In this document: positions 1 to 26,671 of the stretch, one piece after another
Layout of the letters: each line of letters begins with the position of its first letter
Numbering within the stretch: the stretch's first letter is position 1
Source of the DNA: a virus
Strand: one strand, 5' to 3'
DNA length: 26,671 bases
IMG/VR virus record: IMGVR_UViG_3300030098_004039
Coordinates: 1-26,671 of that record
Made by a program: the position numbers and the translations under genes
The notes under the pieces: model-generated
The model's database searches: none
Told to the model about the DNA's origin: nothing
What the model saw: the letters and a program-made list of their open reading frames with translations, nothing else

Positions 1-1
1 T

Positions 2-181
2 GACGTTGGTAGTGGTGTCGTAGCAGATATGCCAGCATACGGCAACGTTTTAACGATGTCTGGTGGTGTTGCAGGTAGTCTTGCAGGTACTATTACCTCC
101 GCAGGTGTGACGACTCTAACCGCAGGTGGAGCTGGAACAACAGCTACTGGTCAATTCGTTACTGAAATCGTAATAGAGTAG
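2..181 (+). CDS. 3' end of an unidentified gene (partial)
   Basis: An open frame enters from the left edge and ends at TAG 179-181, giving 59 residues. The visible C-terminus is rich in Gly, Ala, Thr and Val with no charged core and ends in EIVIE, a composition typical of secreted or virion-surface beta-rich proteins. It stops three bases before the next start (TAGTAATG), so it is probably cotranscribed with the following secreted proteins. The family cannot be identified from this tail. Confidence 0.6.
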   Translation, partial: DVGSGVVADMPAYGNVLTMSGGVAGSLAGTITSAGVTTLTAGGAGTTATGQFVTEIVIE

Positions 182-183
182 TA

Positions 184-627
184 ATGAAACGTAGTATACT
201 AACAGTGCTACTGTTGATTAGTGGTACAGGTGCTGCAAGAGCAGTGCCTGTGGTCCCAAATTTTACCCAGGGCTCAATGACCAGCCATACTGAAACAACG
301 TCTACCGTAACGGAGACGATAAATAGCATGGATTATAATACAGGCTGGCAGTATGTAGTGACTGGCACCAATGTAGAATCAAGTGGGAATCTAACACCAA
401 CAGGTGCTGGATCAATTAATGCAACACAAGTAACATTAGATGGAGTGACTTCGACATGGAACGGATTGAATCTAACAGATCGACCAGACTTTTCAATAGT
501 AACACCAGGAGCAGCCTTCCAATTCACGGAAAGTTACCAAGGTCCAGGACTTGCGAACCATACAGTAATACAAAGAACAACAACTATAAACAGCGTAACA
601 GATACCACAAGTACCTTTACACAATAG
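184..627 (+). CDS. Secreted protein of unknown function, 147 aa
   Basis: The N-terminus (Met-Lys-Arg, then hydrophobic SILTVLLLISG, then small residues around position 20) is a clear signal peptide. The mature part is unusually rich in Thr, Ser and Asn, has no cysteines and looks beta-rich. The start directly follows the upstream stop. The last 172 bases are also open in the frame of the next gene. I do not recognise a family. Position in a three-gene secreted set suggests an envelope or virion-surface role, which is inference only. Confidence 0.7.
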   Translation: MKRSILTVLLLISGTGAARAVPVVPNFTQGSMTSHTETTSTVTETINSMDYNTGWQYVVTGTNVESSGNLTPTGAGSINATQVTLDGVTSTWNGLNLTDRPDFSIVTPGAAFQFTESYQGPGLANHTVIQRTTTINSVTDTTSTFTQ

Positions 628-1382
628 CAACCATAGGTAGTTTATTAACACCAAACGTCGCATTAGCAGCAGACGTTGGTGGTGTAAGTGCTACTGCTAA
701 TCCAATCGCCAACTCTTCTGGCTCGGTAACCAATCAAGCTATACAGGTTTTACAAGGTCCGTACATAACTAACACCTATGGTAGTGGTATACAGTGTCAA
801 GGTGCTACCATGAACGTCACGCCATATGTGACTGGCGGTATGGCATTTAAGCGACCATATGAGGCATACTATGATGAGCCAGTGTATGACGTTCACGATG
901 CAGATGATGATGGACAAATAGACAATCCAGGAAATATTTTATATTATATGCCAACAAGAACAAACCAATCAGATAGTTATAATGTATCATTAGGTTTATC
1001 TGCTACATGGAGTCGTCCATTAGATAAGAAACTACAAGAGCAATGTAAGCAAGCAGCACAGGCAAGTATCAATCAAATGGTACAGTTGACTGCGAATAAA
1101 AGATTAGACTTTGAATTAGCACGTCTTAAAAATTGTGGTGAACTTAAGAAGGCTGGAGTAATGTTCCACCCCAAATCACCATACTATAGTGTATGTGCTG
1201 ATGTTGTATTGGTTCAACCTGCTGGTGTAGTAGTTCCTCATATGCATAGTCTTAAGTCTAATGCTTCTACACAAGAAATTAAAGTAGAACCTCCTAAAGA
1301 AGAAGTTAAAAAAGTAGAAGTAAAAGCAAATGGAACTGCAAATGATCTGGGAACATTCTCTATTGGTAATGTTAAAGACTGA
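456..1382 (+). CDS. Secreted protein with internal signal-like segment, start uncertain
   Basis: The frame encodes up to 308 aa. A typical signal peptide (basic YHKYLY, hydrophobic TIATIGSLL, then NVALAA before ADVGG) lies at residues ~49-72, not at the N-terminus. The only ATG upstream of it is at 456, inside the previous gene, with GGAG ten bases before it. No ATG, GTG or TTG lies in frame close to the signal peptide. The mature protein has an acidic Asp-rich patch (DADDDGQID), a few cysteines and a charged tail of Glu/Lys/Val repeats. It ends in TGATG shared with the next gene. The true N-terminus could instead come from a rare start codon near 600. Function unknown. Confidence 0.65.
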   Translation: MERIESNRSTRLFNSNTRSSLPIHGKLPRSRTCEPYSNTKNNNYKQRNRYHKYLYTIATIGSLLTPNVALAADVGGVSATANPIANSSGSVTNQAIQVLQGPYITNTYGSGIQCQGATMNVTPYVTGGMAFKRPYEAYYDEPVYDVHDADDDGQIDNPGNILYYMPTRTNQSDSYNVSLGLSATWSRPLDKKLQEQCKQAAQASINQMVQLTANKRLDFELARLKNCGELKKAGVMFHPKSPYYSVCADVVLVQPAGVVVPHMHSLKSNASTQEIKVEPPKEEVKKVEVKANGTANDLGTFSIGNVKD

Positions 1383-2248
1383 TGAGTATACCTAGAATTG
1401 GAATTAATCAATTAAATTCTTACAATATTCAGATTGCCGAAACCTATACTAATAATATTCCAAATGTGTATATTCCATCTTGGATGGTTACACAACCTAA
1501 TGTTGATTACTTACTTCCGCCTGTAGTAGTTAATATTGGTAATCCTATTGTTGATATACCTGGATGTGTAAAAGCACATAAGGATAATAAAAAACATAAA
1601 ACTGGTATTCCAATTGATAAGGATCTGGTTGAGAATGATTCTAAAAATGCAATGACACTTTGCCCTGATGGATCATACCCTACTTATGATGCAATGAATT
1701 ATGAACCAGATCAGTTGCTTATGACTTATGAAACTAAAGCACCTCCTGTTGCACCACCACCAGAACCAGATCTGAATACACCAGAGACACCAGAGATACC
1801 TAAAACAAAAGAAGAAGTAGAATGTCCTGGTCCCACATCTCTACGTATTGGTGCAGTAGGTCCTAGTGAAAAAGAAAAAGTAATAGGACACGAGTTACAA
1901 AAGACACCACAAGGGACATGGGTATGTGTAGAATTATATGAAGATATTAATATAGTAGAACAATACCTACCCTCTGCAGCAGTTGCAACAACAACGGCAT
2001 CCATCGCAGCAGTAGCTGGTGCATCTGCACTATTAGCAAAACCCCTAGCAGATTTACTACTAAAGGTTTTTAAGCCTGCAATTAAACAGGTAATAGGTAA
2101 AGTTAATAAAGCACTTGGTAAGACTCCTTATAAACCAACTCAATCAGAATTAAAAACTAACGAGTATCGAGTGAAGAAAGGTTTACTTGAGATCCCTTTT
2201 GCAAAGAATCATGCTAAGAAAATGAAGAGTGAAAATAAAAAGAAATAA
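1382..2248 (+). CDS. Membrane-anchored proline-rich protein, 288 aa
   Basis: The start overlaps the upstream stop by one base (TGATG), implying translational coupling. Residues ~120-140 form a proline/glutamate-rich linker (PPPEPDLNTPETPEIP). A hydrophobic Ala-rich segment at ~200-222 (SIAAVAGASALLAKPL) looks like one membrane span, and the C-terminal 60 residues are strongly basic. There is no N-terminal signal peptide. It is the last plus-strand gene, and its TAA (2246-2248) abuts the stop of the minus-strand gene. Family not recognised. Confidence 0.7.
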   Translation: MSIPRIGINQLNSYNIQIAETYTNNIPNVYIPSWMVTQPNVDYLLPPVVVNIGNPIVDIPGCVKAHKDNKKHKTGIPIDKDLVENDSKNAMTLCPDGSYPTYDAMNYEPDQLLMTYETKAPPVAPPPEPDLNTPETPEIPKTKEEVECPGPTSLRIGAVGPSEKEKVIGHELQKTPQGTWVCVELYEDINIVEQYLPSAAVATTTASIAAVAGASALLAKPLADLLLKVFKPAIKQVIGKVNKALGKTPYKPTQSELKTNEYRVKKGLLEIPFAKNHAKKMKSENKKK

Positions 2249-2464
2249 TTACTTATCTTTCCAACCACCAGCTTTTAACCAGTTATTATAATGTGGATTA
2301 TCCCAGTTGTCACTGATCTCATAAGAAGGAATAACAACCTCTTGGATATATCTTCTATTCTCTTCTACAAGTCTTACCTTGGCATCTATTTGAGCACCCC
2401 ACCAAACTGCTGCACCTACTTGTGCTGCTAAGAATGTAAGTAATGGGATTGGTAAATTTTTCAT
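2249..2464 (-). CDS. Small single-span membrane protein, 71 aa
   Basis: Residues 4-23 are hydrophobic (LPIPLLTFLAAQVGAAVWWG), forming a signal anchor or single span, followed by a polar, aromatic C-terminus. The start overlaps the upstream stop as ATGA (2461-2464). It is the last gene of a chain of tiny membrane proteins read from 3057. Function unknown. Confidence 0.6.
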   Translation of the reverse strand: MKNLPIPLLTFLAAQVGAAVWWGAQIDAKVRLVEENRRYIQEVVIPSYEISDNWDNPHYNNWLKAGGWKDK

Positions 2465-2661
2465 TTTTCTGCTGCATATAAAGCGAATGTAGAAGTAGTT
2501 ATAACAGTCATCATATTAGCAATGTGTTGCTTAGTATCAGAATCACATTGTTTGAGAGTAAAACACCCAATTATTGTTGATCCTACTATTCCTAACTGAA
2601 ATAAGATTACAATCTTTATAAGATTTATAACCTTATCTTTACTGTTGTGGGACTTGTTCAC
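2461..2661 (-). CDS. Small membrane protein with GTG start, 66 aa
   Basis: The frame stays open upstream to a GTG at 2697, but the GTG at 2659-2661 is preferred because AGGA lies seven bases before it, whereas the upstream GTG has no ribosome-binding site. Two hydrophobic stretches are visible (VINLIKIVILFQLGIVGSTIIG and a weaker MMTVITTSTFALYAA), suggesting a two-span miniprotein. It overlaps both neighbours. Function unknown. Confidence 0.5.
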   Translation of the reverse strand: MNKSHNSKDKVINLIKIVILFQLGIVGSTIIGCFTLKQCDSDTKQHIANMMTVITTSTFALYAAEK

Positions 2662-2896
2662 GATAATTTCCTGGTACCGTACTTCTAACGACACCACCTG
2701 TTGATTTAGGTAACATCTCTGCTAATGCACTACGAACTTCTTCTCTTACTATGAGTTGAAGTTCTGATTGCTTTGCCTTGATCCTTTTCTCTGGTCCACC
2801 AGTTGCTTGATCAAGTGCATAATTACCACCCATCAAAGAACCACCACCAAGTACTGCTACTGCAGTTCCTGTACTAGCAACTTTCTGAATATCCAT
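2639..2896 (-). CDS. Small protein with hydrophobic N-terminus, 85 aa
   Basis: Residues ~8-30 are Gly/Ala/Val-rich (TGTAVAVLGGGSLMGGNYAL), a weak membrane or glycine-zipper segment. A charged helical middle follows (LQLIVREEVRSALAEM), then a polar tail. The start shares one base with the stop of the upstream 53-aa gene (TAATG). Not recognised. Confidence 0.6.
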   Translation of the reverse strand: MDIQKVASTGTAVAVLGGGSLMGGNYALDQATGGPEKRIKAKQSELQLIVREEVRSALAEMLPKSTGGVVRSTVPGNYREQVPQQ

Positions 2897-3057
2897 TATA
2901 AAAGAATCGCTCCAATAACAAATCCAAGTACAGCATTAGCACACTTACTCTGATATGGAGATAGATTAAATTTCTTCTCTATCTTCTCTAGAATCTTTTT
3001 GTCTAAATCAACTCCTTTATCAAAAGAAGTTTTAATTAGTTCTTTAATTTTTTTCAT
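2896..3057 (-). CDS. Tiny membrane-tail protein, 53 aa
   Basis: ATG 3055-3057 to TAA 2896-2898. GGAGGG lies five bases upstream, within the end of the nuclease gene. The product starts with a lysine-rich helix (MKKIKELIKTSFDKG) and ends in a hydrophobic tail (NAVLGFVIGAILL) with no residues after it, the layout of a tail-anchored miniprotein. It links to the following gene by a TAATG overlap. The ribosome-binding site and coupling on both sides argue that it is real. Confidence 0.6.
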   Translation of the reverse strand: MKKIKELIKTSFDKGVDLDKKILEKIEKKFNLSPYQSKCANAVLGFVIGAILL

Positions 3058-3059
3058 GG

Positions 3060-3527
3060 TTAACCCTCCAATAGTGTACCGTTTGCTCTACGAATTTCAC
3101 GTAGTTGTTCAAAATCTTTCTGCTTGGTTCCTCCATCATATTCCCAAGCATACCCTTCAGTAATCATCTGTTCGTTTAATGAAATAGTATCCTCGTTAAT
3201 ATAGAGCCAACCAAGAAGCCTACCATACTTCCCCATGCCACCGACAAGTTCAGTTCTAATAGCGAGTTCATCTCCATCACCTGCAATAGTATCTTCTAGT
3301 TTTTTCTTTAACCAATTGGTAGCATCTATACCGAGTGCTTTCTCTTCAAGATCTCTTGTTCTTTTCTCTGGAGTATCGACTCCTGCAATTCTGACTCTTT
3401 CCTTTTTGTAAAGGTCGAATCCAAGATCAATGGTAACATCAATCGTGTCCCCATCTAAAACCCTGTTGATCTCCGTCACTCGGAAGTTGTAACAAGACTT
3501 CCTGCTTGGTGGAACCATCGCTCCCAT
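3060..3527 (-). CDS. Thermonuclease-like (SNase fold) nuclease
   Basis: The product matches the staphylococcal nuclease family, which cleaves DNA and RNA with Ca2+. Visible motifs in order are VLDGDT (metal-binding Asp), ERVRIAGVDTPE (catalytic Arg, Asp, Thr and Glu, matching R35/D40/T41/E43 of SNase) and KYGRLLGWL (second catalytic Arg, R87). No signal peptide is seen, so it should act in the cytoplasm, perhaps in host DNA degradation or nucleotide recycling; that role is inference. The ATG at 3527 is chosen over those at 3533 and 3518 because GGAG sits seven bases upstream of it. The first ~15 residues overlap the preceding frame and are probably not conserved. Confidence 0.85.
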   Translation of the reverse strand: MGAMVPPSRKSCYNFRVTEINRVLDGDTIDVTIDLGFDLYKKERVRIAGVDTPEKRTRDLEEKALGIDATNWLKKKLEDTIAGDGDELAIRTELVGGMGKYGRLLGWLYINEDTISLNEQMITEGYAWEYDGGTKQKDFEQLREIRRANGTLLEG

Positions 3528-3825
3528 CTTCATACTCCATAAGTGTATTATTTAGCATTTCATCTATTGATATACGTTCTTGTTGTGCTTCATGCTGTCT
3601 TATCTTCTCTATCCATTCACCTGCAGTAGGAAATGAATGACCCATATGTGCTTCTGCTTTTTGAAATATACCTGTTCCCAAAATAGCAATTACTACTGAT
3701 CCCAAAAGACCTATAGCGGATACTACCTTTTCATTTGCACGAACTCTTTCAGTCAATTCCTTCTGCTTCTCCAGAAGTCTCTGCACTTGAGTTTCCAATA
3801 CTGCTATCTTCACTTCGTTGCTCAT
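3439..3825 (-). CDS. Coiled-coil plus transmembrane protein, 128 aa
   Basis: Starting at MSNEVKIA (ATG 3823-3825), the product has an N-terminal coiled coil (residues ~5-32), one membrane span (~35-54, SAIGLLGSVVIAILGTGIF) and a charged C-terminal domain. The open frame continues upstream, but an overlapping 59-aa frame is better supported there. The last ~30 residues are read through the start of the nuclease gene in another frame and may be an accidental tail. Spanin- or holin-associated roles are possible from topology, but no family was recognised. Confidence 0.6.
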   Translation of the reverse strand: MSNEVKIAVLETQVQRLLEKQKELTERVRANEKVVSAIGLLGSVVIAILGTGIFQKAEAHMGHSFPTAGEWIEKIRQHEAQQERISIDEMLNNTLMEYEDGSDGSTKQEVLLQLPSDGDQQGFRWGHD

Positions 3826-3928
3826 TAGGATACCAGGTATCATACATGAATATGTAGTAAAGTGCAATCCCTACAGCAACAAGAAGGATAGCAATCATTA
3901 TATTAACTGAGTGTACTACTTCGCTCAC
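3749..3928 (-). CDS. Overlapping small membrane protein with GTG start, 59 aa
   Basis: GTG 3926-3928 overlaps the stop of the upstream gene as GTGA; the frame ends at TGA 3749-3751. It encodes one strong membrane span (residues ~10-28, IMIAILLVAVGIALYYIFM) and a Ser/Glu-rich hydrophilic tail. The last 77 bases overlap the N-terminus of the coiled-coil gene in another frame. A clean membrane helix filling an otherwise empty gap, plus the GTGA coupling, supports it; the missing ATG and long overlap weaken it. Confidence 0.5.
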   Translation of the reverse strand: MSEVVHSVNIMIAILLVAVGIALYYIFMYDTWYPNEQRSEDSSIGNSSAETSGEAEGID

Positions 3929-4200
3929 GATACTTTACCACCCCATTCAGAATTAGGATCCAATCTCTCCATATAATTAAACCCACTACCTTCAGGGTAA
4001 ATATATTTTCCATCATCATCAAAGTTTGGACCTACTTTCTTTGCAGGGTATGTGGGATATGGTATCTTACCTGCTCTCATCTCTCTACCCTTTCTCTTTC
4101 TCATCTCATTACCAGTCTCATGGTCTTCAGGCATAGTAGGCCAAGAAGAACCTAGTATCTCCTTGATCATTTCTCTAGTGTAACCATTAGGATGACTCAT
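3925..4200 (-). CDS. Conserved-looking cytoplasmic protein, 91 aa
   Basis: A hydrophilic protein with no membrane segment: an N-terminal helix (YTREMIKEIL), a basic stretch around residues 33-46, and a Pro/Gly/Tyr/Asp-rich second half. It overlaps the end of purM by 14 bases and so is probably coupled to it. Function unknown. Confidence 0.65.
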   Translation of the reverse strand: MSHPNGYTREMIKEILGSSWPTMPEDHETGNEMRKRKGREMRAGKIPYPTYPAKKVGPNFDDDGKYIYPEGSGFNYMERLDPNSEWGGKVS

Positions 4201-5161
4201 AAACTTCTCCTATAACCCAAGACCTATATCCATTGTTAAAAATATAATCTTGAATACTTTCTACTCTATCTGGAGGAATCACTAAACAATATCCAATACC
4301 AAGATTAAATACATTCTTCATTTCTTCTGGTGGAATCTCACCAGCAAGCATAATCTTACTAAAGATATCTGGCATCTTCCATGAATTATAATCAACTCTT
4401 GCTTTCAATCCTTCAGGTAAACACCTTGGAAGATTCTCTGGTATACCACCACCAGTAATATTTGCCATACCATAGATGGGAAAATCATCTAGTAATTTAT
4501 CTACTAGAGGTGCATAGATTGTAGTGGCAGTAAGTAATTCTGGTGTGTCATCAAACTTTATCTTCTGTCTCCATAACATATCATTAATCAAACTATATCC
4601 ATTACTATGCAATCCACTACTTGCTATACCAATAATCTGATCACCCGATTTCATTCCTCTTCCATCAACTATCAATGATTCTTCTACAACACCCACGCAA
4701 AATCCAGCAAGGTCATATCCTTTAGAAAATCTACCATGTTCAGCAGTCTCTCCACCAAGTAATGCACAACCAGACATCTTACACCCATGTGCAATACCAG
4801 AAACTAATTGTTCTAATTGAAGATGATCAAGTTTAGGGCAAGAGATATAATCTAAAAAGAATAATGGTTCTGCACCAGATGTAATCACATCATTGACACA
4901 CATTGCAACAAGATCAATTCCAATTACAAAGTATGCTTCAGGATCATGTGCAATAGTTGCCATGTTTATTTTAGTTCCTACACCATCAGTACCAGAAACT
5001 AATATTGGTTTTTTATAACCTTCAGGGATTCTAATCTTACCATTAAAACCACCAAATCCACCCATGACTTCAGATCGATGAGTGGATTTTACAGTAGATT
5101 CAATATGATCTACGAATGCTCTTCCTGCTTCAATATCTACACCAGCAGTTTTATAGTCCAA
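4187..5161 (-). CDS. purM: Phosphoribosylformylglycinamidine cyclo-ligase (AIR synthetase) PurM
   Basis: PurM performs the ATP-dependent ring closure of FGAM to aminoimidazole ribotide in de novo purine synthesis. The N-terminal ATP/Mg loop SGTDGVGTK is at residues 56-64, GIDLVAMCVND at 81-91, LLGGETAEH at 134-142, SSGLHSNGYSL in the middle and ANITGGGIPENL in the C-terminal half. At 324 aa it is slightly short compared with ~345 aa bacterial homologues and appears intact. purM is a known cyanophage auxiliary gene thought to raise purine supply for phage replication. It lies in a dense run with plastocyanin, three bases from its upstream neighbour. Confidence 0.97.
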   Translation of the reverse strand: MDYKTAGVDIEAGRAFVDHIESTVKSTHRSEVMGGFGGFNGKIRIPEGYKKPILVSGTDGVGTKINMATIAHDPEAYFVIGIDLVAMCVNDVITSGAEPLFFLDYISCPKLDHLQLEQLVSGIAHGCKMSGCALLGGETAEHGRFSKGYDLAGFCVGVVEESLIVDGRGMKSGDQIIGIASSGLHSNGYSLINDMLWRQKIKFDDTPELLTATTIYAPLVDKLLDDFPIYGMANITGGGIPENLPRCLPEGLKARVDYNSWKMPDIFSKIMLAGEIPPEEMKNVFNLGIGYCLVIPPDRVESIQDYIFNNGYRSWVIGEVYESS

Positions 5162-5163
5162 GT

Positions 5164-5433
5164 TTATAAAGGAGGGTATTCTGATACCAATTCTACAACG
5201 TCTTCTTTCATTTGTCCACTACTAAATTCATCAATCAATTTTCTAACTTGTTTTCTATCAAGACCAGCAAGTTGTTCACAGTTTTCTAAACACTTAAGAA
5301 TACATTCTCTATCACTTATGGGTGGAGAAATCTCCCACCCTTGCTCATCATAATACTTCTTACCCTTAGTAACTTGTGCTTCTAAATGGGAAAGATCTAA
5401 CTTCTCAGATGGATTTGTATAACTATGAGACAT
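5164..5433 (-). CDS. Hypothetical cytoplasmic protein between petE and purM, 89 aa
   Basis: An acidic helical protein containing an aromatic patch (KYYDEQGWEISPP) and a helical segment with two cysteines (CILKCLENCEQL). No membrane segment. Its start overlaps the plastocyanin gene by 11 bases and its stop is two bases from the purM start, so it is embedded in this operon. Not recognised. Confidence 0.65.
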   Translation of the reverse strand: MSHSYTNPSEKLDLSHLEAQVTKGKKYYDEQGWEISPPISDRECILKCLENCEQLAGLDRKQVRKLIDEFSSGQMKEDVVELVSEYPPL

Positions 5434-5794
5434 GTATTACGCCTTTCATACCAGCACCTTCGTGTGGAGCACATTTAAAACTATAATCTCCTGCAGTAGC
5501 AAACTTAATATCCTGCGTCTCACCAGGAGTAAACATCAATGACTCTCTGGATAAACTTGCAAATTTATCAAAGATGATATTGTGAGGAGGTAATGCGTTA
5601 TTAACAAAGGTAACTGTCTCACCTGCATTGATTGTAACCTCATTGGGTTCAAAGACTAAGTTACCCTCGTAACCCATCTGTATCTCAGCAGCATATGCTT
5701 GTGCTGCTAATGTCATTGACAAGAATAATGAAGTCATCATTATTGTAAGTCTACTCATCCACCACATAATTTCGTGCTTTAAATTGTTTTTCAT
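5423..5794 (-). CDS. petE: Plastocyanin PetE
   Basis: Small blue copper protein that carries electrons in the thylakoid lumen from cytochrome b6f to photosystem I. All four copper ligands are present: His71 (PPHN), then Cys108, His111 and Met116 in KCAPHEGAGMKG. A signal peptide (hydrophobic MMTSLFLSMTLA, cleavage near AYA/AE at ~35) directs it across the membrane. The first ATG is used here; ATGs at residues 10 and 13 would give a more usual signal length. petE is a known auxiliary gene in some cyanomyoviruses. Confidence 0.95.
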   Translation of the reverse strand: MKNNLKHEIMWWMSRLTIMMTSLFLSMTLAAQAYAAEIQMGYEGNLVFEPNEVTINAGETVTFVNNALPPHNIIFDKFASLSRESLMFTPGETQDIKFATAGDYSFKCAPHEGAGMKGVIHVS

Positions 5795-5796
5795 AT

Positions 5797-6021
5797 TTAG
5801 TGCCCCATTGGAATACCAGATGCCAAGAGACGAGAGATGTTATTCACCTCTTCAGTTACACAGTAATCAACAAAATGAGGATGCTCCTTTAATGCAGGAA
5901 CATCCTCTTTGGATTTCTGTATTGCTTCATATGCACTCATTGCATATTCACATATCTCATAATGATGTAATTGATTATCGTGATAACCGACAGTGTAATG
6001 TCTTTGTTGAGTCAGGGGCAT
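5797..6021 (-). CDS. Small cyanophage-type protein, 74 aa
   Basis: The start MPLTQQRHY (ATG 6019-6021) is chosen because a late promoter lies 26 bases upstream; the frame extends to 6060, which would place its start upstream of the predicted transcript. The protein is rich in His, Tyr and acidic residues (GYHDNQLHHYEICEYA) and has no membrane span. I recall similar short proteins in T4-like cyanophages, but no function is known to me. Its stop is two bases from the petE start, so it heads the petE/purM run. Confidence 0.7.
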   Translation of the reverse strand: MPLTQQRHYTVGYHDNQLHHYEICEYAMSAYEAIQKSKEDVPALKEHPHFVDYCVTEEVNNISRLLASGIPMGH

Positions 6022-6046
6022 GATTCTTTCAATCCCATACTGCAAA

Positions 6047-6054
6047 TATTTATA
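6047..6054 (-). promoter_or_regulatory. T4-type late promoter (TATAAATA)
   Basis: The minus strand reads TATAAATA, an exact match to the late promoter element used with the T4-type sigma factor (gp55 family). The element lies 26 bases before the 5797-6021 start, leaving a short leader. No sigma70 -35 is visible at the right distance. It would drive the run down to 2249. Confidence 0.7.
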
Positions 6055-6118
6055 GCACACTATAGTAATTTTTGCCTATTAGTGTGTTGACTCAAAGACA
6101 CTGTGTTGTGTTCAATAC

Positions 6119-6583
6119 TTACATCTTATATGGTTCTTGTGGTTTTGTATCTGTAGTAATCTTAAGAGGTGCTTGCTCAATTCTAATAGTTTGAGTAGGA
6201 CCAGCCTTTGCTAAGATTGCTTCAATGTCTTTTGCAGTAGCAGGAGGAGGACCACCATTACCACCATTACCATTACCATTCATCTTCATAGTACCATCAC
6301 CTTTCTTAGAAGCGGTCTGAATTCCGAAGCTAGCTAAAACTCCTGTGAAAACTGAAGCTATAAAAGTTGGATCTATTTTTTGTTGTGGTACACCTGGAAT
6401 CGCCACATAATTAAGAGTCAATATTCCACCCGACCAGGCAAGAACGGTAATACGAACAAATGTACTAATGATCGCTGCTTGTTCTTCAGGATCAGGAAGG
6501 ATTGCATCTTTTGCTTTAGCGAAGAGACCTTTTTTCTTCTCTTCCTTTTTATCTTCCTTTTTATCTATTACTACTTCAGGCAT
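6119..6583 (-). CDS. Two-span membrane protein, possible holin-like
   Basis: 154 aa. A very basic/acidic N-terminus (Lys/Glu repeats at 8-18) is followed by two hydrophobic segments (~38-60 IISTFVRITVLAWSGGIL and ~70-90 FIASVFTGVLASFGIQ), then a Gly/Asn-rich linker (~100-113) and a hydrophilic C-terminus. Two spans with charged ends resemble class II/III holins in layout, but I cannot match a holin family and the C-terminal domain is long. A terminator hairpin separates it from the upstream gene. Confidence 0.65.
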   Translation of the reverse strand: MPEVVIDKKEDKKEEKKKGLFAKAKDAILPDPEEQAAIISTFVRITVLAWSGGILTLNYVAIPGVPQQKIDPTFIASVFTGVLASFGIQTASKKGDGTMKMNGNGNGGNGGPPPATAKDIEAILAKAGPTQTIRIEQAPLKITTDTKPQEPYKM

Positions 6584-6619
6584 AAAAATAAGGGTGACTA
6601 TTTCTATATAGCACCCTTA
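6584..6619 (-). terminator. Stem-loop with short T tract
   Basis: Arms TAAGGGTG (6589-6596) and CACCCTTA (6612-6619) form a perfect 8-bp stem. On the minus strand it is followed by five T (complement of 6584-6588) and then directly by the ATG of the next gene. It could be an intrinsic or partial terminator for the 6627-6878 gene, or a 5' structure controlling the next one. Confidence 0.55.
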
Positions 6620-6626
6620 ATGTTTT

Positions 6627-6878
6627 TTAAAATGTTGGAACTCCAAATCCACCAGAAGGTGTAGCAGGAGTAGCAGCTTGATCTGGTGTAATAGAAGGAG
6701 AAAGATCAGGAGCACCTAAACCAGCACCACCCAATCCTCCACCAAAACTACCAAGTGCTTTCTCGGTAACACTTTCTATGATGGCATCTTTATTAACGTA
6801 AACGTAAGCACCAGTGCCAACAACGGCAACAGATACAGCAGTAGACGCAAGAGCAAGTACATTAATTAACTTTTGCAT
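6627..6878 (-). CDS. Small single-span membrane protein with Gly/Pro-rich tail, 83 aa
   Basis: Residues 4-27 form a signal anchor (VLALASTAVSVAVVGTGAYV), followed by a short helix and a tail rich in Gly, Ala and Pro (GGGLGGAGLG, TPATPSGG). Cyanophages commonly carry a similar short protein beginning MQKLIN; this is memory, not a search result. It has its own late promoter 20 bases upstream. Confidence 0.65.
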   Translation of the reverse strand: MQKLINVLALASTAVSVAVVGTGAYVYVNKDAIIESVTEKALGSFGGGLGGAGLGAPDLSPSITPDQAATPATPSGGFGVPTF

Positions 6879-6897
6879 TGTTCTAATATAAGTAATT

Positions 6898-6905
6898 TAT
6901 TTATA
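6898..6905 (-). promoter_or_regulatory. T4-type late promoter overlapping a stop codon
   Basis: Exact TATAAATA on the minus strand, 20 bases upstream of the 6627-6878 start. The TAA stop of the upstream gene (6901-6903) lies inside the element. No convincing -35 precedes it. Confidence 0.65.
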
Positions 6906-7164
6906 GACACCTACCAGTATAATATGCTTTGAAGTAATTGGCAAGTCCATTGGTAGTATATTGCTTCTCACACCACTCATGAGCACATTGATATATTGCC
7001 GTTGCAGGAGATGTAGAACCAAAGTTCGCCATCAATAACCTTAAAGAATCCTGCCTTAATTTAAATTTTTCTTCTGTTAATTCTTTTCCTAACGTATCAA
7101 ATTCACTCTTACTAGTACCATTAGCTCTGGTATCAGTCTGATCGTAAGTGATGTTGTTAGGCAT
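6901..7164 (-). CDS. Hypothetical protein, 87 aa
   Basis: Hydrophilic N-terminal half with helical Lys/Glu content (KELTEEKFKLRQDSL), then a Cys-containing segment (YQCAHEWCEKQY) and a C-terminal YFKAYYTGRCL. No membrane span. A strong early promoter sits 22 bases upstream. Not recognised. Confidence 0.65.
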   Translation of the reverse strand: MPNNITYDQTDTRANGTSKSEFDTLGKELTEEKFKLRQDSLRLLMANFGSTSPATAIYQCAHEWCEKQYTTNGLANYFKAYYTGRCL

Positions 7165-7185
7165 TGTTCTGAAGAGTGTCTTCTT

Positions 7186-7213
7186 ATTATATAATAAATT
7201 TATATCTTGTCAA
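7186..7213 (-). promoter_or_regulatory. Sigma70-type promoter, consensus boxes
   Basis: The minus strand reads TTGACA (7208-7213), a 16-base spacer, then TATAAT (7186-7191). Both hexamers are perfect consensus. The -35 box contains the TGA stop of petF (7210-7212). It should drive the 6901-7164 gene, whose ATG is 22 bases downstream, early in infection with host RNA polymerase. Confidence 0.8.
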
Positions 7214-7503
7214 TAGAGATTATCTTCTTGTTCAGTTAGTAGAGTAAGTTCTTCTGAAGTAGGTTTAGCAACACAAGTAAGAACAAATCCTTGCTCCAAT
7301 TGGTCATCATCTAAAAAGAATTGATCTTCCTGATCAACTGTACCTTCTACAATTCTCATAGCACATGAAGAACAAGATCCTGCTCGACAAGAATAATTAT
7401 GATCTAAACCTGCCTCTTCTAATGCATCTAATATTGAAGTATCTTCATCACATTCAAATGTATCAGTTGATCCATCTGCGTTCTGTAAAGTGATAGTAGA
7501 CAT
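7210..7503 (-). CDS. petF: Plant-type [2Fe-2S] ferredoxin PetF
   Basis: 97 aa, the normal length for photosynthetic ferredoxins, which take electrons from photosystem I and pass them to FNR or to bilin reductases. The iron-sulfur cysteines are Cys39, Cys44 and Cys47 ([12 protein letters not shown]) and Cys77 (LTCVA). The surface is strongly acidic ([15 protein letters not shown]), as usual for binding partner enzymes. An extra Cys18 is not a cluster ligand in this family. petF is known in some cyanomyoviruses. Confidence 0.96.
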
Positions 7504-7540
7504 TGTGTTTTATGATACAACCGTAGTATATATCAAGATA

Positions 7541-7654
7541 TTATATTAAACCCAATGACCCTGCTGTTATACCAACACAAACAAAAAATCCAAACTCTAC
7601 TAAATCTCTAGAGCCTGGAGGTAATGAAGTTAAGAGAATTGCTAATGGTAGCAT
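7541..7654 (-). CDS. Tiny membrane protein, 37 aa
   Basis: ATG 7652-7654 to TAA 7541-7543. The product is hydrophobic at both ends (MLPLAILLTSLPPG and FFVCVGITAGSLGLI) with one charged break (SRDLVEF). Its ATG directly follows the TAA of the 26-codon ORF upstream, suggesting reinitiation. Small subunits of photosynthetic complexes have this size and layout, but I could not match it to any Psb, Psa or Pet peptide. Confidence 0.5.
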   Translation of the reverse strand: MLPLAILLTSLPPGSRDLVEFGFFVCVGITAGSLGLI

Positions 7655-7735
7655 TTAAGAAAATACAAACGTTGAAATTATTGGACTGAAATATAAGTAA
7701 GTAGCAACTGATACTAAAAATAATACTTGTGGCAT
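7655..7735 (-). CDS. Very short hydrophobic ORF, 26 aa
   Basis: ATG 7733-7735 to TAA 7655-7657, encoding an almost wholly hydrophobic peptide (QVLFLVSVATYLYF, then SPIISTFVFS). The next ORF starts at the adjoining base (TAA then ATG). A 12-bp hairpin lies just upstream. It could be a real membrane miniprotein or a leader peptide for the next ORF; no clear Shine-Dalgarno sequence is visible. Confidence 0.35.
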   Translation of the reverse strand: MPQVLFLVSVATYLYFSPIISTFVFS

Positions 7736-7741
7736 TTGAAT

Positions 7742-7781
7742 AGGTAGAAATACTCTTAGTATTATATAGGTATTTCTACCT
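7742..7781 (-). other. Perfect 12-bp inverted repeat (stem-loop)
   Basis: Arms AGGTAGAAATAC (7742-7753) and GTATTTCTACCT (7770-7781) match exactly with a 16-base loop. It overlaps the stop codon of the 33-aa hli gene (7776-7778). No T run follows on the minus strand, so it is not a standard intrinsic terminator; an RNA-processing or mRNA-stability element is possible. Confidence 0.6.
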
Positions 7782-7877
7782 TACAGTCAAGAGTATTAGG
7801 ACACCTATCACACCGACCATTGCTAAACGACCATTCCATCGTTCAGCGAATCTCCAATATGGGTGAGACCAATCCAT
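7776..7877 (-). CDS. hli: Minimal high-light-inducible protein, 33 aa
   Basis: The core FAERWNGRLAMVG is the chlorophyll-binding helix motif of the Hli/LHC family, with Glu, Asn and Arg all present. The peptide ends soon after the helix and lacks the IPGI-type C-terminus of the other copies here. It begins at ATG 7875-7877, sharing one base with the upstream stop (TAATG). Hli proteins sit in thylakoid membranes and bind chlorophyll and carotenoid during high-light stress and photosystem II repair. Confidence 0.8.
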   Translation of the reverse strand: MDWSHPYWRFAERWNGRLAMVGVIGVLILLTVR

Positions 7878-8071
7878 TATGCACCTGATGGTACAGATAC
7901 TGGTTGCATCTCACTTATTCTTATACCTTTACCACCATCCTGATCATCGTCATCATCATTAAATGTACGAAGAATAAGTTCAATCAAGACTAAAGCAGCC
8001 ATCGGATAAAAAACCCAGAGGACTGCTGTTAGTGGTGATATGGTGTCTGTTGCGGCTGAGAAGTCGCCCAT
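7877..8071 (-). CDS. Single-span membrane protein in the hli cluster, 64 aa
   Basis: The N-terminus is polar (MGDFSAATDTISP), residues 15-35 form a membrane span (AVLWVFYPMAALVLIELIL), then comes a run of five Asp and a polar tail. It lacks the Hli motif. It lies between two hli genes and is coupled to the 33-aa hli by TAATG. Layout resembles small photosystem subunits, but I do not recognise it. Confidence 0.65.
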   Translation of the reverse strand: MGDFSAATDTISPLTAVLWVFYPMAALVLIELILRTFNDDDDDQDGGKGIRISEMQPVSVPSGA

Positions 8072-8122
8072 TTGTTTTGATACGGTAATAAATTACGAGT
8101 AATTATTTAGTTTTGTTAAGAA

Positions 8123-8260
8123 TTAGACTAAACCAGGAATGAGTTGCCCAGTGAAACTGTAGCTAGCAAAGGCTGCAACGCAACCAACGATAGCAGCAAT
8201 ACCATTCCACTTTTCAGCGATGGAGAAATCGACTTTGTTGTTAGTGTTTTCATTTGACAT
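8123..8260 (-). CDS. hli: High-light-inducible protein lacking the helix Arg, 45 aa
   Basis: The motif region is AEKWNGIAAIVG: the chlorophyll-ligand Glu and Asn are present, but the conserved Arg after NG is Ile. The C-terminus is TGQLIPGLV, matching the other copies. The start MSNENTNNK (ATG 8258-8260) shares a base with the upstream stop; an extension of this frame to 8428 runs across the two neighbouring hli genes and is not real. Confidence 0.85.
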   Translation of the reverse strand: MSNENTNNKVDFSIAEKWNGIAAIVGCVAAFASYSFTGQLIPGLV

Positions 8261-8373
8261 TAGTAAATACCTGGAATAAGATTGCCTGTTACTGCATAGG
8301 ATAGTCCAAAGAACCATACTCCTAGCATTGCTGCACGTCCTTGTGCTCTGAGGAAAATGTTTTCGTTTTTCAT
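8260..8373 (-). CDS. hli: Divergent high-light-inducible protein lacking the helix Glu, 37 aa
   Basis: The aligned motif is FLRAQGRAAMLG: the Glu ligand is replaced by Leu and the Asn by Gln, while the Arg is retained. The remaining helix and C-terminus (TGNLIPGIY) align without gaps to the neighbouring Hli proteins. It overlaps both neighbours by one base (TAATG at each end). By homology it should sit in the thylakoid membrane, but its pigment binding may be altered. Confidence 0.8.
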   Translation of the reverse strand: MKNENIFLRAQGRAAMLGVWFFGLSYAVTGNLIPGIY

Positions 8374-8480
8374 TAGAAGATACCTGGAATGATTTGACCT
8401 GTTGTTGCATAAGCACCGAACGCTGCAACGAATCCGATCATTGCCATCCAGCCATTAAACTTTTCTGCTTCTGGTGTCAT
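8373..8480 (-). CDS. hli: High-light-inducible protein with Arg-to-Trp change, 35 aa
   Basis: MTPEAEKFNGWMAMIG keeps the Glu and Asn chlorophyll ligands, but Trp replaces the conserved Arg; the C-terminus is TGQIIPGIF. AAAGGAG lies about nine bases upstream of ATG 8478-8480, the strongest ribosome-binding site in this cluster, so it leads the three-gene chain 8480-8123 joined by TAATG overlaps. Confidence 0.85.
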   Translation of the reverse strand: MTPEAEKFNGWMAMIGFVAAFGAYATTGQIIPGIF

Positions 8481-8569
8481 TGTTTTAAACTCCTTTCGTT
8501 AGATTTGTAATAGGGTTAGAAAGTGACCTCCACTGTTCTTAGTTGAGGTGGTGTAAGAGACCTTGGTAT

Positions 8570-8785
8570 CTAAAAGATACCTGGTATAACTGCTCCGAAT
8601 AGGATGTAGTTATGTACAAGTGCGAAGAAACCAATCATGGCTAAGCGACCATTAAGTTGCTCTGCATGTGGACCGTAGCCCTGATAGTCTTCAACGTACT
8701 GCATAGGTGGTTCAGAAGCAAACATGTTCTGCTTACCATATTCAGTTGTTGTGTACCTCTTCATACTGTTAGATGAAGTTGTCAT
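8570..8785 (-). CDS. hli: High-light-inducible protein, full motif, 71 aa
   Basis: A polar N-terminal half (~40 residues, Tyr/Gln/Ser-rich) is followed by AEQLNGRLAMIGFFALV, the complete Hli motif with Glu, Asn and Arg, and the C-terminus FGAVIPGIF. This is the only hli here with both a normal-length N-terminus and an intact motif. It is the first gene after the promoter at 8810-8838. Role: photoprotection and photosystem II repair during infection, from family knowledge. Confidence 0.93.
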   Translation of the reverse strand: MTTSSNSMKRYTTTEYGKQNMFASEPPMQYVEDYQGYGPHAEQLNGRLAMIGFFALVHNYILFGAVIPGIF

Positions 8786-8809
8786 TCTTTTGTAAAGAAA
8801 CGTAACATA

Positions 8810-8838
8810 ATTATATAGTAAATATAAAGTTTCGTCAA
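8810..8838 (-). promoter_or_regulatory. Sigma70-type promoter for the hli cluster
   Basis: The minus strand reads TTGACG (8833-8838), 17 bases, then TATAAT (8810-8815): eleven of twelve consensus positions at ideal spacing. The predicted transcript begins just upstream of the 71-aa hli gene. This would let host RNA polymerase express the cluster early. Confidence 0.8.
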
Positions 8839-8841
8839 ATA

Positions 8842-8899
8842 GGTACTTATACGGATGCCCGAACAGTGAAAAGGAGGTCTTATAACCCCCATAAGTACC
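8842..8899 (-). terminator. Terminator hairpin nested in a longer inverted repeat
   Basis: The inner stem pairs 8873-8878 (GGAGGT) with 8885-8890 (ACCCCC, one G-U pair) around a 6-base loop, followed on the minus strand by TTTT. It is enclosed by 9-bp perfect arms GGTACTTAT (8842-8850) and ATAAGTACC (8891-8899). It lies just after the 8905-9096 gene and just before the hli promoter, so it insulates the two units. Confidence 0.6.
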
Positions 8900-8904
8900 C
8901 CTTA

Positions 8905-9096
8905 TTAATAATCATCATCATTGTATCCGTTGTTACTTTCTACCCACTCAGCATTATTTCTACAATACGCATCAGCATCTATCTCCATACGCCAATGAGT
9001 GACAGTATGAAGAGTCTGTATCAGTACTCCCACAAATATAAGCATCACTGGGCCTATCCAGAGTGGATGCATTACTATGTCTTCTGTTTTTTTCAT
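8905..9096 (-). CDS. Single-span membrane protein, 63 aa
   Basis: Starting at MKKTEDIVM (ATG 9094-9096), the product has one hydrophobic span (~14-33, IGPVMLIFVGVLIQTLH) and an acidic tail ending NDDDY. GAGGT lies very close upstream. It overlaps another open frame (8972-9172). The terminator immediately after its stop supports it as the true end of this unit. Function unknown. Confidence 0.6.
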   Translation of the reverse strand: MKKTEDIVMHPLWIGPVMLIFVGVLIQTLHTVTHWRMEIDADAYCRNNAEWVESNNGYNDDDY

Positions 9097-9172
9097 TGAC
9101 CTCATTAACACCAAGTACTGCAAAAGCAGCAGCGAGTGCTACTGCTATGTTTAGTCCGATAAGCCTTTTCAT
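8972..9172 (-). CDS. Possible signal-anchor miniprotein overlapping the next gene, 66 aa
   Basis: The first 22 residues (MKRLIGLNIAVALAAAFAVL) make a good signal anchor, but from about residue 26 the frame runs through the 8905-9096 gene in another frame, so the rest is probably not conserved. It may be a short real membrane peptide with a readthrough tail, or the N-terminus of a larger protein broken by an indel. No strong ribosome-binding site. Confidence 0.35.
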   Translation of the reverse strand: MKRLIGLNIAVALAAAFAVLGVNEVNEKNRRHSNASTLDRPSDAYICGSTDTDSSYCHSLAYGDRC

Positions 9173-9215
9173 TGGGATCCGCTATCGTGGCAATTTATAT
9201 ATGAGTATTGCACCC

Positions 9216-9298
9216 TGAATACTAATAAAAGTATTTTGATTTGAATACTAACTGAAATATTGTGGTGGTTTCCTATCGCCTCCAAGTCTGAAACCACC
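9216..9298. repeat. Intergenic direct and inverted repeats
   Basis: The 235-base gap 9173-9407 has no convincing gene. It holds two copies of TGAATACTAA (9216-9225 and 9242-9251, 26 bases apart) and a perfect 9-bp inverted repeat, GGTGGTTTC (9264-9272) and GAAACCACC (9290-9298), with a 17-base loop. No T run follows the hairpin on either strand. These may bind a regulator or act in the RNA leader of the 9172 gene; neither role is shown. Confidence 0.5.
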
Positions 9299-9354
9299 AA
9301 AGGGACTTGCAGCAGTCATAGGTAGCGAAACTTACGACTCAATTATTATACCAT

Positions 9355-9385
9355 AAAAAAAGACCCTCGGCAATGCAGAGGGTCT
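9355..9385 (-). terminator. Strong intrinsic terminator after the outer-membrane-like gene
   Basis: Arms AGACCCTC (9361-9368) and GAGGGTCT (9378-9385) form a perfect GC-rich 8-bp stem with a 9-base loop, followed on the minus strand by about seven T. It lies 22 bases after the stop of the 9408-9794 gene. Confidence 0.88.
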
Positions 9386-9407
9386 CTTTGTGTAAACTAA
9401 TCAGTAA

Positions 9408-9794
9408 TTAGAATACGAACTTAGCACCTAACTTAGCACCCCAGTTAACGATGTCATCGTTAGATGAATCTTCACCAGTTACACCAGAGATCTCACCGTA
9501 GACTCCGATGTTCTCGGTAGCAGCAACAGTAACACCTGCCTTACCAGAGAATTCACCTTCAGAACCATCAGTTCCGTCTACAGCGACGAATGAAGGACCA
9601 CCTTGTACGTAGAATCCAGCATTCTCAGCTAAAGAACCTTCGTAACCGATGTGAAGATCAGTTGTTGCTCCAGAATAATCTCCATCAGGATAAGAGATAT
9701 TGCTCTCAACATTCACGTAAGGACCAGCAAAAGCTGCACCAGCGAGAAGGAATGGAGATGCTGCTACTGCAGCGATTGTTGATTTAATAGACAT
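9408..9794 (-). CDS. Secreted outer-membrane-like beta-barrel protein, 128 aa
   Basis: From MSIKSTIAAV (ATG 9792-9794) there is a signal peptide ending near AGAAFA/GPY (~23), then alternating polar/hydrophobic strands with many Gly residues and a C-terminal Phe (KLGAKFVF), the hallmark of an outer-membrane barrel inserted by the BAM machinery. At ~105 mature residues it is small, perhaps 6-8 strands like OmpX/OmpW-type barrels. It has its own promoter and terminator and no partner gene. Its likely place is the host outer membrane during infection, possibly in superinfection exclusion or permeability; this is inference. Confidence 0.75.
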   Translation of the reverse strand: MSIKSTIAAVAASPFLLAGAAFAGPYVNVESNISYPDGDYSGATTDLHIGYEGSLAENAGFYVQGGPSFVAVDGTDGSEGEFSGKAGVTVAATENIGVYGEISGVTGEDSSNDDIVNWGAKLGAKFVF

Positions 9795-9917
9795 TTTTTT
9801 GTTTATTATTATCTCGCAAGGGCATAAAAAATCCCTGCGGATGATAAGACCCCCGACATGGGATCTTGTTTGCATCTACACAGGGTTACGATTCTTTCGA
9901 GTCCTTTGTATCTGATT

Positions 9918-9951
9918 TATTTATAATACCAGATTATTAAAATGGTGTCAA
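9918..9951 (-). promoter_or_regulatory. Overlapping early and late promoter for the outer-membrane-like gene
   Basis: The minus strand reads TTGACA (9946-9951), 17 bases, then TATTAT (9923-9928). Partly overlapping that -10 box is TATAAATA (9918-9925), an exact late element. Either host sigma or the phage late factor could use the site. The leader to ATG 9794 would be about 110 bases and contains imperfect hairpins. Confidence 0.72.
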
Positions 9952-9976
9952 TATATGACAGTCACTTATCTGGTTG

Positions 9977-10753
9977 TCACTCCTTCTTCTCTTCTTCCTG
10001 CTGTTTTGCTTGAGAGTTTTCGGTTATCCGACCCAAGTAAGGATCATATTTCATATAATCTTTAATGTTAAAAGTAGCTCCATTCTGTTGCCAAAAATTT
10101 AACAATGCTGTATATGGTCCTTTATGAAATACATGAATATGTTCTGGATGAATAGTTGAATCAAAATTTAAATTATATAAGAACAACGGAATAGTATATG
10201 TTTTTCCAGTTTCTAGTACAGTATCCTCAGAAACTGCTCTTGGTCTAACTCCTTGATCCAACTTATACTTATCTCTACGTATATGATGCTTCATCAACTT
10301 TGCTGCATGGTGTCTACTAATCAAATAGATCGCAGCAGAGAAATCATTAATAAACTTTAGATGCAATTTGATATGAATATCTCCAGTACATATTGTAGTT
10401 AACTGAACGCAGTCCCAATCATAAGGTAACAATGAAAAGAAATCTGTCCAAGTAAAATTCCAAAAATGTGCAAGATCTAAATTAGCATCATCTTCAAGAA
10501 TCAAACAATAATCATCATCAGTATTCTCATAGAAATGTTTTATTGCTTTTAGATGCGACAAGCAACATCCCAATTCATTTGTTGTTACATCATCAGGAAC
10601 TATACCTTTTAAATAAACCGCAGGATCATCCTTTCTTGCATCTATTCCTTCAATTCTTGTATGATCTTCTATCTCCCAGTACTTAAACTGATTCTCCATA
10701 TACTCACGACGATCCGTATCAGCATCTAAGTTGATCCAATAGATGTGAGGCAT
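9977..10753 (-). CDS. GT25-family LPS glycosyltransferase
   Basis: Family 25 enzymes (Lex/LgtB type) add galactose or glucose to lipooligosaccharide. Matching features from the chosen start MPHIYWINLDADTDRR are the N-terminal INLD..DRR motif, TNELGCCLSHLKAI (the conserved GC..SH block) and CLILEDDANLD (the E-D-D nucleotide-binding motif). The tail is Lys/Glu/Gln-rich. The frame is open to 10810, but that start overlaps the previous gene and family members begin at this motif. It is the last gene of the island. Acceptor and donor are not determinable from sequence. Confidence 0.82.
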   Translation of the reverse strand: MPHIYWINLDADTDRREYMENQFKYWEIEDHTRIEGIDARKDDPAVYLKGIVPDDVTTNELGCCLSHLKAIKHFYENTDDDYCLILEDDANLDLAHFWNFTWTDFFSLLPYDWDCVQLTTICTGDIHIKLHLKFINDFSAAIYLISRHHAAKLMKHHIRRDKYKLDQGVRPRAVSEDTVLETGKTYTIPLFLYNLNFDSTIHPEHIHVFHKGPYTALLNFWQQNGATFNIKDYMKYDPYLGRITENSQAKQQEEEKKE

Positions 10754-10781
10754 ACCCTTAAGTTTAAAGGCACCTTTATTT

Positions 10782-11603
10782 TTATCCCTCGGTAATTCTT
10801 GTCCAGTCATCAGGTGTTACATCTTTAGTGTTGTGATCTTTGGTGTATCCAGTTGTTCCAAACCACTGGAGAGGTGCTATTACTTTCTTATCTTTATTAG
10901 ATGATAACCACGCACCCCACCAAGAATAGGTAGAGTTAGCAATAATAAAATCATTACATAAAGACATTAAACAAAGGTCTACTCTGTTATCTTCATTTTC
11001 TGAAATAATAAATCTATCATCAGCAAATGTAGATTCATCATGACACCACAAAGGATCATCAGAAAATACAATTACATTTCGATCAGAATCAAAATGATCT
11101 AACGCTGCCTTATAATAATCCATACCACATACAGGATGATTATCACTGTTCTTTACATAATCACCACGTCGAATATGTAAAGCAATAGGATTCTCTACAG
11201 ATCCTATCATCTCTTTACAAGGAGTTAATACTTCATCCTTAAAGGCAAAGTCCTCACGAATCTCACTCTCAATATGCTTAAAGTATTTTTCTGTTTGAAA
11301 ATATCCTTGAAGGCTTACGTGATCAGGACAGTTATTAAAAAGTTCCTCATCAAAATGAAAGAACCTTTCCTGTACGACTGGTGCATGACCATTATTTAAA
11401 AGTCCCAACTTAACATTAAGATTAAAGGAATCAAACAATTCAGTCCTTAACATATTACCAATACCATCATCCACTGCATCGGGATAATATGGAATGATAA
11501 TATCTGTACCAATCTTTGCTGCAAGACCCTTCAACGAAGCATATTGAAACATCTGATTACACAACCTTCCCATTCGCCCAAGGGCATTAAATCCTATTGT
11601 CAT
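10782..11603 (-). CDS. GT11 alpha-1,2-fucosyltransferase-like enzyme (copy 1)
   Basis: GT11 enzymes move L-fucose, or a close analogue, from a GDP-sugar to the 2-OH of an acceptor. Family landmarks are present: MGRLCNQMFQYA at the N-terminus, the GDP-binding HIRRGDYV in the middle and ANSTYSWWGAWL in the C-terminal half. The 273-aa length is normal. It overlaps the upstream gene by ATGA. It is a paralogue of 12403-13263 but has clearly diverged. Confidence 0.9.
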   Translation of the reverse strand: MTIGFNALGRMGRLCNQMFQYASLKGLAAKIGTDIIIPYYPDAVDDGIGNMLRTELFDSFNLNVKLGLLNNGHAPVVQERFFHFDEELFNNCPDHVSLQGYFQTEKYFKHIESEIREDFAFKDEVLTPCKEMIGSVENPIALHIRRGDYVKNSDNHPVCGMDYYKAALDHFDSDRNVIVFSDDPLWCHDESTFADDRFIISENEDNRVDLCLMSLCNDFIIANSTYSWWGAWLSSNKDKKVIAPLQWFGTTGYTKDHNTKDVTPDDWTRITEG

Positions 11604-12406
11604 ACTAATTGCTTCCTACGAGTTTTGAGATACTCTTGTCCTTCATAATACTCCACCAATTGCTTCCTGTCAAATGTTTTTATAGTATTCCAAAGATTCC
11701 AATTGCTATTAAAGTTTGGATTACTGAACCAAGAATTATCAGTTCTACTATGCTCTAAATGATATACATAATCATCTATTCTTGCAATGCGATTACCTAA
11801 TATACTCATACGATAATAGAACTCATCATCTTCACAACCCCACGATATAAAATTCTCATTCATCATATAAGAATCAATATACTTTTGACGATTTACAAAC
11901 TGAGTCCAACCAATTGTAGAATTAGATAATGTTTTACTATAGTCTAGTACATCAGTACTAAGTTTATGGGTGAACAGATTATACATATCCATATCATAGT
12001 CTGCTTTCCACTGATAAACACCACATCCATATGGATACACTACATCAGCTTTGTCATCATTGATTGCAGTGTATGCTTTTTGATATGAGGTGATAGGTAG
12101 AATACAATCAGCATCATAGTTTGCAACTACTTTAGTTTTAGTAGCAACAATCAAATCATTTAATACCTTACTCTTACAGAACCAAGGGTCATCAGATTTC
12201 TCATAAAGATATGTCAGATTATCAATGCTTGCATACTTCTTTATCTCTGGTATTGCTCTAAACTTAAAGGTCTCCTGATTGGATACTTCCTTTACAATAA
12301 CTTTTGCAGGTACATGACGTAACAAATAAGAAACAGAAGATATAATATTTCTCAATCTATCTTCTGTCTCGATTCTTGTTGGAATAATAAAAGTAAGATC
12401 CATCAT
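11600..12406 (-). CDS. Glycosyltransferase, GT2/GT7-like (GT-A fold)
   Basis: The N-terminus MMDLTFIIPTR is typical of GT-A enzymes. A DAD metal-binding motif (Asp98-Ala-Asp100) follows, and ISWGCEDDEFYYR at 187-199 matches the W-G-x-E-D-D/E-x block of galactosyltransferase-type C-terminal domains (chondroitin-polymerase and GT7C families). A His pair (YHLEHSR) near 215 may also bind metal. It lies between two GT11 genes with ATGA overlaps on both sides, so the three probably build one oligosaccharide. Sugar specificity unknown. Confidence 0.78.
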   Translation of the reverse strand: MMDLTFIIPTRIETEDRLRNIISSVSYLLRHVPAKVIVKEVSNQETFKFRAIPEIKKYASIDNLTYLYEKSDDPWFCKSKVLNDLIVATKTKVVANYDADCILPITSYQKAYTAINDDKADVVYPYGCGVYQWKADYDMDMYNLFTHKLSTDVLDYSKTLSNSTIGWTQFVNRQKYIDSYMMNENFISWGCEDDEFYYRMSILGNRIARIDDYVYHLEHSRTDNSWFSNPNFNSNWNLWNTIKTFDRKQLVEYYEGQEYLKTRRKQLV

Positions 12407-13263
12407 AACCTTACAATCTCTCTCTTAATCTTTTCAACTCCTTCTGGATAGTATCCTTCGGTGTCTATATGTTTCAGAGCAGGACCAAACCAAGGATCAG
12501 GTGCATAGATCTTCTTATCTTTACTCTGTCCAAGATATGCCATCCACCAAGAGAATGTACTATTAGAAATAATAAAGTCATTACATAATGATCCTACTGC
12601 CAAATCAAAATGACCTTTAATAAGATCTTCAGGTACAGTATCATTAAAGATAAAATTACTACCAGTAAATATTTCCTTACACCAAGGGATATCATCAGTC
12701 ATAACCACATACTGACGATCAGTTCCCAACTTTTCAATACCTTCCTTATAATATTCTGCAGTACAGGGAGGATGAAAGTCTTGGACTCGAATAAAATCTT
12801 TACCTCTTCTTACATTAATACAAACAGGATGATCAGTTTTATTATCCTTATGAAACTTTTCTGCAACACTTAATATATGATCACGAATAACAAAGTCCTT
12901 TCTCAATTCTTCTTCTGCATTCTCAAAGTAATGATATGATTCAAAGTATCCATAAAGGGTAGAATTATCTGGACACTCATCAAAGAGTTCCTTACAAAAT
13001 TCTGCTTGCTCAAGATTGATTTCATTACCACCTTCAATCAAACCAAACCTACCACCTAAGTTATTCATCTCAAATAGATGTTGTAACTGGTGGTTCTGAG
13101 TAATGATCTGATCGCCTTCCATCTTATCAAACCAAGTTACTTTGGAATGATCAGGAATACAATAATCATATCCTAAATTTTTTGCTATACCAACAAGAGA
13201 AGCATACTGGAACATCTGGTTTCCCAAACGTCCATTAGACCCCAAGGTATTCATACCAAGCAT
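12403..13263 (-). CDS. GT11 alpha-1,2-fucosyltransferase-like enzyme (copy 2)
   Basis: Landmarks: NGRLGNQMFQYA near the N-terminus, INVRRGKDF as the GDP-binding site (Val and Lys where the other copy has Ile and Asp) and SNSTFSWWMAYLG in the C-terminal half. 286 aa. AAAGGTGA lies six to seven bases before ATG 13263, and the start is two bases from the preceding stop. The altered RRGD motif (RRGK) may affect donor choice; this is inference. Confidence 0.88.
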   Translation of the reverse strand: MLGMNTLGSNGRLGNQMFQYASLVGIAKNLGYDYCIPDHSKVTWFDKMEGDQIITQNHQLQHLFEMNNLGGRFGLIEGGNEINLEQAEFCKELFDECPDNSTLYGYFESYHYFENAEEELRKDFVIRDHILSVAEKFHKDNKTDHPVCINVRRGKDFIRVQDFHPPCTAEYYKEGIEKLGTDRQYVVMTDDIPWCKEIFTGSNFIFNDTVPEDLIKGHFDLAVGSLCNDFIISNSTFSWWMAYLGQSKDKKIYAPDPWFGPALKHIDTEGYYPEGVEKIKREIVRL

Positions 13264-13265
13264 AA

Positions 13266-13622
13266 TTAATCACCTTTAATAACTCTGTAACTATCCTCAT
13301 CAAAGTGTTGAGTAGAAAATTCAAACATATCAGTGTCTTCCAAAGCAAGCATCTGATGCCTCAACCCTCTATACACATGAAACTTATCTCCTCTTTCAAG
13401 TACCACCTCCTTTGCATTTTCTCTGTCATCATCTTCAGAGTACCATACGTGAAGTTTACCTTCTTCTAAGTAAAAAGTTTCATCCTTGAGAACATGATAA
13501 TGCCAAGAACATCTTTTACCTTTTATGAAGTGAAGAAGTTTGCCACAATACTCTTCAGTATTACAAATCCATTTCTCATATCCCCATCCTTTGGGGACAA
13601 TTTTAATTTCGGAAGAACTCAT
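13266..13622 (-). CDS. Small single-domain cupin, sugar-phosphate isomerase-like
   Basis: 118 aa. The cupin metal site is visible as His41 and His43 (SWHYHV), Glu48 and His89 (GLRHQ). The opening PKGWGYEKW resembles the cupin domain attached to mannose-6-phosphate isomerases and GDP-mannose pyrophosphorylases. A sugar-phosphate isomerase or regulatory binding role is likely but not proven. It overlaps the HAD gene by 20 bases. Confidence 0.75.
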   Translation of the reverse strand: MSSSEIKIVPKGWGYEKWICNTEEYCGKLLHFIKGKRCSWHYHVLKDETFYLEEGKLHVWYSEDDDRENAKEVVLERGDKFHVYRGLRHQMLALEDTDMFEFSTQHFDEDSYRVIKGD

Positions 13623-13941
13623 CAGAATTAATACCTTTATCGTCTATGAATAAATCTGCATGAGGTTTTCCCATAATTAATTCATGGTACTTACATCCCC
13701 ATTCTTTTAATTGCTCTTGCGTAAGTTCAAATAGAACTCCTTCAGCTTTTACAGATGCAATAGAATGAGGTTGATCAGAAAACCTACCCATTGCTCTTGC
13801 AGTAAAGTAGATAATGTAATCACCTTCATCATATAGTTTATTTACTTTATCTATACGATCTTGCCAAGGTTCTGCTTTGTGGTAATCTCTACCTACAGTC
13901 GGTGTGCAGATAGTGTTATCTATATCAATACAGTATCTCAT
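13603..13941 (-). CDS. HAD-superfamily phosphatase, capsule-type (BcbF-like)
   Basis: 112 aa. The HAD nucleophile motif CIDIDNTIC (Asp6, Asp8) is at the N-terminus, IIYFTARAMGR supplies the Thr/Arg motif, and LFIDDKGIN gives the C-terminal Asp-Asp. It resembles small phosphatases linked to capsule biosynthesis. In this cluster it might remove the C7 phosphate from heptose bisphosphate in place of GmhB; that is inference from its position next to the adenylyltransferase. Confidence 0.75.
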   Translation of the reverse strand: MRYCIDIDNTICTPTVGRDYHKAEPWQDRIDKVNKLYDEGDYIIYFTARAMGRFSDQPHSIASVKAEGVLFELTQEQLKEWGCKYHELIMGKPHADLFIDDKGINSDEFFRN

Positions 13942-13943
13942 AT

Positions 13944-14093
13944 TTAAATATTTAAAAGTGCAACTAAAGTATCATAAGGAATCCATGCAGGATCTTCATC
14001 TTTAACCTGAACCAATACTTCAGTGAATTGTTTATTCATAAATCTAGAATAGGTTTCTCTTGTATTTTGAATATAAGTATCTGGATTAATCAT
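13944..14093 (-). CDS. Small protein in the heptose gene block, 49 aa
   Basis: ATG 14091-14093, immediately after the adenylyltransferase stop, to TAA 13944-13946, two bases before the HAD gene start. It exactly fills the gap between two recognisable enzymes. The product is soluble and helical (QFTEVLVQVKDEDPAWIPYD, then TLVALLNI) with no Cys or membrane span. The family is unknown. Confidence 0.55.
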   Translation of the reverse strand: MINPDTYIQNTRETYSRFMNKQFTEVLVQVKDEDPAWIPYDTLVALLNI

Positions 14094-14516
14094 TTAATAC
14101 CTCTCTGGTAGATTTGGATATTTATAGTTAATTTTATTAATCACATTGGTAGAAGAATATCCACCTACTCTATTAAAAAATCTAACTTCTTTTGCATATT
14201 CTCTTCCTACTACATCACCATCCCTCCAATCACCTCCTACAATAAGAACATCGGGATTATAGAATTCAATCAATTGTTCCAATTCTTTTCTACTCCCAAA
14301 GACATGTACTTCATCAATATACTTGATTGCTTTTAACATTGCAACCCGATAGCAAAGATTGTTAATAGGTCTATCTGCACCTTTATCAAGTGCTACCTTT
14401 TCATCAGTATCAACACCAACAATCAATCTATCACCAAGTGCTTTGGCTGCCTTGAACAACTCAATGTGACCTGGATGCATTAGATCAAAGCATCCATTAG
14501 TCCAAATAATTTTCAT
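14094..14516 (-). CDS. Cytidylyltransferase-fold enzyme like the HldE C-domain (heptose-1-P adenylyltransferase)
   Basis: 140 aa. TNGCFDLMHPGHIEL carries the HxGH nucleotide-binding motif (His14, His17), followed by GDRLIVGVDTDEKV, RPINN, a VGGD motif (~93-96) and YSSTNVINKI, all in the order seen in the adenylyltransferase half of HldE. That half joins heptose-1-phosphate to ADP. A TagD-type or other sugar cytidylyltransferase is the main alternative. It lies downstream of HldD and the kinase, so the bifunctional HldE seems split into two genes. Confidence 0.85.
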   Translation of the reverse strand: MKIIWTNGCFDLMHPGHIELFKAAKALGDRLIVGVDTDEKVALDKGADRPINNLCYRVAMLKAIKYIDEVHVFGSRKELEQLIEFYNPDVLIVGGDWRDGDVVGREYAKEVRFFNRVGGYSSTNVINKINYKYPNLPERY

Positions 14517-14528
14517 TTTAAATAATCC

Positions 14529-15347
14529 TCAACCATAATAAAGAATACCATCAGTTAAATAATCCTCAACAGTTATAAAATGATAAGGTAACTCACCTAA
14601 ATTTAACCAATCCATATCAGCACAAGTATATGTTTGATACTTACCTTTTAAATGATCAGGAAATGGTATATATTCTATCTCACCATTATACTTGGTAGCA
14701 ATTAAATTAGCAACCTCTTGGAATGATATTGGATTACTTGTACCTAAATCATAAATCCCAGATGGTTTATTATTATTCAATACTATATCTACTATATCAT
14801 CCACACATATAAAATCTCTTTTAAATTTATCAGACCCTTCAAATAATTTTAATTTACCAGTCTCTTTAATCTGTTGAGTAAACTTCTGTACTGGACTTGC
14901 TTGATCTCCTTTATGGTCTTCACCCTCACCATACACATTGAAGTATCTGAATCCTTGAACTAATGAAAACTCATCCATATGATCCTGAACCCAGTAGTCC
15001 ATTATCACTTTGGATATTGCATAGTAATTAAGAGGGTTTATTGTATTAGAAGTATTACCATAAACAGATGCAGAGGAAGCATACTTAATTGGTATCTCAC
15101 GTTTAATTGCTTCTTGAAATATCCATTCAGTAAAATCAACATTAAAATGATGAAGTGCTTGAAGGTTTTTACAAGTAGTAGATGAGATAGCACCTTGATG
15201 CAATATCAATTCAACATCATTCCATTGATAGAAAGACTGTCTGAAATGCCAACTATCATTCTTCTCCACCTGTACAACTTCTTTACCTGTTAGTTTTTCA
15301 AGGAATTTCTTTCCAATAAAACCTTGAGCTCCTGTAAGAATAATCAT
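14529..15347 (-). CDS. hldD: ADP-L-glycero-D-manno-heptose 6-epimerase HldD
   Basis: Extended SDR fold with NAD(P) motif TGAQGFIG (5-12) and catalytic Tyr109/Lys113 (YAISK). Several HldD-specific stretches are present: LHQGAISSTT, FRYFNVYGEGEDHKG, KLFEGSDKFKRDFICV and IEYIPFPDHLKGKYQ, each closely matching the enterobacterial enzyme as I know it. HldD converts ADP-D-glycero- to ADP-L-glycero-D-manno-heptose for LPS inner core. 272 aa, against ~310 in E. coli, so slightly short. ATGA overlap links it to the kinase gene upstream. Confidence 0.88.
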   Translation of the reverse strand: MIILTGAQGFIGKKFLEKLTGKEVVQVEKNDSWHFRQSFYQWNDVELILHQGAISSTTCKNLQALHHFNVDFTEWIFQEAIKREIPIKYASSASVYGNTSNTINPLNYYAISKVIMDYWVQDHMDEFSLVQGFRYFNVYGEGEDHKGDQASPVQKFTQQIKETGKLKLFEGSDKFKRDFICVDDIVDIVLNNNKPSGIYDLGTSNPISFQEVANLIATKYNGEIEYIPFPDHLKGKYQTYTCADMDWLNLGELPYHFITVEDYLTDGILYYG

Positions 15348-16075
15348 AATAAACTAACTCCTCTTTGTTTAACTACTGTAGAAGCACACTTGTTTGCAAA
15401 CTTAATACTCTCAATTATATCACCTATCTTACAATACTCAACTACAAGTCCTGCCATAAACGAATCACCTGCACCAGATGCATCCTTAACATCAACCTTA
15501 TCAACCGAATACCTCTTACCTTTATATTCACATCCATCAGCTCCCATAGTATGAATAATCTTATTACTTATTTCAGGTACAAGAAATGGTTTTGAGTTTT
15601 GATATTCATAATCATTAATCTTAATATACTTTGCATATTGTATCCATTCCCCAAGAATCTTTTTAGTATCAACAAAAGTATTAGGATGCTTAAAACATAT
15701 CTCATTAATATCATCTTCAGTTAAGAATCCTTTATCATAATCAGAGACCACAATAAGATCATACTCATCATAATCAATATGATTTAGATTAATTCTTGGA
15801 ATTGTTTGTGTGGTATCTACTCTAAAGAATGTATGATTACTATTATGATGAACATATCTTGTTTTGGTAATATCATACCAATTATGATTAGTTAAAAGAT
15901 CACATTGATCATGTAAACTTTTAATATTTCGATGAACATTTTTTGCCATACCAGGATTCTCAGTCTGATCCTTCATGTTTAATACTGGTACGGGTACGTC
16001 AGGACATAATCTTAATGCATCACAATACACAAAGACATCTCTGGAACTATCACCAACAACTAAAACTTTTTTCAT
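15344..16075 (-). CDS. PfkB-family kinase like the HldE N-domain (heptose-7-P kinase)
   Basis: 243 aa. VVGDSSRDVFVYCDALRLCP, then DVPVPVL and ENPGMAKNV, parallel the HldE start (GD...D, SPEAPVPV, PGGAANV). VVSDYDKGFLT corresponds to SDYGKG. GAGDSFMAG (from residue 201, Asp204 as catalytic base) is the PfkB signature. HldE-N makes D-glycero-D-manno-heptose-1,7-bisphosphate. It is shorter than the ~320-aa kinase half, with a trimmed middle. Linked by ATGA to both neighbours. Confidence 0.83.
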   Translation of the reverse strand: MKKVLVVGDSSRDVFVYCDALRLCPDVPVPVLNMKDQTENPGMAKNVHRNIKSLHDQCDLLTNHNWYDITKTRYVHHNSNHTFFRVDTTQTIPRINLNHIDYDEYDLIVVSDYDKGFLTEDDINEICFKHPNTFVDTKKILGEWIQYAKYIKINDYEYQNSKPFLVPEISNKIIHTMGADGCEYKGKRYSVDKVDVKDASGAGDSFMAGLVVEYCKIGDIIESIKFANKCASTVVKQRGVSLL

Positions 16076-16872
16076 CTTCCAATATGAGATTTATAAAACT
16101 CCTTAACATCTTCAGGAGGATGTGGTAAGAATGCTCTAAGTAACCAATCATTCCATCCAGTAAAATTAGGAGATAATTTAATAAACAATCTATCTTTTGG
16201 TAAAACTTTAGCAGCAAGATGAGCACCAAAAGAATCGCATCCAGCATAATAATCACAAGATGCTGCTAAGTCAACAATGTATTTAATAGAAGGTTTAACT
16301 AAAAGTTTATGGTCTGTAACAGGAACATCAATTTCTTTATCGGATATTACTATTACTTTTGCACCCTTTTCCTTAGATAAATTCTCAACAAATTGCCAAT
16401 CATCCATTGTAATAGAAGCAATATCTGATCTAGGTCTTGTAGAAGTTGGATAATGAAAGAGTATATAATTATCAAAATCAACTGGATTTGCATTCTTAAT
16501 AAAAGAAGATCCAACATAAGGACGGGTAGTATCTTCAAAACATCCCACAGCATTTATGGCCTGAACTTCATCTTCTTTAAGTCCAAATAATTTTAAACCT
16601 ACTTGATAATTCTTTGGAAAATCTGGTCTAAAATGCCAGAAAGGAATAGCAATAGGATCAAGAGATTCCATTGCTTTCTTTCCATCTTCATCATCCAAAG
16701 TATAATGTGCTTTTAAATTAGGATAATCTGGATTATTCTCTAACAAAGGAATTAAAACATGACCAAATCTACAAGCCCAATAAAGTTCACTAATAGATTC
16801 CTTTTCTTCAGGAGTAAGAATGGCATCTAGAAATACCATATCTCCAATTCCTACAGAAATATAAGTTTTCAT
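16072..16872 (-). CDS. GT9-like (heptosyltransferase-type) glycosyltransferase
   Basis: 266 aa. The C-terminal YAGCDSFGAHLAAKVL resembles the donor-binding G-x-D-S/T-G-x-x-H-L-A-A block of LPS heptosyltransferases (GT9). The N-terminal ISVGIGDMVFLDAIL is like the G-D glycine loop of that GT-B fold. Its position directly before the ADP-heptose genes suggests that it uses ADP-heptose. The match is partial and no other diagnostic residue is clear. Confidence 0.65.
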   Translation of the reverse strand: MKTYISVGIGDMVFLDAILTPEEKESISELYWACRFGHVLIPLLENNPDYPNLKAHYTLDDEDGKKAMESLDPIAIPFWHFRPDFPKNYQVGLKLFGLKEDEVQAINAVGCFEDTTRPYVGSSFIKNANPVDFDNYILFHYPTSTRPRSDIASITMDDWQFVENLSKEKGAKVIVISDKEIDVPVTDHKLLVKPSIKYIVDLAASCDYYAGCDSFGAHLAAKVLPKDRLFIKLSPNFTGWNDWLLRAFLPHPPEDVKEFYKSHIGR

Positions 16873-16876
16873 TAAA

Positions 16877-18085
16877 TTAATACCTCGACTTTCTTTCTAT
16901 AATCATAGCAGGTTTTCCACTTCTACGAGCAGCAAGTAAACAACTAGTAACTCCTGCACCATTTACTGGATCTAGAACTGGGAAGCTAACTGCCTTTCTA
17001 AAGACTTCAGTAAAATCTTGTGAATGTGTGATACCAGAATAAAAAGGACCAGCATCAGCAGTGACTGCTCTAATAATAATAGGACACTTAAACTCACCAT
17101 GAGATATTCTTTCTATCTTATCAATATGATTAATGATTGCGTCAGCAGCAACCAACATAAAATCATGTCGTTCATAATAAAGAACTGGCAAAAACCCCTC
17201 AAAAGACATACCAATAGCAAGACCTGCCATGAGGTTTTCTGCTACTGGAGTTTCCAACTTTTGATCATCAGGAACATTCTTTAATGTACCTATAGCATTT
17301 CCATACTTAACATTATATCCAATAAAAATAGCACCCAACTTACCCAACTCAGTCATAGAATCAATCATTGCATCTTTATAAGATGACTCTGGTGCAACCC
17401 AATCCTTATCCAAATAACTCATTATATTTGGTTCATCTAAGGGGGGAAAATATTCATTATCTGTTTTCTTGACTGCCTTAGATAGGTCAATCATTCCTGG
17501 CTTGCGACAGTGGGGATAAGTACATTCATAATGATACTTAATAACACGGTTAGAATCCCAAGTTGGATGTGCTGTCTTACCCCAACGGTCAGCATTACTT
17601 GCTTCACACGATCTGTCATTGCTTTCTATGATAAAAGTACAAGGTAAATCAAATCCATCAGCATAACGAACTGCCTCTGAAAGGTGTCCATTATCCTCTG
17701 TACCATCACCAACAAAGCACCAAACCTTTTGGTCCGATCCTTTACGTTTCAATGCCCAGGCAATCCCTGCAGCAATAGCAGGAGTACCACCAATGATAGC
17801 AGAAACAAAAAAGTTTCTTTCCCTATCATAGATGAACATACTGCGTCCATTCTTAATTCTATCTTCTACAACATCAGGTGGCACACCGTGTAGAAGAGCA
17901 TGATAATGATTTCTATGACTGGATATTACATAATCACCTTCCTTTATATCCTTAAAAATATCTATTAACTGTTCCTCATTTCCTCCTGACAAATGAAAAA
18001 GGAATGGGAGTTGGTTATCCATATAAAGATCACCAATATGATCCTCAAAAGCAATTAATTCTTCTTTAGTCCAAACCTTTCTCAT
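16877..18085 (-). CDS. Compact thiamine-diphosphate enzyme: E1-alpha fused to a truncated E1-beta-like domain
   Basis: 402 aa. Residues 1-200 resemble the alpha subunit of 2-oxoacid dehydrogenase E1: SSHRNHYHALLHGVPP, then the thiamine-diphosphate motif GDG (126-128) to Asn156-Asp157. Residues ~230-400 resemble the pyrimidine-binding part of E1-beta, with catalytic-type Glu283 (TPVAENLMAGLAIG) and THSQDF. The usual C-terminal domain of E1-beta is absent. A Cys/His patch (YECTYPHC, 186-193) is unusual. No lipoyl-transferase partner is nearby, but an alcohol dehydrogenase gene overlaps it by one base. A C-C bond-forming or cleaving step on a sugar or small keto acid is plausible; substrate unknown. 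Confidence 0.82.
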   Translation of the reverse strand: MRKVWTKEELIAFEDHIGDLYMDNQLPFLFHLSGGNEEQLIDIFKDIKEGDYVISSHRNHYHALLHGVPPDVVEDRIKNGRSMFIYDRERNFFVSAIIGGTPAIAAGIAWALKRKGSDQKVWCFVGDGTEDNGHLSEAVRYADGFDLPCTFIIESNDRSCEASNADRWGKTAHPTWDSNRVIKYHYECTYPHCRKPGMIDLSKAVKKTDNEYFPPLDEPNIMSYLDKDWVAPESSYKDAMIDSMTELGKLGAIFIGYNVKYGNAIGTLKNVPDDQKLETPVAENLMAGLAIGMSFEGFLPVLYYERHDFMLVAADAIINHIDKIERISHGEFKCPIIIRAVTADAGPFYSGITHSQDFTEVFRKAVSFPVLDPVNGAGVTSCLLAARRSGKPAMIIERKSRY

Positions 18086-19098
18086 TACTCCTCTCCTATA
18101 TTAATCATTATTCTACCAGCATCTCCCGATCTAAGCAAGTCAAATGCATCATTAATTCGATCAAGAGTAAAGGTATTAGTATGCAAACTTTCATATTCTA
18201 ACAATCCTCTATCCGCAAGAGCAATATATCTTGGAATATCTTTTTCAGGATCTGTTCCACCACCTTGTGTTGCTCTAACAGATTTACCAGTACCATCAAA
18301 CATAGAGACTGCATTTGGAATTTCTACCTCTGCACCTGGTCTTGGTTGACCAACAAGAATTAATCTTCCACTTGGTGCAAGTTTATCATATGCTGCACTA
18401 ATTACTGGAGGAATACCAGTGGTGTCAATAATAACATCAACCTTCTGTAGAATATCAGATACATTATAAACAAATGAATCTGCTCCCATTAAAGTACTAA
18501 GTTCAGACATCTTCTCACTAATATCCACAGCATAAATTGGAGATGCACTCTTCATCTTTGCTGCTTGAATTAAATTAAGTCCTACACCACCACACCCAAC
18601 GATAGCAATTGACTCTCCAAACTTAAGATCACATTCATTATCAATGATACCTAATGCAGTTGTTAAAGAACAACCAAGCATTGCTGCTAATACTGGTGAA
18701 GTACTTTGTGGGATAGAAGTCACTCTATTTTCAGAAACAATAGAGTATTCACTAAGAGTTGTAACCTTACCACTTGATATAATTTGATCATCTAAAATAT
18801 ATTCTGGAAAAGGAGATTCAAAACCAGATCCTGGTCTCCAATGCATCACTACCTTGTCACCTACCTTGACAGTATTGACACCCAATCCTATCTGCTCAAC
18901 GATGCCACAACCCTCATGTCCCATTAAGTGGGGAAGAAAACGTGCGTTTCCCTTGTGACCCCTGATTTCGTGCAATTGAGCACCACACAGACCGCTTACA
19001 AGAACTCTTACAAGTACTTGCCCAATCTTTAGATCAGTAGGTTTTACATCTCTAACTGCTAAAGGAGCATCAATCTCTTCTAATACTACTGCTTTCAT
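18085..19098 (-). CDS. Zinc-type alcohol dehydrogenase (MDR family)
   Basis: 337 aa with the MDR layout: catalytic zinc ligands Cys38 (SGLCGAQ), His61-Glu62 (GHEGCG) and Cys143 (LGCSLTTA), then Rossmann motif GCGGVG (~168-173) and an acidic residue (AVDIS) favouring NAD+. The four-cysteine structural-zinc lobe is missing. It oxidises or reduces a hydroxyl group, probably on a sugar or on the product of the adjacent thiamine-diphosphate enzyme, to which it is coupled by TAATG. Substrate not determinable. Confidence 0.88.
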   Translation of the reverse strand: MKAVVLEEIDAPLAVRDVKPTDLKIGQVLVRVLVSGLCGAQLHEIRGHKGNARFLPHLMGHEGCGIVEQIGLGVNTVKVGDKVVMHWRPGSGFESPFPEYILDDQIISSGKVTTLSEYSIVSENRVTSIPQSTSPVLAAMLGCSLTTALGIIDNECDLKFGESIAIVGCGGVGLNLIQAAKMKSASPIYAVDISEKMSELSTLMGADSFVYNVSDILQKVDVIIDTTGIPPVISAAYDKLAPSGRLILVGQPRPGAEVEIPNAVSMFDGTGKSVRATQGGGTDPEKDIPRYIALADRGLLEYESLHTNTFTLDRINDAFDLLRSGDAGRIMINIGEE

Positions 19099-19814
19099 AA
19101 TTCATACCCAACATACTTGGTTACGTTTGTAAAAAGATCTATATGATCATTATAATGTCTTCTATCATTAGGATAGTAAAAGGTTTTTGCTTTAGTATCA
19201 ATCACATCTACAATATAACAAAGTGCCGTAGGGACTGTATGTATTTCCTTTGCATTCTCCAATACTTTTGTCCAATCAAATAAACTAAATCCATCTATAA
19301 TTCTATTTTCTATTACAGGATAATCATATTCCTTTTCACCCAATGAACTAGTCTTACGAATATCTGTATTAGTAAGATCATTCACATATACATACTCGCT
19401 ATCATCATTTAAACCAAGAATATTATAATACAATTCATCTTCTCTATCATTCTTTCTATTAAACTTAAAATACTTACCCCAATCTTTATGATCTATACCA
19501 ACTAATCCAAATTTAGATCTCATAATCATATTTGGATCAGTATTAAAAGTTCTATCTGCGGTAGAAGTATCGATGTAAATAAAACCTTCTACCTCACCAA
19601 ATCCAGCATAATTAAATAATTTACTTCTAGGATCTTTCATCCATTCAGATAATTTACACCATTGAATATCTGGAATATATTCAGAAATCCAAAATATATC
19701 ATCACGTAAAGGCCATATTATAGAATGACCTTTATCAAGATAAGTACGTGCAATCTTCTGAAGAAAGAATACATCTCCAACTCCAGCAGGTTGCTTAATT
19801 ATACATGATTTCAT
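19095..19814 (-). CDS. GT-B/GT9-like protein, 239 aa
   Basis: The N-terminus CIIKQPAGVGDVFFLQKIA resembles the G-D-x-x-x glycine loop at the start of heptosyltransferase-type GT-B proteins, and the late segment IHTVPTALCYIVDVI is a weak form of the donor-binding block. The middle is rich in Asp, Tyr and Asn and unlike anything I recognise. It overlaps both neighbours by 4 bases (ATGA). A glycosyltransferase is the best guess from context. Confidence 0.55.
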   Translation of the reverse strand: MKSCIIKQPAGVGDVFFLQKIARTYLDKGHSIIWPLRDDIFWISEYIPDIQWCKLSEWMKDPRSKLFNYAGFGEVEGFIYIDTSTADRTFNTDPNMIMRSKFGLVGIDHKDWGKYFKFNRKNDREDELYYNILGLNDDSEYVYVNDLTNTDIRKTSSLGEKEYDYPVIENRIIDGFSLFDWTKVLENAKEIHTVPTALCYIVDVIDTKAKTFYYPNDRRHYNDHIDLFTNVTKYVGYEL

Positions 19815-20353
19815 TTAATATATGCTGCTAAAATATAATCATCTTCTGGATTAATTGATTTATGATATTCAATTACATAATCCTCATTAATAGATTTAAT
19901 CTTAGCTTCCAATTTTTTTTCTTTTCCTCCAAAATAAACAGGAATATCATCAATAATGATTGTATGATTTTTAATAGGGTGATCCTTAATAAAATCAAGT
20001 TCCTCAAATGTAGGAACTCCACCACCTTCAGAATGAGCATCCAACCAAAAACAAGCCTTGCCATCTACCTGATTTAACATTTCAGGTATACAATCCAAAG
20101 AAGTTCCTGCCCATAATCCAACATTGTCATTATCTTTAAATCTTTCCATACATTCTTGATGGCGATTTTCCATAAACTCACAACTAAGAATGTTATCAAA
20201 TCCAGCATCTAAAGCATACTGAACACCATTTCCTATATGAGTTCCTGTTTCTACAAAGAATTTACAATCCCTTGCAACACCAAGATCTTTAAAAAGATAG
20301 TAAGCTACTATCTTATCTTCTGCTACTGCTTTTTCAAATAATTCTTTAGTCAT
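19811..20353 (-). CDS. Class I SAM-methyltransferase-like protein, 180 aa
   Basis: FFVETGTHIGNGVQYAL (32-48) is a variant of the glycine-rich SAM-binding motif I, LSCEFMENR provides the acidic motif II, and CFWLDAHSEGG (~101-111) resembles motif IV of FkbM-type or cephalosporin-hydroxylase-type methyltransferases. In glycan clusters such proteins often O-methylate sugars. The protein is short and the target is unknown. Confidence 0.65.
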   Translation of the reverse strand: MTKELFEKAVAEDKIVAYYLFKDLGVARDCKFFVETGTHIGNGVQYALDAGFDNILSCEFMENRHQECMERFKDNDNVGLWAGTSLDCIPEMLNQVDGKACFWLDAHSEGGGVPTFEELDFIKDHPIKNHTIIIDDIPVYFGGKEKKLEAKIKSINEDYVIEYHKSINPEDDYILAAYIK

Positions 20354-21158
20354 TGAAATAATTCCTCCAAATAAAGTCTTCTAAGATTTCCATTTTTTTA
20401 GTCCTCTCTAAGTTATCTTTAACAGCATCTAATTTGCTATAATAAAGATCCTCAGATACATCGAACTGATCAGTAAGATCTATTATACCATCTTTATTAA
20501 AATAGTCACCTATATTAGGAGCTCCATAATAAACTGGTATAGTTCCTGTTGCGAAACAATCTAATAATTTCTCTGTAAAATAAGTTTCATAAGATGCATT
20601 TTCAATAGCAACTGAAAACATATAATCACAAAGACCTTCCTCTTTAGTATCAATCTCAGTATCAAATCCTCTGCCAAAGAAATCAATACCATCTACATCC
20701 TTTAATCTTTCCACCCATTCTAAACGATCTCTATGTCCTTCACACATATTTTTATTAGATGCGATCATAGAAATCATCTTGGACTTATCATATACCTTTG
20801 GTTCTTTAATCCAAGTACCTTGAGCAGGAACCCATTTGAACTTGGGACTGATATCAAGTAATGATTGATTGTGTGTAAAGATAGTATCAAAGGTATCTAA
20901 GATTTTATCCTTACCAACAGTCCTTGCATACTCAGTTATCTGAGGAAGAATAGCAGCAGACTCAAGTATCCAAGCATACTTAGGACCCTTTACTTCATCA
21001 TCAAATGCTATTCCAATAGCACTATCAATATAGAAAGTACCCTCACCACCTTCTTCAACCCATTCAATATGTTCAGATTCCTTACCCCACACTGAACACC
21101 TTGGTGCATCACTATAGTTAAAGGTATTACCGACTAAATTAAATTTATTTCTGGGCAT
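20346..21158 (-). CDS. GT10-like alpha-1,3/4-fucosyltransferase
   Basis: 270 aa from ATG 21156-21158, chosen because GGAG lies seven bases upstream; the frame opens earlier at 21206. The C-terminal half contains ENASYETYFTEKLLDCF followed by TGTIPVYYGAP, the GT10 donor-binding signature (E-N...Y.TEK...A...G..PV..G). GT10 enzymes use GDP-fucose; with a GDP-mannose epimerase gene overlapping it, GDP-L-galactose is a possible donor (inference). Confidence 0.83.
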   Translation of the reverse strand: MPRNKFNLVGNTFNYSDAPRCSVWGKESEHIEWVEEGGEGTFYIDSAIGIAFDDEVKGPKYAWILESAAILPQITEYARTVGKDKILDTFDTIFTHNQSLLDISPKFKWVPAQGTWIKEPKVYDKSKMISMIASNKNMCEGHRDRLEWVERLKDVDGIDFFGRGFDTEIDTKEEGLCDYMFSVAIENASYETYFTEKLLDCFATGTIPVYYGAPNIGDYFNKDGIIDLTDQFDVSEDLYYSKLDAVKDNLERTKKMEILEDFIWRNYFND

Positions 21159-22230
21159 CAATCTGCTCCACAATCCAGTTATATGTTTTACGAATACCCT
21201 CTTCAAGTGTCATAGAATAATCCCAATCAAGTTTCTCACGAATAAGAGCATTGTCTGAATTACGTCCACGAACTCCAAGAGGTCCATCAATATGTTTCTT
21301 ATCTATACTCTTGCCAGCAACCTTTGCAGCAGTATCTACTAATTGATTAATGGTAACCATCTCTTCGGAACCGATATTGACTGGTCCAATGAAGTCGGAG
21401 TCCATGAGCCTTCTTGTTGCTTCAATACATTCGTCGATGTAGAGGAAGGATCTTGTTTGTTCTCCATCTCCCCATACCTCAATTGTATCGGTATCTCCCG
21501 CATACGCAACCTTTCTTGATATTGCTGCTGGAGCTTTCTCCCTACCACCTTCCCAGGTTCCTTCTGGTCCAAAAATATTGTGGTAACGAGCAATCCTAAC
21601 TGGAATGCCGTGATTACGATTATATGCCAAGTAGAGACGTTCGGAAAATAGTTTTTCCCATCCATATTCTGAATCAGGTGCTGCAGGGTATGCTGAATCC
21701 TCACGACAATTAGGATTATCAGGATCAAGTTGGTTGTACTCTGGATACATACATGCTGATCCAGAATAGAATATCTTTGTTTGCCAATTTAACTTAGGTC
21801 TATTTGCTTCTGTCCATTCTTTTATATCACCAAAGGTCTCATTTAACTTACGTTGCTCTTCAAGAACATTCAAGTTTATAGTACAAGAATTATGCATAAT
21901 CTCTGCATCATTCTCACCAGTGAATACAAAACCTGCACCACCCATATCAGCAGCGAACTGATATATCTCATTGAAAGGTAAGACTAATCTGTAAGGAATA
22001 TCATTATAGAAATTACCTTGATCACCTTTAAACTCTAATACTCTACGGACAAAATCTACATCACGAAGATCACCAGTAACAAACTCATTTGCTTGTGTTG
22101 ATGTAAATTCAGGATACTTAAGGTCAACACCTCGCACCCAATAACCATCAGCACGGAGTCTCTTTACCATATGACTTCCAATGAATCCACCAGCACCAAG
22201 TACAAGTGCGGTCTTCTTAAATTCAGGCAT
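21145..22230 (-). CDS. gme: GDP-mannose 3,5-epimerase (plant-type GME)
   Basis: 361 aa extended SDR. The NAD motif LGAGGFIGSH is at 11-20. GME-specific features are AADMGGAGF (93-101), SGSACMYPE with catalytic Cys160, YGWEK (Tyr189/Lys193), ARYHNIFGPEGTW, GGREKAPAA with catalytic Lys232, VWGDGEQTRSF and GVRGRNSDN, all in the order of the plant ascorbate-pathway enzyme. GME turns GDP-D-mannose into GDP-L-galactose (and some GDP-L-gulose). AAGGAG lies 13 bases before the start. It supplies an activated L-sugar for the transferases downstream. Confidence 0.93.
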   Translation of the reverse strand: MPEFKKTALVLGAGGFIGSHMVKRLRADGYWVRGVDLKYPEFTSTQANEFVTGDLRDVDFVRRVLEFKGDQGNFYNDIPYRLVLPFNEIYQFAADMGGAGFVFTGENDAEIMHNSCTINLNVLEEQRKLNETFGDIKEWTEANRPKLNWQTKIFYSGSACMYPEYNQLDPDNPNCREDSAYPAAPDSEYGWEKLFSERLYLAYNRNHGIPVRIARYHNIFGPEGTWEGGREKAPAAISRKVAYAGDTDTIEVWGDGEQTRSFLYIDECIEATRRLMDSDFIGPVNIGSEEMVTINQLVDTAAKVAGKSIDKKHIDGPLGVRGRNSDNALIREKLDWDYSMTLEEGIRKTYNWIVEQIDAQK

Positions 22231-22255
22231 TAAATTAATTTTACTCCTTTATGTA

Positions 22256-23278
22256 TTATAATGTTATCCAACGCTCATTGTCAAGAGTCCATTTAGTAAC
22301 CTCTGCAATACGTTCACGAACAGATTTAGCAGGCTGCCAACCAAGTTGTTTCATCTTATCACCATCAAGTGCATACCTAAGATCATGTCCTGGTCTTGAT
22401 GAATGGAAATCAACCATCTCATACTTAAGTTCTTTGCCTTGTGCCTCTGCAATGATAGTTGCTAACTCTAAATTATTAAGTTCTTCTGAACCAACTATAT
22501 TAAATTTAGGACACTTTGCCCCACCCCATGTCTTTTCAAACTCACCTTCATAATCAAGAAGAAAAAGAACTGCATCAGCAACATCCTCTGCATGAATATA
22601 ATGTCTTGAACCAGGAATTGTTTTAGTAGAGTCACTATGAATAGTAACACTCTCACCATCCCTTGCTCTCTTAATACACATAGGAATGAACTTCTCTGGA
22701 TGCTGACGTTCACCAAATACATTCATCGTATGAGTAATGTATATTGGAAGTCCATATGTATTTTCATATGCAACTGAAATTTCTTCAGCAGCAGCCTTAG
22801 TTGCACTATAAGGATTAGTAGAATTGTATCTATCATTCTCCTTATACTTGATACCATCTGGTGCAGGACCAAATACTTCATCAGTACTAAAGTAAATAAA
22901 CCTTTCCAAATTCTCTTGCGTTCTTGCAAACTCTAATATATTAACAGTACCTACAACATTATCCATTACAAATTCCATTGGATAATCAATACTACGATCT
23001 ACATGAGATCCTGCTGCAAGATGAATAATATAATCTACGTCACCAACCTCACTACGAACAAGTGGATTGAGTTCTGCTTTTAAATCATGATGAACAATCT
23101 TAACTCTCTTCCTCACTTCAGGATCAAAGGTAAGCATTAAATCATGAAGACGATTTAAATTACCACTATAATCAAGACGATCAAGTGAAATAATTTCCCA
23201 ATCAGTTCTTTCTAATATCTGTCCAATCAAGTGGTGAGCAATAAATCCTGCACCACCTGTTATAAGAGCTCTTTTCAT
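22256..23278 (-). CDS. RmlB-like NDP-sugar 4,6-dehydratase
   Basis: 340 aa from MKRALITGGAGFI (ATG 23276-23278). The dehydratase signature is complete: STDEVFG with the Thr132-Asp133-Glu134 triad, Tyr157/Lys161 (YSATK), NVFGERQHPEKFIP and RPGHDLRYALD. RmlB makes dTDP-4-keto-6-deoxyglucose, the entry to rhamnose and many deoxysugars. RmlC and RmlD partners are absent, so the product may be used differently or completed by the host. It is the first gene after the island promoter. Confidence 0.88.
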   Translation of the reverse strand: MKRALITGGAGFIAHHLIGQILERTDWEIISLDRLDYSGNLNRLHDLMLTFDPEVRKRVKIVHHDLKAELNPLVRSEVGDVDYIIHLAAGSHVDRSIDYPMEFVMDNVVGTVNILEFARTQENLERFIYFSTDEVFGPAPDGIKYKENDRYNSTNPYSATKAAAEEISVAYENTYGLPIYITHTMNVFGERQHPEKFIPMCIKRARDGESVTIHSDSTKTIPGSRHYIHAEDVADAVLFLLDYEGEFEKTWGGAKCPKFNIVGSEELNNLELATIIAEAQGKELKYEMVDFHSSRPGHDLRYALDGDKMKQLGWQPAKSVRERIAEVTKWTLDNERWITL

Positions 23279-23296
23279 ATCAAATTCTTTTTTAAT

Positions 23297-23325
23297 ATTA
23301 TACAAAAAAATAGGAGGTATGTAAA
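23297..23325 (-). promoter_or_regulatory. Sigma70-type promoter of the glycan island
   Basis: The minus strand reads TTTACA (23320-23325), 17 bases, then TATAAT (23297-23302): eleven of twelve consensus positions at ideal spacing, 19 bases before the RmlB-like start. The -35 box lies in the loop and arm of the terminator of the upstream gene, so the two signals occupy the same DNA. Confidence 0.7.
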
Positions 23326-23332
23326 CCCCCTA
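23304..23332 (-). terminator. Intrinsic terminator overlapping the island promoter
   Basis: On the minus strand TAGGGGGT (complement of 23325-23332) pairs with ACCTCCTA (23311-23318), an 8-bp stem with one G-U pair, followed by seven T (23304-23310). It ends the late transcript of the 23338-23556 gene. Confidence 0.8.
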
Positions 23333-23337
23333 CATTA

Positions 23338-23556
23338 CTAATCCCACATTGCTTCAACTTTCTTTTTCAATTCTGCTACATCTGCTGCTACTCCCGCACT
23401 ACCACTATCAGAAATTAATTTCTTTTCTATATTCGCAATTGACAGTTCGATAGATTTAATATCGGCTTCAATTACTGTTAATCTCTTTTCAACTTCAACA
23501 TCATACTTAGACATCGAAGCACCTGTTGAAGACTTTGCTGCTGTTCCTTTAGCCAT
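23338..23556 (-). CDS. Small coiled-coil protein, 72 aa
   Basis: A Ser/Ala/Gly-rich N-terminus (MAKGTAAKSSTGASMSKYD) precedes a heptad-like helix (VEKRLTVIEADIKSIELSI) and a second short helix ending in MWD. No membrane span. It stands alone between a late promoter and a terminator, so it is a monocistronic late gene; small structural or chaperone-like proteins fit, but no family was recognised. Confidence 0.65.
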   Translation of the reverse strand: MAKGTAAKSSTGASMSKYDVEVEKRLTVIEADIKSIELSIANIEKKLISDSGSAGVAADVAELKKKVEAMWD

Positions 23557-23578
23557 TTTAATAATAAAACTCTGTCCT

Positions 23579-23586
23579 TATTTATA
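23579..23586 (-). promoter_or_regulatory. T4-type late promoter overlapping a stop codon
   Basis: Exact TATAAATA on the minus strand, 22 bases upstream of the 23338-23556 start. The TAA stop of the DUF1257 gene (23582-23584) lies inside it. Confidence 0.68.
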
Positions 23587-23965
23587 CCCAACGAGATACA
23601 GTTATCTCAATTGAGTTGTCGGTCATCTCCCATTCCTCCTCAACTTGAAAACCTTCTTCCTTTGCTGTATTGTGTACAGTCATCCTTGCATACTGTTGAG
23701 TAACCTTCTCAACAAATCTTTTAGGTGGGATTGGTTCTTTCCAAGTCTCAAGATCAGTGACTAACTGATAACTCTCTGTCTGTGCATTCCAACGAAAACC
23801 AATATCATTACCAACAGCAACATCAACTTGCCATTGCTTATGCTTATGGTCATGAGGATTTTCTAATTTAACATCTTCATCTATATTGTAACCAAGAAGT
23901 TCTAATGCTTCAAGTAAAGCAGGACGATCTTTAATTTTCGTCTGTATTGTGCTGAAGTGTGACAT
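23582..23965 (-). CDS. DUF1257 (Ycf35-like) protein
   Basis: 127 aa beginning MSHFSTIQTKIKDR, then LLEALELLGY, the recognisable start of the DUF1257/Ycf35 family found in cyanobacteria, some plastids and cyanophages. The C-terminal part continues the family pattern (VTQQYARMTVHNTAKEEGF, then IEITVSRW). Function not established. It overlaps the DUF2997 gene by 35 bases, the same pairing seen in cyanobacteria as I recall. Confidence 0.88.
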   Translation of the reverse strand: MSHFSTIQTKIKDRPALLEALELLGYNIDEDVKLENPHDHKHKQWQVDVAVGNDIGFRWNAQTESYQLVTDLETWKEPIPPKRFVEKVTQQYARMTVHNTAKEEGFQVEEEWEMTDNSIEITVSRWV

Positions 23966-24143
23966 CTTCCTGTGTAGTAGTGGTTTGATAATATTCAGGT
24001 TTGTATAACCTTTGAGTTACTGTTCCCAATTTACTTTCTATTGTTCCAGTAAGTTGTTCACATTTATTAGCAAGTGATCCAATAACCTCTTCAGTTACCT
24101 GACCATCTTGTCTAACAGTAAACTTGATTGTTTCTTTAGGCAT
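23931..24143 (-). CDS. DUF2997 protein
   Basis: 70 aa. The core IKFTVRQDGQVTEEVIG then CEQLTGTIESKLG matches the short DUF2997 family usually encoded beside DUF1257. The tail after YYQ is Thr/Gln-rich and partly lies in the overlap with the next gene. Function unknown. Confidence 0.82.
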   Translation of the reverse strand: MPKETIKFTVRQDGQVTEEVIGSLANKCEQLTGTIESKLGTVTQRLYKPEYYQTTTTQEDVTLQHNTDEN

Positions 24144-24432
24144 TAGTAATCTTCTGTAATAGAGTTTTCTTCTTAACCTTTACTGGTTGCTTCTCTACAA
24201 CTACTTCCTCAACCTTAACTTCTTCTACAGGCCAAGGAACATCATATTCCCAATTCTTTTCTGTATCAAAAGTTTCTGCTGGATTACCCAAACTTCTTTG
24301 TAATAATCTAACACGAATAGTATCCTTTTTGAATACTGGTTGTGGAGTTACAATCCTACCAAGTTCAATATACTCTACGCAGGAAGTTGTTTTTGGTTCC
24401 ACTACTGGAACATATGGTTTTTCTTTAGGCAT
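24136..24432 (-). CDS. Hypothetical protein with Val/Glu/Lys tail, 98 aa
   Basis: A soluble protein: N-terminal PYVPVVEPKTTSCVEYIELG, a beta-like middle (IRVRLLQRSLG), then a repetitive acidic-to-basic tail (VEEVKVEEVVVEK, KVKKKTLL). The tail resembles a flexible linker. It overlaps the DUF2997 gene by 8 bases. Not recognised. Confidence 0.6.
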   Translation of the reverse strand: MPKEKPYVPVVEPKTTSCVEYIELGRIVTPQPVFKKDTIRVRLLQRSLGNPAETFDTEKNWEYDVPWPVEEVKVEEVVVEKQPVKVKKKTLLQKITNA

Positions 24433-24434
24433 GA

Positions 24435-24587
24435 TTAGAATGAATGATGGTGTGTGTCTATATCTCCATGTTCTATGTTATCTATCTTCTCAATATGTCC
24501 ATGATCAATATCAATATGCCATTTCTTTTCAAGTGCATCAGCGATTCTTTCGAGTGCTGTTGCGATACGATTGAACTCTTCACTCAT
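24435..24587 (-). CDS. Small His-rich helical protein, 50 aa
   Basis: ATG 24585-24587 to TAA 24435-24437. An N-terminal amphipathic helix (FNRIATALERIADALEKKW) precedes a His/Asp/Ile-rich tail (HIDIDHGHIEKID, ending THHHSF) that could bind metal. It overlaps the upstream gene by ATGA and fills the space before the next one. Confidence 0.6.
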   Translation of the reverse strand: MSEEFNRIATALERIADALEKKWHIDIDHGHIEKIDNIEHGDIDTHHHSF

Positions 24588-24823
24588 GAGTAACTCCTTG
24601 CTTCATCTTTACTGTAGCAAGGAACACCAGCAGGGTCAAGCCATTTGGTGTATTCAAAATCTTCAATGGCTTGCAGCAGCTGCATACCATTATCACAAAG
24701 ATACATATCCTTCCATCTTGGAGAATACTCACTCATCTTTTGAATACGAAAATCAGGTTTACCATTTTCCAATGTACCTGCTTCAACATAACGGTATGGA
24801 AACCGTTCCATAATAACATTCAT
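24584..24823 (-). CDS. Hypothetical protein, 79 aa
   Basis: A soluble protein with MERFPYRYVEAGTLENGKPD, then RIQKMSEYSPRWKDMYLCDN and a short helix GMQLLQAIEDFEY. The pattern suggests a small mixed alpha/beta domain. Its start is one base from the preceding stop, and it is coupled to the 50-aa gene. No family recognised. Confidence 0.65.
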   Translation of the reverse strand: MNVIMERFPYRYVEAGTLENGKPDFRIQKMSEYSPRWKDMYLCDNGMQLLQAIEDFEYTKWLDPAGVPCYSKDEARSYS

Positions 24824-24824
24824 T

Positions 24825-25034
24825 TTATATTACTCCTACAAGATCTTCAGCGATGCACTCCATTATAGCATTATAATCAGCATCTGGATCTTCTCCAGTT
24901 AAATTTACCTCGTTTTGATAAAACCTTACAAGTTTCTTATATAACTTTGGATACTTTACATCTAAAAATATTTCTTTATTTGCTGCAGCACGTAGGGTGC
25001 TTATGTCTTTCTTGAACTTAGAAGTGAGCGTCAT
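24825..25034 (-). CDS. Hypothetical helical protein, 69 aa
   Basis: The start MTLTSKFKKDISTLR (ATG 25032-25034) is preferred because a consensus promoter lies 25-53 bases upstream; the frame is open to 25163, but that region is outside the predicted transcript and overlaps another gene. The protein is basic then acidic (KYPKLYKKLVRFYQNEV, then GEDPDADYNAIMECIAEDL). I recall similar short proteins in cyanophages without known function. Confidence 0.68.
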   Translation of the reverse strand: MTLTSKFKKDISTLRAAANKEIFLDVKYPKLYKKLVRFYQNEVNLTGEDPDADYNAIMECIAEDLVGVI

Positions 25035-25058
25035 TGCTTCGTAATGGTTGACGGATTT

Positions 25059-25087
25059 ATTATAAATGGATACTAAGCAAGTGTCAA
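25059..25087 (-). promoter_or_regulatory. Sigma70-type promoter, perfect consensus
   Basis: The minus strand reads TTGACA (25082-25087), 17 bases, TATAAT (25059-25064): twelve of twelve positions at ideal spacing. The -35 box contains the TGA stop (25084-25086) of the upstream 37-aa ORF. It should drive the six-gene run 25034 to 23582. Confidence 0.85.
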
Positions 25088-25197
25088 GTCTCTGCACCAC
25101 CTCCTGTAGTTTGACGACGATGCCACTCCTCCTCTTCTCTCTGCTTTCTTTGGTATTCCTCATTTAATTTTGCAGGTGTTTTTTTTCGTTCAGTCAT
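25084..25197 (-). CDS. Short charged ORF, 37 aa
   Basis: ATG 25195-25197 to TGA 25084-25086. The product is very hydrophilic (MTERKKTPAKLNEEYQRKQ, then REEEEWHRRQ) with a Gly-rich end. It occupies the gap before the promoter at 25059-25087. No ribosome-binding site is clear; its stop being reused in the promoter suggests a real gene boundary. Confidence 0.45.
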   Translation of the reverse strand: MTERKKTPAKLNEEYQRKQREEEEWHRRQTTGGGAET

Positions 25198-25225
25198 GTT
25201 TAGATGTTTTAGCCATTATTATATA

Positions 25226-25447
25226 TCATTTACGTATAACAACAACCTCATCACCATCATCATCAGTCTCTGCATTAAAAACTAATAACTCTTCTCCTGA
25301 TTTAACATTCTCCATTTCTGGATGTATTCTATTTCTTCTTCTTGGTTCCTCTCTTAGCATACTCATTGACTTCCACATAAAAGCAAAAGCTGCTCCTGCT
25401 GTACCAGCAAAGAGCAACCCAAATATAACCAGTTCTATATTATTCAC
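25226..25447 (-). CDS. Single-span membrane protein with GTG start, 73 aa
   Basis: GTG 25445-25447 lies inside the end of the upstream 42-aa gene. Residues 5-25 form a membrane span (ELVIFGLLFAGTAGAAFAFM), followed by a basic patch (REEPRRRNR) and an acidic tail ending GDEVVVIRK. Function unknown. Confidence 0.6.
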   Translation of the reverse strand: MNNIELVIFGLLFAGTAGAAFAFMWKSMSMLREEPRRRNRIHPEMENVKSGEELLVFNAETDDDGDEVVVIRK

Positions 25448-25568
25448 TTTCTTCTACTAGTTTTTTATAGTACCTCAATCTCTTACGAAGAATCAAAACT
25501 TCTTTTTGAAGTTCTGCCTTCTCTTCTTCTAAAACCTCTATGTGGTCTTGGTAGATGATTACGCTCAT
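25440..25568 (-). CDS. Short coiled-coil protein, 42 aa
   Basis: ATG 25566-25568 to TAA 25440-25442. Almost the whole peptide is one heptad-repeat helix (HIEVLEEEKAELQKEVLILR, then basic KRLRYYKKL). It overlaps the downstream GTG-start gene by 8 bases. Too short for family assignment. Confidence 0.55.
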   Translation of the reverse strand: MSVIIYQDHIEVLEEEKAELQKEVLILRKRLRYYKKLVEESE

Positions 25569-25580
25569 AAAGTTATTTAA

Positions 25581-25694
25581 TCATTTAATATCTTCTTTAG
25601 ATTCTCTCAAGTATTGATTTAAAAGAAAGAACCATATCACACCCAATACTATAATAACAAATATTCTAATAGAGTCGGATGAAGTATCAATCAT
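25581..25694 (-). CDS. Tiny single-span membrane protein, 37 aa
   Basis: ATG 25692-25694 overlaps the stop of the upstream gene (ATGA); TGA at 25581-25583. One membrane span (IRIFVIIVLGVIWFFLL) with a short acidic N-terminus and a charged C-terminus (RESKEDIK). The coupling and a clean transmembrane helix support it. Confidence 0.58.
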   Translation of the reverse strand: MIDTSSDSIRIFVIIVLGVIWFFLLNQYLRESKEDIK

Positions 25695-26005
25695 ATCCTT
25701 GGTATATAACCCTTATACTTTTCAACCTGTGGTATTACATCTTGTTCAACCTTCTCCACAATCTGATCGATGATATTAACATCAAGACCTGCGAATGGTG
25801 GAATGATACCAAGTATACGAAGTAATCCATCTACAAATAATGCTAAACAAGTGAACCCAAGAATCATACTAATGATAGTAGCATCTCTATTATGCTTACG
25901 CATGGATGCTTCATCAATGGCACGTGCTTCTGCAACAGCTGCAGCTATCATAGCATCTACTTCTTCTTTAGTATAACAAAGTTTTTTAATGGTATCTTCG
26001 GTCAT
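25691..26005 (-). CDS. Membrane protein with coiled coil, 104 aa
   Basis: The start MTEDTIKKL (ATG 26003-26005) is chosen because a promoter and terminator lie just upstream; the frame extends to 26077 across them. A helical N-terminus (YTKEEVDAMIAAAVAEARA) precedes a membrane span (~49-72, IISMILGFTCLALFVDGLL) and a C-terminal helix (IIDQIVEKVEQDVIPQVEKY). Function unknown. Confidence 0.65.
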   Translation of the reverse strand: MTEDTIKKLCYTKEEVDAMIAAAVAEARAIDEASMRKHNRDATIISMILGFTCLALFVDGLLRILGIIPPFAGLDVNIIDQIVEKVEQDVIPQVEKYKGYIPRI

Positions 26006-26017
26006 ATCCCAGCTAAT

Positions 26018-26040
26018 AAAAAAAAGGTGTCTAACCACCT
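26018..26040 (-). terminator. Intrinsic terminator abutting a promoter
   Basis: On the minus strand AGGTG (26036-26040) and CACCT (26025-26029) form a 5-bp stem with a 6-base loop followed by eight T (26018-26025). It ends transcripts from the 26098-26449 genes. The stem is short, so efficiency is uncertain. Confidence 0.6.
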
Positions 26041-26044
26041 CTTT

Positions 26045-26073
26045 AGTATATAGGATAGAACTCTCTATGTCAA
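26045..26073 (-). promoter_or_regulatory. Sigma70-type promoter
   Basis: The minus strand reads TTGACA (26068-26073), 17 bases, TATACT (26045-26050): eleven of twelve consensus positions. The predicted start near 26038 falls in the 5' arm of the terminator hairpin, so transcripts made here would lack a complete stem and escape it. Drives 26005 to 25084. Confidence 0.72.
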
Positions 26074-26097
26074 GCAATAAGGTTAAGATATGATTAT

Positions 26098-26271
26098 CTA
26101 TTCTTGCATTACGCTACCATTCCTCCACCTACACAGATATAATTGATCATTTATTGTTCTAGTGTATGAGGTAGTTCCATCAGCAAGAGAATGTTCAATC
26201 AGTATTTTTTTCGCAAGAGTCATTTCATTTGAATAAAAAATTACTGGTTGGTTTTTACAATCACCACTCAT
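26098..26271 (-). CDS. Hypothetical protein, 57 aa
   Basis: The start MSGDCKNQPVIF (ATG 26269-26271) is fixed by AAAAGGAG about eight bases upstream; the frame extends to 26310 without support. The product has a helix (MTLAKKILIEHSLADG) and an aromatic basic end (LYLCRWRNG). Overlaps the upstream gene by 11 bases. Not recognised. Confidence 0.68.
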   Translation of the reverse strand: MSGDCKNQPVIFYSNEMTLAKKILIEHSLADGTTSYTRTINDQLYLCRWRNGSVMQE

Positions 26272-26449
26272 ATGTCTTCTCCTTTTGAATTTGGTTTTCT
26301 TCTGTATCACAAGATACCTTACACTTGACTAGTTTTTTATTATCTAATGCATTTAAAACTCTAGCCATGTCAACAGCAGATAGTTCCCCATCTTCTGTCC
26401 ATTTCAAAGCGTTCATAGATGCTCTCATTGTTTGTTCTGGTTTCAACAT
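26261..26449 (-). CDS. Hypothetical protein, 62 aa, start uncertain
   Basis: The core LKWTEDGELSAVDMARVLNA then KLVKCKVSCDTEEN suggests a small helix-strand domain. The first ATG (26449) would sit at the predicted transcription start, implying a leaderless message; internal ATGs at residues 8 and 12 are alternatives, the latter with GAGAG upstream. It is the first gene after psbA. Confidence 0.6.
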   Translation of the reverse strand: MLKPEQTMRASMNALKWTEDGELSAVDMARVLNALDNKKLVKCKVSCDTEENQIQKEKTYEW

Positions 26450-26454
26450 ACTAT

Positions 26455-26483
26455 ATTATATGGAAATCCTCATAAATGGTCAT
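26455..26483 (-). promoter_or_regulatory. Possible sigma70-type promoter
   Basis: The minus strand has ATGACC (26478-26483), 17 bases, TATAAT (26455-26460). The -10 is perfect but the -35 matches only four of six. It lies between the psbA terminator and the 62-aa gene. Confidence 0.5.
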
Positions 26484-26519
26484 TTCTTTATATTGTTTTT
26501 TGCTTTGCTTAACAGAACG

Positions 26520-26548
26520 AAAAAAAAGACCTCTCAAAGAGAGGTCTT
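26520..26548 (-). terminator. Strong intrinsic terminator of psbA
   Basis: Perfect 10-bp arms AAGACCTCTC (26526-26535) and GAGAGGTCTT (26539-26548) with a 3-base loop, followed on the minus strand by eight T (26520-26527). It lies 24 bases after the psbA stop. Confidence 0.92.
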
Positions 26549-26572
26549 CTTAAGGTTTTATTTAGTTTTAAA

Positions 26573-26671
26573 TTAACCAACAGAAGGAGCAACAAGTGCA
26601 ACTTCAGATGTCTCAGCAGATGCTAAGTCAAGTGGGAAGTTGTGTGCATTTCTTTCATGCATAACTTCCAT
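26573..26671 (-). CDS. psbA: Photosystem II D1 protein PsbA, C-terminal end (partial)
   Basis: The 32 visible residues begin [17 protein letters not shown], the C-terminus of D1, which corresponds to residue 328 onward. The oxygen-evolving manganese ligands are present: His332, Glu333, His337, Asp342 and Ala344, after which CtpA cleaves the C-terminal extension (here [15 protein letters not shown]). The rest of the gene lies beyond the window. psbA is the commonest photosynthesis gene in cyanophages and replaces host D1 during infection. Confidence 0.97.

Follow-up and report, generated by a model that had tools for sequence, protein, structure and literature searches.

Complementary motif losses in two coupled viral hli genes suggest an asymmetric Hli heterodimer

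Two adjacent and overlapping hli genes for light protection in a marine cyanophage, g3 (hli04) and g4 (hli05), encode small Hli proteins that have lost complementary parts of the ExxNxR motif. They were found in IMG/VR virus record IMGVR_UViG_3300030098_004039, of which a stretch of 26,671 nt was analysed (hereafter the window), with the hli region on the minus strand. We incline, by a modest degree, to the view that their products would form an Hli heterodimer of two dissimilar halves in which a single Glu-Arg bridge is retained. The residue pattern is real and conserved, and the heterodimer is a plausible if unproven explanation of it, better founded now than in the first-pass annotation of this DNA. 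That annotation had coupled g3 with both of its neighbours, g2 and g4; the partner assignment is corrected here to g3-g4.

Hli chlorophyll-binding proteins normally pair with themselves, and the family is related to the ancestors of plant antennae. Glu-Arg pairs are thought to fix chlorophyll in Hlip dimers too. In LHCII, Glu65 is the ligand of Chl a602 and is stabilised by Arg185 (PMC3008699). The functional sites of the motif are Glu at position 0, His or Asn at +3 and Arg at +5 (PMC3020630). Pigment binding by Hlips requires dimerisation through ExxNxR, and in LIL3 with a mutated motif dimerisation is nearly abolished (PMC8617258). Hlip heterodimers are known (PMC12142464), and solved HliD chains are deposited in the PDB (9sas, 9sau). 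Throughout, residues are numbered from the Glu position of ExxNxR (0), with the Asn ligand at +3 and the Arg at +5.

The hli genes are labelled g1 to g4 in transcription order (Table 1); genes of the g3/hli04 type are called A, those of the g4/hli05 type B and those of the g2 type W. Translation and alignment bear out the first reading of the Glu/Arg positions in g1 to g4 as E/R, E/W, L/R and E/I, across 30 residues that align without gaps from the motif to the C-terminus, and the second pigment ligand of g3 is altered as well. The TAATG coupling that had been reported is present at both junctions, and the A-B stop-start overlap is retained in nearly all relatives. All four Hli genes of the original list are genuine, and a fifth, g5, had been overlooked.

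Table 1. The hli genes of the window and their overlaps
Feature	Description	Position in window	Strand
g1	Hli with intact E, N and R (EQLNGR), 71 aa, long N-terminal extension	8570..8785	-
g2	W-form Hli (EKFNGW), 35 aa	8373..8480	-
g3	A-type Hli = hli04 (LRAQGR), Glu to Leu, Asn to Gln, Arg kept, 37 aa	8260..8373	-
g4	B-type Hli = hli05 (EKWNGI), Glu and Asn kept, Arg to Ile, 45 aa	8123..8260	-
g5	Fifth Hli (HPYW...ERWNGRLAMVG), 33 aa, E, N and R intact, short helix	7776..7877	-
g2/g3 overlap	TAATG stop-start	8371..8375	-
g3/g4 overlap	TAATG stop-start	8258..8262	-

All five proteins match PHROG 178, 'high light inducible protein' (E 4e-22 to 2.7e-6), which marks g1 to g4 as real Hli genes rather than chance open reading frames. 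Against Pfam PF00504, g1 and g5 score below its cut-off, and the search gave no match for g2, g3 or g4. The proteins are 33-71 aa long, and each has a single hydrophobic stretch after the motif, read from the sequence as one predicted transmembrane helix. The full ExxNxR, which is both the chlorophyll-binding and the dimerisation motif, is present in g1 and g5 and incomplete in g2 (without R), g3 (without E and N) and g4 (without R); by sequence, g2 to g4 are Hli homologues with incomplete motifs. The fifth gene is the equivalent of P-SSM2 hli06, a highly conserved form (HPYW..ERWNGRLAMVG, shortened helix) that lies downstream of the hli cluster in many phages. Beside the cluster, at 4187-7503 on the minus strand, are AIR synthase (purM-like), plastocyanin (petE) and ferredoxin genes, typical auxiliary genes of cyanomyoviruses. 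A run of sugar genes at 13266-19098 on the same strand (cupin, cytidylyltransferase, NAD epimerase, PfkB kinase, a thiamine-type E1/transketolase protein and zinc dehydrogenase) possibly serves a nucleotide-heptose pathway.

The pair is far from being peculiar to this record, and its relatives number in the hundreds among phage and Prochlorococcus sequences. The genes g2-g3-g4 are one-to-one orthologues of hli03-hli04-hli05 in P-SSM2 and P-SSM7, with identical order, overlaps and residue changes, and they correspond to gene clusters T4-GC 267, 270 and 271; in g3-g4 we find the coupled A-B genes with E-to-L and R-to-I that characterise hli04-hli05 (T4-GC 270/271). When IMG/VR contigs and phage records were surveyed, with entries that share sequence merged, R-to-I hli05 lay directly after E-to-L hli04 in 77 of 77 untruncated copies, four further copies being cut by a contig end. 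A search of 50,697 phage records gave close hli04 matches in 14, and close hli05 matches in the same 14 and no others. Identical residues are found in 75 different hli04 and 79 different hli05 DNA sequences, so that the pattern is not due to chance. More generally, an A gene adjoins 93 of the 93 untruncated viral B genes that have lost the Arg, as against 16 of the 59 that have kept it (43 without; Fisher p 7e-25, uncorrected for shared ancestry). Three host genes that group with B carry Trp, have no A neighbour and look like the W style, for which A is evidently dispensable. The idea of obligate pairing through one bridge therefore stands as a reasonable proposal for g3-g4, given their constant adjacency and an asymmetry conserved across hosts and phages, and falls for g2, the W form of which occurs alone.

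Comparison of 138 unique A-B pairs, the motifs being read from translated DNA with a profile built from the same data, brought out a set of residue rules. In every one of the 138, the +5 residue of A is Arg, and B combines Glu at 0 with Asn at +3. The remaining positions vary: A0 is L, E, D, F, N, I, Q, T or V, A3 is Q, I, N, F, L or V, and B5 is I, Y, R, Q, L, A or K. On a tree built leaving out A0 and B5, A0 changed 12 times, A3 8 times and B5 10 times, while the kept positions A5, B0 and B3 did not change at all (0, 0, 0). Exactly one of A0 and A3 is D, E, N or Q in 138/138 pairs, never both and never neither. Strict charge balance between A0 and B5 was considered and rejected, as E-Y, E-L, N-K and I-R pairs occur. 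Within the phage pair, position 0 of hli04 is Leu in 75/75 distinct sequences, written in four synonymous codons, and position 5 of hli05 is Ile in 79/79, in three; nearby aliphatic positions interchange I, L, V, M and F freely. Since Leu and Ile stay fixed despite this synonymous turnover, the new residues look selected and not merely unconstrained.

These rules can be accommodated in a simple mechanism. The Glu of B would pair with the Arg of A and fix a chlorophyll, as Glu-Arg pairs do in LHCII, and the reciprocal pair of A Glu and B Arg would be replaced by a hydrophobic Leu-Ile contact. B would give two chlorophyll ligands (Glu and Asn) and A one, a Gln or Asn at +3 in most phages and a Glu or Asp at 0 in most hosts, so that a dimer is predicted to bind about three chlorophylls rather than four. 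Judged by the ligands retained, the pair would be expected to bind carotenoid along with chlorophyll, like dimers of the HliC/HliD type. Coupled translation would let A and B be made together, presumably in a fixed ratio. An A-A dimer would be left with two unpaired Arg and a B-B dimer with two unpaired Glu; as a B-B dimer needs the Arg, the model predicts what the B genes show, a loss of that Arg (except to Trp) only beside A. Going further, and more tentatively, we consider it possible, though rather doubtful, that marine picocyanobacteria and their phages share a dedicated asymmetric Hli heterodimer with one invariant Glu-Arg bridge and three ligands rather than four, the third at 0 in hosts and at +3 in phages, and with a phage Leu-Ile contact that disfavours homodimers.

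Related pairs are found in the hosts. In Prochlorococcus loci the genes run W (E,N,W) - A (E,I,R) - B (E,N,Y or L), and both the A-B order and the stop-start overlap are the same in hosts (ENW-EIR-ENY) as in phages. In other host pairs, B = E,N,R accompanies either A = D,I/F/L,R or A = E,I,R, and B = E,N,K accompanies A = N,I,R. At L498, L506, L507 and L509, host A-B pairs have Asn or Tyr at A0 and Lys replacing Arg in B. Homology between phage hli04-hli05 and the host pair is indicated by their common gene order, by the AA-GC segment in B and by the NK-I with which A begins, and the phage pair possibly derives from the Prochlorococcus W-A-B cluster, the direction of transfer being our inference. 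A DNA-pattern search of host genomes for a close hli04 relative returned none, only distant A-type genes with Glu, Asp or Asn at 0. Host loci were mostly retrieved with A or W queries, so that such clusters are over-represented and host co-occurrence figures are biased.

Not all of these pairs favour the heterodimer. Hosts keep the Glu of A though B has lost its Arg (E-Y, E-L), and N-K, N-R, I-R and V-R pairs leave a charge unpaired. Among the phages, the genome of podovirus NATL1A-7, taken whole, has only an E/R Hli and an E-to-Q Hli, with no R-minus gene; in P-TIM40 (E-to-I) and in four contigs, an A gene with Ile or Val in place of the Glu adjoins an Arg-bearing B gene; and eight loci have an E-minus A gene without a B gene. 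The expectation that E-minus and R-minus forms always co-occur thus holds for hli04-hli05 and fails as a general rule, which is rejected by NATL1A-7, P-TIM40, L444 and L451. The QRANGR Hli of NATL1A-7 is unannotated and lies directly after the E/R Hli (L350 1501-1611; GU071102.1 4796-4906). A separate class of E-minus Hli ends in YTxFxYF, is coupled to a W gene without B (L013, L177, L180, L196, L217, L247 and others) and has Gln, Asn, Phe, Val, Leu or Trp at the Glu position; these short proteins look A-like, but having no B gene they were kept apart from the A type.

E-minus A genes that lack a B or adjoin an Arg-bearing one count against the heterodimer and fit the foremost alternative, which we nevertheless regard as unlikely: that the losses were independent, through relaxed constraint after duplication, that the overlap keeps the genes together and that their products pair promiscuously with other Hlips of phage or host. 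The same phages and hosts do make many other Hlips with intact motifs, and tight gene linkage alone could carry A and B together. Few independent losses can be counted on the tree, roughly three class changes for the acid of A and roughly two for the Arg of B, with fewer than six independent pairs, so that the correlation between losses in A and B has no independent statistical weight. Relaxation, however, leaves unexplained the constant Arg of A, the constant Glu and Asn of B and the single ligand position of A, nor does it agree with a Leu and an Ile that are fixed against synonymous codon turnover.

The W form raises another alternative, the original assignment, in which both R-minus neighbours, the W form g2 and the I form g4, serve as alternative obligate partners for the E-minus g3. 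The W gene lies directly upstream of A in most phage clusters (65/70 untruncated L-form loci) and in many hosts, and E-minus phages without B nearly all have W directly upstream. The g2 protein is identical to P-SSM2 hli03 (PSSM2_274), and a W-form query matched 520 phage records. The form turned up in nearly all the phage clusters retrieved and is common among Prochlorococcus loci, often with no E-minus gene present; in podovirus P-SSP7 it is the sole hli. In five contigs it does not adjoin A, an ordinary E/R Hli preceding hli04 and the W gene following hli05, and NATL1A-7 combines an E-minus gene with no R-minus gene. As the W-A-B order already exists in hosts whose A keeps the Glu, W adjacency looks inherited. 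Being found alone in phages and hosts, the W form is rejected as an obligate partner, and its existence without A means that Arg loss does not in itself demand such a partner. We therefore hold this alternative to be improbable; g2, like g1, probably functions as an ordinary Hlip. A contig labelled as a Euryarchaeota MAG (L329, PAZU01000039.1) also has a W-form hli, which shares 94% identity with the phage form; the contig is probably cyanobacterial or phage DNA wrongly assigned. That A and B act as monomers or bind other membrane proteins (such as phage or host D1, CP47 or chlorophyll synthase) with no Hli-Hli dimer seems very improbable, for although known Hlips dock to ChlG, Ycf39 and CP47 (PMC12142464) and A-type helices have an incomplete pigment site, the conserved residues belong to the dimer-and-pigment motif and A-B stop-start coupling is kept in hosts and phages.

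A matched g3-g4 pair would bear on the question why Prochlorococcus phages carry up to six tiny hli genes. Were the asymmetric heterodimer real, extra hli genes would be matched halves and not mere copies, and half of a symmetric Glu-Arg zipper would have been replaced in nature. The residue rules would then allow the choice of partners and the holding of chlorophyll by Hlip and LHC helices to be tested directly and cheaply by mutation.

In the open-access literature we found no description of the A-B asymmetry, most subscription papers on phage hli genes lying outside this search, and the P-SSM2 and P-SSM7 records annotate hli03-hli04-hli05 just as high light inducible proteins, silent on asymmetry. 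Close to the phage pair is the Prochlorococcus W-A-B cluster, which shares its order, stop-start coupling and class-specific residues; it differs in that its A has kept an acid (or Asn) at 0 and has a hydrophobic residue at +3, and its B has Tyr, Leu, Lys or Arg at +5. The plant proteins OHP1 and OHP2, relatives of Hli with one helix, also form a heterodimer that binds chlorophyll in PSII assembly, according to work cited in PMC9916820; unlike A and B, both have E..N.R (EIWNSR and EISNGR in the table of that paper), and their genes do not overlap. The HliC/HliD, HliA/C and HliB/C dimers of Synechocystis resemble the proposed pair in being unlike dimers of one-helix ExxNxR proteins that bind chlorophyll and carotenoid (PMC12142464). 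HliC and HliD are both described with an intact motif, giving four motifs per dimer (PMC12142464), and HliA reads EKLNGR, whereas g3 and g4 each lack part of the motif and lack it in complementary fashion.

Follow-up and report, generated by a model that had tools for sequence, protein, structure and literature searches.

A cupin as candidate GmhA replacement in a putative ADP-heptose module of T4-like cyanophages

The window, that is, the whole stretch of 26,671 nucleotides analyzed here (IMG/VR virus record IMGVR_UViG_3300030098_004039), is a fragment of a T4-like cyanophage and contains a group of genes of the ADP-heptose type. The locus raises the question of which enzyme could convert sedoheptulose-7-phosphate, as no SIS-family GmhA was found in the window or in nine complete isolate phage genomes. 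GmhA was searched with TIGR00441 and a mixed local GmhA profile in addition to PF13580, which misses the divergent phage GmhA of L017. A preliminary description of this DNA considered GmhA the sole missing step; it overlooked an adjoining cupin gene (13266-13622), which is a strong candidate for this step.

Gene organization and family assignment

The module is located on the minus strand, where the five ORFs previously described are real. They begin with a protein of possible heptosyltransferase fold, followed by a short kinase resembling HldE-N, then HldD, a nucleotidyltransferase resembling HldE-C and, last, a small phosphatase of the HAD type. The first four genes follow one another directly, overlapping by 4 bases or separated by short gaps. 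The region shows the following features:

9977..13263, minus: four glycosyltransferases (GT25, GT11, galactosyltransferase-type and GT11; PF01755, PF01531, PF02709 and PF01531)
13266..13622, minus: cupin of 118 aa, proposed replacement of GmhA (sedoheptulose-7-phosphate isomerase), overlapping the HAD gene
13603..13941, minus: HAD phosphatase of 112 aa, proposed replacement of GmhB (DIDNT motif; TIGR01689; PDB 9iqw/1xpj)
13944..14093, minus: ORF of 49 aa read directly from the sequence, between the HAD and nucleotidyltransferase genes
14094..14516, minus: HldE-C-like nucleotidyltransferase of 140 aa, predicted heptose-1-phosphate adenylyltransferase (TIGR02199)
14529..15347, minus: HldD, ADP-glyceromanno-heptose 6-epimerase of 272 aa (TIGR02197; best PDB match 1eq2)
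15344..16075, minus: PfkB sugar kinase of 243 aa, short and HldE-N-like, predicted heptose-7-phosphate kinase (TIGR02198; PDB 4e84)
16072..16872, minus: GT-B-fold candidate of 266 aa, GT9 heptosyltransferase-like (AlphaFold model only)
16877..18085, minus: thiamine-diphosphate enzyme of 402 aa, E1/transketolase-like, in the module operon (PF00676 and PF02779)
18085..19098, minus: zinc alcohol dehydrogenase of 337 aa, in the module operon (PF08240 and PF00107)

Sequence searches with the protein encoded at 19095-19814 gave nothing useful. The family matches to TIGR02197, TIGR02199 and TIGR02198 are far above chance and bear out a module of the ADP-heptose type whose functions are distributed over separate genes.

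As judged from sequence comparison, HldD is the firmest assignment in the module. It matches TIGR02197 with 218 bits (E=1e-64), which is under the NCBIfam equivalog cut-off, and the closest solved structure is that of E. coli HldD (PDB 1eq2, E=9e-49), whose segments FEGSENFKRDF and YIPFPDKLKGRYQ are the alignment partners of the stretches earlier quoted as HldD-specific. The catalytic Ser116, Tyr140, Lys144 and Lys178 are all kept in the window protein, and the equivalents of these residues, as well as of Arg209 and Tyr272, are invariant across 11 phages. With this closest structure and the retained active site, the call as HldD, beyond a generic epimerase, holds.

The kinase and the nucleotidyltransferase score below the equivalog cut-offs, therefore "HldX-like" is the right wording for both. 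TIGR02198 (HldE-N) is the top NCBIfam match of the kinase (97 bits, E=1e-27; cut-off 345) and HldA (4e84) its best PDB match. The protein is about 25 residues short in the HldE-N central region and shorter elsewhere too, and it retains the RxxPxxPVPV and GAGD motifs as RLCPDVPVPV and DASGAGDS, conserved in 14 phages. The best family match of the nucleotidyltransferase is TIGR02199 (HldE-C), with 120 bits (E=9e-35; cut-off 181.5) versus 71 bits for glycerol-3-phosphate cytidylyltransferase, and cytidylyltransferases rank first in a single-sequence PDB search.

The protein described as heptosyltransferase-like shows no Pfam, NCBIfam or PHROG match, and sequence searches gave nothing useful; the name finds no backing from sequence families and draws on a weak AlphaFold model (pLDDT 62.5, modest), which in the PDB comes closest to E. 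coli WaaC (E 2e-5) and TibC, with a TM of about 0.45. According to this model, the protein may have a GT-B fold.

In the HAD phosphatase, Asp6, Asp8, Thr10, Lys92, Asp96 and Asp101 are invariant in 38 relatives. Its solved relatives are the "capsule biosynthesis protein" 9iqw (E=1e-21) and 1xpj, with no GmhB among its PDB matches at E<1. No GmhB-family phosphatase was found in the module, the HAD grouping with TIGR01689 and 9iqw, so the protein can be a functional stand-in for GmhB at most, and not a member of its family. The PHROG label "phosphoheptose isomerase", considered as the missing GmhA, is a misnomer, since the motif residues and the 9iqw/1xpj matches are those of a HAD protein. Members of this HAD family occur widely among other T4-like phages (385 records), so the family is not heptose-specific.

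Cupin structure, active site and linkage

Sequence and predicted structure suggest that the GmhA step is probably not truly missing and that the adjoining cupin fills its place. The top six PDB folds for the predicted cupin structure (pLDDT 94.5) are all D-lyxose isomerases. Lyxose, mannose and manno-heptose have a common C2-C3 configuration, and the chemistry of the D-lyxose isomerase class is that of GmhA. The cupin metal site (His-x-His, Glu, His) consists of H41, H43, E48 and H89, present in 50 of 50 relatives, as are K28, K46 and E101, while D108 is Asp in 41 of the 50, Glu in six and Val in three. Lys28, His41, His43, Lys46, Glu48, His89 and Glu101 correspond to K62, H75, H77, K86, E88, H143 and E156 of TsLI, and D108 is at the position of D163, the other active-site residue of that enzyme (PMC8378251); seven of the eight D-lyxose isomerase active-site residues are therefore invariant in the cupin relatives.

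Lower-ranked matches include PMI, oxalate decarboxylase, KdgF and CapF, so that the fold alone is no proof of an isomerase, and CapF likewise has a Lys two residues ahead of the Glu. The PHROG label "cysteine dioxygenase" was rejected: cysteine dioxygenase ranks 37th by fold, under the D-lyxose isomerases, and these fit the cupin better because of the three-His-one-Glu site and the Lys. A relationship to the C-terminal domain of type II phosphomannose isomerase was also considered, but the matches were weak (the best, GMP_PMI, at 3e-5), and the D-lyxose isomerase class was preferred.

Among loci found by HldD and having flanks, 37 of 39 contain kinase, transferase, HAD and cupin. When searches start from the cupin, 51 of 58 loci have one or the other type of heptose kinase no more than 6 kb away, and 45 have kinase, transferase and HAD together. 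Where phages lack the PfkB kinase, HddA (NF049969, E=7e-83) is the neighbor of the cupin, and an HddC-like enzyme is often present too; of 26 loci found through HddA, 25 have the cupin and none a SIS-type GmhA. Only the GmhA and GmhB steps are common to the ADP- and GDP-heptose routes, and the position of the cupin next to HddA thus makes cupin and HAD likely replacements for GmhA and GmhB. Linkage is weaker when starting from the kinase: 29 of 61 loci have neither cupin nor GmhA within 6 kb, and among 14 of these records searched whole, four contain a strong cupin elsewhere and others of up to 262 kb contain none. Furthermore, no heptose kinase was seen in five fragments with the cupin, and nonulosonate-type genes are near several of them.

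Proposed pathway, hosts and alternative explanations

We consider it fairly probable, from the sequence evidence, that in infected picocyanobacteria this compact module turns sedoheptulose-7-phosphate into ADP-L-glycero-beta-D-manno-heptose, with the cupin in place of GmhA and the HAD in place of GmhB. We infer all catalytic activities from the observed gene content, homology, residue conservation and linkage. The cupin would convert sedoheptulose-7-phosphate to D-glycero-D-manno-heptose-7-phosphate, the PfkB kinase would add the 1-phosphate (HldE-N step), the small HAD would remove the 7-phosphate and the HldE-C-like enzyme would add AMP. Inversion at C6 by HldD would be an optional last step, as many phages retain the first four only. 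Phage glycosyltransferases would then pass the sugar on, most likely to a glycan on the surface of the host cell under infection or to the virion. More tentatively, with slightly less than even confidence, we propose that in marine T4-like phages a metal-dependent cupin ketol-isomerase is a non-homologous GmhA replacement common to ADP- and GDP-heptose modules, making synthesis independent of host GmhA and putting heptose on the surfaces of hosts whose analyzed LPS has none.

The LPS of the chemically analyzed strains WH8102 and CC9311 is without heptose (PMC4515613), which agrees with the earlier view of heptose as foreign to the host; this view is not general, since a few picocyanobacteria encode heptose genes. 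Among 201 Cyanobiaceae genomes, HldD above the family cut-off is found in two and gmhA-hldE-gmhB type loci in about five, some with hldD. In one picocyanobacterial genome, with gmhA and a split hldE, the sole strong HldD is of phage type; it is phage-derived and lies on a contig of the chromosome. Contig G358:C3 bears HAD, transferase and cupin genes of phage type; it has the look of phage DNA and does not count among the host evidence. A ferredoxin scan aimed at picocyanobacteria matched only two other cyanobacteria and was used as entry to whole genomes.

The suggested search for gmhA in likely hosts gave a match in only 45 of the 201 genomes and none in most. These 45 genomes would allow a host GmhA, or another host isomerase, to perform the first step while the cupin has a different job, such as nucleotide-sugar modification; the kinase-bearing phages without cupin and the CapF-type cupins (nucleotide-sugar enzymes) among the fold matches are in line with this. 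We regard it as unlikely, given the lack of visible GmhA in most host genomes, the cupin residues that match aldose-ketose isomerases, and the presence of the cupin in modules of both the ADP and the GDP type; as the nucleotide sugars of the two are different, a shared cupin fits an early step common to both. It is equally improbable that the product of these heptose-pathway folds is some other activated sugar, be it another heptose, a pentose or a sugar linked to CDP or GDP. Such a product would accord with the sub-cut-off kinase and transferase, the cytidylyltransferases as nearest solved sequences of the latter, and the thiamine-diphosphate enzyme and zinc dehydrogenase found together in the window operon and in 21 of 79 kinase-first loci; against it, the HldD call is specific, with the active site retained, and HddA, a second independent heptose kinase family, is paired with the same cupin.

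RB69-type phages arabinosylate their DNA, and relatives of the HAD occur in many enterobacterial T4-like phages, some next to a nucleotidyltransferase. It is nevertheless very improbable that the sugar modifies phage DNA and not a surface, because the neighbors of the cyanophage modules are GT10, GT11 and GT25 glycan genes or tail-fibre and carbamoyltransferase genes, and not DNA-modification genes.

If synthesis of ADP-heptose with the cupin as isomerase is correct, an abundant cyanophage gene that is at present annotated as "cysteine dioxygenase" or "nucleotidyltransferase" receives a function, heptose sugars have a route of synthesis that does not need GmhA, and the name "phosphoheptose isomerase" on the neighboring phosphatase is put right. 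It also provides a direct test for the old question of the purpose of the large LPS-like gene clusters of cyanophages. The host of phage Sf-FS3 is Synechococcus WH8102, whose analyzed LPS is heptose-free, so a new sugar after infection should be easily visible.

Comparison with known systems

The module is not unique, and its heptose naming is not new: named cyanophages carry the same module, and their records often have heptose names already. P-SSM2, S-SM2, P-TIM68, S-CAM1, S-CAM3, S-SSM7 and Sf-FS3 show the same five families (T4-GC 304-308, the cupin of P-SSM2 being GC307), clustered, in two settings. In the window, S-SM2 and P-TIM68, the module belongs to a glycan operon near hli, ferredoxin and pstS genes; in the second setting its neighbors are genes for tail fibres, carbamoyltransferase and 2OG-Fe(II) oxygenase, with HldD on the opposite strand. 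The heptose-related genes published for cyanophage SynMITS9220M01 (PMC7378029) are a different module from that of the window.

In relation to the bacterial ADP-L-glycero-beta-D-manno-heptose pathway (GmhA, HldE, GmhB and HldD), the window has homologues of the HldE-N, HldE-C and HldD steps, an HldD that keeps its active-site residues and, nearby, a candidate transferase that may have a GT9 fold. However, HldE is split in two with a much shortened kinase, and the GmhA and GmhB families are absent from the window, with the cupin and a small EcbF/BcbF-type HAD apparently in their places. Other marine phages have this cupin, in some cases together with the HAD, in linkage with HddA and HddC-like genes of the GDP-heptose pathway (GmhA, HddA, GmhB and HddC), whereas the kinase and transferase of the window are ADP-type and not HddA or HddC. 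This linkage was seen in Bellamy, SynMITS9220M01 and several IMG/VR contigs.

Finally, the cupin has the same fold as the D-lyxose/D-mannose isomerases (TsLI 7nzp, B. subtilis 2y0o and E. coli 3kmh), with the three-His-one-Glu metal site and the catalytic Lys and Glu positions the same. It differs from them in its size (118 versus about 170-230 residues), in a loop from the second His to the Lys that is six residues shorter, and in its predicted substrate, a seven-carbon ketose phosphate.

Heptose module genes within the glycan operon of the window

The window is a T4-like cyanophage fragment of 26.7 kb (an IMG/VR virus record) that contains purM, a PF24653 cyanophage outer-membrane-like gene and, from translation only, plastocyanin-like and ferredoxin-like genes. 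A glycan operon extends on a single strand from 23305 down to 9977. The five genes of the ADP-heptose module proposed in the preliminary description are all found inside this operon, and one gene beyond them, which had been passed over, encodes a cupin.

Module genes in the window
16072-16872, minus strand, GT-like protein
15344-16075, minus strand, PfkB kinase, HldE-N-like
14529-15347, minus strand, HldD
14094-14516, minus strand, HldE-C-like nucleotidyltransferase
13603-13941, minus strand, HAD
13266-13622, minus strand, cupin, overlapping the HAD gene

The family naming proposed earlier is correct in the case of HldD and a reasonable one for kinase and transferase. All three score below the equivalog cut-offs: HldD shows 218 bits (E=1e-64) against TIGR02197, the transferase 120 bits against TIGR02199 and the kinase 97 bits against TIGR02198. 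The kinase is around 25 residues shorter after the PVPV region and shortened again further along. The closest solved structure to the window HldD is E. coli HldD (1eq2, E=9e-49), with which the two stretches taken as HldD signatures align directly. Equivalents of E. coli Ser116, Tyr140, Lys144, Lys178, Arg209 and Tyr272 are invariant across the HldD of 11 phages; in this enzyme Tyr140 and Lys178 form the catalytic pair. The 266-aa GT-like protein, described as heptosyltransferase-like, has no sequence family match. Although the model obtained for it is a weak one (pLDDT 62.5), the four best PDB matches are WaaC, closely followed by TibC, which supports a heptosyltransferase without proving it.

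In PHROGs and in the phage records of RefSeq the HAD family goes under the name phosphoheptose isomerase, which is misleading for a phosphatase-type HAD, and the mislabelled family is widespread (385 phage records). A GmhB-like protein is also encoded in two phage loci, at L010:16682-17416, where it adjoins a carbamoyltransferase, and at L201:4357-4854.

Kinase and transferase are fused in one frame at L096:7395-8573, as a re-formed HldE, and transferase and HAD at L044:10768-11493; these fusions favour a functional linkage of the module genes. A PfkB kinase match with one internal TGA codon is found in a phage record (G482:C1:142302-143039). A TPP enzyme (transketolase/E1-like) and a Zn-alcohol dehydrogenase, at 16877-19098 in the window, accompany the PfkB kinase in 21 of 79 kinase-first loci, and are also found at L294, L296, L299, L301 and L306; their pairing with the kinase persists even without the rest of the module nearby.

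The cupin and the HAD in ADP- and GDP-heptose modules

The AlphaFold model of the cupin is confident (pLDDT 94.5), and Foldseek against PDB placed D-lyxose isomerases at all ranks from 1 to 6 (E=3e-10 to 3e-9), above CapF, KdgF, oxalate decarboxylase and phosphomannose isomerase, with cysteine dioxygenase at rank 37. L-ribose isomerase and D-lyxose isomerase are also among the top PDB matches by sequence profile. Enzymes of the D-lyxose isomerase class interconvert ketoses with aldoses that have the lyxo/manno configuration, the same chemistry that GmhA performs. The active site of the Thermofilum enzyme comprises K62, H75, H77, K86, E88, H143, E156 and D163 (PMC8378251). Its residue spacings agree with those of B. 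subtilis 2y0o, and the 2y0o alignment maps it to cupin K28, H41, H43, K46, E48, H89, E101 and D108. All 50 relatives share the first seven residues; the eighth position, D108, holds Asp in 41 of them and Glu in six.

The ADP route uses GmhA, HldE, GmhB and HldD and the GDP route GmhA, HddA, GmhB and HddC; only GmhA and GmhB are common to both. The cupin is present in 35 named phage records. No PfkB kinase was found in the cupin-bearing Bellamy, SynMITS9220M01 and AG-345-E15, where the cupin lies between a GHMP kinase (HddA; in Bellamy E=7e-83 against NF049969) and an NTP transferase that matches HddC best among the families. With HddA rather than the cupin as the starting point, 26 loci were recovered; the cupin is present at 25 of them and SIS-type GmhA at none, and the sole locus lacking the cupin carries a distant homologue (28% identical). 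At L173, L191 and L253 the HAD lies between HddA and the cupin. Kinase and transferase switch together while the cupin is constant and the HAD often so, as expected of steps common to both routes. This comparative swap is the strongest argument that, in both module types, the cupin would act as a ketol-isomerase replacing GmhA and the small HAD would replace GmhB.

A third phage module, found at L017 and in SynMITS9220M01, carries a true SIS-type GmhA.

Third heptose-like module
L017:4950-8037 and L247:15571-18650, GHMP kinase, SIS-type GmhA, HAD fused to a CTP-transferase-like domain, and SDR

Distribution and linkage of the module

By tblastn, the kinase is found in 32 named-phage records and HldD in 42, and the high-identity matches belong to cyanophages or marine single-cell viruses. 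Of the HldD loci in IMG/VR, 39 have 4.5 kb or more of flank on both sides, and 37 of these show kinase, transferase, HAD and cupin. In P-SSM2, transferase, kinase, HAD, cupin and HldD follow one another as T4 gene clusters 304 to 308. Two settings recur: a glycan operon with hli, ferredoxin or pstS close by (window, S-SM2 and P-TIM68), and a location next to genes for tail fibres, carbamoyltransferase and 2OG-Fe(II) oxygenase (P-SSM2, S-CAM1, S-CAM3, S-SSM7 and Sf-FS3). S-T4 and Sf-CH8 retain the other four genes and HldD was not found within the 24.7 kb inspected, which makes HldD the optional step.

The kinase-first search showed the cupin within 6 kb at 32 of 61 loci and neither cupin nor GmhA within 6 kb at 29, and no heptose kinase lies within 6 kb at 7 of 58 cupin loci; since the locus sets of the different scans overlap and are a non-random sample, these fractions describe linkage, not prevalence. 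When 14 of the cupin-less kinase records were searched whole, four had a strong cupin elsewhere and one a weak match; the remaining ones, up to 262 kb, showed no cupin. Such phages may rely on their host, possess a different isomerase or put the kinase to some other use, and several carry the kinase together with the TPP enzyme and the Zn-dehydrogenase that also occur in the window. Two of the seven cupin loci without a near kinase belong to records with a kinase elsewhere and the others are fragments. At L204, L214, L230 and L233 the cupin is clustered with nonulosonate-type genes (NeuB-like by eye), with no heptose kinase within 6 kb.

Host genomes and known heptose modules

HldD over the cut-off was found in none of 291 genomes sampled from the cyanobacterial class and in two of 201 genomes of the picocyanobacterial family, 45 of which have a GmhA match (E<=1e-6); membership of these 201 was inferred, including by GTDB kinship to genome G188. 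Complete or near-complete heptose loci are present in few picocyanobacterial genomes (G379, G352, G443 and G329). The LPS of Synechococcus WH8102 and CC9311 lacks heptose according to a review (PMC4515613). The proposal that the phage adds a sugar foreign to its host is thus host-dependent, fair for strains such as these two and wrong for those that encode heptose loci.

In the picocyanobacterial genome G385, gmhA and the split hldE genes share one contig, and the only strong HldD is a phage-type gene on a separate, chromosomal contig of 434 kb bearing rpoB, rpoC1 and rpoC2, as identified by translation.

Orphan HldD of genome G385
L149:7924-8706 (contig C4), phage-type HldD, nested in the phage clade

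In the tree it adjoins the window sequence (support 100/96), and this nesting makes transfer from phage to host the most likely explanation; the gene probably passed in that direction.

The module pre-exists in known cyanophages, where it is partly annotated, and the published heptose genes of SynMITS9220M01 (PMC7378029) are those of the third module, of the SIS GmhA type. Our literature search found no paper connecting a cupin with the GmhA step. The new element is a specific and testable closure of the pathway, for which we infer the enzyme activities and the destination of the sugar, by a cupin ketol-isomerase and a small HAD instead of GmhA and GmhB in ADP- and GDP-heptose modules alike.
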